Source of the DNA: Thermodesulfobacteriota bacterium
Lineage (GTDB): Bacteria; Desulfobacterota; UBA8473
Direction of reading: 5' to 3'
Assembly (NCBI GenBank): GCA_040757775.1
Contig: JBFLWQ010000011.1
Span: forward strand, 1-64,000
Length of the DNA stretch: 64,000 bases
The notes below the pieces were generated by a model that was not told the origin of the DNA, searched no databases, and was given only the letters and a program-made list of their open reading frames with translations. Made by a program: the position numbers and the translations under genes. How positions within the stretch are numbered: the stretch's first letter is position 1; each line of letters starts with the position of its first letter. Below, piece after piece: positions 1 to 64,000 of the stretch.

Positions 1-244
1 GTAGGTCCGCCGCTCGTCTTCTATCCCAGGGGAGATATTCCGACTCCAAATTTACCATTTCTCCGAGGACAGAAAAGTGGACAATTCATTTGTTACAAAA
101 GCGGACAATTCTATTTGTTGACAACAGGGTTTTTTGATTAACTTTTTTATTACTTTTAGCGAAGAGATATGGTAACTTAAAAGTCAGAAGTCAGGAGCCA
201 GTGTGAAAAGACAATTATGGCGGTGGTAAAACAAGGAGAAGATT
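1..244. other. Left-edge region with short direct repeats
   Basis: No complete gene is visible. Frame +1 is open from the window edge to a TAA near 141, so the tail of an upstream gene or insertion sequence is possible. Two imperfect copies of GGACAATTC-ATTTGTT followed by AC lie at 79-96 and 103-122, about 24 nt apart; repeated subterminal motifs like this occur at transposon ends, but no transposase is in the window. A short phrase at 179-201 (AAGTCAGAAGTCAGGAGCC) resembles sequences near 6051-6072 and 29105-29125. Confidence 0.3.
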
Positions 245-1219
245 ATGGACATTCTAAGAATGCATTTTCCGGTCTCCGGTGTTGATACCTGGGTTTTTGT
301 GCCTCCGTTGGTAGCGTTCGTTGTCTCTTTTTTCACGTCTATGGGAGGTGTTTCCGGGGCGTTTCTGCTCTTACCATTTCAGGTAAGCTTTCTCCATTTT
401 ACCTCGCCATCGGTCAGTGCCACGAATTTTGTGTTTAACATCGTTGCCATACCAAGTGGGGTTTATCGGTATCTTAAAGAAGGGCGGATGGCATGGCCGC
501 TGACCTGGGTTGTGATTGTTGGGACTCTGCCCGGGGTATTTATAGGGTACTATCTTCGAGTCTTTTACCTGCCTGACCCAAGTGCCTTTAAGCTGTTTGT
601 CGGCTGTGTGCTTCTGTATATAGGGGGACGTCTTCTCTACGAGATGACCCCGCACTCACAAAAAGGGAGAAAGGAGATGAATGCCCTGGACGAGAAATTC
701 AACCAGCATGTTAAAAGGTTGAAAGAGGAGCAGAATACCAGAATCTCCTCAGGTCTTCCCGCAGAGGCTGTGGTCAAGACCATATCTTTTTCCCCCACCC
801 GGGTGGAATATGAATTCTGGGGCCATTGTTTTTCCTTCAATACAGTTGGCATGTTTCTGCTTGCCTTCATCGTGGGTATCGTTGGAGGGACTTATGGGAT
901 AGGAGGTGGGGCGATTATCGCACCTTTTTGTGTGGCGGTCTTTAAACTACCTGTCTATACAGTGGCTGGCGCTGCCCTGATGGGTACCTTTCTCACATCT
1001 ATTGCCGGTGTCTTGTTTTACAGTGTAATCCCAATAGAGACAGGTTTCTCTACAAGGCCGGACTGGCTCCTGGGGTTTCTGTTTGGGGCCGGCGGGTTTG
1101 CCGGGATGTACTGCGGTGCACGATTACAGAAGTTTGTGCCCCAGAAGTTCATTAAAATGATGCTGGGGTTGATCATAACCTTTCTGGCTATGAGGTATGT
1201 TTTGCAGTTTTTTATTTAA
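245..1219 (+). CDS. TauE/SafE family sulfite/anion exporter
   Basis: The 324-residue product is a polytopic membrane protein of the TauE/SafE family, whose members move sulfite, sulfoacetate or other small anions across the inner membrane. Two pseudo-repeated halves are visible, each with a glycine-rich signature: GGVSGAFLLLP near residues 34-45 and GGTYGIGGGAIIAPF near 214-228. A charged soluble loop (about 135-195) joins them. The ATG has AAGGAG about 8 nt upstream. It stands alone ahead of the moeA pair. Substrate cannot be told from sequence; sulfite or sulfonate export would fit a sulfur-metabolising anaerobe. Confidence 0.85.
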   Translation: MDILRMHFPVSGVDTWVFVPPLVAFVVSFFTSMGGVSGAFLLLPFQVSFLHFTSPSVSATNFVFNIVAIPSGVYRYLKEGRMAWPLTWVVIVGTLPGVFIGYYLRVFYLPDPSAFKLFVGCVLLYIGGRLLYEMTPHSQKGRKEMNALDEKFNQHVKRLKEEQNTRISSGLPAEAVVKTISFSPTRVEYEFWGHCFSFNTVGMFLLAFIVGIVGGTYGIGGGAIIAPFCVAVFKLPVYTVAGAALMGTFLTSIAGVLFYSVIPIETGFSTRPDWLLGFLFGAGGFAGMYCGARLQKFVPQKFIKMMLGLIITFLAMRYVLQFFI

Positions 1220-1288
1220 TAGCGAAGCACATTGGGCAAATTGTTACAAATATAGGATTATCTCCAAAAAAGTTGGTAACATCATGAG

Positions 1289-1333
1289 GATTCAAGTCCG
1301 CCAGAGGCGGAAAGGGGTCAGGTGATCAAGGGA
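1289..1333 (+). repeat. Gene-leader repeat R1, copy 1 (upstream of moeA)
   Basis: Core TTCAAGTCCGCCAGAGGCGG followed by AAAGGGGTCAGGTGATCAAGGG. Near-identical cores occur at 44641-44691 and 50291-50340 in the same orientation relative to the next gene, and reversed at 22017-22053 upstream of minus-strand pyrK. A second conserved block, ATTCCCCGAAGGGGAC (1373-1388), follows and lies close to the moeA ribosome-binding site. Confidence 0.7.
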
Positions 1334-1363
1334 ATCAACAGCAGGCTTAAGCCTGCTGTTGAT
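1334..1363. repeat. 30-bp perfect palindrome centred on CTTAAG (R2, copy 1)
   Basis: Each 15-nt arm reads ATCAACAGCAGGCTT and its exact complement follows with no spacer. Related perfect palindromes with the same AACAGC outer arms and the same CTTAAG centre, but different bases between them, occur at 18090-18113 and 32125-32154. Confidence 0.75.
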
Positions 1364-1402
1364 TTTTCTCCCATTCCCCGAAGGGGACAAGAAAGGACAA
1401 TT

Positions 1403-2638
1403 ATGGAACTTTTTCAAACCCTTACAGTTGAAGAGGCGAGGGAATGCTTAAGGCAGCACCTTAAATGGAAGCAGAGTGGAGATAAGGTGTCTCTTGATAA
1501 AGCTTATGGGCTGTATCTTTTAAAAGACGTTCTGGCGCAGGAAGACATTCCATCCTTTGATCGTTCTACAATGGATGGTTTTGCAGTTCATGCCAGCGAT
1601 ACTTTTGGAGCCTCCGTCACTCTGCCTGCTTACCTTGAGATGGCTGGTGAAACTCGTATGGGGCAGGGTGCCGTTGGTATTCTTGAAACAGGAAAGGCTT
1701 GGGCAATCCCTACCGGTGGTATGCTGCCTTCAGGGGCAGATGCAGTTGTGATGCTGGAATATACTGAAGAGCTGGATGAACGTACTATTGGTATTACCAG
1801 GCCGGTTGCACCAGGTGAAAACGTTGTTAGCAGGGGCGAAGATGTGTCAAAGGAATCACTTGTTCTCCGGTCTGGTCATAGGTTGAGGCCTCAGGATCTT
1901 GGATTACTGGCAGCATTGGGTATAACAACAGTAGAGGTAAGAACCCCGTTAAAGGTAGGCATTATTTCTACCGGTGATGAAGTAGTGGATATTAAATCAA
2001 CTCCCCGGCCAGGTCAGATGCGGGATGTAAATTCATATACACTCTATGGTCTGGTAATAGAAAGCGGGGGCATGCCAACTCTCTACGGTGTTATTCCTGA
2101 TGATTTCAGTGCCTTACAGGGCTTGATGGTGAAGGCTTTAGAGGAAAATGATCTGGTATTAATTTCCGGTGGCAGTTCAGTAGGGGCAAGGGATGTTGCC
2201 AAAGGGGTGATTACCTCTTTTGGTAAACCTGGAATTTTATTTCACGGTATATCAATACGTCCCGGAAAGCCTGCTATTGGAGCGGTGGTTGAGGGCAAAC
2301 CGGTTTTTGGTTTACCCGGACATCCGGTTTCGGCTATGGTGGTTTTCGATCTGCTGGTAAAGCCTTTGATTAAATATAATTGCTATCCTGATGAAAAAGA
2401 GGGTAACCTTGAGTTTCCACTGCGAGCTTACCTGACCAGAAATGTCCGTTCTGCGGCTGGGCGCGAGGACTACCTGCGGGTTAAGTTATCTGACAGGGAT
2501 GGAAGGCTGTATGCAGAACCGGTTCTGGGAAAGTCGGGTTTAATTGCTACTATGGTAAGAGCAGATGGTATGGTAAGAATCCAGGCCAGCCGGGAAGGAA
2601 TTGAAGCTGGAGAAGAGGTAGAGGTTAAAGTATTTTGA
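1403..2638 (+). CDS. moeA: Molybdopterin molybdotransferase MoeA
   Basis: MoeA inserts molybdate (or tungstate) into adenylylated molybdopterin to complete the cofactor in the cytoplasm. The product is 411 residues, normal for the family, with the N-terminal motif SFDRSTMDGFAV, the central GGSSVG motif of the MPT-binding domain, the FGLPGHPVSAMV motif and a C-terminal beta domain. An in-frame start at 1322 exists, but its 27 extra codons come from the leader repeat and palindrome; ATG 1403 has GAAAGGAC just upstream and begins with family-like sequence. The second moeA starts 16 bp downstream, so the two are surely co-transcribed. Confidence 0.93.
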   Translation: MELFQTLTVEEARECLRQHLKWKQSGDKVSLDKAYGLYLLKDVLAQEDIPSFDRSTMDGFAVHASDTFGASVTLPAYLEMAGETRMGQGAVGILETGKAWAIPTGGMLPSGADAVVMLEYTEELDERTIGITRPVAPGENVVSRGEDVSKESLVLRSGHRLRPQDLGLLAALGITTVEVRTPLKVGIISTGDEVVDIKSTPRPGQMRDVNSYTLYGLVIESGGMPTLYGVIPDDFSALQGLMVKALEENDLVLISGGSSVGARDVAKGVITSFGKPGILFHGISIRPGKPAIGAVVEGKPVFGLPGHPVSAMVVFDLLVKPLIKYNCYPDEKEGNLEFPLRAYLTRNVRSAAGREDYLRVKLSDRDGRLYAEPVLGKSGLIATMVRADGMVRIQASREGIEAGEEVEVKVF

Positions 2639-2654
2639 AGGAGAGGAGAAGTGA

Positions 2655-4577
2655 ATGAAAAGGGATGTTTACCTGGACGACCAGCCCTGGGAAGAGGCAC
2701 TGAAAAAATACCTTGATTTTTGGGAAGAACAGGGGGCTCTAAAACCTGGTCTGCCGGAGCAAGTTCCTGCTAAGGATGCAGTAGGACGGATAACGGCTGA
2801 GCCGGTATTTGCCTGCATTTCATCTCCCCATTACCACGCTGCCGCTATGGACGGAATAGCGGTTAAGGCATCTTCTACCTTTGGGGCATCTGAGGCCATC
2901 CCTTTAAAATTGGAGCTTGGGGAACAGGCTCTCTTGATAGACACAGGAGAGCCTCTGCCGGAAGGATACGATACCGTTATTATGATCGAAGATGTACATT
3001 TTGTAAGTGAGGATAGCTTTGAAATTGTAAGTGCTTTTTCTCCCTGGCAAAACGTACGCCCCATTGGGGAAGATATAGTGGCTACGGAAATGATACTGCC
3101 TGCCAACCACAGGATTCGCCCTGTTGATTTGGGTGGAATACTGGCTGGTGGGGTAACGGGTGTAAAGGTTCATCCCCGCCCACTGGTAGCCCTGCTTGCA
3201 ACCGGAAACGAGCTGGTAGAGCCTGGAGAAGAGTTAATAGCCGGTAATATTATTGAATACAATACCCGTGTTTTAGGGGCGTTAGTAACCCAATGGGGTG
3301 GGCTGGCGATTAGAAGAGGAATTATTCCCGATAATTTTGAGGAGCTGAAAAAGGCTCTTGCCGAAGCACTTAAAGAGGCTGATATGGTCTTAATTAATGC
3401 GGGCTCTTCTGCAGGACGGGAGGACTTCACTGCTGCTTTGATTCGGGAGATGGGGATTGTGCTTGTACATGGTGTTGCTACCAGGCCTGGTAAACCGGTG
3501 GTTTTGGGGGCTGTAAATGGTAAGCCGGTAGTGGGTGTTCCAGGCTATCCGGTTTCTGCTATACTGTCCACAGAGCTTTTTGTAAAACCGATCATATATA
3601 AGAAACAGGGGAGTACTCTGCCCGAACAAGAGAAGATAACAGCAGTTATTTCCCAGCGGATAGTTTCTGTTTTAGGGATGGAAGAATTTCTCAGGATTAA
3701 AATGGGTCAGGTTGGAGATAGGATTATTGCTACACCGCTGGCACGGGGGGCCGGCTTGATAACCTCGCTGATTAAAGCTGATGGGATATTGCGTCTCCCC
3801 CGTTTATCTGAGGGAATAGAAGCCGGCACTGAAGCAACGGTTGAATTGCTTAGGCCACTAAAGGAGATTAAAGAAACAACGGTAATTATAGGCAGCCATG
3901 ATGTGGCTCTGGATGTACTGGCAAGTTACCTGCGCCAGAAATACCCATTTGCAACCCTTTCCTCTTCCCATGTAGGTAGCCTGGGTGGTCTGATGGCTTT
4001 AAAAAGGGGGGAGGCTCACTGTGCAGGAACTCATCTCCTGGATGAGGAGACAGGTGAGTACAACATTTCTTATATTAAAAGATTTTTGCCTGACCGGCCG
4101 GTAATGCTGGTAAATCTGGTTTATCGTGAGCAGGGTCTGATCGTAGCAGAAGGAAATCCTAAAAAGATCCATGGTATAGAAGACCTTATACGTTCTGAGG
4201 TAAGGTATATTAACCGGCAGCGTGGAGCTGGCACCCGGGTATTGCTGGATTATCGCCTGAAAGAACTGGGTCTGGATGCCAGGCAAATTCAGGGCTATGA
4301 AAGAGAAGAGTTTACGCATATGGCAATAGCTGCTGCGGTAGCCGGGGGCTCTGCTGATGCTGGCTTGGGTATACGGGCTGCTGCCTGTGCTCTGGGGCTG
4401 GATTTCATCTACGTGACAGAGGAAAGGTACGATCTCTGTATTCTGAAAGAATATTGGGATACTCCGTATATCCGGCGGATTTTAGATGTAATGACCTCTT
4501 CTGCTTTTCATCAGGCGGTAAAGGCTCTTGGTGGTTATGATTTAAGAGATTGCGGGCGGGTGATGTGGGAACAGTAA
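2655..4577 (+). CDS. MoeA fused to a periplasmic-binding-protein-like domain
   Basis: Residues 1 to about 405 form a second MoeA module (YHAAAMDGIAV, NAGSSAG, VVGVPGYPVSAI). Residues about 410-640 form a PBP-like domain (starts TTVIIGSHDVALDVLASYL; contains RGAGTRVLLDYRL) of the type found in ModE-like and MoeA-linked molybdate/tungstate proteins. No signal peptide, so it acts in the cytoplasm. ATG 2655 is preceded by GGAGAGGAG; GTG 2651 is a less likely alternative. Tandem moeA and moeA-PBP pairs are known in anaerobes; a common inference is that one copy handles tungsten or that the tail senses or binds a cofactor precursor, which the sequence cannot prove. Confidence 0.9.
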   Translation: MKRDVYLDDQPWEEALKKYLDFWEEQGALKPGLPEQVPAKDAVGRITAEPVFACISSPHYHAAAMDGIAVKASSTFGASEAIPLKLELGEQALLIDTGEPLPEGYDTVIMIEDVHFVSEDSFEIVSAFSPWQNVRPIGEDIVATEMILPANHRIRPVDLGGILAGGVTGVKVHPRPLVALLATGNELVEPGEELIAGNIIEYNTRVLGALVTQWGGLAIRRGIIPDNFEELKKALAEALKEADMVLINAGSSAGREDFTAALIREMGIVLVHGVATRPGKPVVLGAVNGKPVVGVPGYPVSAILSTELFVKPIIYKKQGSTLPEQEKITAVISQRIVSVLGMEEFLRIKMGQVGDRIIATPLARGAGLITSLIKADGILRLPRLSEGIEAGTEATVELLRPLKEIKETTVIIGSHDVALDVLASYLRQKYPFATLSSSHVGSLGGLMALKRGEAHCAGTHLLDEETGEYNISYIKRFLPDRPVMLVNLVYREQGLIVAEGNPKKIHGIEDLIRSEVRYINRQRGAGTRVLLDYRLKELGLDARQIQGYEREEFTHMAIAAAVAGGSADAGLGIRAAACALGLDFIYVTEERYDLCILKEYWDTPYIRRILDVMTSSAFHQAVKALGGYDLRDCGRVMWEQ

Positions 4578-4717
4578 CTTTTCCCGTGTTCTTACCGCAT
4601 GGGTCTGATCTAGTGAGAATAGTCAGCAGGTTTCTTTTATTTCAAGAAGTTTCGCCAAACACTTTGGTGAAGTTGGTGAAGTCCATAACTCAGATAAAGC
4701 TCTTAAGGCATCAGGGC

Positions 4718-6076
4718 TCAGAAATAGTATCTCACTCTCATCTCTATTCGGTAGTCGTACTGCTTTTCACCGTATTCGCTGAGTTTTTCCCCCGAGAGGA
4801 ACGTGCCTCTGAGTTTCAGTTCCAGGTTGGTGATGCCCGTGTAAACCAATTCCGGTGAAAGAGAGAAGCTCTGATCATCCACATTGAATATCCAGGTAAT
4901 GGCCGGGGTGAAATAGAGGATGTCAAAGGGTTCTTTCTGGCTCGCCCTCAAGTAAAGGTAATCCGTCATCTGGTTTGGTATGCCGTAATTGCCTGCGGTT
5001 ATGGTTGATGCCTTTTTCAGCAATGCATCGCTGCCGGATGAAATATAAGAATTGTAGGCTTTGTCAATGAATGAAAAATAATCCCTCATATCTCCGGATG
5101 TAAAGCCGGTGCCGTTTCTGTAGTATTCAACAATGTATGTGGTGTCCTTTTCCGTGAGATAGCGTATCCCTATCAGATAACTTTTGGCATCGTACTCTTC
5201 TTCAAAGTTATTTCCGTCGCTGTCGATAAATTTCTTTTTATAATCGGCTATAAAGACGAGTTCTCCATGTATCTCAAGGTTTGTGGTGATATTCCGCGAG
5301 AAGTCTGCTCCATACCGTGTTGTTTTGCTTCCGCCTGTAAGGATTATGAAGTCAATGTCCGTGTCGTAAAGAAGGAAATACAGCTTCGCCGCCAGGTTAA
5401 GCTTGTCCGTATCGCCGAAGGTATCATTCACATCCTCATAGACAGGTATAAAGATAGGCGTAAATGAAGCGGTTTTTAGTGGGCCATCAAAGCTTTTTAT
5501 ATAATCCACAGATGCCATGATAAATCCTTCCATGCTCTGTTCAGGTTCGTCGGGGTCTTTAGGTCTATCAGCAAAAGCCACAGGATTCCACGCATACCCC
5601 TTGCCCCATTTCAATGTCTTTTTGCCCATATCTATGGTCAGTGACGACGAAGGCTTTAGTGACAGAACCCCCTCGTAAACATTGGTTTCCTTGTCTTCGC
5701 CAAGGTATGAGTTTTTAAAGTCTGTGTTCGTTCTTACAAAAAGGCGCGCAATGCCTTTCTCCAGACTGCCTTCCAGTCGCAGGGTGGAGTTGTATTCTTC
5801 AATTGTAGAGCCTTCATTGCGGTTGTAAAACTTCAGCTTATAGAGAGAGGTATCCTTATCAAGTCCGAAAAGCACAGGTCTGAATTCCGCATAGCCCCCG
5901 ATGTGATAGGGTTTTTTCTCAACTTCCGATATATCGAAGGTGTACTCTTCCGCAAAAGCAGAACTGAGAAGACAGGAGACAGAAGCGAGAATACAGATGA
6001 TAGACAAGAGATATGGGCATTTATATTTTTGTCTGTGTTTTTTTAGGTCTGGCTTCTGACTTCTGTCCCCTGTCAT
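4718..6076 (-). CDS. Outer-membrane beta-barrel protein of a Lol-like ABC cluster
   Basis: A 452-residue exported protein: basic N-terminus, hydrophobic segment about 21-40, then cleavage near SSAFA-EE. The body has alternating aromatic strands and ends in RVRYYF, a C-terminal aromatic typical of Bam-assembled barrels. It resembles alginate-export/DUF1302-type porins in general character, but I do not recognise the family. ATG 6076 follows the upstream gene's stop by a few bases with GAGG before it. It is last in the minus-strand unit ATPase, permease, LolA-like, barrel, suggesting the system handles an outer-membrane lipid or lipoprotein step. Confidence 0.7.
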   Translation of the reverse strand: MTGDRSQKPDLKKHRQKYKCPYLLSIICILASVSCLLSSAFAEEYTFDISEVEKKPYHIGGYAEFRPVLFGLDKDTSLYKLKFYNRNEGSTIEEYNSTLRLEGSLEKGIARLFVRTNTDFKNSYLGEDKETNVYEGVLSLKPSSSLTIDMGKKTLKWGKGYAWNPVAFADRPKDPDEPEQSMEGFIMASVDYIKSFDGPLKTASFTPIFIPVYEDVNDTFGDTDKLNLAAKLYFLLYDTDIDFIILTGGSKTTRYGADFSRNITTNLEIHGELVFIADYKKKFIDSDGNNFEEEYDAKSYLIGIRYLTEKDTTYIVEYYRNGTGFTSGDMRDYFSFIDKAYNSYISSGSDALLKKASTITAGNYGIPNQMTDYLYLRASQKEPFDILYFTPAITWIFNVDDQSFSLSPELVYTGITNLELKLRGTFLSGEKLSEYGEKQYDYRIEMRVRYYF

Positions 6077-6079
6077 CTA

Positions 6080-6808
6080 TTACCTCAGTGATTCCATATT
6101 CGGCATAAATGTCAGGGTGAAGACCTCGTCTTTGTAATCCCTCTTTTTTATCTTTGCAAATATCATCACCGACTTGTAATTCTTGTAAAGTGGGCTGTCT
6201 GTCTCAATCACCGATGGACGGACAATACCTCCGCCGAAGTCTTTGATATCCTTGAAATGGAGGGTCTTTATGAGCATGTTTGCTTCTGTGAGGCATTCGA
6301 TCTTTGTTGGGAGCTTTCTTGTTTTATCAGCCCATATCTTCAACCTGTCATACGCCACAGCCTTTGTCTTTGCCTTCAGATAAAGGAGATATTCGCTGCC
6401 ATCCCCCTCCACTTTTTCTACGTTGTATTCTGCTGCATAATCGAGTTGAAGAATGTCTGAATTGTTAAAAACTCCGCCCACGATGGATTGAAGGCTCGTT
6501 ATCCTTATGGGCTTTCCGACATTTGGAATATGAAGCCACATGTTGTCTCCAAGCCTCAGGGTGCTTCTGCCCTTTTCGCTGGCAGGAGCAAGGAAAATGG
6601 AGGCAACCTTATCCACTCCCTTCTTGACGGTAAAGAGGGTATACTCCTTTTTCCTGCCGTCAGGCTCAATGTTGATGAGCTTGCGGTACGATTCGTAAGA
6701 CCCCGGATTCAGGCTCCTGTCTATCTGTTTTAAAAGCTCCGTGCCGTCAATTGCGTATGCAGGGGCAACGAGGAGCAGGGCTATAAGGTTCAGGATGATG
6801 CGTATCAT
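6080..6808 (-). CDS. LolA-like outer-membrane lipoprotein-sorting protein
   Basis: A 242-residue protein with signal peptide (MIRIILNLIALLLVAPAYA) and a LolA/LppX-like body (GTELLKQIDRSLNPGSYESY, then repeated beta strands with PTKIECLTEANMLIKTLHF). Such proteins occur as periplasmic carriers or partners of MacB/LolCDE-type transporters. The in-frame ATG at 6826 overlaps the end of the permease gene; ATG 6808 has a strong AAGGAGAG 6 nt upstream and starts the signal peptide, so it is chosen. Likely partner of the permease and barrel on either side. Cargo is unknown. Confidence 0.78.
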   Translation of the reverse strand: MIRIILNLIALLLVAPAYAIDGTELLKQIDRSLNPGSYESYRKLINIEPDGRKKEYTLFTVKKGVDKVASIFLAPASEKGRSTLRLGDNMWLHIPNVGKPIRITSLQSIVGGVFNNSDILQLDYAAEYNVEKVEGDGSEYLLYLKAKTKAVAYDRLKIWADKTRKLPTKIECLTEANMLIKTLHFKDIKDFGGGIVRPSVIETDSPLYKNYKSVMIFAKIKKRDYKDEVFTLTFMPNMESLR

Positions 6809-6818
6809 AAGACTCTCC

Positions 6819-8057
6819 TTATACATGTCTCAGCGCCTTTATAGGCTCCATCCGCGAGGCCTTGAACGCAGGCTGGAGGCTGGCTATGACCGAGACGATT
6901 ATTACGGTTACCGATATGACGACGAGGTCATGCAAGTTTACATTTGCCCGAAGGATTAACCCAGTCTGCTGCCCGAAATTAAAGGTTATTTTCGACATGT
7001 TGAGTATAAGGATTATGACGGTCCCAACAACATTACCGATAATTGCTCCCGCAACTCCGAGGCAAAAACCTTCGATCACAAACATATTCAAAATCTTTCC
7101 CGGCAGTGTCCCTATGGCTGCGATTGTCCCAATCTCCCTTATCCTTTCATACACAGCCATTATCATTACATTCATAATGCTGATGAGGACTATGGCTATG
7201 AGCATGAGCTTGATGAAAAATGTCATCACATCTATCATCTTGGCGATGTTGAAGAAAGGCGAGAGCTTTTCCCATGTGTGCAGTTCAAAAATAGATTTGC
7301 TCTGCTGATTAAGTTCTTTCGCAAGCAGGCCGTCTAATTTTTTGCTGAATTTGTGGAGCTTCCCAAAATCCTTAAGCCTGATGGCAACCTCGCTTATCTC
7401 CTTTCCATCCATTCGCAGGATTTCCATTGCATCATCGATATGGATATAGCCGTCCCTTCCGCCGGGTCCGGTAGCACTCTGCAGGATGCCTTCTACCCTG
7501 AACTGCTTGCCGTTAACAGAGCCGTCCTTGTTCGTGGCAACAATGACTACCGTATCTCCAATTTTTACATTGATACCTTTTGCCAGTAGTTCAGGTACCC
7601 AGATTTCCCCTTTCTGAATGTTCCTTTTACCTTCTGTGAGCCTTGATGCAAGGAGCGATACAGTTTTTAATTCTTTGTCAGGATAGACACCATTTAGTCT
7701 GATGTTGGTGGTATCGACAAAATTGCTGAACATACCGCCGAATTTTATCCTCGGAGAATATGCCAGGATTTCTGGCTGTTTATTGAGGATATTTTCAAGT
7801 CGTGTTATGTCTCCTGATTTCAGATTCAAGTTGAGAGGAAGGTTTTCTATGGAAGCCACATAGCCTTTCCTGTGCACCTGAAGATGCCCAATCATGGAGT
7901 CGGTTATCTGTCCTATCATCATATTTTTGAACGAGCCTGAAACGGAGATAAACACGAGGACAAAGACCACGCCGACTGTTATCAGGGATGCGGTCAGCAA
8001 TGTCCTTCTCTTATATCGCAAAAGATTCCTGATTGCTATCTTGAATAGATTACCCAT
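6819..8057 (-). CDS. FtsX/LolE-type ABC transporter permease
   Basis: A 412-residue permease with MacB/LolC topology: one N-terminal membrane helix (about 18-42), a large periplasmic domain (about 45-265) and three C-terminal helices (about 275-405), ending in RMEPIKALRHV, a typical FtsX-family tail. ATG 8057 overlaps the ATPase stop by 8 bp and has AAAGGAGG upstream; the GTG at 8066 is less likely. With the adjacent ATPase it would form a mechanotransmission-type ABC complex acting on the periplasmic LolA-like protein. Confidence 0.88.
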   Translation of the reverse strand: MGNLFKIAIRNLLRYKRRTLLTASLITVGVVFVLVFISVSGSFKNMMIGQITDSMIGHLQVHRKGYVASIENLPLNLNLKSGDITRLENILNKQPEILAYSPRIKFGGMFSNFVDTTNIRLNGVYPDKELKTVSLLASRLTEGKRNIQKGEIWVPELLAKGINVKIGDTVVIVATNKDGSVNGKQFRVEGILQSATGPGGRDGYIHIDDAMEILRMDGKEISEVAIRLKDFGKLHKFSKKLDGLLAKELNQQSKSIFELHTWEKLSPFFNIAKMIDVMTFFIKLMLIAIVLISIMNVMIMAVYERIREIGTIAAIGTLPGKILNMFVIEGFCLGVAGAIIGNVVGTVIILILNMSKITFNFGQQTGLILRANVNLHDLVVISVTVIIVSVIASLQPAFKASRMEPIKALRHV

Positions 8058-8754
8058 TGCCGCCACCTCCTTTCACCTCTTTGCCCTTCAGTTCCCCGTC
8101 CTCAAGCATATAAATAATTTCAGCCTCGCCAATTATCTTCTGATCGTGGGTCGAAAAGATGAAGGTGGTCTTGAATTCATCCCTCATTTTCTTCATAAGC
8201 TCTATCACCATATAAGCGGTTTTGTGGTCTAAATTAGCGGTGGGTTCGTCTGCAAGGATGAGCTTGGGATTTGTAACCAATGCCCTCGCAACCGCTACCC
8301 TCTGCTTCTGTCCTCCTGAAATCTGGTCAGGGTATTTGTCTTTCTGATCAACCATGCCTACTGCCTCCAGAAGAGCAGTGACTCTCTTTTTTCTTTCTGC
8401 AGCAGGAACTGACTGCACCATGAGCAACGGGTATTCTATGTTTTCATACACCGTCAATACGGGTATGAGGTTGAAGTCCTGGAAAATAAAGCCGATATTA
8501 GTCCCCCTAAAAGTAGCGCTCTCTTTGCGGTTCAGGGATGCTACATCAGCGCCAGCGATCTTGAGCGTTCCTCCTGTTGGTTTATCAAGACACCCGATGA
8601 GGTTAAGAAGTGTGGTCTTTCCGCTCCCGGACGGGCCCACAAAGGAAACAAAAGATGCAGGCTCAATCTCGAAACTCACCCTGTCCAGTGCGGTGATGAC
8701 TAATTCTCCTGCTTGATAGTCCTTTTTGATGTTTTCTGCTTTTATAAGCGACAT
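8050..8754 (-). CDS. LolD/MacB-type ABC transporter ATPase
   Basis: A 234-residue nucleotide-binding subunit. Walker A GPSGSGKT (40-47), Q-loop in [18 protein letters not shown], signature ISGGQ (145-149), Walker B LILADE (165-170) and H-loop His203 are all present. The C-terminus ends in a glycine-rich [11 protein letters not shown] whose codons form the permease ribosome-binding site. It is the first gene of the four-gene minus-strand unit. Confidence 0.9.
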
Positions 8755-8861
8755 TTACATTCTCCCTTTTTTTATTCTCTCATTCTTACTGAGCTGAGTA
8801 AAGACATTATTTTTCATTAAGGCTCTAATTCAAACAAAATTTAAGTAATAGTGTCCCTCCA

Positions 8862-9953
8862 TTATGGTTTGCAGGTCAAATGACAGACCCCTGTAGGCGT
8901 TTCTATGGCAAAAGGGAAATACTTCCTCTTAAACCACAGGGCGACATTGACCAGACTGATGAGTACCGGCACCTCTACCAGAGGACCGATGACAGCTGCA
9001 AATGCCTGACCTGAGTCGATTCCAAAAACAGCGACAGCTACAGCGATAGCCAGTTCAAAATTGTTGGATGCTGCGGTAAAGCTCAAGGTTGTCGATTGCT
9101 CATAGGTTGCCCCCACTTTCATCGACAGATAAAAGGAAACGAGGAACATGATCACAAAATAGAAACAGAGGGGGATTGCCACCCGGACCACATCTAAAGG
9201 AAGCTGGACGATATATTCACCTTTGAGGGAGAACATAACCAGTATGGTAAATAGCAGGGCAATCAAGGTGATGGGGCTGATTTTAGGGATGAATTTCTCT
9301 TCGTACCATGTACGTCCTTTTACTTTCAGTCCAATCAGTCTGGTAATCATACCCCCAATAAAAGGGATACCCAGGTATATAAAGACACTTTTGGCTATCT
9401 GACCGATGGAGATAGCCACAACGGCCCCTTTCAATCCCAGCCATTGAGGAACCATGGTGATAAAGATGTATGCATAGACAGAGAAAAAGAGCACCTGGAA
9501 TATGGAGTTAAATGCTACCAGTCCTGCACAGTATTCCCTGTCTCCTGCAGCCAAGTCGTTCCAGACGATTACCATGGCGATGCAACGTGCCAGACCGATC
9601 AAGATTAACCCTACCATGTATTCATGGTGCCCCGAAAGGAAGGTGACGGCCAGAAGGAACATGAGGATCGGGCCTATCACCCAGTTTTGGACAAGGGAAA
9701 GAGCGAGAACCTTCACATTACGAAATACCTTGCCCAATTGCTCGTACTTTACTTTGGCAAGAGGGGGATACATCATCAAGATCAAACCGATGGCGATAGG
9801 AACATTCGTTGTGTCGACCTGGGAAAAGTTGATTATCTCCCGGATCTCCGGGAAAAAATATCCCCACATAACCCCAACGAACATACTTAGAAATATCCAT
9901 AAAGTCAAAAAACGGTCGAGAAAAGAAAGACGTTTGCTTACAGATACAGACAT
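8862..9953 (-). CDS. acr3: ACR3-family arsenite efflux transporter
   Basis: ACR3 pumps arsenite out across the inner membrane. The 363-residue protein shows about ten membrane segments and the family motif with the essential cysteine, [13 protein letters not shown], plus [15 protein letters not shown] near the C-terminus. ATG 9953 has AAGGAGG 7 nt upstream; the ATG at 9983 adds ten residues without a site. It is the last member of the minus-strand arsenic cluster whose first gene encodes ArsR. The 154-bp gap before it could hold its own promoter. Confidence 0.92.
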
Positions 9954-10137
9954 AGATTTCCTCCTTAACAGGTTGTTACCCAAACAGGATGTAAATATAC
10001 TTTTTAAAAAAGCGCAACCCTTTGAACTCCTTGGTAACGCACGTTTCAGTTGCCATTGTTTACCTCATTCTTTCTGTTGTATTTAAGATATGTTGATGTT
10101 TTCTACCTTGCTTCAGTTATATGTATGGGTCCTTTTC

Positions 10138-10368
10138 TTACAGCAGTTTCTTTATCTCCTCCACGGAGAGCACCTTGCCCACGCTCTTCACTTCCCCGTC
10201 TATGGTAAGCGCCGGCGTTATCATGACCCCAGTGTCCATGATCTTCCTGAGGTCTGTAACTTTCTCGATCTCGTAGGCGAAACCCGCCTCTTTAGCCGCT
10301 TTCTCGGCGTGTTCGGTAAGTTTGATGCACTTAGGGCATCCTGTACCGAGGATCTGAATTTTTCTCAT
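10138..10368 (-). CDS. Small thioredoxin-fold redox protein (TM0996/MTH895 type)
   Basis: A 76-residue glutaredoxin-like protein with the active site GTGCPKC (Cys11, Cys14) and the cis-proline region VMITPALTIDG. Family members are small redox-active disulfide proteins, often encoded beside DUF318/ArsP permeases, as here. GGAGGAAGG lies just before ATG 10368. It probably cycles the thiol state of a permease cysteine or delivers reducing power to arsenic species; this is inference from position. Confidence 0.85.
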   Translation of the reverse strand: MRKIQILGTGCPKCIKLTEHAEKAAKEAGFAYEIEKVTDLRKIMDTGVMITPALTIDGEVKSVGKVLSVEEIKKLL

Positions 10369-10397
10369 TTTTCCTTCCTCCATGTATTCTTATACTG

Positions 10398-11690
10398 TTA
10401 TCCCGTGATCCATCCAAAGAACATACCCGCTACCGTTGACAGAATAATCACGTATGAAATGAAAACTACGGCTTTTTTTGTCCCCAGGATGCTCCGAATC
10501 ACGATCATGTTCGGCAGCGAAAGTGCCGGCCCCGCCAGAAGCAGTGCCAGGGACGGACCCTTCCCCATACCGGAACCTAAAAGCCCCTGAATAATGGGCA
10601 CCTCTGTCAGGGTGGCAAAGTACATGAAGGCGCCCACGACGGAGGCGAAAAAGTTTGCCGTGAAGCTGTTTCCGCCGACAAGCATAGAAATCCACCGGGA
10701 AGGGATGATCCCATTATCTGAACCCGGCATGCCGAGGAGAAAACCGGCGATAAGAACTCCGCCCAAAAGCAGAGGGGCAATCATAAGTGTATATGTCCAG
10801 GTGGAGTCAAGCCAGTTTTTCGTCTCATCCGATGAGGTCATTGTCACCCAGACGAGTCCTGCAATACCTGCCGAAAACGACAGGAGGGGCCACTGCGGGA
10901 AGAGGAGAGCTAAGAGGAGCACTATGACTCCAGTGATAACTGTTGGAAAGGTTTTGGCGCCAAACCATCTGATAATCACATACCCGAAGAGGATGCCGAA
11001 AAATCCGGTCAAATACCACTTTGTCGCATAGAGTGTGTACCAGACGCCTTCGGTTTCCAGAGGTCTTCCCCAGTTCGCAAAGACCAGGATGCCCACCATG
11101 GATGCCATATAGACAGTGTCCTGCCAGAGTTTCCTCTTCGGCTCATCTGCTCCAGGCATGACGATGGGCTGCTTGTTCTTTTCTTCCTCCCTAAAGGTAA
11201 ATGCCATAAGAAGCCCGATGATGTAAGCAAAGACTACGGCGCCGATGGCCCGCGCCAGACCGATCTGCCAACCCAGGACATTTGCAGAAAGGACGATGGC
11301 TAGGACGTTGATAGCCGGTCCGGAATAGAGGAATGCCGATGCAGGCCCGATCCCCGCCCCCATCCGGTAAATCCCCGCAAAAAGAGGTAGCACTGTGCAG
11401 GAGCATACCGCCAGGACTGTCCCTGAGACGGACGCCACGGAGTAGGAAAGGAGCTTGTGTGCCGCCGGACCCAGATACTTCATAACAGCAGCCTGGGAAA
11501 CAAAGACGGATATGGCTCCGGCGATAAAGAAAGCCGGAACGAGACACAAAAGCACATGCTTCTGCGCATAGTCCTGAATCATATAAAAGGATTCAAGAAT
11601 CGCCTTCTGCACGTGGACGTTATTAAAGGGGATAAAATATGCCGCTAAAAAGCCACCCGCGAAGATAAGAAATTTATGCCACTCTTTCAT
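10398..11690 (-). CDS. arsP: ArsP/DUF318-type permease
   Basis: A 430-residue membrane protein with two sets of transmembrane helices and the family motifs CSCTVLPLFAGIYRMGAG and FLYSGPAINVLAI in the first half, and LTEVPIIQGLLGSGMGKGP in the second. ArsP members export trivalent organoarsenicals, though many DUF318 permeases have unknown cargo. GGAGGTAACC directly precedes ATG 11690. Its place between Fe-S and thioredoxin-like genes with ArsR and ACR3 nearby supports an arsenic role; the paired cysteines in CSC could bind As(III). Confidence 0.85.
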   Translation of the reverse strand: MKEWHKFLIFAGGFLAAYFIPFNNVHVQKAILESFYMIQDYAQKHVLLCLVPAFFIAGAISVFVSQAAVMKYLGPAAHKLLSYSVASVSGTVLAVCSCTVLPLFAGIYRMGAGIGPASAFLYSGPAINVLAIVLSANVLGWQIGLARAIGAVVFAYIIGLLMAFTFREEEKNKQPIVMPGADEPKRKLWQDTVYMASMVGILVFANWGRPLETEGVWYTLYATKWYLTGFFGILFGYVIIRWFGAKTFPTVITGVIVLLLALLFPQWPLLSFSAGIAGLVWVTMTSSDETKNWLDSTWTYTLMIAPLLLGGVLIAGFLLGMPGSDNGIIPSRWISMLVGGNSFTANFFASVVGAFMYFATLTEVPIIQGLLGSGMGKGPSLALLLAGPALSLPNMIVIRSILGTKKAVVFISYVIILSTVAGMFFGWITG

Positions 11691-11707
11691 GGTTACCTCC
11701 ATATATG

Positions 11708-12232
11708 CTAAAAATCCAATCGAAATTGGCTCATGTATTCCTCAAGTTTTCTTTTGTTCTCCCCAATCAGTGGTGGGCAATCCTCATATCCTTTTGCCCC
11801 CTGGGCCACGAGGGTAGCAAAGACCATACATGTAGGCTCACCGCATTCACGACAATTGGTTCTGGGCAAAAGCTTCAGAATTTCCAGCACTTTGGGTTTT
11901 GGTATACCTTCATATCTCGGTTCGATTTCCGCCCGTTTTTCCCATGTCTCGTTGATTTCCTTTTTTAACCACTCCAGTATGTTATCGGCTTCTTCTTCGT
12001 CCCTGAGGGCATTGACAGCGATCTCGCGGGGATAAACAGTTATGAATTTGCCGTGTATTTTAAACATTACGGCAGGAGGATCCTTAATGTAGGTAAAACC
12101 CCCGAGCACAGAATTGAGGTAGGGAAGTACCTTTCCAATATCATCGTCCAGATGGGCAATACAATGCACGGATTGAAAGCTTGGATTACATTTTGCCCTG
12201 AAAATTTCTTTGGTATATTTTTTAAGTAGCAT
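11708..12232 (-). CDS. 4Fe-4S-cluster protein of the arsenic cluster, paralogue A
   Basis: A 174-residue soluble protein. The C-terminal part has Cys127, Cys130, Cys135 and Cys152 (pattern C-x2-C-x4-C-x16-C), the layout of the PF04060-type Fe-S domain. The N-terminal 95 residues (DDDIGKVLPYLNSVLGG, then ITVYPREIAV) match the protein at 14335-14880 in order and spacing, so the two are paralogues. No function is established; proteins of this architecture often neighbour ArsR and permeases. An extra Cys15/Cys24 pair here is absent or shifted in the partner. Confidence 0.75.
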   Translation of the reverse strand: MLLKKYTKEIFRAKCNPSFQSVHCIAHLDDDIGKVLPYLNSVLGGFTYIKDPPAVMFKIHGKFITVYPREIAVNALRDEEEADNILEWLKKEINETWEKRAEIEPRYEGIPKPKVLEILKLLPRTNCRECGEPTCMVFATLVAQGAKGYEDCPPLIGENKRKLEEYMSQFRLDF

Positions 12233-12320
12233 AGCGTTCCTCCATCACGGAATGTTGATCAGATAACCGATCCTTACGGGAGCTTTCATTGCTTAAGGGA
12301 AAACACCTTTATAAATGTAT

Positions 12321-13028
12321 TCATGTCCCGAAAAATGGATTGACGGTAAAATATATCCCCAAAATCCCGATAAGCACGCCTGCGCCCTTGCGAAACCAAT
12401 TACTGCTCCTCTGCCAGGATTGATTCTCAAGTATTCCTCTCACTAATGCTGTAGAACTGCCTGCTGCCACAATAGGCAGGCAATGGCCAATAGCGAAAAG
12501 CAGGATAAAAATAATCCCGCTGATTATCTTCTGCTGGATGGTGATGACAGCAAGGATTGGGGCTATGAATCCAAATGTACAGGAACCTGAAAGCACTCCA
12601 TAGGAAAGGCCCAGGGCAAATGCCCCGAAAATGCCTTTCAGATTAAGACGGTGTAAGAAAGTGCCTGACATTGAACATTTTTCCACACCGAGCATACCAA
12701 GTGCTACCCAGATCAGGACCAACCCGACCAGGATCTGCCAGTAGCTCCCTACGTTGCCCAGCATGCGGCCTAAAAGGGCGCAAAGAATACCGATCAGGGC
12801 TATGCTAATAAACAGTCCAAAGGTAAAAGCAACCGAATAGTATCCTGCTTGTCTGGGTTTCAATACCTGTTCCTGACCAGCCACATAAGCCACTATCAAA
12901 GGTATGGAAGCCAGATGGCAGGGGCTGAAGAGCACGCTGATAATCCCCCAGAGAAGACAGCCCAAGCCGGCAATAGCTGTTCCACTTCCCATCCACGCGT
13001 TAACGGTTACAAAAAAACTTTCTAACAT
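12321..13028 (-). CDS. CcdA/DsbD-type thiol-disulfide transmembrane protein
   Basis: A 235-residue membrane protein with six predicted helices and the two cysteines of CcdA family electron shuttles: FSPCHLASIPL (Cys37) and SGSCTFGFIAP (Cys150). Such proteins pass electrons from cytoplasmic thioredoxin to periplasmic thiol proteins. GAGGAAAA sits before ATG 13028. The neighbouring lipoprotein thioredoxin (13310-13702) is the obvious outer partner, and the glutaredoxin-like protein at 13714 or 10138 could be the inner donor. Confidence 0.87.
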   Translation of the reverse strand: MLESFFVTVNAWMGSGTAIAGLGCLLWGIISVLFSPCHLASIPLIVAYVAGQEQVLKPRQAGYYSVAFTFGLFISIALIGILCALLGRMLGNVGSYWQILVGLVLIWVALGMLGVEKCSMSGTFLHRLNLKGIFGAFALGLSYGVLSGSCTFGFIAPILAVITIQQKIISGIIFILLFAIGHCLPIVAAGSSTALVRGILENQSWQRSSNWFRKGAGVLIGILGIYFTVNPFFGT

Positions 13029-13091
13029 TAAATTTTCCTCATTACATTGTTTTGTATGCTGTGCTGGATATCAGACTGATCAAATGAACCT

Positions 13092-13278
13092 CCCCGCAGC
13101 AAGCTGCGGGGTATCCAAAAAAATATACAAAGCACATCGTCATTCCCCGACCCCCGATCGCAGTCGAAGGCATGCTTGATCGGGGAATCCAGAAACAAAG
13201 AAACTGGATTCTCTGGTCAAGCCAGAGAATGACACAAGGAAACCCTGTAGCAAGCTACAGGGAATTATCGAGTTAAAA
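13092..13278. repeat. Composite hairpin element R3, copy A
   Basis: Starts with a 9-bp stem hairpin CCCCGCAGC-AA-GCTGCGGGG (13092-13111) and ends with CCCTGTAGC-AA-GCTACAGGG (13243-13262) plus AATTATCGAGTTAAAA. Between them lies a GTCATTCC...GGAATGAC-type inverted repeat. The same outer hairpins and tail enclose a different inner sequence at 40500-40692. It fills most of the gap between the ccdA-like gene and the lipoprotein thioredoxin gene. Confidence 0.75.
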
Positions 13279-13309
13279 GGCAGAGACCCATGTGTCATAC
13301 TGTCGTTAC

Positions 13310-13702
13310 TTAACTTGGTTTTACAGAATGTTTTTTCAGCAATTCCACAATTTCTTCATATGGAAAATATCCTGCATGACGATAGAACTCATTACCATCT
13401 TTGTCGAGGAAGACCTGGGTAGGGATCGCTTCTATCCTGTATTGCCTTGCATACGGTTCCCCCTCTCTTGTCCAGACATCGTAGAATACGACCCTTACTT
13501 TCCCTGCGAAGTCCTTTTCCAGTCTTTCCATTACGGGCTGCATCATGCGGCACGGTATACATCCTACCGATCCAAGTTCGATAAAGGTAATTTCGTGTTT
13601 CTGATTTTTGTCGGATTCCCTGAAATCTGGAGAATCAACCGCATTTTCTGAACAGGCAAAGAGAAATATTAAAAGTATCCAGATGACGGATTTTTTTATC
13701 AT
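13310..13702 (-). CDS. Membrane-anchored thioredoxin (lipoprotein)
   Basis: A 130-residue protein with lipoprotein signal peptide and lipobox LFAC (Cys17), so it should be tethered outside the inner membrane. The thioredoxin active site is GCIPC (Cys48, Cys51), and the cis-Pro segment is IEAIPTQVF. GGAGAAGG precedes ATG 13702. Next to the CcdA-like protein it would be the periplasmic acceptor of a reductive relay. Targets are unknown; reduction of arsenic species or the cysteines of the ArsP/ACR3 region is a reasonable guess. Confidence 0.85.
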   Translation of the reverse strand: MIKKSVIWILLIFLFACSENAVDSPDFRESDKNQKHEITFIELGSVGCIPCRMMQPVMERLEKDFAGKVRVVFYDVWTREGEPYARQYRIEAIPTQVFLDKDGNEFYRHAGYFPYEEIVELLKKHSVKPS

Positions 13703-13713
13703 TTAGCCTTCTC

Positions 13714-14208
13714 CTATTGTTTATTCACAACTTCCACAACCCATTTCTTTATCTGTTCACGATCGGGAACCCTTCCCATAGATTTCACCTTCTTGTTAAT
13801 TATCAGGGCAGGGGTTCCCATTACTCCATACCTTCCAATTTCCTTTGGATCCTTGACGTGCTCGAAATCCACAGCAATATCAAGCTCAGCAAGGGCAGCA
13901 ATAGTCTCCTGTTCTAACTTATCACAGGTTATACAACCAGGGCCTAATATCTTGATTTGAATTCCCATGTCATCATCTTCTACCTCTTCTCCAAGGAACT
14001 TCCTGTATTCTCTGAATAGGGCGGCAGCATATTCTCCTTCAAACTTCTCTGTGATGTAGTTTTTTGATTTTGCCCTCTCGATGAGTTCGTGTTTGATTAT
14101 CTCTTGGTCGGTAATTGCCTTTTCTTTTACATCATCGAGTATCTCCTTTAAACCGATCATGCCGACCTTCTGACCACTTACGATTACCATGGATATGTCC
14201 TCTGTCAT
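13714..14208 (-). CDS. Thioredoxin-fold protein with N-terminal helical extension
   Basis: A 164-residue cytoplasmic protein. Residues 80-164 form a TM0996-type thioredoxin fold with GPGCITC (Cys92, Cys95) and cis-Pro YGVMGTPALII. The N-terminal 75 residues (MTEDISMVIVSGQKVGMIGL, then charged helices) are an extra domain of unknown role seen in other members of the family. ATG 14208 has AAGGAAGG 9 nt upstream; TTG 14217 would leave no spacing. Together with the shorter homologue at 10138-10368 it gives the cluster two cytoplasmic redox proteins. Confidence 0.82.
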   Translation of the reverse strand: MTEDISMVIVSGQKVGMIGLKEILDDVKEKAITDQEIIKHELIERAKSKNYITEKFEGEYAAALFREYRKFLGEEVEDDDMGIQIKILGPGCITCDKLEQETIAALAELDIAVDFEHVKDPKEIGRYGVMGTPALIINKKVKSMGRVPDREQIKKWVVEVVNKQ

Positions 14209-14334
14209 AAATACCAACCTTCCTTAAATAATATATATGTGTCTATCTATACCTTTACTTTGGTCTTTTTATTGTCTTGCCAAGCCTTCTGAGGTTGTTT
14301 GTCACCTTTAGTCTATCGTCCTTCTCTCATATCT

Positions 14335-14880
14335 TTATAAAAACTCGACAGGAACACTGTAGCCAGCTTGTTCTAAAAGACCCAATACCTTTTTCTTCTT
14401 CTCTATTAATTCACAGGTGAAGAGAGGTTTGCACTGCATAATGTTTACCTCTCCAACTATTAACTTCTGTGCAAAGCCATAGCAGTCTTTCCCGGAACAA
14501 TCTTTACATTTCTCACCCGGAAGAGAGATGGAAAGGCTTAATGGGGTCAATATCAGCCAGCTCTCTAGCTTTGGCTTGGTACTTTCACGGTTATCATAGG
14601 TCATATTTATGAGACCTTTTAACCAGTCCAAGATTTCTATTGCCTTATTCTCGTTTTCCAACTTGGTTATGGCAATCTCTTGGGGCCGAAAGGTTATCTG
14701 TCTGCCATCCTTTTTCAGGGTGAGAACCTGCCCATTGTGATTATACATACATCCTCTGAAAGTGGCATTGAGATAAGGCAGTACGTCCCCGATATCATCT
14801 GTGAGCTCTGCCACTATCCTGATTTTCTCAGGGTCTGCTAAACACATACCGACGGTAATTTTATATCCTTTAAGCAACAT
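14335..14880 (-). CDS. 4Fe-4S-cluster protein of the arsenic cluster, paralogue B
   Basis: A 181-residue relative of the protein at 11708-12232. Shared landmarks are the MLLK start, DDIGDVLPYLNATFRG and ITFRPQEIAI, then the cluster ligands Cys125, Cys128, Cys133 and Cys150 (same C-x2-C-x4-C-x16-C spacing). A strong GGAGG precedes ATG 14880. It follows arsR by 138 bp. Retention of two diverged copies in one cluster suggests they are not redundant, perhaps a heterodimer; that is inference. Confidence 0.75.
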   Translation of the reverse strand: MLLKGYKITVGMCLADPEKIRIVAELTDDIGDVLPYLNATFRGCMYNHNGQVLTLKKDGRQITFRPQEIAITKLENENKAIEILDWLKGLINMTYDNRESTKPKLESWLILTPLSLSISLPGEKCKDCSGKDCYGFAQKLIVGEVNIMQCKPLFTCELIEKKKKVLGLLEQAGYSVPVEFL

Positions 14881-15018
14881 TATTTCCCCCCCTCTCCTTT
14901 TTTGTAGTTAAATCTTCAACGTTCCAAACAGTGTTAAAATAGTTATATCCTTGAACAACTATTAGTACCCAAACTATTTGATTAATTTGTCATCTAGTAA
15001 ATTAATAGACAAAAAAAT

Positions 15019-15333
15019 TTATATCTTCTTAAGCAGATCCCTGCTCGACTCCAGGCGAGTTTTAACCACCTTGTTCACGCAACTGAAGAAATCCATAACA
15101 CAGTGAATCTCCATGCGATAATAGATGTTCAGTCCTTCTTTTCTGTCTGACAGGATACCTGCTTTTTTCAGTAGTGCCAGATGCTTTGAAACATTAGATG
15201 CCTCTGCCCTTACATATTTTATAATCTCTCCCACGCTCTTTTCTTCTTTAGACACACATTCAACTATCTTTAGGCGAATAGGGTGGGAGAGTGCCTTGAA
15301 TATCTCCGCTCTCATTGAATAGATCTTTTCCAT
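15019..15333 (-). CDS. arsR: ArsR/SmtB-family transcriptional repressor
   Basis: A 104-residue winged-helix regulator (IFKALSHPIRLKIVECV; recognition region ASNVSKHLALLKKAGIL; wing DRKEGLNIYYR). Cys36 region (VECV) and a C-terminal pair in IHCVMDFFSC are candidate metal-sensing thiols; the classic ELCVCDL site of E. coli ArsR is not present, so the sensing site differs. It heads the minus-strand cluster and probably represses it, releasing DNA on binding arsenite or a related thiophile. Confidence 0.88.
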   Translation of the reverse strand: MEKIYSMRAEIFKALSHPIRLKIVECVSKEEKSVGEIIKYVRAEASNVSKHLALLKKAGILSDRKEGLNIYYRMEIHCVMDFFSCVNKVVKTRLESSRDLLKKI

Positions 15334-15705
15334 ATTCTTATCACCTGCCGTATTTATTATTATTTGATAATTTTACCAATTAGTCATATAGTTATAATTT
15401 AATCTAAAGGATATTTTTGTCAAGAAAAAAATGAAGGCTTTGTATAAGTGTTTTGACAAAGTGTTTGACAAAAAGGTTGAATTTTCAATAGAAGGATGTT
15501 ATATATAAAAAACGGTGGTTGTTACTTATTGATTAACATATTCTAATCATCTCCCAAAAAGTTGGTAAGATAATAAGGATTCAAGGACTCGATGATTCGA
15601 GTGGAATAAATAAGCACTTGAATCCTTGAATCCTGGAACCCTTTTTAGCAACGAAATTGGAGAAGAACCACATTTTCAAGGCATCCTAACAGAGGAGGAC
15701 CCATC
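15334..15705. other. Divergent intergenic region, arsR / radical SAM gene
   Basis: Apart from the arsR promoter, the right half (15552-15650) carries a repeat-like phrase: CTCCCAAAAAGTTGGTAAGAT resembles 1262-1284, and the TTGAATCCTTGAATCC run resembles 50120-50150 and 50345-50395. No gene is seen. Confidence 0.5.
15395..15423 (-). promoter_or_regulatory. Candidate promoter of the arsR cluster
   Basis: On the minus strand a perfect TTGACA (15423-15418) is followed after 16 nt by TAAATT or after 21 nt by TATAAC. The AT-rich dyad ATTATAACTA / TATGACTAAT just downstream could be the ArsR operator. It lies within the divergent region between arsR and the radical SAM gene. Confidence 0.4.
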
Positions 15706-16836
15706 ATGTGTCAATCATGCCAGTCAATTGCTCCAAGAAAGAAGTTAGATTTTTCACCAGAGGACATTCTTGACTTCACCCATAGTAAATACCATAATGA
15801 ACTTCTAAGGTTTAAGGAACCCCATTTTGCCTTCTGGGAAATTACCCATTCATGTAATCTAAGGTGTACCCACTGTGGATTAGCCGCTGGGAAACCGAAG
15901 AAAGATGAACTGGCTACAGATGATGCCCTGGCTCTGATAGATAATATCTCAGAATCGGATACGAAGGTTTTGATGATCCTCGGTGGTGAACCTCTTTTAA
16001 GGAATGATTTTCTTGAAATAGCAGAATATGCCGGGAGAAGGTTTGAACTGGTTGTGTGCACCAATGGCGTACTAATAGACAGGGATTACGCTAAAAATCT
16101 CAAGGAGACGGGCATCTGGGTGATGGGTATAAGTTTGGAGGGGGCGACTGCCAAGACCCATGATTCCATAAGAGGAGGTGGGTCCTTTGAAAGGGCTATA
16201 AAAGGCATAAAAAACTGCCTTGAGATAGGTCTTCAGGTTTGTGTTATGCATACAGTTTCAAAGGCAAACATTCATGAACTCCCCGATCTTTTGAAGCTAA
16301 CTCAGGATTTTGATATAAACTGTTTTGAGGTGACGGATTTTCTTCCCTTTGGAAGGGGGGAAAACATATCAGATCAAACCCTTACAAAGGAGCAGAGAAA
16401 ATGGATGTGTGAGTATCTAGCAGAGAGGAGGTTCAGGGCGGAATCTCCGGTAGCCTCTTTACCGGATGATCCCTTCTGGTTTATAACATACAATGAAGAA
16501 TTCATGCAAAACTGCTTCGACCCTTACAGCGATGTGATGGTAATTGGCGATGCCGGAGGGATACTCAATTATGGGATAAAGCCAAACGGCAAAGTGATAC
16601 CTTTCCCTACCCTTAGAGTAGAAATAGGGGATCTAAGAGAGAAATCACTTAGAGAGATATGGAAGAGTTCTGAGATAATCGCAAACCTGAGGGAGAGAGA
16701 AAATCTTAAAGGCAGATGCGGGAGTTGTGAGTATAAGTTCGTCTGTGGTGGTAACAGGGGAGTAGCCTATTATTACTCCAGAGATATGATGGCAGAAGAC
16801 CCGCGATGCTGGTATGAGCCTTCCTTAAACGCCTGA
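15706..16836 (+). CDS. Radical SAM/SPASM domain protein
   Basis: A 376-residue enzyme. The 4Fe-4S motif SCNLRCTHC (Cys50, Cys54, Cys57) binds the cluster that cleaves SAM, the GGEP motif follows (LGGEPLLRNDF), and the C-terminal SPASM region has CGSCEYKFVCGG with a further CW for auxiliary clusters. An unusual N-terminal MCQSC adds two more cysteines. SPASM enzymes mature peptides or modify cofactors and haem; no precursor peptide is visible next to it. GAGGAGG precedes the ATG. A rho-independent terminator follows, so it is probably monocistronic. Substrate unknown. Confidence 0.85.
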   Translation: MCQSCQSIAPRKKLDFSPEDILDFTHSKYHNELLRFKEPHFAFWEITHSCNLRCTHCGLAAGKPKKDELATDDALALIDNISESDTKVLMILGGEPLLRNDFLEIAEYAGRRFELVVCTNGVLIDRDYAKNLKETGIWVMGISLEGATAKTHDSIRGGGSFERAIKGIKNCLEIGLQVCVMHTVSKANIHELPDLLKLTQDFDINCFEVTDFLPFGRGENISDQTLTKEQRKWMCEYLAERRFRAESPVASLPDDPFWFITYNEEFMQNCFDPYSDVMVIGDAGGILNYGIKPNGKVIPFPTLRVEIGDLREKSLREIWKSSEIIANLRERENLKGRCGSCEYKFVCGGNRGVAYYYSRDMMAEDPRCWYEPSLNA

Positions 16837-16874
16837 AAAACAGGAATCTAAAATCGAAAGTTTATAAAAATGTG

Positions 16875-16916
16875 AAAAACCCATCTTAAACTACCATGTT
16901 TTGATGGGTTTTTATG
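16875..16916 (+). terminator. Intrinsic terminator after the radical SAM gene
   Basis: An 11-bp stem, AAAAACCCATC (16875-16885) pairing with GATGGGTTTTT (16903-16913), with a 17-nt loop; the right arm ends in the T-run. Confidence 0.75.
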
Positions 16917-16964
16917 TCTTTGACTTAGTGCCCCTTTGATGTTATAAGGGGTTGTCAGGAGAGT

Positions 16965-18074
16965 ATGGACGTGAAAACAGAGCTATATACTGAAGACAGT
17001 GCATTCAGCATACTTAAAAATCATTGGGGAAGTCTTATAGATAAGAGTTCATCTAACGAAATTTTTCTTACCTGGCAGTGGCAGAATACCTGGTGGAGAC
17101 ATTTTGGGAAGGATAAAGCATTAAGGATTATGGCTTTTCGTCAGGAAAAAGGTGCCCTTATAGGTTTGGCTTCTTTCTCTGTCGAATCATTCCCTGGTGG
17201 CAAAAGGGTAATGAGGTTTCTGGGGGGAACTGATGTGACCGATTACCTTGATATTATTGCCAGAGCCGGGTATGAAGAAGATGTCTGTAAAAATACAGTG
17301 GATTTCTGGAGGTACACAGAAGATGAGTGGGATTTTATTGACCTTCACTGTTTGAAAGAATCCTCGATTGCATTGAATGTATTGAAACAGTTTCTTGAGG
17401 AAAATAAATATTATACAGAGATTTCTGTAGAGGATGTGTGTCCCAGAGTCAGTTTGCCTCCCTCATGGGGGGAATATCTGGAATCCTTAGATAAGAAAGA
17501 CCGTCACGAACTGCGACGTAAGGTTAGACGGGTCGAAAGAGTGTCTCAATCTGGTAACGGTTATAGTATCGAAGATTCCAATTCTGTAACAGATGATATT
17601 GAACAGTTTCTTTTGTTGCACCGTAAAAGTGATGTACAAAAGGAAGGCTTCATGGATAAGGAGATGGAGGTATTTTTTCAAGACATTGCCAATATTCTCT
17701 TCACGGAGAATTGGTTGAAATTGTCTTTTTTGCAGATTGATGGAACCTGTATGGCATCTTCAATGTGTTTCGATTACCAGAACAAACTATACCTGTACAA
17801 CTCAGGTTATGACCCGGAGTATTCCTATTTAAGTCCGGGCATAGTCCTTATGGCTCATTTGATCCGAGAGGCAATTGAGTCAGGGCGGAGTGAATTTGAC
17901 TTCTTAAGGGGGGAGGAACCTTATAAGTATCACCTTGGGGCTAAGGATTCCAGTATATACAGGATGGTTATAAGTAAGGAAAGCGATAAAGAATTGACCC
18001 TGGAAGATGAAACCCACATGCCTCAAAGAGACACAAAGGACAAGGAAAATGTCTTTGCGAGGAGTTCGCCATAG
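16965..18074 (+). CDS. FemAB/CelD-like acetyltransferase (GNAT fold, PF13480 type)
   Basis: A 369-residue cytoplasmic protein with the double GNAT layout of BcsL/CelD/BioF2-like proteins: N-terminal half with FLTWQWQNTWWRHFG, C-terminal half with LFLLHRKSDVQ, then ASSMCFDYQNKLYLYNSGYDP and FDFLRGEEPYKYHLG. These family landmarks support an acyl- or aminoacyl-transferase linked to polysaccharide or glycan modification. GTCAGGAGAGT precedes the ATG. The glycosyltransferase and PIG-L deacetylase genes follow, so it likely modifies the same glycoside. Confidence 0.8.
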   Translation: MDVKTELYTEDSAFSILKNHWGSLIDKSSSNEIFLTWQWQNTWWRHFGKDKALRIMAFRQEKGALIGLASFSVESFPGGKRVMRFLGGTDVTDYLDIIARAGYEEDVCKNTVDFWRYTEDEWDFIDLHCLKESSIALNVLKQFLEENKYYTEISVEDVCPRVSLPPSWGEYLESLDKKDRHELRRKVRRVERVSQSGNGYSIEDSNSVTDDIEQFLLLHRKSDVQKEGFMDKEMEVFFQDIANILFTENWLKLSFLQIDGTCMASSMCFDYQNKLYLYNSGYDPEYSYLSPGIVLMAHLIREAIESGRSEFDFLRGEEPYKYHLGAKDSSIYRMVISKESDKELTLEDETHMPQRDTKDKENVFARSSP

Positions 18075-18089
18075 GCGAGCGACCCCTAT

Positions 18090-18113
18090 AACAGCACACT
18101 TAAGTGTGCTGTT
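18090..18113. repeat. 24-bp perfect palindrome centred on CTTAAG (R2, copy 2)
   Basis: Arms begin AACAGCACACTT and are exactly complementary. Followed by GAGATCGCTTCGCC...CTCGCAATGACAG, a common dispersed bacterial repeat phrase. Lies between the acetyltransferase and glycosyltransferase genes. Confidence 0.7.
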
Positions 18114-18202
18114 GAAAATGATGAGATCGCTTCGCCCCAACTTGTCGGTGCTCGCAATGACAGGAATGGGTGCCTTTTAAATGTGAACTGAAGAGGATAA
18201 AT

Positions 18203-19444
18203 ATGTCGTTAAACAGGGTGATTATGATATCTGTCCATAGTTGCCCCTTGGACATACTAGGAGGAAGAGATACCGGAGGGATGAACGTATATGTCCGGGA
18301 GCTCAGCCGTAAGCTTGGTCAAAGGGGTATTGGAGTGGATATCTTTACCCGCTCTAAGAATCCGTCTGTACCTAAGATAGTTTACATAGATGAAAAGGTT
18401 CGGGTTATCCATGTGAGGGCAGGTTTGGAAAAACCTTATCATAAGAACCTAGTCTGGAACTATTTACCAGAGTTTCTGGAGGGGGTCTATCGTTTTGCCC
18501 GGGAAGAGGGGATAACCTATGATTTAATCCATAGTCATTACTGGCTGTCTGGATGGATAGCCAGTAAGCTAAGTCAAGAATGGGAAATCCCAACGGTTCA
18601 TATGTCCCACACCCTGGGTTTTCTGAAAAACCAGGTAGCAAAGATTGATGATGAAAAAGACCCTCCTTTGCGCTTAGAAAATGAGATTAGGGTTCTCAGG
18701 GCTGCTGATAAGATAGTTACCACAACTCCTCTGGAAAAAATCCAGATAAATAGAGAATTTGACATACCCCTTGACAGGATTAAAGTGATTCCCTGCGGGG
18801 TAGATTTGAATCTGTTTAAACCATGGAAATCAGAGGAGGCAAAGTCTCGTTTGGGGTTAAATGGTCAAAAGTTTATACTCTTTGTGGGGCGGATTGATCC
18901 GATAAAAGGCTTAGATAATCTCATCAGAGCTATGAGCATATTGACAAAGGATGATAGAACCAATGGTAACGACTTGAGATTACTGGTCATTGGGGGTACC
19001 CTGTCTGATGAAGGTAATGAAGGAAAAAGCGAATTAAAAAATCTGATGAAGTTAACCTCGGAGTTAAACCTTGAAGATCGAATAGAATTCCTTGGCACTA
19101 AGAGACAGGATTTATTGCCGTATTATTACTCCAGTGCTGAGGTATGCGTACTTCCATCCAGGTATGAGTCTTTTGGCATAGTTGCCCTTGAGGCTATGGC
19201 ATGCGGGACTCCTGTGATAGCCTCTGAAGTTGGGGGGCTTTCCTATGTTATGGGAGATGAAAGGGCAGGATTTTTAGTACCTGAAGGTGATCCTGAGATA
19301 TTGGCTGAGAAAATCAGCTTTATAGTTGCCAACCCTTTTATAAAGGAAAAATTCGGAAGAGATGCCGTTAAACGGGCGGAAAGGTTTGGGTGGTCTTTGA
19401 TTGCTGATAAAGTGATTAGTCTGTACTCGCAATTGGTAAGTTAA
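18203..19444 (+). CDS. GT4-family glycosyltransferase, MshA-like
   Basis: A 413-residue retaining glycosyltransferase. The N-terminal MISVHSCPLDILGGRDTGG then MNVYVRELSRKLGQRG matches the donor/acceptor loop of MshA and sucrose-phosphate-synthase-like GT4 enzymes; the C-terminal domain has FVGRIDPIKGLDNLI and the EAMACGTPVIASEVGG nucleotide-sugar motif. ATG 18203 (AAGAGGA upstream) is chosen over 18170. The PIG-L deacetylase immediately downstream repeats the MshA/MshB or BshA/BshB pairing of low-molecular-weight thiol synthesis, but no cysteine ligase is in the window, so a glycolipid or polysaccharide role is equally open. Confidence 0.83.
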   Translation: MSLNRVIMISVHSCPLDILGGRDTGGMNVYVRELSRKLGQRGIGVDIFTRSKNPSVPKIVYIDEKVRVIHVRAGLEKPYHKNLVWNYLPEFLEGVYRFAREEGITYDLIHSHYWLSGWIASKLSQEWEIPTVHMSHTLGFLKNQVAKIDDEKDPPLRLENEIRVLRAADKIVTTTPLEKIQINREFDIPLDRIKVIPCGVDLNLFKPWKSEEAKSRLGLNGQKFILFVGRIDPIKGLDNLIRAMSILTKDDRTNGNDLRLLVIGGTLSDEGNEGKSELKNLMKLTSELNLEDRIEFLGTKRQDLLPYYYSSAEVCVLPSRYESFGIVALEAMACGTPVIASEVGGLSYVMGDERAGFLVPEGDPEILAEKISFIVANPFIKEKFGRDAVKRAERFGWSLIADKVISLYSQLVS

Positions 19445-19534
19445 AAAGTTGAAGAGTTGAAGGGTAGGGGCAAACCTGCGTGTTTGCCTTAAAAGGGTTG
19501 AGTAGTTGAGGGGTTTGGGGAGAAAGGCAGCCAA

Positions 19535-20212
19535 ATGGAAAAAGATAGAATAATGTTAATAATGGCACATCCGGACGATGCTGAGATGGGATGTGGAGGG
19601 ACAATAGCAAAGTGGATAAAAGAGGGGCATGAGGTTCGTTATGTGGTCTGTACCAATGGAGACAAGGGAACCAAAAACCTGGAACTTTCCCCGCATCGCC
19701 TGGCTGAAATGCGAGAGGATGAACAGCTTAGATCTGCTGAGGTACTGGGTGTAAAAAGTGTGACCTTTCTGCGTCACAGGGATGGAGAACTAGTAGCGGA
19801 CCTTGCCTTTCGAAGCGAACTTGCCCTTCTTATTCGTCAGTACAAACCCCATATTCTAGTAACCCATGACCCCTGGCGTCCATACCTGTTGCACCCTGAT
19901 CACAGGGCAGTCGGCTTTACCACAACGGATGCTGTGATTGCCGCCAGAGACCACCTCTTCCTGCCGGCACAGACGAATGCAGGGTTTGATGCTCATTCTC
20001 CCCGTGAAATCCACTTTACGTTTCCAGAGAACCCCGACCTTTTTGTTGATATTACAGAGACCCTGTATAAGAAATTGGAGGCTATAGAACAGCACAAGAG
20101 TCAGATTAAGATTCACCCAGATTGGAAGGAAAGGATGACAGGGATGGCTATTGAATTTGGCAAAAAGGCTAACCTTCAATACGCGGAAATCTTTAAGAGG
20201 GTGCTGCTTTGA
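19535..20212 (+). CDS. PIG-L/LmbE-family N-deacetylase
   Basis: A 225-residue zinc deacetylase of the BshB1/MshB type: metal ligands in MAHPDDAEMGCGG, then HDPWRPYLLHPDHRAVG. Members remove an acetyl group from N-acetylglucosamine conjugates. GGGGAGAAAGG lies upstream of the ATG. It follows the MshA-like transferase by 90 bp and is convergent with pyrD (10-bp gap). Confidence 0.87.
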   Translation: MEKDRIMLIMAHPDDAEMGCGGTIAKWIKEGHEVRYVVCTNGDKGTKNLELSPHRLAEMREDEQLRSAEVLGVKSVTFLRHRDGELVADLAFRSELALLIRQYKPHILVTHDPWRPYLLHPDHRAVGFTTTDAVIAARDHLFLPAQTNAGFDAHSPREIHFTFPENPDLFVDITETLYKKLEAIEQHKSQIKIHPDWKERMTGMAIEFGKKANLQYAEIFKRVLL

Positions 20213-20222
20213 GATGCTTTCG

Positions 20223-21146
20223 TCAAATCCTTAATGTCCCTATGAGGCTTTTTATATCGCCGATTCCGTGATCCCCCAGGTATTTTTCAATACCTGAAAG
20301 GATGTCCATAGTAGCTTTAGGGTTGATGAAGTTTGCTGTTCCCACCTGGATAGCAGATGCCCCGGCAATGATAAACTCCAGTGCATCATGGGCATTCATT
20401 ATCCCCCCGATACCGATTACGGGGATTTCCGCAACCCTTGCCACTTCCCACACCATTCCCAGAGCAATAGGTTTTATAGCAGGGCCTGATAGCCCGCCCG
20501 TTATATTAGCCAGTTTAGGGGTTTTCGTTTTGATGTCTATTGCCATTCCCTTTATGGTATTGATTAAAGATATAGCATCTGCACCAGCGTCCTGAACGCT
20601 TCTGGTAATCTCTGTTATATCGGTGACATTAGGAGAAAGCTTTACAATCAGGGGAAGTTTGGTTGATTCCCGTATCAGATTTACTAGTTCGAATGCCATA
20701 TGTGGATCAGTTCCAAAAGTCATTCCACCTTCTTTTACATTCGGGCAGGAGATGTTGATTTCTAACCCTGAGATACCATGAGTATCATCCAGCTTGTTCG
20801 CTACATCACGGTACTCTTCTATGCTACTGCCAAAGATATTTACGATTATCGTGGCACCGCTGTCTATCAAGTAGGGGAGCTTTTCTCCAATAAAACGGTC
20901 TACTCCAATGTTTTCTAAACCGATGGAGTTTAGCATTCCCCCTGTTGTCTCAACGATTCGGGGAGGCGGATTGCCAGGTCTTGGTTCTAAAGAAATACCT
21001 TTTACTACAATCGCCCCCAGTTTATCCAGGCCCACATAAGGGGCATACTCTTCACCATAACCAAAGGTGCCAGAGGCGGTCATTACTGGATTCTTTAATT
21101 GAATCCCACCAATATTTACGGATAACTCAACAGGCTCATGGTTCAT
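20223..21146 (-). CDS. pyrD: Dihydroorotate dehydrogenase B, catalytic subunit PyrD
   Basis: Class 1B enzyme oxidising dihydroorotate to orotate in pyrimidine synthesis, working with PyrK to pass electrons to NAD. The 307-residue protein has the FMN barrel motifs: VMTASGTFGYGEEY, NISCPNVKEGG (active-site Cys), KLSPNVTDI, INTIKG and GIGGIMNAHDALEFI. AAGGAATCC precedes the ATG. pyrK lies 9 bp upstream. Confidence 0.96.
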   Translation of the reverse strand: MNHEPVELSVNIGGIQLKNPVMTASGTFGYGEEYAPYVGLDKLGAIVVKGISLEPRPGNPPPRIVETTGGMLNSIGLENIGVDRFIGEKLPYLIDSGATIIVNIFGSSIEEYRDVANKLDDTHGISGLEINISCPNVKEGGMTFGTDPHMAFELVNLIRESTKLPLIVKLSPNVTDITEITRSVQDAGADAISLINTIKGMAIDIKTKTPKLANITGGLSGPAIKPIALGMVWEVARVAEIPVIGIGGIMNAHDALEFIIAGASAIQVGTANFINPKATMDILSGIEKYLGDHGIGDIKSLIGTLRI

Positions 21147-21155
21147 AAGGATTCC

Positions 21156-21989
21156 TTACTTCCAAATTATGTCGTTACTGTCAAAGACAGGGCCATCTTT
21201 ACAAACCTTTTTATAAACATCTCCGCCTGCCTTTGTCTTAACTATACACCCCAGACAGGCGCCCACAGCACAGGCCATCCTTGCCTCCAGAGATATCTGG
21301 CATGATATGCTTTTTTCGCCGGTGATCTTTGATACCTCTCTTAACATGGTGTCTGGTCCGCATGCAAAGCAATGGGTAGAAGAACCTGGACTATAATCTC
21401 CGAATTTAAGATAATCCAGTAATAGATCAACAACTACTCCTTGCTGTCCCAGACTCCCATCTTCTGTAGCTACTCTAACCTCTAAACTAAGTTTTTCAAA
21501 CTCTTCAACGCATAAAACGTCATCCCTGCCTTTTCCACCCAAGAAGAGTAAAAGGGATTTAAGCCCTGAACACTGTAAAATTATGTTCTCTGCCAAACTA
21601 AAAAGGGACGCTACTCCGATCCCTCCACCAACCAAGATTGCTGTTCTGATATTAGTATCTATTCTATATCCTTTGCCCATAGGTCCCAAGAGATCAATCT
21701 CATCATCTTCCTTCATCTCAGACATTATCTCTGTCCCTTTGCCTACCACCTTATAGAGTATTTCTAGCTGACAATCACTACACCTTTTTTCTCCTTTAGT
21801 ATTTGCTTTCCCAGTCCTGTGTATTACAAAAGGACGTCGCAAGAAAGGGTCCCATTGGTTGCTGACTCTTACCATAATGAATTGACCGGGAGCTGCTCTG
21901 GAGGCTATCTCCGGACAGTCTAACCCCATCTTATAATAAGTTGGGGACACCTCTGTGTTAAAGAGAATTTTTGAAAACACCTGGTACAT
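21156..21989 (-). CDS. pyrK: Dihydroorotate dehydrogenase electron-transfer subunit PyrK
   Basis: A 277-residue FAD/2Fe-2S subunit. The FAD-binding RRPFVIHR, NAD-binding VGGGIGVASLFSLAE and the C-terminal 2Fe-2S cysteines in MACAVGACLGCIVKTK plus a later VCKDGPVF are in place. An unusual insert at about residues 68-75 (GEKRCSDCQ) adds two cysteines beside the FAD domain. The ribosome-binding site is weak; a copy of the leader repeat R1 lies just upstream in gene orientation. Confidence 0.94.
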   Translation of the reverse strand: MYQVFSKILFNTEVSPTYYKMGLDCPEIASRAAPGQFIMVRVSNQWDPFLRRPFVIHRTGKANTKGEKRCSDCQLEILYKVVGKGTEIMSEMKEDDEIDLLGPMGKGYRIDTNIRTAILVGGGIGVASLFSLAENIILQCSGLKSLLLFLGGKGRDDVLCVEEFEKLSLEVRVATEDGSLGQQGVVVDLLLDYLKFGDYSPGSSTHCFACGPDTMLREVSKITGEKSISCQISLEARMACAVGACLGCIVKTKAGGDVYKKVCKDGPVFDSNDIIWK

Positions 21990-22016
21990 TTATCATCTCA
22001 TTCGGAGAATGGGGGG

Positions 22017-22053
22017 AACCCCTTCCGCCTGAGGCGGACTTGAACCCTCAAGC
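22017..22053 (-). repeat. Gene-leader repeat R1, copy on minus strand upstream of pyrK
   Basis: Read on the minus strand it gives GGCTTGAGGGTTCAAGTCCG followed by CCTCAGGCGGAAGGGGTTCC, matching the copies upstream of moeA, DUF1015 and the formyltransferase. It ends about 28 nt before the pyrK start and overlaps the rimI stop codon. Confidence 0.65.
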
Positions 22054-22551
22054 CATCAGCTTTGAACACATAATAATAGCATCTTCATAGTTGTCTGAGT
22101 AATATCGGCGTCGTACCCCTATGGCTTCAAAAGCGAATTTTCTATATAATAATATAGCAGAAAAGTTTGATTTACGGACCTCTAAAGTTGCAACTTCTGC
22201 ACCCACACGGATAGAAAACTCAATGCCAGAGTTAAGGAGCCTGGTTGCAATTCCCTGTCGGCGAAAGTTGGGGTGGATAGCAAGATTTAAGATGTGAACT
22301 TCATCGGTTACCAACCAAAGACAGATATAACCAACTGTCCTCTTTTGATGGGGAGTGGATTTTTTGGCAACAAGAATCTTTGACCACTCAAGATTCAGCT
22401 CTTGTTCGAAGGCATCTCTGGTCCAGGGGGATTTGAAGCATAGATTTTCAATATCCAGAACCTCGTCAATATCTTTACCCTCCATCTCTGCTATCTCTAG
22501 GTCTGTTACCTGAAGAGAATTTCTCTCAAGACTTTGGGAAGTTGAGTTCAT
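22048..22551 (-). CDS. rimI: Ribosomal-protein-alanine N-acetyltransferase RimI-like
   Basis: A 167-residue GNAT enzyme with the acetyl-CoA-binding segment AIHPNFRRQGIATRLLNSGI and motif EVRKSNFSAILLYRKFAFE, typical of RimI, which acetylates the N-terminal alanine of ribosomal protein S18 and often has wider targets. N-terminal ENLCFKSPWTRDAFEQEL is family-typical. It lies 10 bp downstream of the EIIA gene. Confidence 0.88.
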   Translation of the reverse strand: MNSTSQSLERNSLQVTDLEIAEMEGKDIDEVLDIENLCFKSPWTRDAFEQELNLEWSKILVAKKSTPHQKRTVGYICLWLVTDEVHILNLAIHPNFRRQGIATRLLNSGIEFSIRVGAEVATLEVRKSNFSAILLYRKFAFEAIGVRRRYYSDNYEDAIIMCSKLMA

Positions 22552-22561
22552 AGAATGTCGT

Positions 22562-22969
22562 TTACGTAACCTTTTTATTCATAATCTCACTGGCCAAATT
22601 AATGTTCTTCTGTCCAAAAGATTTCAGCTGCACAGCCAGTTCGTTTAATGTTTTATCTTCCCGGTAAGTAGAAAGCTTAATGAGCATTGGTAAGTTTACT
22701 CCTGTTAATACCTCTACCTTTCCTTCTTCCAAAAAAGAGAGACTCAGATTAGAAGGTGTACCACCAAACATATCAGTTATTATCAAGACACCTTCACCAT
22801 TATCTAACCTTTTAATAGCCATTGAGATCTCTTTCCTCAATTTATCTGTGTCTTTCTTGGGGTCAACAGATATGGCGTGAATACCATCTATCCTGCCACC
22901 CATCATATCGGCAGCAGCAACCAACTCAGCCCCTAAATTGTAATGAGTTATTACCAGAATCCCGACCAT
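22562..22969 (-). CDS. PTS EIIA component, mannose-family fold
   Basis: A 135-residue EIIA-Man-type domain with the phosphorylatable histidine in VITHYNLG (His9) and the TDMFGGTPSNLSLSF motif. GGAGG precedes the ATG. No EIIB, EIIC, HPr or EI gene is nearby, so a regulatory role in a PTS-Ntr-type circuit with PtsN and RapZ next door is more likely than sugar uptake. HPr and EI may lie elsewhere. Confidence 0.9.
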   Translation of the reverse strand: MVGILVITHYNLGAELVAAADMMGGRIDGIHAISVDPKKDTDKLRKEISMAIKRLDNGEGVLIITDMFGGTPSNLSLSFLEEGKVEVLTGVNLPMLIKLSTYREDKTLNELAVQLKSFGQKNINLASEIMNKKVT

Positions 22970-23109
22970 TATTCCTCCATACTGAAAATACTGATCAAAC
23001 AGCTTCTATCTGCAATTCAGAGAACAGACTTCAGACGTTAGACCCCAAACTATCCAATTGTATAATCCCTGGCTAATTTCAGTCTGATGTCTATGGTCTG
23101 CTGTCTGAA

Positions 23110-23976
23110 TCACAGAGCTTCTATATCCCTGTGTCTGATACTAACCATGTATTTTTCTTTATCAAAAGATTTGACCAACTCGTTGATAATGGCTACAGAA
23201 CGGTGCTTTCCCCCTGTACAACCAATAGCGATAGTTAAGTATACTCTCCCTTCTTTTTCGTATAGAGGAACCAAAAAGTGAATTAGATTGGAAAATTTCT
23301 TAATAAATTTTTTTGTTTCGCTTCTTTTTAAAACATAATCAGAAACCTCTTTGTTTTCACCCGTGAGGTTCTTTAATTCTTCAATGAAGTATGGGTTTGG
23401 TAAAAATCTCACATCCATTGTTAAATCAGCATCGTATGGTAACCCATACTTGAATCCAAAAGAGAGTAAATTTATAGTCATCTTTTTCAAGGAAGATACT
23501 TCACTAAAGTATTGGTAGATAGCATCCTTTAACTGATGGACGTTATAATTAGAGGTATCTATAACCTTATTTGCTGTACTCTTTAAATGTGAAAGAGTTT
23601 CTCTTTCTAATCTAATTCCTTCAATGACCGATTTGCCTTCTGCCAGAGGATGGGACCTTCGGGTCTCACTGAAGCGCCTGAGCAGGATTTCCTCAGAGCA
23701 CTCCAGGAATATTGTTTCCATTAGATAGCCTTCCTTTTTCAACTCTTCAAAAATTTGGGGGTATTCCTTTAAAAACCCCCTTTCCCTGACATCCATTACA
23801 AAGGCTACCTTGGAGATTTCTCCCGGAGTTTGAAGGCGCAACTCTAAGAATTTTGGAAGTAGAATAACTGGCAGGTTGTCTACACAGAAAAATCCGATAT
23901 CCTCTAAAGCCTTTATTGCTGTGCTTTTTCCTGAGCCTGAGAGACCAGTTATAATGACAAATCGGATGTTCTTCAT
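23110..23976 (-). CDS. rapZ: RNase adapter protein RapZ
   Basis: A 288-residue P-loop protein: Walker A GLSGSGKST (9-17), FFCVDNLPVILLPKF, FLECSEEILLRRFSETRRSHPL, and the C-terminal GCTGGKHRSV motif. In enterobacteria RapZ guides RNase E to a small RNA and senses glucosamine-6-phosphate; in other phyla its target is unknown. The rpoN-hpf-ptsN-rapZ order is the widely conserved arrangement. Confidence 0.95.
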   Translation of the reverse strand: MKNIRFVIITGLSGSGKSTAIKALEDIGFFCVDNLPVILLPKFLELRLQTPGEISKVAFVMDVRERGFLKEYPQIFEELKKEGYLMETIFLECSEEILLRRFSETRRSHPLAEGKSVIEGIRLERETLSHLKSTANKVIDTSNYNVHQLKDAIYQYFSEVSSLKKMTINLLSFGFKYGLPYDADLTMDVRFLPNPYFIEELKNLTGENKEVSDYVLKRSETKKFIKKFSNLIHFLVPLYEKEGRVYLTIAIGCTGGKHRSVAIINELVKSFDKEKYMVSIRHRDIEAL

Positions 23977-24010
23977 TTAATTTGAAGGTGAGACCTAACC
24001 TCATCACGCA

Positions 24011-24475
24011 TCATTGAAAATTCTCATCCCTTTCGATAATAGTGTTAAAGAGGTCATCTTTTAATTTAGCTTCCATTAGTTCTTGTTTGAAAGAGTTGTC
24101 TTTCAACAGACGTGAAATTCTAGCCAATGCTTTCAAGTGGATACCCGCAGAATCTTCTGGTGCAACTAGTAAAAAGAAAAGGTGGGTTGGTTTCCCATCC
24201 ATGGAGTCGAAATCTACTCCGTCTACACTTTTTCCGAAAGAGGCTAACAGGGTGTCAATATTTTTGAGTTTCCCATGAGGTATTGCTATACCATCTCCGA
24301 TACCTGTACTTCCCAATTTTTCTCTTTCTAAGAGAACATCTAAGAGTTCTCCTTTATTTATTAGTTTGTTTTGTTTGACAATAACAGTAACAAGTTCCTC
24401 TAAAACCTCCTTCTTGCTTTTAGAGGTTAATTCAGGAATTATTAAATCTCCGCTTAAAATATCAGCAATCTTCAT
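24011..24475 (-). CDS. ptsN: PTS EIIA-Ntr protein PtsN
   Basis: A 154-residue EIIA of the fructose/nitrogen class; the phospho-accepting histidine is in GDGIAIPHGKL (His67). PtsN adjusts potassium, phosphate and sigma-54-linked metabolism according to its phosphorylation. ATG 24475 has AGAGGA upstream; the ATG at 24502 overlaps the hpf stop and adds nine residues without a site. Confidence 0.93.
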   Translation of the reverse strand: MKIADILSGDLIIPELTSKSKKEVLEELVTVIVKQNKLINKGELLDVLLEREKLGSTGIGDGIAIPHGKLKNIDTLLASFGKSVDGVDFDSMDGKPTHLFFLLVAPEDSAGIHLKALARISRLLKDNSFKQELMEAKLKDDLFNTIIERDENFQ

Positions 24476-24501
24476 CAGTTTCCTCTTCGGATGCACTTGC
24501 A

Positions 24502-25047
24502 TTAATACTCAGGCTCAATTAAACCATAATTTCCGTCTTTTCTCCGATAAATCACATTAACCTTTTCTGAGGAAGCATTGGTAAAAACCCAGAAACCGTA
24601 ATTCGACGATTCTAATTGCATTGCTGCTTCTTCTACAAACATAGGCTTTATGGATAAGTTTTCGCTTCTTATAACCTTTGGTTCCTCTCCCCCTTCAAGA
24701 CTGTCTGCTGTTAACACATTGATTCTACCCGATAAATTCCCTAAATTAGGATTTATAGTTTTATGTTTTTTCAACCTTTCTTTATACTTACGAAGCTGTC
24801 TCTCAATTTTATCCATAACCAGATCAATTGAAGAATACATATTGTCTGTTTCCTCTTTACCATTTATTACTGTCCTGTTAGCAACAAGACTTATCTCCGC
24901 TATATTTCTGTGTTTTTCTACTGAAAGTACAATATTCGCTTCAATGGGTCTATCGATGTATTTTTTTACTTTAGCCAATTTTTCTTCAATGTACTTTTTA
25001 AAGTCTTCAACAGCATCCATATGTCGAAAGGTCACAGTTATCTGCAT
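24502..25047 (-). CDS. hpf: Ribosome hibernation promoting factor, long form
   Basis: A 181-residue protein: N-terminal S30AE domain (MQITVTFRHMDAVEDFKKYI to about 100) and a C-terminal dimerisation domain (about 125-181, MFVEEAAMQLESSNYGFWVF). The long form makes 100S ribosome dimers alone. GGAGGAG precedes the ATG. Downstream of rpoN in the usual order. Confidence 0.95.
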   Translation of the reverse strand: MQITVTFRHMDAVEDFKKYIEEKLAKVKKYIDRPIEANIVLSVEKHRNIAEISLVANRTVINGKEETDNMYSSIDLVMDKIERQLRKYKERLKKHKTINPNLGNLSGRINVLTADSLEGGEEPKVIRSENLSIKPMFVEEAAMQLESSNYGFWVFTNASSEKVNVIYRRKDGNYGLIEPEY

Positions 25048-25062
25048 TTCTTACTCCTCCTG

Positions 25063-26499
25063 CTAAAAAAACCTTTTTCTCTTTGATGAAGGTAAAATAT
25101 TTAACACCTCACGGTATTTAGTTACTGTTCTTCGCGCAATATTTATATTTAATTCCTTCAGAATATTAACAAGTTTCTGGTCACTATAAGGTTTCTTGGG
25201 GTTTTCATTAAGAATAATCTGCTTGATCTTATCTTTAACGCTCTCAGAGGCTATACTTTCTCCTCTTGAATAGTCGATTCCACTGTTGAAAAAGTATTTG
25301 AGCTCAAAGATTCCATGAGGGGTGTGTACATATTTATTTGTTGTAACCCGGCTAATAGTTGATTCATGCATACCAATATCTTCAGCTACGTCTCTAAGAA
25401 CCAGAGGTTTCAGGTGTCCTGTATTTTTCTCAAAGAAATCCCGCTGAAATTTAATAATGCTTTTCATAACCTTATGTATGGTTCTCTGTCTCTGATGGAT
25501 ACTCTTTATTAACCACACCGCAGAACGGATCTTTTCTTGTATGTATTCCTTTGTTATTTTTGATGTTAGGTCTCCTTGGGAGAGGGCATTGCGATAAAAG
25601 GAACTTATCCTCAATTTGGGCATACCGTCTTCGTTCAGGACTATAAAAAATTCATTTCCTACATTGTAGACATATATATCAGGGGTAATGTATTGAGCTT
25701 CTTCCTCATTGAAATGTCTGCCAGGGGTGGGACCCAATTCAGAAATTAACCTTGCAGCCTCCACAACCTTTTCTAAAGAGACCCCCAATTTTTTAGCGAT
25801 TATTTGAAGCCTCTTATTTTCCAGTTCAGGCATATGATTGGCTAAGATTTCTCCTACAATAGGACTATCTCCAATACGGTGTTTTGCTTGAATAAGTAAA
25901 CACTCTTTGAGATCTCTGGCTCCAACACCCAGAGGGTCAAATTCTTGAATCTGCCTTAAGACACTCTCAACCACAGATTCATCTACCTCGGTGGTCTCAG
26001 CAATATCGGCTAAGCTAACCCGAAGGTAGCCATCGTCATCTATATTCCCAATGATCAAGCTGCCTATTAGCTCTTCTGTTTTAGTAAAATTTGAGAGACG
26101 GAGCTGCAACGTCAGATGATCATAAAGGGTCATTTTTTTCGTTAGTCTGTTCTCTAATGAGAGTTTCTCATCGTCTTCAATGCCGGAACCAGAACTGTCT
26201 GGAATAAAACCACCTATATAGTTTTCCCACTTAATACCCATGTTTGTGTCTTGATTATCAAATGTTACTTCTTTTGTTTTATCGGGTTCGAGTTCTCTTA
26301 TCCCGTCACTTTTGTTGGAATTGTCCCCATCAGAAAAATCTTGAATTTCTTCCAATACTGGATTTTCTACAATCTCCTTTTGAATAAGATCCTTCAATTC
26401 TAATCTTGAGAGCTGCAGCAGTTTTATTGACTGCTGCAATTGCGGTGTCATAATTGTCTGCTGTGCCAGTTTTAGGCTCTGTTTAATTTCTAAAGCCAT
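25063..26499 (-). CDS. rpoN: RNA polymerase sigma-54 factor
   Basis: A 478-residue sigma-54 with the glutamine- and leucine-rich activator region (QTIMTPQLQQSIKLLQLSRL), an acidic linker, core-binding region, HTH (VLRDVAEDIGMHESTISRVT) and the C-terminal RpoN box ARRTVTKYREVLNI that reads the -24 element. Promoters it serves need enhancer-binding ATPases, none of which is in this window. Confidence 0.97.
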   Translation of the reverse strand: MALEIKQSLKLAQQTIMTPQLQQSIKLLQLSRLELKDLIQKEIVENPVLEEIQDFSDGDNSNKSDGIRELEPDKTKEVTFDNQDTNMGIKWENYIGGFIPDSSGSGIEDDEKLSLENRLTKKMTLYDHLTLQLRLSNFTKTEELIGSLIIGNIDDDGYLRVSLADIAETTEVDESVVESVLRQIQEFDPLGVGARDLKECLLIQAKHRIGDSPIVGEILANHMPELENKRLQIIAKKLGVSLEKVVEAARLISELGPTPGRHFNEEEAQYITPDIYVYNVGNEFFIVLNEDGMPKLRISSFYRNALSQGDLTSKITKEYIQEKIRSAVWLIKSIHQRQRTIHKVMKSIIKFQRDFFEKNTGHLKPLVLRDVAEDIGMHESTISRVTTNKYVHTPHGIFELKYFFNSGIDYSRGESIASESVKDKIKQIILNENPKKPYSDQKLVNILKELNINIARRTVTKYREVLNILPSSKRKRFF

Positions 26500-26520
26500 A
26501 ATATATCCGGTCTAAAACAC

Positions 26521-27243
26521 TTATAATTTAAACTTTTCACCCAGGTATATCTTTCGGGCCTTTTTACTGTCAGTAATTTGTTGAGGGTTTCCAAATTCCA
26601 GGATTCTTCCCTGATCTATAATATAGGCTTTATCACAAACACCTAGAGTTTCCCGGACATTATGATCGGAAATAACAACCCCTATGCCTCTAGATCTCAA
26701 TTGTCTTATGATATTTTGAATATCAATAACTGCTATAGGGTCTATTCCGGCAAAGGGTTCATCAAGTAGAATAAAAGCAGGAGAGGTTACAAGTGCCCTG
26801 CTAATCTCTACCCTCCTACGTTCTCCTCCAGAAAGTGAATAAGCTTTATTCTTAGAGATAGAAGCTATGTTTAACTCATCTAACAGTTTATGTAACCTTT
26901 CTTTTTTTTCTTCTTTTGATAACTTTAACGTTTCCAGAATTGCTAAAATATTCTCTTCTACTGTCAATTTACGGAATATCGATGATTCCTGGGGAAGATA
27001 ATTGATTCCTTTCCTTGCCCGTAGATAGATAGGGTAGTCTGTGATATCCTCGTCATCCAGGAATACCCTTCCCTGATCCGGTTTAATTATGCCAACCATC
27101 ATAAAGAAGATAGTTGTCTTCCCAGCTCCGTTGGGACCCAACAATCCGATAACTTCTTCTGTATTGATTTCCAGGGTTATATCATCAACAGCCTTTCTAT
27201 CTCCAAATACCTTTGTTAGACCTTTGGCCGATAGAGTTCGCAT
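26521..27243 (-). CDS. lptB: LPS export ABC transporter ATPase LptB
   Basis: A 240-residue ATPase powering LPS extraction with LptFG. Walker A GPNGAGKT (36-43), LptB-typical YLPQESSIFRKLTVEENI, signature LSGGERRRVEISRAL, Walker B FILLDEPFAGIDP and ISDHNVRETL H-loop. Its ATG directly follows the lptA stop codon. lptF and lptG are not in the window. Confidence 0.96.
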   Translation of the reverse strand: MRTLSAKGLTKVFGDRKAVDDITLEINTEEVIGLLGPNGAGKTTIFFMMVGIIKPDQGRVFLDDEDITDYPIYLRARKGINYLPQESSIFRKLTVEENILAILETLKLSKEEKKERLHKLLDELNIASISKNKAYSLSGGERRRVEISRALVTSPAFILLDEPFAGIDPIAVIDIQNIIRQLRSRGIGVVISDHNVRETLGVCDKAYIIDQGRILEFGNPQQITDSKKARKIYLGEKFKL

Positions 27244-27798
27244 TTAGTATCTTTTTTCTCCTTCATCCTTCTCTATATTAATTGTAGCGTTTACCCTTGT
27301 ATTTTTATTCCCTTCTACCACACCCCTATCTTCGGCCAAAAAGAGAGTTATCTTTTCCCCCTTTATTATATTGTCTCCTTCCCAAACTCTAGGATTTCCT
27401 GTAAGTATAATTTTTTCCTGAGAATTCATAAACACAGCCTTTTCCCCACGGGCCTTTTTATTTCCCTGATTTATCCTTACATCTCCCTCCGCCACAATTT
27501 CCATCACCTTCTTGTTCGCCTTGTCATACATTACAGATATACTTTTCGAACGTATTGTGAGTTCTCCTCTTTTAGCAACTACATTCCCAGTAAATTTTAC
27601 GACGTTTTTCTTATTGTCTCCTTCAAGATGATCCGAATTGATTACTATAGGTTGGTTCTTATCATTTAGTTCAAACTTGTCTCCTTTATGCAGTCCTGAG
27701 GAGGTATCAAGACCCATGGATAGATATACATTAAAGGACAGTATTGAAGCTATAACTATCGTTAAAATCAAGCATTTTTTTGGGGCCTGTAATTTCAT
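27244..27798 (-). CDS. lptA: LPS transport periplasmic protein LptA
   Basis: A 184-residue exported protein with an N-terminal signal segment (CLILTIVIASILSFNVYLSM) and an OstA-type beta-jellyroll (PIVINSDHLEGDNKKNVVKF to about 165), the periplasmic bridge that carries LPS from LptC to LptDE. No strong ribosome-binding site before the ATG; translation may be coupled to lptC, 29 bp upstream. Confidence 0.92.
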   Translation of the reverse strand: MKLQAPKKCLILTIVIASILSFNVYLSMGLDTSSGLHKGDKFELNDKNQPIVINSDHLEGDNKKNVVKFTGNVVAKRGELTIRSKSISVMYDKANKKVMEIVAEGDVRINQGNKKARGEKAVFMNSQEKIILTGNPRVWEGDNIIKGEKITLFLAEDRGVVEGNKNTRVNATINIEKDEGEKRY

Positions 27799-27827
27799 AA
27801 TAACCCAACCAGCCCGCCATAGGCGGA

Positions 27828-28391
27828 TTAATCCCTCTTAAGATTTTTCACTATTGTTGAGACATCATTTAACACAAAGAACCTTCCTCTGTCAACATCA
27901 ATGGTCATTCCTACCCCGCTGAGTTCCATCCCATAACCGGTAAACTCAATCTTATCTGGAGTATAGATTTCCCTTTTTTTTGAGCTGTATTTTAATGACT
28001 GAGTATGGAATTGATATCTATTGTCGGAACTTACAACCACATTTCCCCATATTTCAATGTCTCTGGTATTGGTTATAACCTTTCCCTCATTTCCGGTCAA
28101 TGTTAAAGGTTTGGCATCTTTAAAGAATATTTTAACCGTGATATCCCTAAGGGTTCCCATATCTTTGTTTTTGAAGTACTGCCCTGAACTTGCTTTAATT
28201 TCCCATTCTTTGACACCACGGTTGGTTTTTATGTAATGGATGTTCTTAATAGTCACATCAGCTTTACTTGTAACCGAATCTATTGTTTCTACTTGATTCC
28301 AATGCCCCGCATAGTTATTTATAAATATTTTTATAACAGCGAGGGTTGCTAAGATAATCAATGAGATAACGATAAACTTTGTCTTTTTCAT
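27828..28391 (-). CDS. lptC: LPS export protein LptC
   Basis: A 187-residue bitopic protein: one N-terminal membrane anchor (about 6-26) and a periplasmic jellyroll (WEIKASSGQYFKNKDMGTLR; IEIWGNVVVSS-like strands). It docks LPS from LptBFG onto LptA. Preceded by GGAGATACC, though about 20 nt away. Low primary sequence conservation is usual; position between kdsC and lptA confirms it. Confidence 0.9.
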   Translation of the reverse strand: MKKTKFIVISLIILATLAVIKIFINNYAGHWNQVETIDSVTSKADVTIKNIHYIKTNRGVKEWEIKASSGQYFKNKDMGTLRDITVKIFFKDAKPLTLTGNEGKVITNTRDIEIWGNVVVSSDNRYQFHTQSLKYSSKKREIYTPDKIEFTGYGMELSGVGMTIDVDRGRFFVLNDVSTIVKNLKRD

Positions 28392-28405
28392 CTATGGAAT
28401 TTAGA

Positions 28406-28975
28406 TTAGGTATCTCCAAAGTAATTTTCTGTAAGCATATTCCATTTATCCTGGGCTTTCAAGATCAATTCACATACCTCTCTGACTGCTCCGTTTCCAC
28501 CATTCTTTACTGTAACATAATCAACCACCTTTTTCAAATATTCAGATCCATCAACCACTGCCACAGAAAAACCGACTCTTTTCAACAAAGGTATATCAAC
28601 CAGATCGTCACCTATGAAACATACCTGGTTATCAGCCAACCCTTTTTCTTTTAGTATTTTTTCATATACTTTTACTTTATCAAATATTCTTTGATGCAAA
28701 ATAGAAATATCTAAATCTCTAGCACGATACCCGACAGCCCTGGATTCTCTTCCGCTGATAATCCCTACCTCAATCCCTGCCCGCTTTAACAGCTTTATAC
28801 CATGTCCGTCTTTGACATCAAAACATTTTAACTCCCCACCTTTATCATCATAGATTATTCTGCCGTCGGTCAAAACCCCATCCACATCCAGGATAACAAG
28901 TTTTATTGCCTTTGCCTTCTCAATTATTCTATCTTCAATTCTATTTTCCTTGATTTTTTTAGCCCTTCCTTTCAA
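28406..28975 (-). CDS. kdsC: 3-deoxy-manno-octulosonate-8-phosphatase KdsC
   Basis: A 189-residue HAD phosphatase that releases phosphate from Kdo-8-P. Nucleophile motif LVILDVDGVLTDG (Asp30, Asp32), ISGRESRAV, and GDDLVDIPLLKRVG are present. The start is a TTG with AGGAAGG at good spacing; a CATTCC-type repeat lies directly upstream. kdsD, often between kdsA and kdsC, is missing here. Confidence 0.94.
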   Translation of the reverse strand: MKGRAKKIKENRIEDRIIEKAKAIKLVILDVDGVLTDGRIIYDDKGGELKCFDVKDGHGIKLLKRAGIEVGIISGRESRAVGYRARDLDISILHQRIFDKVKVYEKILKEKGLADNQVCFIGDDLVDIPLLKRVGFSVAVVDGSEYLKKVVDYVTVKNGGNGAVREVCELILKAQDKWNMLTENYFGDT

Positions 28976-28984
28976 CTAAATTAC

Positions 28985-29086
28985 CTTCCTGTCATTCCGT
29001 GCCTGACCCCGTATCGAGTACGGGGCAGGCGCGGAATCTAGTGTTTTCAACTGGTTCCTGGTTCCGGCTTTCGCCGGAATGACGAA
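28985..29086. repeat. CATTCC-type inverted repeat between kdsA and kdsC
   Basis: Runs from TGTCATTCCGTGCCTGACCC to GGCTTTCGCCGGAATGACGA, with complementary outer ends and an internal GTATCGAGTAC palindrome. Closely similar inner sequence occurs at 40560-40650. The ORF read through it contains the well-known false phrase VIPAKAGT and is not a gene. Confidence 0.7.
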
Positions 29087-29144
29087 GGAAGGGGGGTGTT
29101 TTTGATTCTGACTTCTGGCTCTTGAATCTTCTATTTTTATGGTA

Positions 29145-29987
29145 TCAGTGCCCTTTAACAATATTGTCGATCTTCCTAATTTGGACTAGCAATGCGGGCA
29201 GAGAATCCAGGCTTATCGAATTGGGACCGTCGCATAACGCACGATCAGGATTCTCGTGAACTTCCATAAATATAGCATCTATCCCGACTGCAACAGCAGC
29301 CATGGAGATATTAGGGACAAACTCTCTCTGTCCATCAGAAGCTGTACCTTTTCCTCCTGGTAGCTGGATACTGTGAGTAGCATCGAAAACCACAGGGTAT
29401 CCAAAACCTCTCATAATAAATAGAGAACGCATATCGACTACAAGGTTATTATACCCGAATGAAGTCCCCCTTTCGGTTAGTAGTATCTTTTCATTGCCAA
29501 CTGATTCTACCTTTTCAATAATATTCTTCATATCCCAAGGGGCCAGGAACTGTCCCTTTTTTAGGTTTATTACCTTTCCGGTTTTGGCAGTATCGATAAC
29601 GAAATCTGTCTGCCGGCAGAGAAAGGCAGGTACCTGAAGAACATCAAGAACCTGTGCAGCCTGATCGATCTCTTCAAAGCGATGTATGTCAGATAATACA
29701 GGAATCCCCACTTTCATCTTGACCTCGTTGAGTATACTCAGACCTTCTGAGATACCAGGGCCGCGGTAAGAATGAAGGGAAGTCCTGTTTGCTTTATCAT
29801 AAGAAGACTTGAATATCAATGAAATAGATGATTCAGAAGCTATATCTTTTAGCCGTTCTGCTGTGCGTATTGTCTTCTTATGACCCTCGATTACACAGGG
29901 CCCTGCGATTAAAACTAAAGGATTGCCGCCGCCTATTTTGATAATATCCCCACCGAGGGGGGTCTTGATGTTAATTACCTTTGTCAA
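29145..29987 (-). CDS. kdsA: 3-deoxy-8-phosphooctulonate synthase KdsA
   Basis: A 280-residue aldolase condensing arabinose-5-phosphate and PEP to Kdo-8-P. Motifs: LVLIAGPCVIEG, KSSYDKANRTS, SDIHRFEEI, LCRQTDFV, GTSFGYNNLVVDMRSL, FDATHSIQLPGG. It starts with TTG 29987 behind AAGGAAGG. Second enzyme of the Kdo block between pyrG and kdsC. Confidence 0.96.
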   Translation of the reverse strand: MTKVINIKTPLGGDIIKIGGGNPLVLIAGPCVIEGHKKTIRTAERLKDIASESSISLIFKSSYDKANRTSLHSYRGPGISEGLSILNEVKMKVGIPVLSDIHRFEEIDQAAQVLDVLQVPAFLCRQTDFVIDTAKTGKVINLKKGQFLAPWDMKNIIEKVESVGNEKILLTERGTSFGYNNLVVDMRSLFIMRGFGYPVVFDATHSIQLPGGKGTASDGQREFVPNISMAAVAVGIDAIFMEVHENPDRALCDGPNSISLDSLPALLVQIRKIDNIVKGH

Positions 29988-30046
29988 TCCCGGCCTTCCT
30001 TATAGTACCGTTTCAGGGGTCACTGTGAACTGTGAACTGTCAACTG

Positions 30047-31699
<1,653 letters not shown>

Positions 31700-32035
31700 C
31701 TAAGAACTCCTGCTGATTGTATTTCCCAGTCTTTTTGTCATTCTCTTCAGTTTTTTTATCCTGTTTTTAAGACTCTTTAATGCTTTTTTATCCCTGTTTT
31801 CTAAAGCCTTTTGTTTCTGAGGTTTAAGACTTCTTAACTCTCTCTTTATGTCTGTCTTTGATTTTAAAGGTTTTTCTTTTGTTGATTTTTTATTCTTCTT
31901 GGGTTTTCCTGAGACTTTTCTAATGGCTTCAATCAGTTCAGCTTTTTTCATTGCACTAACACCGGTTATTTCTGGATACTTCTTTGCCTCTTCTCGTAAT
32001 TCTGGAACAGTCAATTTTTCAATATCCTTTTCCAT
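31700..32035 (-). CDS. Small lysine-rich protein with Rho-N/SAP-like domain
   Basis: A 111-residue protein whose first 42 residues (IEKLTVPELREEAKKYPEIT, then MKKAELIEAIRKVSG) match the helix-extended-loop-helix Rho N-terminal fold; the rest is very basic (KPKKNKKSTKEK... repeated). Such proteins bind RNA or DNA. AAGGGGG precedes the ATG and the stop abuts pyrG. Function not known; a nucleoid or RNA-binding role is inferred. Confidence 0.75.
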   Translation of the reverse strand: MEKDIEKLTVPELREEAKKYPEITGVSAMKKAELIEAIRKVSGKPKKNKKSTKEKPLKSKTDIKRELRSLKPQKQKALENRDKKALKSLKNRIKKLKRMTKRLGNTISRSS

Positions 32036-32326
32036 ATTTCCCCCTTAACATAAAGTTATTAGATGTTTATATCATACTCAATCCCTTACTGCAATTCAAA
32101 AATCCTGACTACTGGAATGTCCCCATAAACAGCGCACTTAAGTGCGCTGTTTATGCTATGAGTAGAGAGGATCTCCTGAAAGGTATCGTTTTTTTGAAAT
32201 CTAGGGGGATTGAGTAAGGAAGTGAAGTATCTTGTCGGCTGTCACTCCCGCGTAGAGGGGAGTGACAGCCATATCAGTTAGATTTTAGAAATTAAGTTTT
32301 GCAGGAAACTCTATATAAACATTATT
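32036..32326. other. Intergenic region with palindromes
   Basis: No gene seen. Holds the R2 palindrome at 32125-32154 and a hairpin CTGTCACTCCC...GGGAGTGACAG near 32239-32271 that could end the minus-strand LivK-type transcript or the plus-strand side. Confidence 0.5.
32125..32154. repeat. 30-bp perfect palindrome centred on CTTAAG (R2, copy 3)
   Basis: Arms ATAAACAGCGCACTT and exact complement with no spacer. The bases between AACAGC and CTT differ from copies 1 and 2 on both arms, so pairing is kept. Confidence 0.75.
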
Positions 32327-33523
32327 CTATTTGGCTTCTATCCAATCTGTTAGAGGAACAAAATAACCTTTCTTTAAGTCAGCCTTGTCCATCCTTGAAT
32401 AACTGTTACCCTTATGATTTGTAGGACTATAGCTTACAGGTCCGGTTAGACCTTTCATATCCAGGTTTTTGATAGTTTCTAATGTATCCACAAACGAATC
32501 AGGTGACAATTCCTTTCCAGCCCTTTTTATCGCCTCGTGAGCTATCCTTGAAGTAACCCAGGCTTTTATAAAATACCTGTGGACAGGTCCTATCTTTGGA
32601 TCATCCTTCAAAACTATTTTCCTCAACTCAGCCATACCTTTAGTATCATCAAACCATGAAGCAATCGGCGCCGAGCTGTACAGGTTCTTTGCTGTATCCC
32701 CAGCAGTTTGTGCGATTCCATCTCCGATAGCATGAAAGGTATTGAAGAACATGGGCCAGTAGTTCAACCTTTTGGCACTCCTCAGTAAAACAAGGGTTGG
32801 TCCGTCGACCGTAATAGCTATAAGATGGGTAACATTTTGTTTCCTTAAGGTGAGAATTTGGGTAGTTGCATCCAGGGCATCCATAGCCAGAATCTCTCTG
32901 CCCACGAGAGCAACATTGTACTCTTTCGCCTTTTCTTCCAGGACCCTGTAGCCCGATTTTGCGTATTCAACGTCAGGACCAACAAAGGCAATGCGTGCGT
33001 CCTTTGCCTTCCTGATCTTTACAATATAATCCATCATTACTTTGATCTCATCTTTGTTGTCATTAATTGCTGTAAACACGTATCGTTGCACTGGATCGGT
33101 CATGGTCCAGGACCAACTCAGACTGATTACAGGGACCTTGTTTTTCTCTATCTGTGAGAACAAAGCGGTATTTTGACCTGTACCCCCACACCCAAGGATT
33201 GCAAGTACTCTGTCTTTGAAAACCAGCTTTTTGAAGGCTGCTACTGCCATTGGAATAGAGTAGCGGTCATCTTCGACGGTAAGCCTAATCTTATTGCCAT
33301 TTATACCACCTGTATCGTTTATATGCCTGAAATACGCTCTGGCACCAGCTGTATAAGGCATCATTAACTGAGCTGCCGGTCCTGTCTGGTCAGCTATTAA
33401 ACCGATACTGATCTGATTTCCTGAAACTCCTCTTACATCCACAGCAGAAAGCAAATTACTTGAACCTATCAGAAAAATCAAAGTGAACGCAACCACTAAG
33501 CATGTTTTACTTTTCCTCATCAT
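32327..33523 (-). CDS. LivK-type ABC transporter substrate-binding protein
   Basis: A 398-residue periplasmic protein: signal peptide (MMRKSKTCLVVAFTLIFLIG, cleavage near LLSAVD), then type I PBP fold (QISIGLIADQTGPAAQLMMP; DDRYSIPMAVAAFKKLV; ILGCGGTGQNTALF). ATG 33523 has GAGGAGG upstream; the 33571 start adds a non-signal extension. No transporter genes flank it; the mutase gene lies 164 bp upstream on the same strand, so it may serve uptake of a branched acid used by that pathway. Confidence 0.88.
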   Translation of the reverse strand: MMRKSKTCLVVAFTLIFLIGSSNLLSAVDVRGVSGNQISIGLIADQTGPAAQLMMPYTAGARAYFRHINDTGGINGNKIRLTVEDDRYSIPMAVAAFKKLVFKDRVLAILGCGGTGQNTALFSQIEKNKVPVISLSWSWTMTDPVQRYVFTAINDNKDEIKVMMDYIVKIRKAKDARIAFVGPDVEYAKSGYRVLEEKAKEYNVALVGREILAMDALDATTQILTLRKQNVTHLIAITVDGPTLVLLRSAKRLNYWPMFFNTFHAIGDGIAQTAGDTAKNLYSSAPIASWFDDTKGMAELRKIVLKDDPKIGPVHRYFIKAWVTSRIAHEAIKRAGKELSPDSFVDTLETIKNLDMKGLTGPVSYSPTNHKGNSYSRMDKADLKKGYFVPLTDWIEAK

Positions 33524-33687
33524 CTTGAACCTCCTCGTCAGGTAGACTGCGTGATTAATCACAACATTCAAAAAAAACCTGTTACAGTGTTATGTTACAT
33601 CTATTCACCCCCTTTAATTGTTTAATCTTCCGAACAGGATTGTAGTTATACTTGAATAGTTTTCCTTTGTCAAATCCCTTTAACAGT

Positions 33688-35343
33688 TTAAATCAATAAT
33701 GGCCTGCCAAATCCGTACACATCTCTCAATTCTCCAACCATCTCTCCATTCGTCACATCTGCCTTAACTGCATCAATTACCGCCTCGAATACATTCTTTT
33801 GAGGATCCGTAGCCGCTTCTCGAATCCTCTTCAATGCCTCAGCAGCCTTTTTTTGATTTCGGTTCTTCTTCAAGTTCTTTGTACGATTTATCTGTTTTTC
33901 TATTAACTCAGGATCCACCTTGACTTGCTCCGGGGGTTCCTCCTCATCTTTCACAACGTACTTATTCAGTCCGACCACTATCTTTTCTCCACTATCCACT
34001 TCCTTCTGGTATTCATAAGATATCTTATCTATCTCTTTTTGGATAAAACCCTCTTTTGTTGCCTTAAACATCCCCCCCCTTTTTTCGATTATATCTATAT
34101 AATCCCATGCTATTTCCTCAACTTTATTTGTCAATGATTCCACATAATAAGACCCGCCCAGAGGATCGATAACATTTGCCACACCAGTCTCCTCTGCAAT
34201 TATGTTTTGCGTCATAATAGCTATGCGCTGCGACCTGCTGGTAGGAATCCAGAGGGGTTCATCGTATGCATTTGTATGGATGGACTGTGCTCCCCCAAGT
34301 ATGGCTGACAAGGTGTGAAGAGATGCCCTCACAACATTATTTATGGGTTGTTGCCGGGCTAATTCTGTACCGGATGTCTGTACATGAAATCTTAAGATAC
34401 AGGATTTAGGATTCTCTGCCCCAAATCTTTCTTTCATAACCTTTGCCCACATCCTCCTTGCAGCACGAAACTTGGCAACCTCCTCGAATAAGTCACCACT
34501 TGCATCGAAAAAAAAGGAAAATCTGGGGGCAAAATCATCTACTCTTAGTCCGGCTTTTATGAATGTATCAACATAGAATATTGCAGATGCCAAAGCAAAA
34601 GCCATAGACTGAACAGGGGTTGCTCCCGATTCTCGGTAATGCTTTCCTATGACGCTTACTGGATGCCATTTCGGCATATGTTTCGTACAATATTTTACAT
34701 GGTCGATCATTATCTTTAAATGACCATCCATTCCAAACCTGATGGGCTGATTACAGCTGACATAATGAGATATAAAATCGCTCTGGTTGGTCGTACCCTG
34801 AAGGCAAGAAGCAGGGATATGCTTTTCCTCAGCCAGAGCTATAATCGATGCCACCATCATAAATGGTGCAAAGTCGTTCATACCCAGACTTATTTGATCG
34901 AGAGTAATGCCGTCAAAGGCGATCTCTACATCTTTTAATGAGTCTATAGTCGTTCCACACCTTCCCAATAAAGTCTTATCAACCGCATCGGAGTCATATC
35001 CCCTCCAGTATGAATTACACGGCGTAAAATTAATACCGCTCTGTCCCGCATTAAGCATCTCCTTTTGCCTTGCATTAAATGTTTCCGGACTTTGATGCCC
35101 TACCAAAAACCTTTTTGTCCATGTTTGACCTCTGTACATAGAATGGTATATGCCTCTTGTATAAGGGTACTCACCAGGTAATCCCAGTTCACAATCGTCA
35201 TCAAATTCTTTTAAATCCTCTGAGGTATAAATGCATTTTATTGGGATTCCTGAGAGCGTTTTTAACTCTTTCTCCCCATCAGGACTTTTTTTCAAAGAGG
35301 CTTCAAAACCTTTCTTCCACTCTTCCACTCTATTTTTTTGCAT
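33688..35343 (-). CDS. Acyl-CoA mutase large subunit (methylmalonyl-CoA mutase family, divergent)
   Basis: A 551-residue TIM-barrel subunit of a B12-dependent acyl-CoA mutase; the cobalamin-binding domain is absent, as in two-subunit mutases. Tyr70 (SMYRGQ) and His235 (IGKHYRESGAT) match catalytic Tyr and His of methylmalonyl-CoA mutase. The usual VAFDLPTQ-type loop is replaced by INFTPCNSYWRGYDSD and the substrate-carboxylate Arg position (SMRI in the family) reads HLKI, with Lys210. This predicts a substrate other than methylmalonyl-CoA. AGGAGG precedes the ATG. No B12 subunit or MeaB chaperone is in the window. Confidence 0.88.
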   Translation of the reverse strand: MQKNRVEEWKKGFEASLKKSPDGEKELKTLSGIPIKCIYTSEDLKEFDDDCELGLPGEYPYTRGIYHSMYRGQTWTKRFLVGHQSPETFNARQKEMLNAGQSGINFTPCNSYWRGYDSDAVDKTLLGRCGTTIDSLKDVEIAFDGITLDQISLGMNDFAPFMMVASIIALAEEKHIPASCLQGTTNQSDFISHYVSCNQPIRFGMDGHLKIMIDHVKYCTKHMPKWHPVSVIGKHYRESGATPVQSMAFALASAIFYVDTFIKAGLRVDDFAPRFSFFFDASGDLFEEVAKFRAARRMWAKVMKERFGAENPKSCILRFHVQTSGTELARQQPINNVVRASLHTLSAILGGAQSIHTNAYDEPLWIPTSRSQRIAIMTQNIIAEETGVANVIDPLGGSYYVESLTNKVEEIAWDYIDIIEKRGGMFKATKEGFIQKEIDKISYEYQKEVDSGEKIVVGLNKYVVKDEEEPPEQVKVDPELIEKQINRTKNLKKNRNQKKAAEALKRIREAATDPQKNVFEAVIDAVKADVTNGEMVGELRDVYGFGRPLLI

Positions 35344-35448
35344 TCTTGATCCTCCTATAGAAAAAACTTCTACTCTGTTTTGATATCTATTGTGAATGAG
35401 GGCTTACCTATTGTCAATACAAAATTGCTGGGAGGTATTATTTGCTGG

Positions 35449-35493
35449 AAAACTACCATCTCCAACTTATTCCTTAAGAATAGAGTTCTTTAT
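35449..35493 (+). repeat. Direct repeat R6, copy 1
   Basis: AAAACTACCATCTCCAACTT continuing ATTCCTTAAGAATAGAGTTC. A near-identical 44-bp copy is at 36571-36614. A second shared phrase (GAGTTTCTCCT...GAGGAGAAAA) follows here at 35506-35541 and, after an insertion, at 36787-36825. Confidence 0.7.
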
Positions 35494-35585
35494 GTGATGT
35501 TAGATGAGTTTCTCCTCGGAGAGTGAAAAATGAGGAGAAAAAGTGATAATTTTGGACAACGTCCCCTTTCTCTTTCCCCTCTTAT

Positions 35586-35798
35586 CTAAGCAATAGGGGG
35601 CATCCTGTAGATACGCGCGGAGCGTGATGCAGTTTTCAGGTCTCCTCTCCGTAATGAAGCTCTGACATCATCAAGTTTCAGAGCTTCATCAATTGTTAAA
35701 TATGGTGACCAGCTTTCCTCTGCATCAATCAGTTCGACATCAACTTCTGCAACATAATGCCCTTCATGAATATATTTAATCTGTTTCCTTTTATTCAT
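35586..35798 (-). CDS. Small conserved-looking hypothetical protein
   Basis: A 70-residue acidic protein (YIHEGHYVAEVDVELIDAEE, then WSPYLTIDEALKLDDVRASLRRGDLKTA). The layout, a short strand pair followed by a helix with LDDVRxALRRGD, is one I associate with small proteins encoded beside toxin-antitoxin-like genes, but I cannot name a family and see no partner. It lies between the two copies of repeat R6. Confidence 0.55.
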   Translation of the reverse strand: MNKRKQIKYIHEGHYVAEVDVELIDAEESWSPYLTIDEALKLDDVRASLRRGDLKTASRSARIYRMPPIA

Positions 35799-36226
35799 TT
35801 CTTACGCTCAAGCTTTTTAAAAATTTAGTATATAGAAAAAGGTAGGTTTGTCAAGTGGAATAGGTAATGATATAGGAAAATGTGGTATAGGGCAGATGTA
35901 CCCGATTTCTTTTGAAAAGGAAGGGCAGGGATTTACTTTACTAATTTGGAGGAAAGCCGAAGCTTCCTCTTTTGTTGCATTCAAGGTTGAATGTAGCTGT
36001 TGAATGTAGCTTGACATTTTCTGAAAGCTTTAATAAAATCAGTCTATAATAGGATAAACAAGGATGGTAGTTCAGAATTACTCTAGCCTTGCAGCGGAAT
36101 TGGCTAGCTCACAAATATCTCAATTTCAGATGGGATGCCATAAAGGTGTACGTGAATCAAAAGGAGTTAATTCATAAGTTGTTATCGTCCATCATGGAAA
36201 GGCAGAAAGGTCGAGAGGGGTGAAAT
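35799..36226. other. Intergenic region upstream of the coiled-coil gene
   Basis: Contains a strong plus-strand promoter (36012-36040) and a leader of about 180 nt. A 38-codon frame from ATG 36064 lacks a ribosome-binding site at proper spacing and is not called. Confidence 0.5.
36012..36040 (+). promoter_or_regulatory. Sigma-70-type promoter upstream of the coiled-coil gene
   Basis: TTGACA (36012-36017), 17-nt spacer, TAAAAT (36035-36040), followed by an AT-rich start region. It is the best -35/-10 match I noticed in the window. Confidence 0.6.
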
Positions 36227-36478
36227 ATGGAGAGAAATCATTTTGAGACTCTCCTCGAAAACATTGATTCGAAATTCCAACTTGTATTAAAAGGGCATGA
36301 TGTTTTAAGAGGCGAAATCATAAAAAACCGGGAAGAAATCGTGCGAGTTGAAAAAGAACTATCGGCCCTTATACGTTTTTCATATGCAGAGTTAGAAAAA
36401 AGGTTTAAAGACCTTGAAAGCAGAGTAAGATATCTTGAGGAAAAGTTCAGGGATATCGAAGGCCAGCTTAATCTTTGA
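36227..36478 (+). CDS. Small coiled-coil protein
   Basis: An 83-residue protein that is almost entirely heptad-like helix (FETLLENIDSKFQLVLKGHD; then RFKDLESRVRYLEEKFRDIE). It has no membrane segment or catalytic motif. GAGAGGGG lies before the ATG and a good promoter lies upstream, so it is probably expressed. Similar short coiled-coil proteins are common in Desulfobacterota; function unknown. Confidence 0.65.
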   Translation: MERNHFETLLENIDSKFQLVLKGHDVLRGEIIKNREEIVRVEKELSALIRFSYAELEKRFKDLESRVRYLEEKFRDIEGQLNL

Positions 36479-36570
36479 GAGAATATTTATGAAGTCCATA
36501 AGGTATGACCGCCATGCTAAAAGGAGGATGAAAACCTGCCACTTGAAAAAGTAGCTACCACATGAGCTTA

Positions 36571-36614
36571 AAAACTACCATTTCCAACTTATCCCTTAAG
36601 AATAGGGTTTTTAT
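36571..36614 (+). repeat. Direct repeat R6, copy 2
   Basis: Matches 35449-35493 with a handful of differences. The two copies bracket the 70-residue hypothetical gene and the coiled-coil gene. Confidence 0.7.
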
Positions 36615-36645
36615 AATAAAGTGCGATGTTGTAGGGAAAAAATAA

Positions 36646-36750
36646 AAGGCCGTACGTATCCCAACTTGAAAAAGATACGGCCTTCTTCAGGAGGTTAAAT
36701 AATGCGGCAGTTAAGCGCCGCATTCTCCCCGATTGGAGCAAGGGGAGAAT
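36646..36750. other. Run of three hairpins with a 16-codon ORF
   Basis: Hairpin 1 pairs AAGGCCGTA (from 36646) with TACGGCCTT (36676-36684). Hairpin 2 pairs AATGCGGC (36701-36708) with GCCGCATT (36717-36724). Hairpin 3 pairs ATTCTCCCC (36722-36730) with GGGGAGAAT (36742-36750). Between 1 and 2, AGGAGG precedes ATG 36702, which opens a 16-codon frame ending at TGA 36752. It lies downstream of both the coiled-coil gene and the caspase gene. It could be a bidirectional terminator or a structured RNA. Confidence 0.5.
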
Positions 36751-36835
36751 GAAAAATTTGTTCTCAATTGACCAGCTTCATCTTATGAGTTTCTCCTGCA
36801 AGAGAATGAGGGATGGGGAGAAAAGAAAATTTTTT

Positions 36836-37825
36836 TCATCTCATGCCATCTGTTAAAAGCATTCTCTGTTTTTCCTTTGGCATAATCAATTGTGGCGCCT
36901 GTTCGTTGTTGTAAATTTTTCTTGCAATCTTTTCCACATTTGGTTTGATATATTCAAACAATTCTCCGATTTCTACTTTTCCATCTCCATTTGTATCGCC
37001 CTCGCCCTTTATACCTTTAAGCATGAAATAGGTAAATAATCCATGCCCTTTCTCTTTATATGCTGAGCTTATCTGGTCGCCTGATGCAGCAGAGAGGACT
37101 GCTATTTTTGAAGGGATTGCTAAAGTTTCCATTGTCATAACCAATGGCCTTGAACCTTTTGCGATAACAGATCTTCCTCCTGCCCCTGAAAAACACGAAT
37201 CAAGTACAACAATAATCTCTTTCGCCTGAAGTTTTCCAAGGGAATCGTAAAGCCTTTTTAGAGAATAGCCAGTCTGGTCAATAAAAGCTGGGTCTCCATC
37301 ATAAGGCACAAGATAGGCATCGCCTGTTTTTGGGTTCGGTGCGCCGTGGCCTGAATAGTAAACAAATACTCTGCTATCTTTTTCAACATTGTTTGAGAGC
37401 CATTTTTCAAAGTATTTTTCTAAATCACTCTTTGCGGCATTATCATTTACAAGTGTAACCACATTTTGTTCAGGATACCCCATGACCTTTGTAAGATAAT
37501 CCGTTATAGTTCGTGCATCATGTACTGCAAAATCAGCCTTCGGTAGCTTTTGGCGGTAATTTTCGATGCCGATTACGACAGCATAGGCGTTACTCCTGGT
37601 ACTGACTTGGATTACTGGAGGTGTGTCAACATCGGAAATACTGACGTCTGTAGCAGACTTGGATCCGCTGATCCTTGCCTTTTCCCGATCTTTCCATGTT
37701 TCACGGGGCGGATTCATCGCATCCATCATATAAATGCAGCCTGAAAGAAAGACGATGGGCAATACCGCCATGACCCTTATCGATATCACTATTACTACGC
37801 TATGTTTTGAAATCAACAGCTTCAT
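36836..37825 (-). CDS. Caspase-family (C14) protease, predicted lipoprotein with EF-hand loop
   Basis: A 329-residue protein with signal peptide and lipobox FLSGC (Cys30), so it should be lipid-anchored outside the cytoplasm. The p20-like caspase domain (about 78-265) has both dyad residues: His160 in VYYSGHG and Cys211 in VVLDSCFSG. A perfect EF-hand-type loop, DTNGDGKVEIGE (277-288), follows the catalytic domain, suggesting calcium dependence, as known for metacaspases. AAGGGGC precedes the ATG. Substrates are unknown. It lies in an island with an XRE regulator and a CHAT protease. Confidence 0.87.
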   Translation of the reverse strand: MKLLISKHSVVIVISIRVMAVLPIVFLSGCIYMMDAMNPPRETWKDREKARISGSKSATDVSISDVDTPPVIQVSTRSNAYAVVIGIENYRQKLPKADFAVHDARTITDYLTKVMGYPEQNVVTLVNDNAAKSDLEKYFEKWLSNNVEKDSRVFVYYSGHGAPNPKTGDAYLVPYDGDPAFIDQTGYSLKRLYDSLGKLQAKEIIVVLDSCFSGAGGRSVIAKGSRPLVMTMETLAIPSKIAVLSAASGDQISSAYKEKGHGLFTYFMLKGIKGEGDTNGDGKVEIGELFEYIKPNVEKIARKIYNNEQAPQLIMPKEKQRMLLTDGMR

Positions 37826-38053
37826 CTTGCCCCTTAGTGAAACGATGTCCTGAACGGTAAATCTTATAACAATTCTAGAAAAAGGAACTCATATCCCCGG
37901 ACAACGCCGGTTCGGAACAAATCCTCTACTTCAAACCGGGATTGCGGTTTTATGCACATTCCCAGGTGTATTCCAGGATGATGGCTACTCAGAGCTAGAT
38001 GTTTCCCTCGGCAAGGTCTTTGCAATGCCCCCTTGCCGATTCAACATGCCTGT

Positions 38054-38701
38054 TTACTTATCGCGGTCGCTGTCTGCATGTGCTTTCTGGAGGTGCTCTG
38101 GGAATTCCTTTGAAGAAACGACTTCAATAAGCTGATTCATATTTTCGGTCAAATCGTTTTTTACACGGGTTGTGAATCCGCTCATGTAGAAAAGGGACGG
38201 CATGACCCCGCTGCCTCCTGCTAGATTGGCTTTCCACAACTCTCCGGCATCCGAGACATCATGTGCAGGCTCAATCTCATATTTCCCCAGGTAATCCCAA
38301 TAGGATAAAGCCAGCTGAATAGGTAATTTTTTAGGCTATCAATCTGAATGACGAGGACAGGTTCCTTGGACTGTTCCAGTTTGTCAATCAAGTTAACCTT
38401 GAATCCTAATGATGTCAATGTCTCCAACGTACGGTTGACAATGGCCTCTTCGAGATCTTCGCGTCCCGACATGACCCTAAAGCCTGGAATCATTAACACG
38501 GTGATGGTATGTCGGCCAACCTGATTTCTGTCCTGACTTCGCATGTTTTTGGCCCTGGACAGTAAGGTTAAATTCGTGTTCACTGCTGGAGACATTGGCT
38601 TGACCAGTTTATCCTTCTGTACCGCAATCGGGATGCTTGTTTGACAACTGACCAAGAGAAACAGTGGAACTATAAAGGTACAACAGACGAATTTTGAACA
38701 T
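38054..38701 (-). pseudogene. Frameshifted lipoprotein gene
   Basis: An ATG at 38701 with GGAGGTG upstream starts MFKIRLLYL, then the frame shifts: the other frame continues FIVPLFLLVSCQT, a good lipobox, into a 144-residue frame (TTG 38655 to 38221). A second shift near 38225-38240 moves into WKANLAGGSGVMPSLFYMSG, ending at 38054. Joined, it is a lipoprotein of about 210 residues with a conserved-looking core (VIQIDSLKNYLFSWLYPIGI). Two breaks argue for decay rather than a single sequencing error, but assembly error cannot be excluded. Size resembles the intact lipoprotein at 39895. Confidence 0.65.
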
Positions 38702-38802
38702 GATACACCTCCATTTTTAATGATTTGAAATATAAATGACCTTTCTTTTTAGGCTAGGGTCTATCACCTTTTACCCAAACTTTTACCCCTTTTACATTTG
38801 CT

Positions 38803-38952
38803 TCAGAAGCAGAGCAACTCGCAATTACTTAGTCCTATTGTAACGCTAAAGGTGATTGTCCTAATCCACCAGTAAATGAGGGAAAATAGTCCAACACCGA
38901 TTAAAATTCCCCATAGCAAAAGCCCAGAGGGGTTATTTGTCCTATTTGCCAT
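38803..38952 (-). CDS. Possible 49-residue single-helix membrane protein
   Basis: ATG 38952 preceded by AAGAAGAG opens a 49-codon frame ending at TGA 38803. It has a short polar start (MANRTNNPSG), a clear hydrophobic helix (LLLWGILIGVGLFSLIYWWI, about 11-30) and a short tail with two cysteines. The single helix argues for a real small protein; no homologue is recalled. Confidence 0.4.
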   Translation of the reverse strand: MANRTNNPSGLLLWGILIGVGLFSLIYWWIRTITFSVTIGLSNCELLCF

Positions 38953-39055
38953 TTTTCTCTTCTTTTTCTGCCTTCAATGGCACACAACTCTCTCATAATC
39001 AAAATACTTAAAATTCGCTCTTGCCCCCTCCCTTAACTGCAAGATTTTACCAATT

Positions 39056-39130
39056 TACAACCATAAGTTGTGCATGTCAAGAGAAAAATACAACCTTTGA
39101 TTTGTAGAGTTTGGTAACTTAAGGTTGTAG
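39056..39130. promoter_or_regulatory. Operator-like inverted repeats upstream of the XRE gene
   Basis: TACAACCATAAGTT (39056-39069) and AACTTAAGGTTGTA (39116-39129) are inverted copies of a 14-mer differing at one base. The first also forms ACAAC-CATAA-GTTGT (39057-39071). A third dyad, TACAA-N8-TTGTA, lies between (39089-39106). The cluster ends 27 bp before the XRE start, the usual place for autoregulation. Confidence 0.6.
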
Positions 39131-39156
39131 CATATCCCTATTAAAGGGGATATGCT

Positions 39157-39564
39157 ATGGATACAATAAGAGACAGTAAATACATAGGAATGAAGATCAA
39201 ACTCAGGAGAGAAGGGTTAAATGTGTCCCAGGAAAAACTGGGTGAAATGGTGGGGGTAACCTATCAGCAGATTCAGAAATATGAAAAGGGGATAAATAAG
39301 GTTAATGCAGAGATGTTGCAAAAGATCGCTAACTCGTTGGATGTTAATGTTGATTTTTTCTTTCAGGATAGAGATGAGAAGCCAAGAAAAGAGATAAAGG
39401 AAAGTGCCAGCCTGAAAGATATCAGGGAAGAGCCATCTGTCTGTCAAGACCCTGGCGATCTCTTATCAGAGGAACGAGAATTGGTAGAGTGCTTCAGGGC
39501 AATTGCGAATAAGGAATACAGGAAGTGCTTTCTTTCTCTATTAAGGCTGGCATCTAGAAAGTAA
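39157..39564 (+). CDS. XRE-family transcriptional regulator
   Basis: A 135-residue protein with an N-terminal Cro/CI helix-turn-helix (about 11-68: GMKIKLRREGLNVSQEKLGE, then MVGVTYQQIQKYEKGINKVN) and a C-terminal segment (LVECFRAIANKEYRKCFLSL) likely for dimerisation. AAGGGGA precedes the ATG. The inverted repeats upstream are its probable operator. It is placed to control the lipoprotein-CHAT genes downstream or the divergent lipoprotein pseudogene. Confidence 0.88.
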   Translation: MDTIRDSKYIGMKIKLRREGLNVSQEKLGEMVGVTYQQIQKYEKGINKVNAEMLQKIANSLDVNVDFFFQDRDEKPRKEIKESASLKDIREEPSVCQDPGDLLSEERELVECFRAIANKEYRKCFLSLLRLASRK

Positions 39565-39567
39565 AAC

Positions 39568-39746
39568 CAGGTTCATAGGGGCAAAGGCACAGAGGCACAA
39601 CTCTGCGTCTTTGCCCCTATATGCCTACAGTTTATACCCAATCTTTCTCAAAAGTTCTTTCCTTGCCGATTTATCGGCATCTCCTTCCACACCTTTTGAT
39701 TTAAAGCCATCTATTACCCCCATTATGCCTCTTCCCTGCTCGGTTT
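39568..39746. repeat. Direct repeat R8, copy 1, with duplicated adenosine-kinase 3' end
   Basis: Positions 39568-39600 are identical over 33 bp to 43331-43363 (starts CAGGTTCATAGGGGCAAAGG). Positions 39625-39746 match 43413-43534 over 122 bp with six differences that I count. The second block is the 3' end of the adenosine-specific kinase gene, including its stop; on the minus strand it still reads [20 protein letters not shown]. The two copies bracket the lipoprotein and CHAT genes. Confidence 0.85.
39625..39746 (-). pseudogene. 3' fragment of an adenosine-specific kinase gene
   Basis: About 40 codons of the C-terminus, in frame and ending with KIGYKL and stop, as in the full gene at 43413-43895. 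The remainder of the gene is absent and no start codon is positioned to express it. Confidence 0.8.
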
Positions 39747-39894
39747 TACTTAAGTTCCTTAAAACCATGGGGAGTAACAGGACAGCTATTGACTTTATGG
39801 ATTAGATGAATTAAATTGACAGACCAGAGGAAATCTCATATTTTTTATTAGTTATTATGTAACAATGCGTTATAAAGAAACACAAGGGGTTCCC

Positions 39895-40491
39895 ATGAAA
39901 AAATTCTCTCTTTTTCTGTGTATCACAACGTTACTCATTTCTGGGTGTGGTACTATGGATATGCGGAAAATTTCGGTTATGCCAAAAATCTCGACGGAGA
40001 ATGTGAAGAGAAGTTCCCTGAAAGCAGGACTGCTTTTCAATGACCAGTTTACCAATTACAAATATGCTTTCAAGACTGGTACCCAGGTGTATCTGCTGGC
40101 AAAGGTACAGGGGGAAATGGAAATCGGTAAAAATCTGTCCCAGGCGTTATACGGGCTTGTCTCCAGCAAATTTGGGAACGTGTCCATTGCCCGCGATGCA
40201 AATGAAATGCACGATGTCGATCTTTATTTTGTTCCTCACATTAAGTCATTCAAGTATTCCCCCCCTTTTACCGGGATGGGTTCTCATACCGCCTCTATTG
40301 AACTGGAGACAGAAATCTTTGCCGGGGACGGAAGACAGCAGAACAGTTTCATCGTCGAGGCTGATGGGAGCAGAAGCATGTTCAATCAATTCAAGATGGA
40401 AACGAACTATGATATGGCGCGTTATGCGGTGAACGAGGCTATAAACAACCTTCTGAAGGAATTTTCCCGGAAGCTTGATGAACTTTATTAA
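39895..40491 (+). CDS. Lipoprotein of unknown function
   Basis: A 198-residue protein with a textbook lipoprotein signal (MKKFSLFLCITTLLISGCGT; Cys18). The body (VYLLAKVQGEMEIGKNLSQA; VDLYFVPHIKSFKYSPPFTG; ASIELETEIFAGDGRQ) suggests a small alpha/beta domain like YajG-type lipoproteins; I cannot name the family. ATG 39895 has AAGGGG upstream and is chosen over 39865. It is 213 bp upstream of the CHAT gene with repeat element R3 between them. Confidence 0.75.
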   Translation: MKKFSLFLCITTLLISGCGTMDMRKISVMPKISTENVKRSSLKAGLLFNDQFTNYKYAFKTGTQVYLLAKVQGEMEIGKNLSQALYGLVSSKFGNVSIARDANEMHDVDLYFVPHIKSFKYSPPFTGMGSHTASIELETEIFAGDGRQQNSFIVEADGSRSMFNQFKMETNYDMARYAVNEAINNLLKEFSRKLDELY

Positions 40492-40499
40492 ATGAATCT

Positions 40500-40692
40500 C
40501 CCCGCAGCAAGCTGCGGGGTGTCCAAAAATATTATAAATTTTCCTTATTTTGTATTCTGTCATTCCGTGCTTGACCCCGTATCGAGTACGAGATAGGCAC
40601 GGAATTCAGTCTTTTAGTTTTCTGGATTCCTGCTTTCGCAGGAATGACTATAAAAACCCTGTAGCAAGCTACAGAGAATTATCAAGTTAAAA
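40500..40692. repeat. Composite hairpin element R3, copy B
   Basis: Hairpin CCCCGCAGC-AA-GCTGCGGGG (40500-40519) at the left and CCCTGTAGC-AA-GCTACAGAG (40657-40676) plus AATTATCAAGTTAAAA at the right, as in copy A at 13092-13278. The inner part is a different CATTCC-type inverted repeat, closer to the one at 28985-29086. The right end is 12 bp from the CHAT start codon and borders its ribosome-binding site. Confidence 0.75.
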
Positions 40693-40704
40693 TAGGGGCA
40701 AACT

Positions 40705-43323
40705 ATGTGGGTTAAAAAATCTCTGTTGATTCTCCTGGTCCTCTGCACCAGCGGTTGCGGCCTCACTCGAGGGCTAACTCAGTCCGAAGGTCTTGCCAAC
40801 TATCACCCTCTCTTCATGACCGCCACGAAGAGCAAGGGGGATATCCTCATGCTGGAAGGCATGGACTACCTGCGCGAAGGTTCTTTCGACAAGTTCCTGT
40901 CCTCCATGCGCGAGGCGCTAAGGTTTTACTCCGATAATGGGGGAAAGACCTCCGATGTTTGCCGCCATATGGGCAAGGCATATCTTGACCGGAACGAATA
41001 CGACAAGGCGCTGTCCTATTATAACCAATCGTTATCCTCTGCTAAAGGCAGCCAGTACCCGGAGGGAATCGTCCTGGCAACGGTTGGACTGGCAGAGTGC
41101 TACAAAAAAATAGGGGATACGGAAAAGGCAGAAGAGGTTCTGGCGACTGCCCTACAGGATAGTCGTGAGTCCCAAAAGGGTGTACATCCGCTCATTGCAA
41201 TCAGCACGGGGGAAAACCTCGCACAGCAGGGCCGTTTATCCCAGGCACTGGATATCTTTACCAGGTCACTTTCCACCATCGGCAGCTACAGGGATGACAA
41301 GCTCAAACAATTGGTCTATTCTTCCCTGGGCACGACCCTTTTCGGCCTTGGGAGTTATCAGGAAGCGATTACCCATTATCAGCATGCCCTAGAACTCGCC
41401 CGGAAAAGTTACAATACTTCCGATATTGTAGACATCCTCAACAACATCGGTTTCTGTCTGGTATCTTTGAAAAAATACAACGAAGCCGCCATGTTTTTTA
41501 AGGAAGGGTTAGGGCTCCTGGCCGTCATGAATCTGCAATACCCGGAAAAACAGATGTACGCCAATTATGGTCTGGGACTGTTAAACGAAGAGCAGCACCG
41601 CAATGATCACGCGTTGCTATACTACAACACCGCAATCAAATTCATTGAGGACTTGAGAGGCAGTCTGAGTTCGACGGAATTCAGATCACTCTTCCTGGCC
41701 AATAAAATTGCCGCTTATGAACATGCCATCGATATTCTGTTAACGGAAACCGGTGATGTCCGACCGGATCCACGATTTACCAAAATGGGCTTAACCCCTT
41801 CGGAAGTGGCATTCTTCTATGCAGAAAGCACCAAAACACGGTCTTTTTTAGAACTGCTCTCCAAAGCCAGAACGGGTGCATTTGCCAATCGGATTCCCCG
41901 AGAACTTGCCAAACAGGAGGAGCGATTGCTCAACGCCATTAATTCGATCCAGTCATCAAAAGGGGGGCAGTCGGAAGCACAGCAGGAGGTTCTGAAAAAA
42001 TCAAAACTCGAACTGGATGCTCTGATTGACAGATTACGGAGAGAATATCCTGATTATGCTTCAATCCGCTATCCGGCGCCGGTCATAGCCGGAAATATTC
42101 CGCTGCACAGCAACGAAATTCTTCTCGCTTACAAGGTTAATCCAGGAAAGACCTATCTCTGGATCATAGAAAAAGGTAAGCAACCCTCGGTTGTCGAAAT
42201 AGCTGTAAGCCGGGAAGAACTTATCCGGAAAGTCAGGGAATTTCGGAGAGGTCTTGAAAATCCGGGACAACTGGATGCTTACGATCAAGAGAAGGGGCGG
42301 GCATTAGGTCGTCTGTTGTTTGAAGATGCTCTCAGCCGAATAGACCCCGACAAAAATATCATCATAACCCCCGATGGGGTGCTAAACATGCTTCCCTTTG
42401 AGGCATTAACGACTGGTAAAGCAGGAAATCCAATTCAATACGTGGGAGAAAAATACAAGATAAGCTATTATCCCTCTGCCTCGGTTATGGCGACTATGCG
42501 TCAGTTCAAGGAGAGCCCCAAATTTTCCCGCCCTCTGTTTGCAATGGGTGATCCAGTCTATGAGGATTCGGATGTGCGTTACGCCAAGAGAAAGTCCGAC
42601 AACATAGTCGTGGCATCAGCTTATCAGACTCCCAGCATTGTTTTACGCAGTACCCTGCTCCGTAGCGGCTTCTCTTTGCCCCGCCTGCCAGAGACCCGGG
42701 ATGAAGTCTTAAAAATCGCCACACTCTTCGGATACCAAATGAATGACTCCAACATCAAGCTCGATATGGACGCCTCAAAAAGTGAACTTTTAAAAGCCGA
42801 TCTTGGCAGTTACCGATTTATCCATTTTGCTACCCACGGTCTTTTGAGCGGTGATATTCCTTATATCCTGGAGCCTGCGCTGGTCCTTACTCAGCCGGGA
42901 AACCGCAATCCTGATGACGGGTTCCTTAAAATGAGTGAAATTCTGGAATTAAAACTGAATGCCGATGCTGTTGTACTATCGGCATGCAAGACGGCGCTTG
43001 GAAAAGAAATTGCCGGGGAGGGTGTCATAGGGCTAAGCCGTGCATTCATACTTGCAGGATCCAAATCGGTCATCGTTAGTCTTTGGAGCGTGGAATCTAA
43101 TTCCACATCAGTCTTAATGAAGAGCTTCTATACACACCTTAAAAACGGAAAGTCCAAGGAAGAAGCTCTCAGATTGGCTAAACTGGAATTAAAAAATCAA
43201 AATTTAATATCAGATGATTTAAGCCGTGGCGTGGAGATAGTAGAACGTGGCAAGAAAGTTCAAACCAGCACCACTCACCCTTTCTTCTGGGCACCTTTCA
43301 TATTAGTCGGTGAATGGGAGTGA
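40705..43323 (+). CDS. TPR-CHAT protease, predicted lipoprotein
   Basis: An 872-residue protein. Lipobox LCTSGC gives Cys18. Residues about 50-340 are tetratricopeptide repeats (for example YDKALSYYNQSLSSAKGSQY and YQEAITHYQHALELARKSYN). Residues about 560-872 are a CHAT domain, a caspase-like protease fold, with His711 in HFATHG and Cys761 in LSACKTALG, and the family tail TTHPFFWAPFILVGEWE. Most CHAT proteins with TPRs are cytoplasmic; the lipid anchor would put this one in the envelope. TAGGGGC precedes the ATG. Targets unknown; the neighbouring lipoproteins and caspase are candidates. Confidence 0.88.
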   Translation: MWVKKSLLILLVLCTSGCGLTRGLTQSEGLANYHPLFMTATKSKGDILMLEGMDYLREGSFDKFLSSMREALRFYSDNGGKTSDVCRHMGKAYLDRNEYDKALSYYNQSLSSAKGSQYPEGIVLATVGLAECYKKIGDTEKAEEVLATALQDSRESQKGVHPLIAISTGENLAQQGRLSQALDIFTRSLSTIGSYRDDKLKQLVYSSLGTTLFGLGSYQEAITHYQHALELARKSYNTSDIVDILNNIGFCLVSLKKYNEAAMFFKEGLGLLAVMNLQYPEKQMYANYGLGLLNEEQHRNDHALLYYNTAIKFIEDLRGSLSSTEFRSLFLANKIAAYEHAIDILLTETGDVRPDPRFTKMGLTPSEVAFFYAESTKTRSFLELLSKARTGAFANRIPRELAKQEERLLNAINSIQSSKGGQSEAQQEVLKKSKLELDALIDRLRREYPDYASIRYPAPVIAGNIPLHSNEILLAYKVNPGKTYLWIIEKGKQPSVVEIAVSREELIRKVREFRRGLENPGQLDAYDQEKGRALGRLLFEDALSRIDPDKNIIITPDGVLNMLPFEALTTGKAGNPIQYVGEKYKISYYPSASVMATMRQFKESPKFSRPLFAMGDPVYEDSDVRYAKRKSDNIVVASAYQTPSIVLRSTLLRSGFSLPRLPETRDEVLKIATLFGYQMNDSNIKLDMDASKSELLKADLGSYRFIHFATHGLLSGDIPYILEPALVLTQPGNRNPDDGFLKMSEILELKLNADAVVLSACKTALGKEIAGEGVIGLSRAFILAGSKSVIVSLWSVESNSTSVLMKSFYTHLKNGKSKEEALRLAKLELKNQNLISDDLSRGVEIVERGKKVQTSTTHPFFWAPFILVGEWE

Positions 43324-43330
43324 AAATACT

Positions 43331-43534
43331 CAGGTTCATAGGGGCAAAGGCACAGAGGCACAAAGTTATCTTGCCTATTTTCCCTTTCTGCCTACCTGAA
43401 TAGTTACAACCCCTACAGTTTATACCCAATCTTTCTCAGGAGTTCTTTCCTTGCCGATTTATCGGCATCTCCTTCCGCACCTTTTGATTTAAAGCCATCT
43501 ATTACCCCCATTATACCTCTTCCTTGCCCGGTTT
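43331..43534. repeat. Direct repeat R8, copy 2
   Basis: Partner of 39568-39746. Its right part is the intact 3' end of the adenosine-specific kinase gene, so this copy is the original site and the left copy the duplicate. Confidence 0.85.
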
Positions 43535-43895
43535 CTATGACTATTACCTCTATGGGGTTGGCTGTGGCACAGTGGATAGAACAGACCTCCGGGCACATCT
43601 TAATAGCATTGAGGACATTGATAGGATAGGCGTCTTTCATTACCACTGTAAAGGTGTGCCCGCAATCAATCTTAGCGGAGATCTCCAGAGCAGTTTTTTT
43701 AAGTAGCTCATCGTTTCCTTCTGACCTTATCAGGCAGGGGCCAGAGGCCTCTGAGAAGGCTATCCCAAACCTGGCCGATGGCACTGTGTTTACCATTACC
43801 TCATAAAGGTCCTCGGTTGTTTTGATAAAATGGGTTTGTCCCAGGACTACATTGCACCCTTCTGGTATGTCTATCTTTACCTTTTTTAGATCCAT
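43413..43895 (-). CDS. Adenosine-specific kinase (PF04008 family)
   Basis: A 160-residue protein of the small family with adenosine/AMP-binding structures ([68 protein letters not shown]). The name comes from structural work; biological role is poorly known. GGAGGG lies just before ATG 43895, chosen over 43907. Its 3' end is duplicated at 39625-39746. Confidence 0.88.
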   Translation of the reverse strand: MDLKKVKIDIPEGCNVVLGQTHFIKTTEDLYEVMVNTVPSARFGIAFSEASGPCLIRSEGNDELLKKTALEISAKIDCGHTFTVVMKDAYPINVLNAIKMCPEVCSIHCATANPIEVIVIETGQGRGIMGVIDGFKSKGAEGDADKSARKELLRKIGYKL

Positions 43896-44006
43896 ATTAC
43901 CCTCCATTCAATGACTAAATGGTTTATACCTAAAAATATATCAGAGAGCCAACCGCTGTCAAGGGTTTTCCTGACGAATTAACCGTTGTAATAAACTCAT
44001 TTTTTC

Positions 44007-44035
44007 TTGACAAAATTATCCCATTATCATACCGT
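44007..44035 (+). promoter_or_regulatory. Weak candidate promoter upstream of the DUF1285 gene
   Basis: TTGACA (44007-44012), 17-nt spacer, TACCGT (44030-44035). The -35 is perfect and the -10 poor. Confidence 0.3.
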
Positions 44036-44160
44036 TTGGAGGTTGAAATAGGGGGAATATTTTGCATGATAATGCCCTACTAAATGCAGTAAATAATGAT
44101 AGAAGTCACTTTAGCATTTTGGTATAACTAATTATTATTAAAGGAGATATTTAAATTAAT

Positions 44161-44604
44161 ATGAGAGAGATTCCCCCCTGTAATATCAGGATCGATAAAG
44201 AGGGAAACTGGTATTATAAGGGGGCCCAGGTTATACGCAGAGACATCTATCTTTATTTCAATAAACACCTTATAAAGGAGTCTGGCGGAAGATACCTGCT
44301 TCACATAAATAACGAGAAGTGTTATCTTGATGTTGAAGATACCCCCTTTGTCGTAAAGAAAGTGGACTTTCAGGATATTTTCAAAGTAGTCCTGAATGAT
44401 GGAAGTGAAGAACCCTTACGGTTAGATACCCTTTGGATCGGCAGAGATAACGTTTTATACTGTAGAGTGAAGGATAAAAGGTTCGACGCCAGGTTTAACA
44501 GACCTGCTTACTACGAGTTGGCGAAATATGTAGCCCATGATGAGGCAAGGGGTAAATACTTTATCCCCGTTGATGGCATTAGGTATTATTTGGAACAGAG
44601 ATAG
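44161..44604 (+). CDS. DUF1285-like protein
   Basis: A 147-residue soluble protein. The pattern IRIDKEGNWYYKGAQVIRRD, then YLLHINNEKCYLDVEDTPFV, fits DUF1285, two-layer beta proteins with no established activity. AAGGAGA lies 14 nt before the ATG. The DUF1015 gene follows in the same direction after a repeat-filled gap. Confidence 0.75.
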   Translation: MREIPPCNIRIDKEGNWYYKGAQVIRRDIYLYFNKHLIKESGGRYLLHINNEKCYLDVEDTPFVVKKVDFQDIFKVVLNDGSEEPLRLDTLWIGRDNVLYCRVKDKRFDARFNRPAYYELAKYVAHDEARGKYFIPVDGIRYYLEQR

Positions 44605-44640
44605 TTGAAGTCAACTACCATCCCGATTTGTCGGGATGAC

Positions 44641-44691
44641 TTGAGGGTTCAAGTCCGCCAGAGGTGGAAAGGGGTCAAGTGATCAAGGGAA
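44641..44691 (+). repeat. Gene-leader repeat R1, copy upstream of the DUF1015 gene
   Basis: TTGAGGGTTCAAGTCCGCCA, then GAGGTGGAAAGGGGTCAAGT and GATCAAGGG. It is preceded by a hairpin CCCGATTTGTCGGG (44623-44636) also seen in similar form near 60583-60596. It ends 73 nt before the chosen start. Confidence 0.7.
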
Positions 44692-44764
44692 AATCTTTTC
44701 TTTATTGCTCTCAGGTACTGGAATCCTCGAAATGAGCAATAATGAAGAAGGGAACAGAATATCT

Positions 44765-46114
44765 ATGGCGATCTTAGCACCATTCAGAGGGATCTTCTAT
44801 AATCAGGAAAAGATAGGCGATGTATCACTGATTGTTACTCCTCCCTATGATGTTATTACAAAAGAAGAACAGGAAAAATACTATCAGAGGCATCCTAACA
44901 ATATAATTCGTTTGGATTTAGGGAAAGACCTTCCCGGAGATAATGATAGGACAGATAAATATACCAGGTCTGCTGATTACTTAAAAACATGGCAGGAAGA
45001 GAACATTCTGGTGAGGGATGATCTTCCATCCATATATTATTATCAACAAGAATTTACCTTAAGGAAGGAACAAAGAAGGACAAGAACGGGTTTTATCGCA
45101 CTTGTAAAGCTGGAGGATTTTAGCAGTGGGGTGGTGCTGCCTCATGAAAAGACTATGACAGGCCCCAAAGCCGACAGACTAAAATTGATGGAATCCTGCA
45201 ATGCAAACCTGAGCCCGATATTCTCTCTGTATTCTGATCCTGAAAAAAAGATAGATAGGATTATTGAAAGAAGACAGCCTGTTTCTCCATTTATCGATTT
45301 CTTTGATGACAAAAAAACAAGACATCAGTTATGGAAAATACATGATAAAGAGATTATACATAAGATAACCGATGCAATAAAAGAGTTGCCCTTATTTATC
45401 GCTGATGGCCACCATAGGTACGAAACTGCCCTCAATTATTCTATTCAAATGAGAGAGAAAAACAGGAGATTTAACGGTAACGAGGCTTACAACTATGTAA
45501 TGATGTACCTGTCAAATATGGATGATGACGGGTTAGTAATTCTACCCACTCACCGTCTTGTGTATAACCTAAATGATTTTAATCTGGACCTTTTCTACAA
45601 GAAGGCTGAAGAATATTTCCATGTGGAGGATTTTGTGTTTAACGGCAGCAACGATTTGTGGATTAGAGGAGAGTTATTTGCAGAACTGGAAAAGCGTGGA
45701 CAATCAAAGCACACCTTTGGTGTTTATGTGAAAGACACAAATTACTTCAGTCTTTTAACCATGAAAAATGAAGACCTTTTGAATTCACGGGTTATGGATA
45801 AGATTATACCTGTTCTTAGAGGGCTGGACGTTAACATCCTGCAGGCATTTATCCTAAATGGTATTTTGGGTATTAGCGATCGAAATATGGAAAATCAGAA
45901 AAATGTTGATTTCATTGAAGACGGTGATGAAGCTATAGAATTAGTTAAAAAGGACAAATATCAGCTGGTTTTTTTGATGAACCCAACCAGGGTTGGACAG
46001 GTTAATGAAGCTGCCTGCGAACGAGTAAGGATGCCTCAAAAATCTACTTTTTTTTACCCGAAACTTCCTTCTGGATTGGTAATTAACAGTCTCCTGGGGG
46101 TAATGCCTGATTAA
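44765..46114 (+). CDS. DUF1015 family protein
   Basis: A 449-residue cytoplasmic protein typical of DUF1015: ILAPFRGIFYNQEKIGDVSL, VTPPYDVITKEEQEKYYQRH, LPHEKTMTGPKADRLKLME, ADGHHRYETALNY and a C-terminal RMPQKSTFFYPKLPSGLVI. Proposed relatives are SpoOJ/ParA-like but no activity is proven. The chosen ATG gives the usual family N-terminus; earlier in-frame starts at 44705 and 44732 are encoded by repeat DNA. TrmN6 follows 25 bp downstream. Confidence 0.85.
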   Translation: MAILAPFRGIFYNQEKIGDVSLIVTPPYDVITKEEQEKYYQRHPNNIIRLDLGKDLPGDNDRTDKYTRSADYLKTWQEENILVRDDLPSIYYYQQEFTLRKEQRRTRTGFIALVKLEDFSSGVVLPHEKTMTGPKADRLKLMESCNANLSPIFSLYSDPEKKIDRIIERRQPVSPFIDFFDDKKTRHQLWKIHDKEIIHKITDAIKELPLFIADGHHRYETALNYSIQMREKNRRFNGNEAYNYVMMYLSNMDDDGLVILPTHRLVYNLNDFNLDLFYKKAEEYFHVEDFVFNGSNDLWIRGELFAELEKRGQSKHTFGVYVKDTNYFSLLTMKNEDLLNSRVMDKIIPVLRGLDVNILQAFILNGILGISDRNMENQKNVDFIEDGDEAIELVKKDKYQLVFLMNPTRVGQVNEAACERVRMPQKSTFFYPKLPSGLVINSLLGVMPD

Positions 46115-46139
46115 TACCTGCCTTTTTTAAGGGCCTGTC

Positions 46140-46886
46140 ATGCAAAAACCTTATCAAGTTATCAAAGATGACGAAACCCTTGATGATTTGCTTGATGGAG
46201 ATTTAAAGATCATTCAAAAAAGAGGCGGATACCGATTTTCTATCGATGCTATACTCCTTGCAAATTTTGTTGGTGTCCCTAAAGTTGAATCTATCATCGA
46301 TCTGGGTACCGGATGTGGCATAATACCCATTTTATTAGCTCACAAAACCAAAATTAATAGGATAGTAGGGGTTGAAATTCAGAAGGATATGGCTGAAATG
46401 GCAAACAGAAGTGTGGGGTTAAACGATCTTTCCAAAAGGGTTACAATCATCCATGAAAATATAAACAATCTAAAGGAATTATTTAAGGCAGAGTCTTTCG
46501 ATATAGTGTTCAGCAATCCACCTTATCGAAAGGTAAATTCTGGAAGGATTAACCCGGATTATCAAAAAGCCATAGCCCGGCATGAGATCAAATGCTCTTT
46601 ACAGGATACATTAACAATTGCAAGATACTTAGTAAAACCAAAAGGTAAAGTGTATCTTATCTTTCCTGTTGTCAGACTTGGAGACCTGATGTACAATCTC
46701 AGGGAAACTGTACTTGAACCTAAAAAATTACAGATTGTCTACCCTAACATAAAGTCTCAAGGAAAGCTTGTTCTGGTAGAGGCCTCCAAGGGTAGGGGTG
46801 CGGGGTTAAAAATACTGGAACCCCTTTTTACTCATGATCTGAATGGGATTCCAATTTCTGATCCTCCCGAGAGCTTCGAAGTTTAG
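46140..46886 (+). CDS. trmN6: tRNA1(Val) A37 N6-methyltransferase, TrmN6-like
   Basis: A 248-residue class I SAM methyltransferase. The SAM site is IIDLGTGCGIIPILLA and the catalytic NPPY motif is FSNPPYRK, marking an adenine/N6 enzyme; N-terminal YRFSIDAILLANF is the YfiC signature. It follows the DUF1015 gene and its 3' end overlaps the convergent DciA gene by 59 bp. Confidence 0.9.
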   Translation: MQKPYQVIKDDETLDDLLDGDLKIIQKRGGYRFSIDAILLANFVGVPKVESIIDLGTGCGIIPILLAHKTKINRIVGVEIQKDMAEMANRSVGLNDLSKRVTIIHENINNLKELFKAESFDIVFSNPPYRKVNSGRINPDYQKAIARHEIKCSLQDTLTIARYLVKPKGKVYLIFPVVRLGDLMYNLRETVLEPKKLQIVYPNIKSQGKLVLVEASKGRGAGLKILEPLFTHDLNGIPISDPPESFEV

Positions 46887-47334
46887 CATCCTTAATCATT
46901 GTGCGCAAAAGAATATCCCGGGTTTCAGGGTCTCTTATATGAATTAAATCCTTCTTTATGCTTTCCAGATCCGCCTCTGACGGATTATCTACCTCTATAT
47001 CTAACCGTTTTTTATAGCTAACCATAGCCTTTAGACCTTTGGGGTTAAGAATTTCACCGAGGCTGAACTGTATATCTTTTACCACTCCTTTTTCTACTCT
47101 TCTATTCAAGCGTTCTATTATCATTTGTTTCAGAGATTCTAACTGGCGTATCCAGACAAGTGTTGAGACCCTCACGAAAAGTTTGTTATCCTTGATGCTC
47201 TTTGGTTGAGTTTGTTTTGCAACATATTCTCCGACTACCTCATCCCAAACTTCCAAAACAAGGTGTTCTTTTAATTTGGTGTTATATTTCAGCTTTCTCA
47301 GAGTCTCTTCTAAAACGGAGCCAATACTGTTCAT
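46828..47334 (-). CDS. DciA/DUF721 family protein
   Basis: A 168-residue protein. The N-terminal DUF721 domain (about 5-95: LVLEVWDEVVGEYVAKQTQP; KLFVRVSTLVWIRQLESLKQ) is that of DciA, which loads replicative helicase DnaB in bacteria lacking DnaC. The C-terminal part is charged and variable. It sits 4 bp downstream of the DUF4292 lipoprotein gene. Confidence 0.83.
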   Translation of the reverse strand: MNSIGSVLEETLRKLKYNTKLKEHLVLEVWDEVVGEYVAKQTQPKSIKDNKLFVRVSTLVWIRQLESLKQMIIERLNRRVEKGVVKDIQFSLGEILNPKGLKAMVSYKKRLDIEVDNPSEADLESIKKDLIHIRDPETRDILLRTMIKDAKLRSSREDQKLESHSDHE

Positions 47335-47338
47335 CTAT

Positions 47339-48160
47339 TTAGTCCAGATAGACTATCGTTACACCCGGTGGAGCATCCAGATCAAAACTGTTCCGGTTTA
47401 TACCAGTATTTATTTCCAGGTCACTGTAATCGATCTCTATTTTAGTAGGGGCATGGCGCATCGTGCCCCTGCCTGAAGGTAATAAAATAGTGGTAGACAT
47501 AGGAAACAAGAGACCATTTATCGTCTTATAGTTGTCGAACTTAACTTTTAGAAGAGAATTCCCTGACGAATCGTAGATCTCGCTTTTGATTATAGAAAAA
47601 TTTAGAGGCTCAACCCATATAGATTGCCTTGTAATCCCTCCCTGTTGGAAAGCCCTCACAAGGTAGAGATTCTCTTCTTGAACAATTCCAATGTCCATAT
47701 CAATATGATCAATCAACGGGGTACTACCCAGCAGTATAGAAAACAGGTCTTTTGATTTTAAATACAGGGGAAATACAATTGAGAGATTCTCTGGAGTAAG
47801 TTCGCCCTTATAAAGCTTATTCTCTGACAGAGATAAAATGGACAGATGGTTGTCTTTTGCTGTTAAAAAAAACAATGGCTGACCAAAGAACCCCAATGTT
47901 TCCATCCGCAATGATGATGGTTTTTGAACAATAATAACCTCTTTAAGATGATAATTTTTATCTGCATTCGTTATTGTTACCTTTGCTATTCCTTTTAAAT
48001 CTTTAATCTCCCTTTCCCTGATCGCTATTTTTTTTAGTATATCATCTGGAGAGCTTAATGGTTTAACTGGGAATCTGGAATGTCTCAGACCGGTACAGCC
48101 AGTCAAAATAGAGACAGAAAAGATGAGAAGAATACTGAACTTGAAGATAGTTTTGAATAT
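47339..48160 (-). CDS. DUF4292/LolB-like lipoprotein with non-canonical start
   Basis: A protein of about 273 residues with a LolA/LolB-like half-barrel (AKVTITNADKNYHLKEVIIV; SLRMETLGFFGQPLFFLTAK). The only canonical start in frame is TTG 48106, which would begin three residues before the lipobox Cys. The frame upstream encodes a complete signal: after the ATA at 48160, FKTIFKFSILLIFSVSILTG then Cys, with AGGTGG 9 nt before that ATA. So translation probably starts at ATA (or ATT 48169), or an ATG was lost by mutation or error. It likely shuttles or inserts outer-membrane lipids or lipoproteins; the TPR lipoprotein gene is upstream. Confidence 0.78.
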   Translation of the reverse strand: MFKTIFKFSILLIFSVSILTGCTGLRHSRFPVKPLSSPDDILKKIAIREREIKDLKGIAKVTITNADKNYHLKEVIIVQKPSSLRMETLGFFGQPLFFLTAKDNHLSILSLSENKLYKGELTPENLSIVFPLYLKSKDLFSILLGSTPLIDHIDMDIGIVQEENLYLVRAFQQGGITRQSIWVEPLNFSIIKSEIYDSSGNSLLKVKFDNYKTINGLLFPMSTTILLPSGRGTMRHAPTKIEIDYSDLEINTGINRNSFDLDAPPGVTIVYLD

Positions 48161-48186
48161 ATTAAAAATCCACCTTTTCGGGATTT

Positions 48187-48339
48187 AAATTTGATGTGTT
48201 CGTAAAAAATCGAAAACCGATTCCTATGTCATTTCGAGTCCGCCTCTGGTGGACGAGAAATCTGATATTATTAAAGATTCCTCGTTGCTTGCGCTCCTCG
48301 GAATGACAAAACATGGCTTTTTACGAGACCATCAAATTT
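48187..48339. mobile_element. MITE-like element
   Basis: A 153-bp element bounded by 22-bp imperfect terminal inverted repeats (outer AAATTTGATG and CATCAAATTT, inner CGTAAAAA and TTTTTACG). The interior holds a second inverted repeat, TGTCATTTCGAG...CTCGGAATGACA. No ORF. It lies between the DUF4292 gene start and the TPR gene stop. No target-site duplication is clear. Confidence 0.7.
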
Positions 48340-48352
48340 GTTTTTATCCCTA

Positions 48353-50071
48353 TTATTTGCTTTCCTTTAGCGCCTTAATCTTTTCTTTCAATAGTTTCTT
48401 ATTTAAATCTAACTTCAGGGCCTTTTCATACATAGCCAATGCCCTATCTTTTTTACTATTTTTAAGGTACGCATCGCCGAGATGTTCAGCAATTATTGGA
48501 TCTTTAGGTACTAACTTAATAGCTTTCTCCAACTCTTTAATGGCTTCATCAATTTTCCCTTTTTTATAATAAACCCAACCAAGGCTGTCTGTAATATAGC
48601 CGTCTTCAGGTTTTATCTCTAATGCCTTCTTTATTAATTCTTCTGCCTCGTCTAGATTTATACCTTTATCAGCATAGTTGTATCCAATATAGTTTAAAGC
48701 ATTGGCATTTTTAGGATCCAGTTTTAAGACTTCTCTCATCTCCTCTATGCCTTTTTCAATGTTTCCAGCTTTATCATAAAGAATGCCAAGGTTATAGTGG
48801 AGATTTATATCATCTGGTTTCAATTCCAATGCCTTCTTTAATGCATCAATACTGTTTTTATAATCATGGCCCTTTTCAAACAGGGATGCCAGGAACTCAT
48901 ATAATTTAACGTTGCCCCCTTTTTTTTCAATGGCTTCTTTAATAACTTCGACAGCTTTTTTGGAATTCTTTTGTTTTTCTTCAAGGATATACCCTATGTT
49001 GATCTGTGAATCAGGAAAAAGTTCTGAATCCAAAGGTACCTTTTTAAACTCCTCGATTGCTCTTTCCAGTTCTCCTTTTTCTTCGTAAGTAGCAGCCAAA
49101 TAATATCTAGCCTTATGAAAATTAGGATCAACACCCAGGATAAGATTAAATTCTTTTATAGCCTCTTCATATTTCTTTTGCTCAAGATAGATCAACCCTA
49201 TTTTTATACCGACATCCTTATTATTAATATCTAGCTTCTTTAACTTTTCGAACGTTTCTATAGCTTTATCTAATTTCTCTTGTTTAATGTATAAATGGCC
49301 AAGGCGTGTTAAGACAGAAGAATCAGAAGGGTTAATCTTTAATATCTTTTCATATATTTCAATCGCCCCTTTATTTTCTCCCTGAAACTCATAAATTGTG
49401 CCTAGTTCGATTAAGGCAGCACCAAAATCTGGTTTAAGCATTAAAGCTTTATGATAGTATTTTTCAGCTTCTTTAAAGAATTTTATCTCAGCGTATACTC
49501 TTCCCAGATAGTAATTAGCCATCGCAGAATCTGGATCAATCTCAAGTAGCTTCTTCAGGGAAGAGATGGACTTCTCGTGTTCTTTAACCTTGAGATACAA
49601 AGCACTCAGGAAAAAGTAAGCCTCTTTGTTTTTAGGGTCAATTTTGACTACGGTTTCATACTCATTGATAGCTGCATGTTCATTGCCGGTACTAGAATAT
49701 AACCCCCCTAAAAGTAAACGAGCGGGTGAATATTCTGGGTGACTGGCAATTACAGTTTGGCACTGGTGAATCGCATCCTTTAAAAGCCCCTTTTTTATAT
49801 AGATAATCGCCAGGTATATTCTTAAGGCAGGGGAATCCATATCATAATTTAAAGCCAGTTTGTATTCTTCTATGGCAGAATCTATATTTTCTTCATTTTC
49901 GAAAAGTTGAGCTCGAGAAAAATGATAATATGCCAATGAGCTGGCTTTTTCTGTCTCTGTTATCGGAGATTCTTTCAAAGGGGGGGGCTTTGAAAGATCA
50001 ACGGTAGCACAAGAGGAGAAAAATATTATTATAAATAGGGTTGAGAAGTATTTTACGCTCTTTTTAAGCAC
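48353..50071 (-). CDS. TPR-repeat lipoprotein
   Basis: A 572-residue protein with lipoprotein signal (lipobox FSSC, Cys21) followed by about 14 consecutive tetratricopeptide repeats from residue 48 to the end (for example DSAIEEYKLALNYDMDSPAL; KKALELKPDDINLHYNLGIL). Such proteins act as scaffolds for outer-membrane assembly, pili or exopolysaccharide machines. The start is GTG 50071. The DUF4292 lipoprotein gene is downstream, a pairing seen in related bacteria; a joint envelope role is inferred. Confidence 0.87.
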   Translation of the reverse strand: MLKKSVKYFSTLFIIIFFSSCATVDLSKPPPLKESPITETEKASSLAYYHFSRAQLFENEENIDSAIEEYKLALNYDMDSPALRIYLAIIYIKKGLLKDAIHQCQTVIASHPEYSPARLLLGGLYSSTGNEHAAINEYETVVKIDPKNKEAYFFLSALYLKVKEHEKSISSLKKLLEIDPDSAMANYYLGRVYAEIKFFKEAEKYYHKALMLKPDFGAALIELGTIYEFQGENKGAIEIYEKILKINPSDSSVLTRLGHLYIKQEKLDKAIETFEKLKKLDINNKDVGIKIGLIYLEQKKYEEAIKEFNLILGVDPNFHKARYYLAATYEEKGELERAIEEFKKVPLDSELFPDSQINIGYILEEKQKNSKKAVEVIKEAIEKKGGNVKLYEFLASLFEKGHDYKNSIDALKKALELKPDDINLHYNLGILYDKAGNIEKGIEEMREVLKLDPKNANALNYIGYNYADKGINLDEAEELIKKALEIKPEDGYITDSLGWVYYKKGKIDEAIKELEKAIKLVPKDPIIAEHLGDAYLKNSKKDRALAMYEKALKLDLNKKLLKEKIKALKESK

Positions 50072-50448
50072 TGTCTTGCTTAAACTCCAATATTAGGGAA
50101 AGCGGATTAGAGGGTTCATGGAGTCTCGTATTTCACTTGAATCCTTGAACCCTTAACCCCATGGATCCAGATTAGTTAATGAATTATCACATCAAAGATA
50201 CATAGTCAATGATAAATCCTCGAATCTTCAAGATATTGACTTTTCCTTCAACTTCCTATATAAAGTCAACTACCCCGATAGGATCGAGGCTTAAAGGTTT
50301 AAGTCCGCCAGAGGCGGAAAGGAGTTAAGTGATCAAGAGAGATTTTTTTCTTTACTACTCTCGAACCCTGGAATCCTTGACTCCTCGAACCCTTGTGGCG
50401 CAAAAGGCGAGGGTTTTTCTCTTATTCCCCGAAGGAGACAATAGCTTT
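50072..50448. other. Repeat-rich intergenic region upstream of the formyltransferase gene
   Basis: Contains a TTGAATCCTTGAACCC phrase (50118-50152), repeat R1 at 50291-50340, a second GAACCCTGGAATCC stretch (50351-50395) and the block ATTCCCCGAAGGAGAC (50424-50439). The frame through 50329-50448 is open but is repeat DNA. Confidence 0.6.
50291..50340 (+). repeat. Gene-leader repeat R1, copy upstream of the formyltransferase gene
   Basis: TTAAAGGTTTAAGTCCGCCA, then GAGGCGGAAAGGAGTTAAGT and GATCAAG. The later ATTCCCCGAAGGAGAC block contains the ribosome-binding site of the gene, as at moeA. Confidence 0.7.
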
Positions 50449-51273
50449 ATGGTCTTTAAAATTGGATGGTTCTCTACTGGCCGTGATAAGGCTGCAAGAG
50501 ACCTGTTAAGAACAATCTATAACTCTATGAAGTTGGGTAAGATGAAGGCTACTCTATCCTTTGTATTTTGTAACAGGGCATTAGGGGAAAGTGAAGAAAG
50601 CGATCGGTTTTTGAAGATGGTGGAAGATTATGGTATTGATTTAATTTGTTACTCTTCGAAAAACTTTAAACCCGATATGAGAAGAGCGGGGATAACTGAT
50701 CCTGTTGTTTTGGAGAAGTGGAGGAGAAAGTATGATAATAAGATTATAAAAAGGCTAACTAACTATACAACCGACTTAAATGTTTTGGCTGGTTATATGC
50801 TGGTAGTCAGCAGTAAGATGTGTGAGGAACTGGACATGATAAACCTTCATCCAGCGGCACCTGGCGGCCCGTCTGGCACATGGCAGGAAGTAATATGGAA
50901 GCTGATAGATTTGAAAGCAGATGCAACAGGGGTTATGATACATCTGGTAACAAGCAAACTGGATGAAGGCCCTCCAGTTACGTACTGCACCTTTCCTGTC
51001 AAAGGTCCTGTATTCGATAAGATTTGGAACAACTTAAACAAAAGGTTAAAGACCAAAAGTCTTACCCAGATTATGAGAGAGGATGGTGAAAGTAATGAAC
51101 TTTTTATGGAAATCAGAAGACAAGGGTTTATAAGAGAGCAACCTCTTTTAATCAAAACAGTCGAAGCGTTTGCGGAGGGTAGGATAAGGCTTGAGAATAA
51201 AAGATTATTTATGGGAAATGAGACGATAAAAGATGGGCTATGTTTAAATAAGGAGATAGAAGCTTACCTATGA
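50449..51273 (+). CDS. Formyltransferase-fold protein (PurN-like)
   Basis: A 274-residue protein with the N10-formyltetrahydrofolate transferase fold. The catalytic Asn-His region reads MINLHPAAPGGPSGTW and the Asp is in LDEGPPVTYC, spaced as in PurN, while the central loops differ from true PurN (PSGTWQEVIW replaces the usual FKG loop). Start ATG 50449 follows GAAGGAGA; the earlier 50329 start is repeat-derived. The EhaR-like gene overlaps its stop (ATGA), so the two are translationally coupled and likely share a substrate or pathway. Exact acceptor unknown. Confidence 0.8.
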   Translation: MVFKIGWFSTGRDKAARDLLRTIYNSMKLGKMKATLSFVFCNRALGESEESDRFLKMVEDYGIDLICYSSKNFKPDMRRAGITDPVVLEKWRRKYDNKIIKRLTNYTTDLNVLAGYMLVVSSKMCEELDMINLHPAAPGGPSGTWQEVIWKLIDLKADATGVMIHLVTSKLDEGPPVTYCTFPVKGPVFDKIWNNLNKRLKTKSLTQIMREDGESNELFMEIRRQGFIREQPLLIKTVEAFAEGRIRLENKRLFMGNETIKDGLCLNKEIEAYL

Positions 51274-52355
51274 AAGCAAGGCAGTTCATTACAGATTGTG
51301 AAGGCCCCATATCGTTAAATGATAATGCTTATGAATTGACGAAACACTTTATACCCAATGGAGATCGTTTTTTTGCCCAGATAAGTAAATACGATGATAT
51401 CCTTGCGGACATAGTGAAGAGGCCAGGGTATAAGGCTGGAGACACCCTTAAATTGATTTTGCCGTTTCTGAAGGCATATGGGGCTTCAAATGGGGCTATT
51501 AAGGAATACAGTGCCAAGAATATAATCATTGTTCCAGGGGCAGACGCCACATTGGAATATATTGGCAGCAGGATGCCATCTTTCATAATCAGTACGAGTT
51601 ATGAGCCTTACTTAAATGCCCTCTGTGATTACATAGGTTTTGATAGAAAACACGTCTATTGTACCAAGCTCGATTTAGATAAGTATATAATAGAATCTCA
51701 TGAAATTATAAGACTGAAAGAAATCCATAAAGAAATAGATTCGTTGGCTAAACTAGAAATTCCTGCAGATGTTGGGGATTTCGATGGTCTCCCGGATGAG
51801 GTGAAAGAAGCAGTAAAAAGACTAGATGGATTCTTCTGGGAAGATATTCTCTCCATGAAATCAGGGGAGATGTTAAAGGAGATAAATCCCGTTGGTGGTA
51901 TTGAAAAGGCTAATGCCATACTACATAGCCTCAAAACGACAGGAAACGATCTCCAGGATGTGATGTATATAGGAGATAGTATTACAGATGCCCATGCATT
52001 AGATATGGTAAAAAAAGGCGGAGGGGTTGCTGTCTCTTTTAATGGTAACAGGTATGCTTTGAATAAAGCAGAAATTGCCTGTATATCGGACCATACTATT
52101 GTTATATCAATTATGGCGGAAATCTTTTCAACAGGGGGAAAAGAGATGGTTATGGCACTTGCAGGTGGCTGGTCTTTTGACTCCATTAAAAGGCATAGTC
52201 TGAACAGAATGTTAATCGACCAGCTTTTGCATATCTATCCAGAATCTCTTCCAAAAGTAGGAGTTATAAAAGAGGATAATATAGATAGGTTAACTATTGA
52301 AAGTGAGTTTTTTAGGAAGATTATGAGAGGTAAAGAAGCTGGAACCCTTGGATAA
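51270..52355 (+). CDS. EhaR-like HAD-fold protein
   Basis: A 361-residue protein strongly reminiscent of methanogen EhaR (energy-converting hydrogenase A subunit R): FITDCEGPISLNDNAYELTK, FAQISKYDDILADIVKRPGY, KAGDTLKLILPFLKAYGAS. HAD features are DCEG (Asp9, with Glu rather than Asp two residues on) and YIGDSITDAHAL. No Eha hydrogenase genes are nearby, so the name reflects homology only. It overlaps the formyltransferase gene by 4 bp. A phosphatase or phosphotransfer role is possible. Confidence 0.78.
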   Translation: MKARQFITDCEGPISLNDNAYELTKHFIPNGDRFFAQISKYDDILADIVKRPGYKAGDTLKLILPFLKAYGASNGAIKEYSAKNIIIVPGADATLEYIGSRMPSFIISTSYEPYLNALCDYIGFDRKHVYCTKLDLDKYIIESHEIIRLKEIHKEIDSLAKLEIPADVGDFDGLPDEVKEAVKRLDGFFWEDILSMKSGEMLKEINPVGGIEKANAILHSLKTTGNDLQDVMYIGDSITDAHALDMVKKGGGVAVSFNGNRYALNKAEIACISDHTIVISIMAEIFSTGGKEMVMALAGGWSFDSIKRHSLNRMLIDQLLHIYPESLPKVGVIKEDNIDRLTIESEFFRKIMRGKEAGTLG

Positions 52356-52813
52356 AAGATTGAAAAAGGTAAACCAGTTAAATGACTGTTGCCTGACAGG
52401 GCTTGACAATCAAATTGGATACAGGAATATATAGATTAATTTTATTATTTTCTTGACAGGATAGATACTGCTATGATAAAAGCCAAAATCTAGTTACCCA
52501 TCTTGAGTAAGCCTTCATTCATTTTTTAGTTTTGAAAAGACAGGGGTTTCTGTTATATGACTTATGTTTCCTGGTATAAAATCTGATTTGATCCAGCAGA
52601 GCCTATTCCTGTAAAATCTTAATCCCCTTGCCTCAAAAAACGTTTTTCGCTCCAATTAAATTATTTTTTATTGTTCCAATTCCATGAGAATAAACCATGT
52701 ATCTGGTGTCTTATCTAAAGGAAATAAAATCGATTGCATCAATCAATATAGTTTTAAATTTTAATTTGGTTTAGATATTTTATTCAAAAAACAAAAAGTC
52801 AGGTGTAATAGCT
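52356..52813. other. Intergenic region and leader of the liv operon
   Basis: No gene seen in 458 bp. It carries a candidate promoter (52404-52432) and a second TTGACA near 52453 (TTGACAGGATAG...GATAAA). The long leader of nearly 400 nt shows no riboswitch that I recognise. Confidence 0.5.
52404..52432 (+). promoter_or_regulatory. Candidate promoter of the liv operon
   Basis: TTGACA (52404-52409), 17-nt spacer, AATATA (52427-52432), with TATATA two bases later as an alternative -10. Confidence 0.35.
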
Positions 52814-53614
52814 ATGCAAGAGAATAGAGTTATTTTAAGTTTAGAGGATACTTATTTATCATTCGGAGGAGTACAAGCACTAGCAGGAGTGAACGTAGAT
52901 ATTAAGAAGGATCAAATATTAGCCCTTATTGGTCCAAATGGCTCTGGGAAGACATCCATTCTCAACTCCATATCCGGGTTTTATCGTCCTCAAAAGGGAA
53001 ATATATATTTTAGAGGAAAGAGGATTAATAACTTTAAGCCCAACAAGATCGCTGCCATGGGGATCGCGAGAACGTTTCAGAACCTTGCCCTCTATACAGG
53101 ACTATCCACCGTAGATAATCTGCTGTCAGGCAGACATATCATGATGAAGCAGAACCTCCTCTCTGGGTTTTTGTACTTTGGTCCGGCATTAAAGACCGAG
53201 ATTGAACATAGAGAACAAGTAGAATATATAATGGACTTCCTGGAACTAGAGTCTTATAGACATCAGCGTGTAGGTGTACTCCCCTATGGAGTCCGAAAAA
53301 GAGTGGAACTAGGGCGAGCTCTGGCTATGGAGCCAAAGGTACTCCTCCTTGATGAACCCATGGCTGGGATGAATATGGAGGAGAAGGAAGATATGGCCAG
53401 ATATGTCCTGGATATCAAAGAGGCAAAATTGGAGACCGTAATAAAGGAATCACCGGCTATCGTCCTTGTGGAACATGAGATGGATGTGGTAATGGATATT
53501 TCTGACAGGGTTATAGCCCTGGACTGGGGAAAGAAGATTGCCGAGGGTACCCCTGATGAAATAAAGAATAATCAAGCAGTTATCAAGGCATATCTGGGAG
53601 AGGAAGAGTACTAG
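52814..53614 (+). CDS. livG: LivG-type ABC transporter ATPase
   Basis: A 266-residue ATPase of branched-chain amino-acid-type transporters. Walker A GPNGSGKT, ARTFQNLALYTGLSTVDNLL with LivG-type helical insert, signature region LPYGVRKRVELGRAL (LSGG replaced by LPYG, common in LivG) and Walker B LLLDEPMAGMN. First gene of the operon. Confidence 0.93.
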   Translation: MQENRVILSLEDTYLSFGGVQALAGVNVDIKKDQILALIGPNGSGKTSILNSISGFYRPQKGNIYFRGKRINNFKPNKIAAMGIARTFQNLALYTGLSTVDNLLSGRHIMMKQNLLSGFLYFGPALKTEIEHREQVEYIMDFLELESYRHQRVGVLPYGVRKRVELGRALAMEPKVLLLDEPMAGMNMEEKEDMARYVLDIKEAKLETVIKESPAIVLVEHEMDVVMDISDRVIALDWGKKIAEGTPDEIKNNQAVIKAYLGEEEY

Positions 53615-53630
53615 TAACGGAGGTATATAG

Positions 53631-54428
53631 ATGCTTGTATTAAACAACATCGAAGTAAAATATCAAAATGTCATTCTCGTACTGAGAGGAGTTACCATAG
53701 AGGTACCTGAGGGACAGATTATTTCATTATTGGGCGCCAATGGGGCAGGTAAAAGTACTACCCTCAAGGCCATATCAGGTATGCTATATCCGGAGGAGGG
53801 GAGGGTTACTGATGGCTCTATCGAGTATAATGGTGTAAGGATTGATGGACTGAGAACCAAAGCCATAGTGGATATGGGGATCGTTCAGATAATGGAAGGC
53901 AGACGGACTCTGGAACAACTTACGGCAGAGGAGAATCTGATAGCTGGTGCTATAGGGAGAAACCCCACCAGGGGGGAGTTAAAGAGGGATATAGACAAGA
54001 TATACGAATTCTTTCCGAGGTTAAAGGATGTCCGTAATCAAACAGCAGGCTATCTTTCAGGTGGTGAGCAGCAACAGCTCGTGGTTGGACGGGGGCTTAT
54101 GTCTCGTCCTAAATTGATGCTACTGGATGAAACCTCTTTGGGATTGGCTCCCATGCTGGTTAAAGAAATATACAATATCATAGAAAGACTGAATAAAGAG
54201 GAGAAGATATCCCTTCTGGTTGTAGAACAGAATGCCAGAGCAGCCCTCCAGATTGCAGATTATGGCTATGTAATGGAAAACGGGCGGGTAGTATTGGATG
54301 ATACTGGTCCCAAGCTGCTGGAGAATGAGGACATTAAAGAGTTTTACATGGGACTCACTGAAGTTGGGGAAAAGAAGAGCTATAAAACTATTAAGCACTA
54401 CAAGAGAAGAAAGAGGTGGCTTGGTTAA
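53631..54428 (+). CDS. livF: LivF-type ABC transporter ATPase
   Basis: A 265-residue ATPase. Walker A GANGAGKST, signature YLSGGEQQQLVVGRGL, Walker B LMLLDETSLGLAP (Thr in place of Pro after the catalytic Glu). The C-terminal 30 residues are a basic extension (KKSYKTIKHYKRRKRW). CGGAGG precedes the ATG, 16 bp after livG. Confidence 0.92.
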   Translation: MLVLNNIEVKYQNVILVLRGVTIEVPEGQIISLLGANGAGKSTTLKAISGMLYPEEGRVTDGSIEYNGVRIDGLRTKAIVDMGIVQIMEGRRTLEQLTAEENLIAGAIGRNPTRGELKRDIDKIYEFFPRLKDVRNQTAGYLSGGEQQQLVVGRGLMSRPKLMLLDETSLGLAPMLVKEIYNIIERLNKEEKISLLVVEQNARAALQIADYGYVMENGRVVLDDTGPKLLENEDIKEFYMGLTEVGEKKSYKTIKHYKRRKRWLG

Positions 54429-54455
54429 AGGGATTTTTTGTTGAAGGAGAAAGGT

Positions 54456-56366
54456 ATGAATATTGATAAGGACATGGATACCCTTCCGAAATTGATGTTG
54501 AGAAACTACCTGAGATATGGCGATAAAAAAGTAGCTATGCGCAAGAAGGATTTTGGGTTATGGCTTACATATACATGGAAGATTTACTACGAACATGTGA
54601 AATGGTGCTCTCTGGGGTTAGTCAGCCTGGGTTTGAAACGGGGGGACAAGGTATGCATAATAGGAGATAACGGCCCCCAGTACTACTGGGCTGAATTAGC
54701 CGTTCAATCAGCAGGTGGAGCAGCTATAGGGATTTTTGTTGATTCCATGGATGACGAGGTGAAGTACTATGTCAACCATTCAGATGCCGTATTCGTCTTT
54801 GCAGAAGACCAGGAACAGTGTGATAAACTCCTGAATCTGAAGGACAAAAATGAGATACCCAATGTCAAAAAAGTAATATACTGGGACCATAGAGGACTCT
54901 GGTCATATGAGGATCCCATCCTTTTAAGCTTTGAAGGGTTGGAAGAACTGGGAAAGAAGTACGAGGTGGACCATCCGGGTCTCTTTGAAGAAAATGTAAG
55001 GCAAGGGAAGGGGAGTGATATAGCCTGTTTTTGTTATACCTCAGGGACGACCGGACTTCCCAAAGCAGCTATGATGACCCATAACAGTGTCATATTCTTC
55101 GGCCGTGGGATCCGATCTATAGACCCCTGGTATGAGACTGATGAATATCTATCCTATGTGTCACCGGCATGGGCAGCAGAGCAATTTCTTGGTATAGCCT
55201 CAGGGCTGGATGGGGCTCTGTGTGTCAGTTTTCCTGAAGAGGCTGAAACGGTGCAGGAAGATATCGTAGACCTGGGCCCCCAAATCCTTTTTTACAGTGC
55301 TCGCTTATGGGAAAATCTGGTTTCTGAGATCCAGGTAAAGATCGCTGACACTTTACGGTGGAAAAGACTGTTGTTCAATATAGCAATGAAGATTGGCCAT
55401 TGGATGAACAAGTTCGCAGAAAAGAAGACCAAACCCAATCTTTTATGGAGGGGGTTGTATCTTTTTGCCAACCTTATCGCACTCCGGTCATTACGCCACA
55501 GGATGGGGTTTGCCAGAACCAGGGTTGGCTATACTGCAGGGGCAGCGGTAAGCCCTGATATTATTCGATTCTTCCACGCCTTGGGCTTAAATCTCAAGAA
55601 TATCTATGGCTCTACTGAGGCAAGCCTTGTAACAATCCCCAGTAGCACTGATTTTAAATACGACAGCGTTGGAACCCCTATCGAGGGATGTGAGGTAAAG
55701 ATTGTTGATGGTGAGATCGTTGTAAAAAATCCAGGACTTTTTTTGGGTTACTATAAAAATCCTGAAGCAACGGGAGAAAAGATAAGAGACGGCTGGTATT
55801 ATACAGGAGATTCCGGTTTCTTTGACGAGGAAGGGCACCTTATCTATTGGGACAGGGTGGACGAACTTCTCGATCTGAAGAGTGGTGAGAAGTATTCCCC
55901 TCAGTATATTGAGACGCGTCTGCGTTTCAGTCCATATATCAGGGACTGTATAGTTGTGGGAGGTAAAGACAGAGATTACATCGGTGCCCTGATAAATATC
56001 GACTACGGAAACGTTGGTAAATGGGCGGAAAAGAAACGTATAGCTTATACCACATTCGTTGACCTTTCACAAAAACCAGAGGTAGCTGGTATGATAAAAG
56101 GTGAGATTGGAAAGGTCAACAAGGAGATACCGGAGTTTGCCCGTGTAAAGAGATTTGTTAACCTCCATAAGGAATTTGACCCTGATGAGGCCGAGCTGAC
56201 AAGGACAAGGAAATTGAGGAGGACCTTTATAGAAGATCGTTACAAAGATATAATTGAATCTCTGTATCAGGATAAAGGGGTTATCAGTGTGGAAGCGCAT
56301 GTAACTTATAGAGATGGTAGAAAGGGAATTATAAAGACAGAGATTAATGTGTATAGTGTTGAATAA
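54456..56366 (+). CDS. AMP-dependent long-chain acyl-CoA synthetase
   Basis: A 636-residue adenylate-forming ligase of the FadD/ACSL group. P-loop YTSGTTGLPKAAMMTHNS, acceptor motif YGSTEAS, YYTGDSG hinge region and a C-terminal lysine domain ending near RTRKLRRTF. It activates a carboxylic acid to its CoA thioester. ATG 54456 has GAAGGAGA upstream; 54438 is less likely. Its place inside the liv operon implies the transporter imports a carboxylic acid, fatty or aromatic, that is activated on arrival. Confidence 0.9.
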   Translation: MNIDKDMDTLPKLMLRNYLRYGDKKVAMRKKDFGLWLTYTWKIYYEHVKWCSLGLVSLGLKRGDKVCIIGDNGPQYYWAELAVQSAGGAAIGIFVDSMDDEVKYYVNHSDAVFVFAEDQEQCDKLLNLKDKNEIPNVKKVIYWDHRGLWSYEDPILLSFEGLEELGKKYEVDHPGLFEENVRQGKGSDIACFCYTSGTTGLPKAAMMTHNSVIFFGRGIRSIDPWYETDEYLSYVSPAWAAEQFLGIASGLDGALCVSFPEEAETVQEDIVDLGPQILFYSARLWENLVSEIQVKIADTLRWKRLLFNIAMKIGHWMNKFAEKKTKPNLLWRGLYLFANLIALRSLRHRMGFARTRVGYTAGAAVSPDIIRFFHALGLNLKNIYGSTEASLVTIPSSTDFKYDSVGTPIEGCEVKIVDGEIVVKNPGLFLGYYKNPEATGEKIRDGWYYTGDSGFFDEEGHLIYWDRVDELLDLKSGEKYSPQYIETRLRFSPYIRDCIVVGGKDRDYIGALINIDYGNVGKWAEKKRIAYTTFVDLSQKPEVAGMIKGEIGKVNKEIPEFARVKRFVNLHKEFDPDEAELTRTRKLRRTFIEDRYKDIIESLYQDKGVISVEAHVTYRDGRKGIIKTEINVYSVE

Positions 56367-56384
56367 ATTGGAGGGATAATTTAG

Positions 56385-57272
56385 ATGAATACCTTTATCC
56401 AGCTTATGATTAGCGGAATAGCCACCGGTCTTATCTATGCTATAGCAGCCCTTGGTGTTGTGGTGGTGTATAAAGCGACCAAGGTGCTCAACCTTTCGGC
56501 CGGAGGACTGCTTTTAATAGGTGCATATTTGGCATGGATGTTTCTTGTTCAGCTTAAATTTCCTGTCGTGCTGGCTATAATGGCTACTATTGCCTCAACG
56601 GCCATCGTTGGATGGGTAATTGAACGGGTTACCCTTCGTCCCCTGATAGGGCAGCCGATTCTCGCGGCTATTATCCTTACCGATATGCTCTGGTTTTTCT
56701 TCCGTGGAACAACATTTCTCTTCTGGGGCGGTAATCCCAAAATGTTCCCCTCATGGCTGGCAAGTCGTCCCACGATATTTGTGGGTGAAATTGGGATACC
56801 TGAGATAATGATATGGTGCATAATTATATCCGGTCTTAGCATTGCGGGTTTGATAATTTATTTCAAATTTACCCGTCCAGGACTTGCCATGAGGGTTACT
56901 GCTGAAGACGTTATAGTTGCCGAAAATCTGGGAATAAAGATAACAAGGGTGTATTCCAATACGTGGATTATTTGCCTTATCTTATTCCTCATAACCGCAT
57001 ATTTTGTAGGAGCAATGCAAGGGATCAGTCAGGACCTTGATTTTGTTGCTGTATATGGAGTAATTATTGCACTCCTCGGAGGGCTGGAATCCTTCCCTGG
57101 CGCCATAATCGGTGGCCTGGCTGTGGGGATACTTCAAGCTATGGTTGGAGGCTACCTTGCTGGCATTTTAGGTGGCGGAATCTCCGAAGTATCCCCTTTT
57201 ATTGTTATGTTCATTATTAGTTTCTGGCGGCCGTATGGGCTCTTCGGACTGGAAAGGATAGAGAGAATCTAG
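56385..57272 (+). CDS. livH: LivH-type ABC transporter permease
   Basis: A 295-residue membrane protein with eight or so helices (ISGIATGLIYAIAALGVVVV; YGVIIALLGGLESFPGAIIG; final LFGL). The GGLESFPGAIIGG segment is the coupling-region signature of this family. GGAGGG precedes the ATG, 18 bp after the ligase gene. Confidence 0.93.
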   Translation: MNTFIQLMISGIATGLIYAIAALGVVVVYKATKVLNLSAGGLLLIGAYLAWMFLVQLKFPVVLAIMATIASTAIVGWVIERVTLRPLIGQPILAAIILTDMLWFFFRGTTFLFWGGNPKMFPSWLASRPTIFVGEIGIPEIMIWCIIISGLSIAGLIIYFKFTRPGLAMRVTAEDVIVAENLGIKITRVYSNTWIICLILFLITAYFVGAMQGISQDLDFVAVYGVIIALLGGLESFPGAIIGGLAVGILQAMVGGYLAGILGGGISEVSPFIVMFIISFWRPYGLFGLERIERI

Positions 57273-57296
57273 CGAGCGGAAGGAGGTTAATTGTCA

Positions 57297-58355
57297 ATGA
57301 AGGGAAGACCTTGTGGAGTTTTTGATGTAAGATATAGTCAGGATAAAGCAATACTGCGTACCAAAGCCCATTGGGTGCTGTTTAGTCTCTTTCTGATTTT
57401 TCTTTTCAGCATCCCCCCTTTTCTTACCGGTCACATTTTAAGCCTTGGGGTAATTATCGGTACAACAATAATAGGCTTATGGGGTCTGCAGATCCTGATA
57501 GGCTACACTCACCAGATCAGTTTGGGACATGGTGGCTTTGTCGGGGCTGGAGCCTATGTGTGTGCCGTGATTACACATCATCTGGGTTGGAACTTCTTCT
57601 TTGCCCTACCTCTTGCCGGTCTTGGTGCTGCCCTTTATGGGTTGATAATAGGGACATCGACAGTACGGTGCAAGGGGCTTTACATGGTTATTCCAACTAT
57701 CTCTGCTCATTTTATATTCTTCTATCTGGTAAATGAGGTCTTAAGAAAATGGACTTTCGGATCAGACGGTATTCAGTGTGCAAGCCCCGTTCTATTCGGA
57801 TTTGTTTTTAATACGGATTTAAGCTACTTTTATCTGGTTGCCGTTGTTACGCTTATAATGGGATTAGGATTGAAAAACCTTGTAAGGACAAAGGCGGGCA
57901 GGGCATTTGTTGCAATTCGCGATAACGACATTGCCGCAGAGGTCATGGGGATAAACATATTCCGTTATAAGCTCCTTTCCTTTGCTATTGGTAATTTCTA
58001 TGCGGGGATTAGCGGTGCATTATGGGCCCATTATGTTACGTATATCAACACAGAATTTTATCCCATTGTCGATTCCGTCTACTACGCAGTGTTTTTGATT
58101 GTCGGTGGGCTGGGATCTGTTATGGGTTGCGTTTTTGGTGCTTTTGCTTACAGGCTTCTTGGTGAAGGGGTTAATTATGTTGCGCCTTTACTGGATAGTA
58201 TACTGGCTGGGTCAGGCGGCAAAATAGTTTCCTCTATGGGGCTGATTGTATACGCTGCCGTGGCAATAATATTTTTAATTTTTGAACCCAGAGGACTTGC
58301 CCACAGATGGGAGTTGTTTAAACACTCATACAGGTTACATCCATTCAATTATTAA
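57297..58355 (+). CDS. livM: LivM-type ABC transporter permease
   Basis: A 352-residue permease. Hallmarks are LQILIGYTHQISLGHGGFVG, RTKAGRAFVAIRDNDIAAEV and VGGLGSVMGCVFGAF. AAGGAGG lies 10 nt before ATG 57297; TTG 57291 is too close to it. It pairs with LivH to form the channel. Confidence 0.93.
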   Translation: MKGRPCGVFDVRYSQDKAILRTKAHWVLFSLFLIFLFSIPPFLTGHILSLGVIIGTTIIGLWGLQILIGYTHQISLGHGGFVGAGAYVCAVITHHLGWNFFFALPLAGLGAALYGLIIGTSTVRCKGLYMVIPTISAHFIFFYLVNEVLRKWTFGSDGIQCASPVLFGFVFNTDLSYFYLVAVVTLIMGLGLKNLVRTKAGRAFVAIRDNDIAAEVMGINIFRYKLLSFAIGNFYAGISGALWAHYVTYINTEFYPIVDSVYYAVFLIVGGLGSVMGCVFGAFAYRLLGEGVNYVAPLLDSILAGSGGKIVSSMGLIVYAAVAIIFLIFEPRGLAHRWELFKHSYRLHPFNY

Positions 58356-58375
58356 TGGATAAACAATTAAACCAT

Positions 58376-58435
58376 TGGGGTCTGCCCCGACATTTGTGAT
58401 TATCCGCCTCTAGCGGATTACGGGTTTGACCCCAG
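58376..58435. repeat. Nested hairpin between livM and the LEA2 gene
   Basis: Outer TGGGGTC and GACCCCA enclose an inner ATCCGC-CTCTA-GCGGAT. It could attenuate or process the mRNA between permease and binding-protein genes, where levels often differ. Confidence 0.5.
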
Positions 58436-58469
58436 ATATTCAAAAATTGAGAAAGGAGGTAAGAGAACA

Positions 58470-59135
58470 ATGAGTAAAAAGTTATTTTTGGTTACATTAG
58501 CATTTATCTTTCTCTTTGGTATTTCTGCTATGGCTATAGGTGGACAAAAAGGCATGGCAAAAAAGGCACCACCTAAGGAATTAAAGGTTGAACTAAAGAA
58601 TGTGGCTGTGAAGATGGAAGCAGAGAAGATCCTTAGCGATAAGATTCTTATGGCACAGAAACTCGCTAAGGCTGAATCAAAGAGCGGATGGCTCAAGCTT
58701 ATGGGCATGGGAGAGGACAAAAAGATGGGACCGGTTGAAATACCGGCTAATGCCCTCCTGGCTTTGGTACCAAAGGCAGATCTCACGGTTACCTTCGCGG
58801 TAACTAACCCTAACAAGTTTGATGTTATCTTAGGCAGTATGTCTTTCGGGCTTTCTGAGGAAACCATTATATTTTTTCCTCCGGAGTCCAAAGCGGCGGA
58901 GGTATGGATAGACATTCCTGCAGGAGAAACCGTTGAATTTGAGGTACCTATGACCATCCTCAAAATTCCGTCACTGGCAGCTATTGCATGGCCAGCGATA
59001 GAGAGTGGTACTGCCGAGTGGAAGGCAAGAGGTACAGCGGTGGTAATCTCTAAAGATATACCCTCAGGCGGATTGAGACAGAGATTCGAGAGTGGGAAGG
59101 TAGGGACCACCATGGTCGAGGCAGAAAAGAAGTAA
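58470..59135 (+). CDS. Exported LEA2/WHy-type protein
   Basis: A 221-residue protein with signal peptide (KKLFLVTLAFIFLFGISAMA) and a LEA-2/water-stress-type beta domain (about 90-205; LTVTFAVTNPNKFDVILGSM, then IPAGETVEFEVPMTI). In other bacteria this fold binds lipids or hydrophobic molecules or serves stress protection. AAGGAGG precedes the ATG. Being between the permease and binding-protein genes, it may present a hydrophobic ligand to the transporter; this is inference. Confidence 0.78.
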   Translation: MSKKLFLVTLAFIFLFGISAMAIGGQKGMAKKAPPKELKVELKNVAVKMEAEKILSDKILMAQKLAKAESKSGWLKLMGMGEDKKMGPVEIPANALLALVPKADLTVTFAVTNPNKFDVILGSMSFGLSEETIIFFPPESKAAEVWIDIPAGETVEFEVPMTILKIPSLAAIAWPAIESGTAEWKARGTAVVISKDIPSGGLRQRFESGKVGTTMVEAEKK

Positions 59136-59161
59136 TCATCAGAAAAAGGAGGTAATATATC

Positions 59162-60415
59162 ATGAGAAAGAGTTTTAATAAGCTAATTTTTGTTGGTATT
59201 ACTGCTCTGATATGTGCAGCCATGTTAGCTTTTAACTCCGTGACAGAAGCAGCCAAGCCAGCAATTAAACATTTTGGAACTGTCGATCTAACAGGTCCCT
59301 ATGGTATACTCGTTCCTGATGTATGGGAGGCGAAGCTCGATGTCTATAGATGGACAAATGAAAAGGAAGGCGGGATCGACGGTCACCCGGTAGAGCTTGT
59401 ATGGGGTGAAACCGGAAATATAATGGCAAGGGCATGGTCCCACTACAAGAGGTACCAAAGGGCAGGAATTCAATTCCTCTGGATAGTCTCATCCCCTGAA
59501 GGTGAAGCCTTTAAGAGGACCCTTGAAAAAGAGAATGTAGCTTCCTACAATTACGGTGGGAGCGACCCCCAACTCTATCCTCCCGCAACTATTTATACAG
59601 ATGGCCCCGGCTATGGTGATTCATTTGGTGCCTTTTTGAAGATGGCAAAGGCAGAATGGGATAAAGCAGGAAAAAAGGGCACAATGAAGGTCGGTATTAT
59701 TGGACCTGATACGGCATATGGAAGGGCTGCCCTGGAACCTGGACAGAGGTTTGGGAAGAGGATCGGTGTAGATGTGGTAGGGCAGGAGTTTGTCCCCGTT
59801 GTTCCCATAGACCTCACCCCGCAGATATTAAGACTCAAGGATAAAGGTGTGAACTGGATATGGATGCAGGGGTTGAGCCAGATTTGTACTGTATTTATGA
59901 AGAATATGGAATCGTTGGGACTGCACGGTAAGATACCAGTGGCTGGTTTCTCGTGGACAACCGGTGCGGAGATGCTGAGGCGGATAGGACCCAGGTATAC
60001 TGAAGGCTACATATGGTGTACGTACACTTACATGACCCAGGTAGAGAAGAACCTCCCTGGTATCAAGAAGGCTATCGAGATGCGCCAGAAGTATCATGGT
60101 AAGGACCCGGATGAATACTATCTCAGAGGTGTGAGAGCAACCCAGTTTGTATTTGAGTGGACAAGGAGGACACTTAGGAAATATGGGTATAAGGGGCTTA
60201 CCGGGAAAAACTACCTTGCTACAATAGAAACATTCAAAAATTGGAAAACTCCATGGGACGTCGGTGCCCCGTTTGACATTACTCCTAATGACCGCAGGAC
60301 AGCCAAGAAGGTGTTATTTTACCAGGTCAAGGGTGGGAAGGTGCTCAGATACAGCGACTGGGTAGACGTTCCTCATCTCTACCCGGATGATATGAAACAT
60401 CTTTTTGAGAAGTAG
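59162..60415 (+). CDS. LivK-type ABC transporter substrate-binding protein
   Basis: A 417-residue periplasmic protein: signal peptide (about 1-29, cleavage near VTEA-AK), PBP type I fold (IKHFGTVDLTGPYGILVPDV; VELVWGETGNIMARAWSHYK; IGPDTAYGRAALEPGQRFGK). AAAGGAGG precedes the ATG. It is rich in tryptophan and tyrosine in the putative cleft, which would suit an aromatic or fatty ligand rather than an amino acid. Last gene before the terminator. Confidence 0.9.
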   Translation: MRKSFNKLIFVGITALICAAMLAFNSVTEAAKPAIKHFGTVDLTGPYGILVPDVWEAKLDVYRWTNEKEGGIDGHPVELVWGETGNIMARAWSHYKRYQRAGIQFLWIVSSPEGEAFKRTLEKENVASYNYGGSDPQLYPPATIYTDGPGYGDSFGAFLKMAKAEWDKAGKKGTMKVGIIGPDTAYGRAALEPGQRFGKRIGVDVVGQEFVPVVPIDLTPQILRLKDKGVNWIWMQGLSQICTVFMKNMESLGLHGKIPVAGFSWTTGAEMLRRIGPRYTEGYIWCTYTYMTQVEKNLPGIKKAIEMRQKYHGKDPDEYYLRGVRATQFVFEWTRRTLRKYGYKGLTGKNYLATIETFKNWKTPWDVGAPFDITPNDRRTAKKVLFYQVKGGKVLRYSDWVDVPHLYPDDMKHLFEK

Positions 60416-60430
60416 TAGGCATATAAATAG

Positions 60431-60463
60431 AAAAGGGGCGTTTGTTAAACGCCCCTTTTCTAT
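60431..60463 (+). terminator. Intrinsic terminator of the liv operon
   Basis: A perfect 13-bp stem, AAAAGGGGCGTTT (60431-60443) with AAACGCCCCTTTT (60447-60459), a 3-nt loop and a T-rich tail. The A/T symmetric ends may also work for the opposite strand. Confidence 0.9.
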
Positions 60464-60729
60464 TGTATTGGAATCCAAGAAGCCTGCCTTTATTGTTATC
60501 TTTTCCTTTTATCCTTCAAGACCACTTTTTATCCCTTGACACTATCTCTGTTTTGTTGATAAATTAGTCCATCAACTGCTGTCCCGACTTGTCGGGATAG
60601 CTTGAGGTACAAAGGCAACCCCCCCCCTGCTCCCCTTTGCCAAAGGGGGGTGAAGTGGGTTACTTCTGTGCCTTTGTCACTTTTGAAACAATGGGGGCAT
60701 GGTCTGACCCCGGATATTTAGGCAAGAAG
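60464..60729. other. Intergenic region upstream of the PfkB gene
   Basis: Includes CCCGACTTGTCGGG followed by ATAGCTTGAGG (60583-60608), like the hairpin upstream of R1 at 44623, and an inverted pair of CAAAGGCA / TGCCTTTG phrases. The frame 60637-60729 is open but looks repeat-derived. Confidence 0.5.
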
Positions 60730-61629
60730 ATGTTAGACGTAATTTCAATAGGTGCTCTTAATATAGATCTCATTGCAAAGGTAAATAGATTCCCTGTGGC
60801 AGATGAAGAAGTTGCAGTTCAAGGCTTAGAAATATTTCATGGTGGTTCTGCTGCAAATGTAGCAGTAGGGATTTCAAGACTGGGACATTCTTCAGGATTT
60901 GTAGGAATGGTTGGATCCGATCAATTTGGAAATATGCTTATTGAAGACTTGAAAAAAGAAGGGGTAGACGTATCCCATTTGATACAAACAGGTGGCAATA
61001 GCGGTCTGGTCTTTGCGGCTATAAATCCTGCTGGTGAAAGGATACTCTATTCATCAAGCGGGGTTTCATCAGAGTTTGACAGATCCCTCATATCCGTTGA
61101 CTATATAAAAAAGGCTAGATTTTTACACTTAACCAGCATTATTGGAGAAAAGGCAATAGCTGCACTGGAATTTGCGTCTGGCGTTGCATATGATAATAAT
61201 ATAAAGGTAATACTCGATCCGGGATCAATACTTGCTGAAGAAGGGTCTGAAGCGCTGAGTGGAATACTGGTTAACTGCTATTTAATTATGCCAAGCCAGA
61301 TTGAGGCAAACATGCTTACCGGGCTCCAGGGAGAAGACGCAGGCAGAAGGCTTTTGGAGTATGGGCCAAAAGCAGTGATAATAACCCGTGGGGCAGAAGG
61401 GTGTTTATTGATAACTAAAGATTTAACCAGAGAGGTTCCTGCATTAAGATCAAAGGCAGTAGATACAACTGGTGCTGGTGATTCATTTGCCGCAGGTCTT
61501 ATAAGTGCTTTGTTAGTGAATAAAGGGTTGGAGGAAGCAACTGAATTTGCCACTCTGGTTGCGTCCATATCAGTAACCAGAAGGGGGGCAAGAACCACGC
61601 CTGGTAAAGAAGATATTAGAGGTTATTAA
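60730..61629 (+). CDS. PfkB-family carbohydrate kinase
   Basis: A 299-residue ribokinase-like kinase. N-terminal motif FHGGSAANVAVGISRLG and C-terminal DTTGAGDSFAAG with the catalytic Asp are intact. Sugar or nucleoside specificity is not clear. Start ATG 60730 gives the normal MLDVISIGALNIDLI beginning; the 60637 start is discarded. The stop overlaps the uvrC ATG by one base. Confidence 0.9.
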   Translation: MLDVISIGALNIDLIAKVNRFPVADEEVAVQGLEIFHGGSAANVAVGISRLGHSSGFVGMVGSDQFGNMLIEDLKKEGVDVSHLIQTGGNSGLVFAAINPAGERILYSSSGVSSEFDRSLISVDYIKKARFLHLTSIIGEKAIAALEFASGVAYDNNIKVILDPGSILAEEGSEALSGILVNCYLIMPSQIEANMLTGLQGEDAGRRLLEYGPKAVIITRGAEGCLLITKDLTREVPALRSKAVDTTGAGDSFAAGLISALLVNKGLEEATEFATLVASISVTRRGARTTPGKEDIRGY

Positions 61630-63461
61630 TGGCTAGAGCATTGATTGCTGAAGAAAAGATAAACAGACTGCCTGCCAGCCCAGGTGTCTACCTTATGAAG
61701 AACAGGAAAGGTGATGTTATTTATATTGGCAAGGCGAAAAGCCTTCAGATTCGGGTAAAATCCTACTTTACCAGAATAGAAGATTCAAGATACCTAATCA
61801 GGTTTTTATTGTCTCAGGCAGAAGATATAGATTGCATAATCACTGATACAGAGAAAGAGGCATTGATTCTAGAAAACAATCTGATTAAGAAACATAAGCC
61901 CAGATACAATGTAAACCTGAAGGATGATAAAACCTATTTTAGTCTGAGATTCAATATTCAGGACGAATTTCCAAGACTCTCCCTGGTAAGAAAGGTAAAG
62001 AAAGACGGTGCCCGCTACTTTGGTCCTTATTCTTCCAGCTATGCAGTAAAAGATACGTTGAAAATGGTATCCAGAATCTTTCATATAAGAGGCTGCAGTG
62101 ACTCTAATTTTAAAAACAGAAGTCGCCCCTGCCTGAGCTACCAGATCAGGAGGTGTCTTGCCCCCTGTTGTAAACTTGTAGATTGGGAGAGTTACCGGAA
62201 ATATGTCAGGGAAGCGACTCTGTTCTTAGAGGGCAAAAACCAGGAACTATTACGGCTTTTAAAAAAAAGTATGAAACACGAATCGGATAATTTGAACTTT
62301 GAAGAGGCTGCCAGATTCAGAGACCATATTTCGTCTATCGAAAAGACCATTGAGAGGCAAAAGGTGGTTTCCAATCTAGGGACAGATCAGGATGTATTTG
62401 CCTTTTACAGAGAAGAAGGTGTTATTGAATTTCAGCTTATGATTATGCGGGGAGGAAGGGTTTTAGATACCCTGGCATTCTCCATGACCAATTTGAGGCT
62501 TCCAGATAATGAGGTTATGTCTTCGTTCCTGAAACAGTACTATGGCGAAGATAGATCTATCCCGTCAGAGATTGTAATACCCATAGATATAGAAGACAGG
62601 AAGCTGTTGGAAGAATGGTTTTCGGAAAAAAAGGGCAAAAAGGTAAGGATTCATATTCCCAAGAAGGGGGAAAAGCTTAAACTTTTAAGGATGGTGATGG
62701 AAAATGCAAAGAATTCCTTTATGGATAAGCAAAGAGAAAAAGGTTACAATCTGAAGGCATTGGAGGAAATCCAAAAACGACTCCATTTAAAGAGATTACC
62801 GAGGAAGATAGAGTGTTTTGACATATCCAACATATCAGGGAAATTAGCGGTTGGTTCGATGGTAATCTTTAAAGAAGGGATTGTATATAAAAACGGTTAT
62901 CGTCACTTTAAGATAAAAACCGTGAATCAGGCAGATGACTGTGGTATGATGTATGAGGTTATTAAAAGGAGGTATAGGAGGGTATTTGAAAAGAACGATA
63001 TGCCCGACCTGATAATGGTAGACGGTGGTAAAGGGCAGTTGAATGTTGCTGTAAGAGTCCTGAAAGAATTAAAAAAGGATGACGCAGATGCCATAAGTCT
63101 TGCTAAAGGTGGAGATAGAGAGAAGGTATTTATTCCACATCGGAAAAACCCTATAATACTGCAAAAGGACTCTAAAGCTCTGCTTCTGCTGCAACAAATA
63201 AGAGATGAGGCTCATCGCTTTGCTCTAACCTACCATCAAAATCTCAGGAGAAAACAGAACCTGCGGTCCATTCTGGAGGATATACCAGGAGTGGGATTAG
63301 TGAGAAAAAAGGCACTCTTAAAACACTTTGGCAGCTTAAAAAGCATTAAAGATGCGTCTATAAATGAGTTGACCACAGTTCCTGGAATGAATATCAAGGC
63401 TGCCGAAAATGTCTTTGTATCCTTTCAAAGTTTTCCTTCTGACCCCGAATCACTTCAGTAG
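61629..63461 (+). CDS. uvrC: Excinuclease ABC subunit C
   Basis: A 610-residue nuclease that makes both incisions in nucleotide excision repair. GIY-YIG domain (PGVYLMKNRKGDVIYIGKAK), UVR UvrB-binding motif (NFEEAARFRDHI), RNase H-like endonuclease domain (IECFDISNISGKLAVGSMVI; VDGGKGQL) and C-terminal helix-hairpin-helix (DIPGVGLVRKKALLKHFGS). It overlaps the convergent TPR gene by 12 bp. Confidence 0.97.
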   Translation: MARALIAEEKINRLPASPGVYLMKNRKGDVIYIGKAKSLQIRVKSYFTRIEDSRYLIRFLLSQAEDIDCIITDTEKEALILENNLIKKHKPRYNVNLKDDKTYFSLRFNIQDEFPRLSLVRKVKKDGARYFGPYSSSYAVKDTLKMVSRIFHIRGCSDSNFKNRSRPCLSYQIRRCLAPCCKLVDWESYRKYVREATLFLEGKNQELLRLLKKSMKHESDNLNFEEAARFRDHISSIEKTIERQKVVSNLGTDQDVFAFYREEGVIEFQLMIMRGGRVLDTLAFSMTNLRLPDNEVMSSFLKQYYGEDRSIPSEIVIPIDIEDRKLLEEWFSEKKGKKVRIHIPKKGEKLKLLRMVMENAKNSFMDKQREKGYNLKALEEIQKRLHLKRLPRKIECFDISNISGKLAVGSMVIFKEGIVYKNGYRHFKIKTVNQADDCGMMYEVIKRRYRRVFEKNDMPDLIMVDGGKGQLNVAVRVLKELKKDDADAISLAKGGDREKVFIPHRKNPIILQKDSKALLLLQQIRDEAHRFALTYHQNLRRKQNLRSILEDIPGVGLVRKKALLKHFGSLKSIKDASINELTTVPGMNIKAAENVFVSFQSFPSDPESLQ

Positions 63462-64000
63462 CTCTAGATACCTCTTAGCTGCATTCTGGGTTTCCCCGGA
63501 CGGAGAAGTCTTAACCACTTCTTCAAATTCCACTATTGCCTCAGCTTTCCTATCCAGTTTAAGGTAAGCCAATCCCAACTGGTAGTGGGCATCAACAAAT
63601 TTGGGATCTAACTTTATAACCAGTTTCAATTCGTCTATAGCTTCTTTTACCTTATTAACACTAAAATAGCTGATCCCAAGGTTATAATGGGCCAAAACAA
63701 AATCAGGGCTCAGCTTCAGTGCATTTTTATAATTGTCAATTGCTTTTCCTATATCTCCCTGCTTGTAATAAGCCCAGCCTATATTACAGTAAGCCCGTTC
63801 AGGAGTACTGTACAGATCATTACTGAGGGCTTCTTTAAACTCAAAAATGGCATCATCCCACTGTCTTAAATCCATATACACTGTACCCAGATTGTTATGT
63901 GCTTCAGAAAATTTTAGATCTAAAGTCAATGCTTTTTTAAAATTATCGATGGCTTTATTATGTTCTTTCTTCTTGAAATATATTAAGCCGATAATGTTGT
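63450..64000 (-). CDS. TPR-repeat protein, 5' end beyond the window
   Basis: At least 183 residues of tandem tetratricopeptide repeats (AIDNYKNALKLSPDFVLAHY; AIDELKLVIKLDPKFVDAHY). The frame stays open to the right edge with more TPR sequence (IYFKKKEHNKAIDNFKKALT), so the TTG at 63929 is not the start. Function unknown. Confidence 0.85.
   Translation of the reverse strand, partial: NIIGLIYFKKKEHNKAIDNFKKALTLDLKFSEAHNNLGTVYMDLRQWDDAIFEFKEALSNDLYSTPERAYCNIGWAYYKQGDIGKAIDNYKNALKLSPDFVLAHYNLGISYFSVNKVKEAIDELKLVIKLDPKFVDAHYQLGLAYLKLDRKAEAIVEFEEVVKTSPSGETQNAAKRYLELLK

Follow-up and report, generated by a model that had tools for sequence, protein, structure and literature searches.

A PurN-like formyltransferase and an AF1437-type HAD phosphatase as probable members of a third route for GAR formylation

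The window, the whole analysed stretch of 64,000 nucleotides from a Thermodesulfobacteriota genome, contains two overlapping genes that raise the question of which process couples a formyltransferase to a phosphatase-like protein. Both are located where the initial annotation had placed them, a gene for a 361-residue HAD protein overlapping a PurN-like gene by 4 bp (ATGA). That annotation was right about the pair and overlooked a PfkB-family kinase and the purine gene clusters in which relatives are found. The genes of the set are:

50449..51273, + strand: FT, PurN-like formyltransferase, 274 aa; N132, H134 and D172 are kept, and the G-S-N loop of PurN is replaced by STGRD
51270..52355, + strand: HAD, AF1437/EhaR-type HAD phosphatase, 361 aa; start codon ATG at 51270, stop codon ending at 52355
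60730..61629, + strand: kinase of the PfkB family, 299 aa; joins FT and HAD as the third gene of the set

The ATG start of FT at 50449 is backed by aligned relatives; the reading frame itself extends back to a GTG at 50329. The protein scores 46.3 bits against Formyl_trans_N (cut-off 26.1) and 60.7 bits against the PurN model TIGR00639, under the curated cut-off of 150.1. The solved structures closest to it by sequence are GAR (5'-phosphoribosylglycinamide) transformylases, and its predicted model, which is confident (mean pLDDT 93.3), resembles the same enzymes in fold (Foldseek E 1e-9 to 3e-13). The catalytic residues described for E. coli PurN include His108 and Asp144. N106 is a further one, and in the alignment N106/H108/D144 correspond to N132/H134/D172 of FT. 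The catalytic loop, which had been called changed, is therefore intact in its catalytic residues, with the N[LI]HP motif kept in 31/31 FT rows and LD.GP in 30/31. The alteration lies in the loop after NxHP and in the G-S-N loop, which binds the phosphate of GAR in PurN and is found within the first 60 residues of none of the 31 FT rows. The region of the lost loop contains Gly-Arg in 30 rows, the remaining row (L114) starting at the edge of its locus. R12 of FT is the invariant arginine of this loop, so that the substrate may still be a phosphorylated one. FT is thus like PurN in its fold, its catalytic N/H/D and an LAGxM stretch, and differs from it in the low model score, the missing G-S-N loop and a C-terminal extension. 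Unlike PurN, it is accompanied by HAD and PfkB with few exceptions.

HAD carries the motifs D9-C-E11, S108-T109-S110, K213 and D236-S-I-T-D240. In the model search, the protein matches generic HAD models only. With the HAD alignment as query, the best match among solved structures is to AF1437 from Archaeoglobus fulgidus (1y8a, E 4.7e-54), which was deposited as a hypothetical protein. The predicted HAD model (pLDDT 94.5) matches AF1437 with Z 40.5 and an rmsd of 1.8 over 311 residues, the next match having a Z of about 19. The nucleophile Asp and motif IV are kept across the family (DCEGP in 86/91 rows, GDS[IL]TD in 90/91). Judged by its sequence, HAD is a phosphoserine-phosphatase-like HAD protein and a putative phosphatase. 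It shares the HAD fold with SerB and ThrH (Z about 19 and 14), whereas identity to them is 10-18% and its motif I reads D-x-E; that of SerB is D-x-D. The name EhaR is one that we presume to apply to this family, the measured match being AF1437. EhaR is named a hydrogenase subunit, whereas HAD here adjoins a formyltransferase. In one genome (G013, L032:9019-10107), the nucleophile Asp of HAD is replaced by Ala; this genome is 99% complete, keeps PfkB, and FT was not found in it. A scan of viral contigs for HAD gave no relative.

The kinase was searched with a profile built from 14 PfkB kinases that adjoin FT in relatives. The match of the window's genome falls inside the window, 8 kb from the FT/HAD pair. 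Likeness to PfkB nucleoside kinases and ribokinase is seen in a score of 212.6 bits against PF00294 (cut-off 25.8) and a DTTGAGD motif, whereas the cut-off of the ribokinase model TIGR02152 is missed (184.2 bits, cut-off 299.65). The kinase gene lies directly 5' of FT in G017, G024, G030, G031, G036, G050 and G054. In G006 (L039), it follows directly behind HAD and is itself followed by uvrC, which also follows the kinase in the window. Between 44 and 64 kb of the window, the ORF listing, with Pfam assignments for selected genes, gives genes of TPR, ABC transporter, binding-protein, kinase and UvrC type. In the window, HAD and PfkB are parted by a branched-chain amino acid (liv-type) transport cluster with an AMP-binding enzyme (52814-60415), which is absent between HAD and the kinase in G006.

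Scanning genomes with the HAD alignment gave 468 relatives, from which 80 loci were kept: 57 from Bathyarchaeota, 22 bacterial and one from Methanomassiliicoccales. The pair is conserved, with FT located 5' of HAD in 20/22 bacterial loci and the other two truncated on that side. In the Clostridia-type loci L075, L082 and L087, FT-HAD-PfkB comes after purM; purH is the next gene after the kinase in L075 and L087, and L082 ends behind the kinase. The first of these loci contains the end of purD, purE, a Na/Pi symporter gene, purM, FT, HAD, PfkB, purH, purB and purA; in L082, a GuaB3-type gene, purC and purD are found in front. In familiar purM-purN-purH clusters, the position taken here by FT-HAD-PfkB is that of purN. 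The Na/Pi symporter gene with a PhoU domain (identified in L075) is located next to purM in all three loci (L075:1278-2930, L082:6582-8255, L087:490-2127); it is perhaps linked to phosphate freed by HAD.

The archaeal loci belong to purine clusters as well. Among the 57 Bathyarchaeota loci, many of which are ended by contig edges, PurD is encoded in 53, an Ftr-type formyltransferase in 49, PfkB in 45, PurF in 31, PurQ and PurL in 28 each, PurM in 25 and PurS in 24. HAD sits behind PurD, and the order is PurF-PurD-HAD-Ftr-PfkB, the Ftr-type enzyme replacing FT. In L063 (NCBIfam and Pfam), PurF, PurD, HAD, Ftr and PfkB are accompanied by PurQ, PurL and PurS on the opposite strand; PurF and PurD score somewhat under their NCBIfam cut-offs. 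The expectation that the formyltransferase goes with HAD is borne out for the PurN-like FT in bacterial loci but not in most archaeal ones, where an unrelated type is present. In 8/57 Bathyarchaeota loci no Ftr is within reach, which counts against the proposed role of the trio.

The archaeal partner resembles formylmethanofuran:H4MPT formyltransferase (Ftr), exceeding the cut-offs of PF01913 and PF02741 and matching 1m5h at E 2e-53. It differs from Ftr in falling under the TIGR03119 cut-off (239 and 221 bits, cut-off 292.6) and in being located in purine clusters, and it fits the description of Ftr2/EhaS. If EhaR is this HAD family, as we take it to be, the order EhaR-EhaS-EhaT equals HAD-Ftr-PfkB. 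Across the loci, the middle enzyme is swapped between two unrelated types while HAD and PfkB remain. In a HAD tree (91 rows, quick method), the exchange of partners amounts to two changes, a count that leaves out 15 HAD rows without a visible formyltransferase; the deep order was not used because the long branches L033 and L036 meet.

Co-occurrence was analyzed in 59 genomes, including that of the window. FT was counted as present at E < 1e-30, weaker matches being other formyltransferases, and PfkB at E up to 1e-40. HAD is found in 16 genomes, FT in 15 and PfkB in 16. FT is present in 14/16 HAD genomes versus 1/43 others, and PfkB in 14/16 versus 2/43. HAD occurs without FT in G006 (contig end nearby) and G013, and without PfkB in G002 and G003; PfkB occurs without HAD in G007 and G011. 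Two genomes count against a role of the trio, namely G041 (97% complete), which has FT without HAD or PfkB, and the above-mentioned G013, with its Ala-nucleophile HAD and PfkB and no FT. On the single-contig chromosome of G035, the three genes co-occur even unlinked, and a chance neighborhood of the trio genes was rejected on this ground.

Canonical PurN, scored over its cut-off, is found in 0/16 HAD genomes versus 20/43 others (Fisher 4e-4) and, counted by family, in 0/8 with HAD versus 18/34 without (p 0.007). These 20 genomes overlap with none of the HAD, FT and PfkB sets, and 40 further HAD genomes likewise contain no PurN over cut-off. PurT over cut-off is absent from all 59 genomes. PurM, in contrast to these two, exceeds its cut-off in 53/59 genomes, including 16/16 with HAD. 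Full PurH over cut-off is encoded in 4/16 HAD genomes (G000, G003, G004 and G006; 734 bits in the window's genome) and parts below cut-off in 10/16; it was not found in G002 and G005, which are 73 and 85% complete. With PurM present, PurH found whole or in parts in 14/16, and PurN and PurT absent, the HAD genomes have the pathway but no customary enzyme for GAR formylation. Counting against this pattern, 20/59 genomes lack canonical PurN as well as all three genes of the trio. Sub-cut-off PurN-like matches (starting at model position 4 or before and spanning at least 100 positions) are present in 14/23 genomes without HAD or canonical PurN and in 0/16 HAD genomes. The combined figure, PurN or PurN-like matches in 34/43 non-HAD genomes versus 0/16 HAD genomes (Fisher 2e-8), is not leaned on because such matches may partly be PurU.

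A similar exclusion is seen across 200 genomes of one archaeal phylum, where HAD is found in 28, PurN over cut-off in 46 and PurT-like proteins in 44 (E up to 1e-60, none over the 502-bit cut-off), with zero overlap; 82 genomes have none of the three. HAD against the union of PurN and PurT-like proteins gives a Fisher value of 1e-8, and such p-values overstate independence, as most of the archaea with HAD may come from a single clade.

The trio is present in archaea and in bacteria without the customary GAR-formylating enzymes and so probably performs this step in another way. Given gene content and neighborhood, a role in GAR formylation, within de novo purine synthesis, is very probable. The initial suggestion of a function in formyl metabolism apart from hydrogenase is thereby supported, and the process can be named. 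The FT/HAD pair probably represents two thirds of a third route for this step: FT, HAD and PfkB likely replace PurN/PurT in converting GAR to FGAR, most plausibly by dephosphorylation, formylation and rephosphorylation. HAD would strip the 5'-phosphate from GAR, giving glycinamide riboside, the primary amine of which would be formylated by FT in bacteria, with 10-formyl-tetrahydrofolate as donor. In archaea, the Ftr-type enzyme would act on the riboside, with formyl-tetrahydromethanopterin or formylmethanofuran as donor. PfkB would then restore the 5'-phosphate, converting formylglycinamide riboside to FGAR. Genome comparison supports the grouping of the three genes, their tie to purine synthesis and their occurrence where PurN and PurT are lacking. 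The detour through a dephosphorylated riboside is only slightly favored; we infer this intermediate, the sequence in which the enzymes act and the identity of the formyl donors. The exchange of the formyltransferase for an unrelated one while HAD and PfkB stay suggests that the phosphatase takes the phosphate off the substrate and the kinase returns it, and such constancy is expected if both act on the shared substrate that is not the formyl carrier. The gene order in Bathyarchaeota parallels the proposed order of reactions. Ftr acts on the primary amine of methanofuran, which is chemically near that of glycinamide. It counts against the detour that it would spend one ATP and risk losing the uncharged riboside.

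The best-surviving alternative, which we consider unlikely, is that FT or Ftr formylates GAR itself and that HAD and PfkB are accessory, serving phosphate exchange, proof-reading or salvage of a dephosphorylated intermediate. FT is a PurN relative with its catalytic residues kept, stands alone in G041, and could bind phosphate through the invariant R12. ThrH is a phosphotransferase with a D-x-E motif; HAD has this motif too, and ThrH (1rku) is among its structural matches (Z 14.2). However, HAD and PfkB stay with two unrelated types of formyltransferase across many phyla, and PurN needs no such partners. Far less probable is a role of the trio in purine salvage or in making FAICAR from AICAR. 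Later purine genes also occur in the clusters, but 4/16 HAD genomes have a full PurH and 10/16 have parts of it, and the exclusion concerns PurN/PurT. AICAR formylation (step 9) was rejected as the role because of this distribution of PurH.

The GAR formylation reading for the trio meets a gap in the literature. A part of Brown et al. 2011 (PMC3261824) lists Archaeoglobales, Methanobacteriales and Methanopyrus as having no gene assigned to GAR formyltransferase. The gap in the first two groups is repeated in a section of PMC9012536, where ANME-1 is said to lack both enzymes. The same section describes an uncharacterized Ftr2 in ANME-1, ANME-2a/2b, Archaeoglobales, Methanopyrus and Methanothermobacter; that ANME-2a/2b hold Ftr2 and PurN together fits poorly with the exclusion seen for the trio. 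According to a passage of PMC3087415, EhaS and EhaT of Methanothermobacter originally carried the annotations Ftr and ribokinase, and their cotranscription with ehaA-R was the reason for naming them hydrogenase subunits. The idea that EhaR (HAD), EhaS (Ftr-like) and EhaT (kinase) are Eha hydrogenase subunits borrowed elsewhere is hardly credible: the cotranscription with ehaA-R reported there speaks for it, but the families adjoin purine genes, the neighbor listings show no hydrogenase genes beside them, AF1437 comes from Archaeoglobus, and the named Methanobacteriales are among those reported without a GAR formyltransferase.

There is an even chance that EhaR/EhaS/EhaT, instead of belonging to a hydrogenase, supply methanogens, Archaeoglobi, Bathyarchaeota and a scatter of bacteria with their GAR formylation system, in which free riboside would be formylated by either of two unrelated, interchangeable enzyme types, folate- or methanopterin-dependent, and then rephosphorylated. 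Literature searches, judged by title and beginning of abstract, listed no paper that assigns GAR formylation to these genes; journals outside the index may differ. The trio would close a gap on record since 2011 in a near-universal pathway, giving candidate genes for Archaeoglobales, Methanobacteriales and bacteria. Its role would account for an uncharacterized Ftr paralogue and for the odd hydrogenase names of three genes, and it predicts an unusual phosphatase-kinase detour.

Further observations concern other purine enzymes. In many HAD genomes, e.g. G035, G036, G050 and G054, the IMP cyclohydrolase and the AICAR formyltransferase of PurH are encoded by a gene each. The sub-cut-off PurN-like proteins (G008, G014, G018, G021, G022, G027, G040, G045, G047, G048, G051, G053, G055 and G058) are perhaps another type of GAR formyltransferase, or PurU. 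The archaeal PurT-like matches in G173, G200, G223, G275, G226, G102, G217 and G104 cover only model positions of about 1-230 of 380, in reading frames of 460-488 aa that appear to encode an unusual form of PurT.
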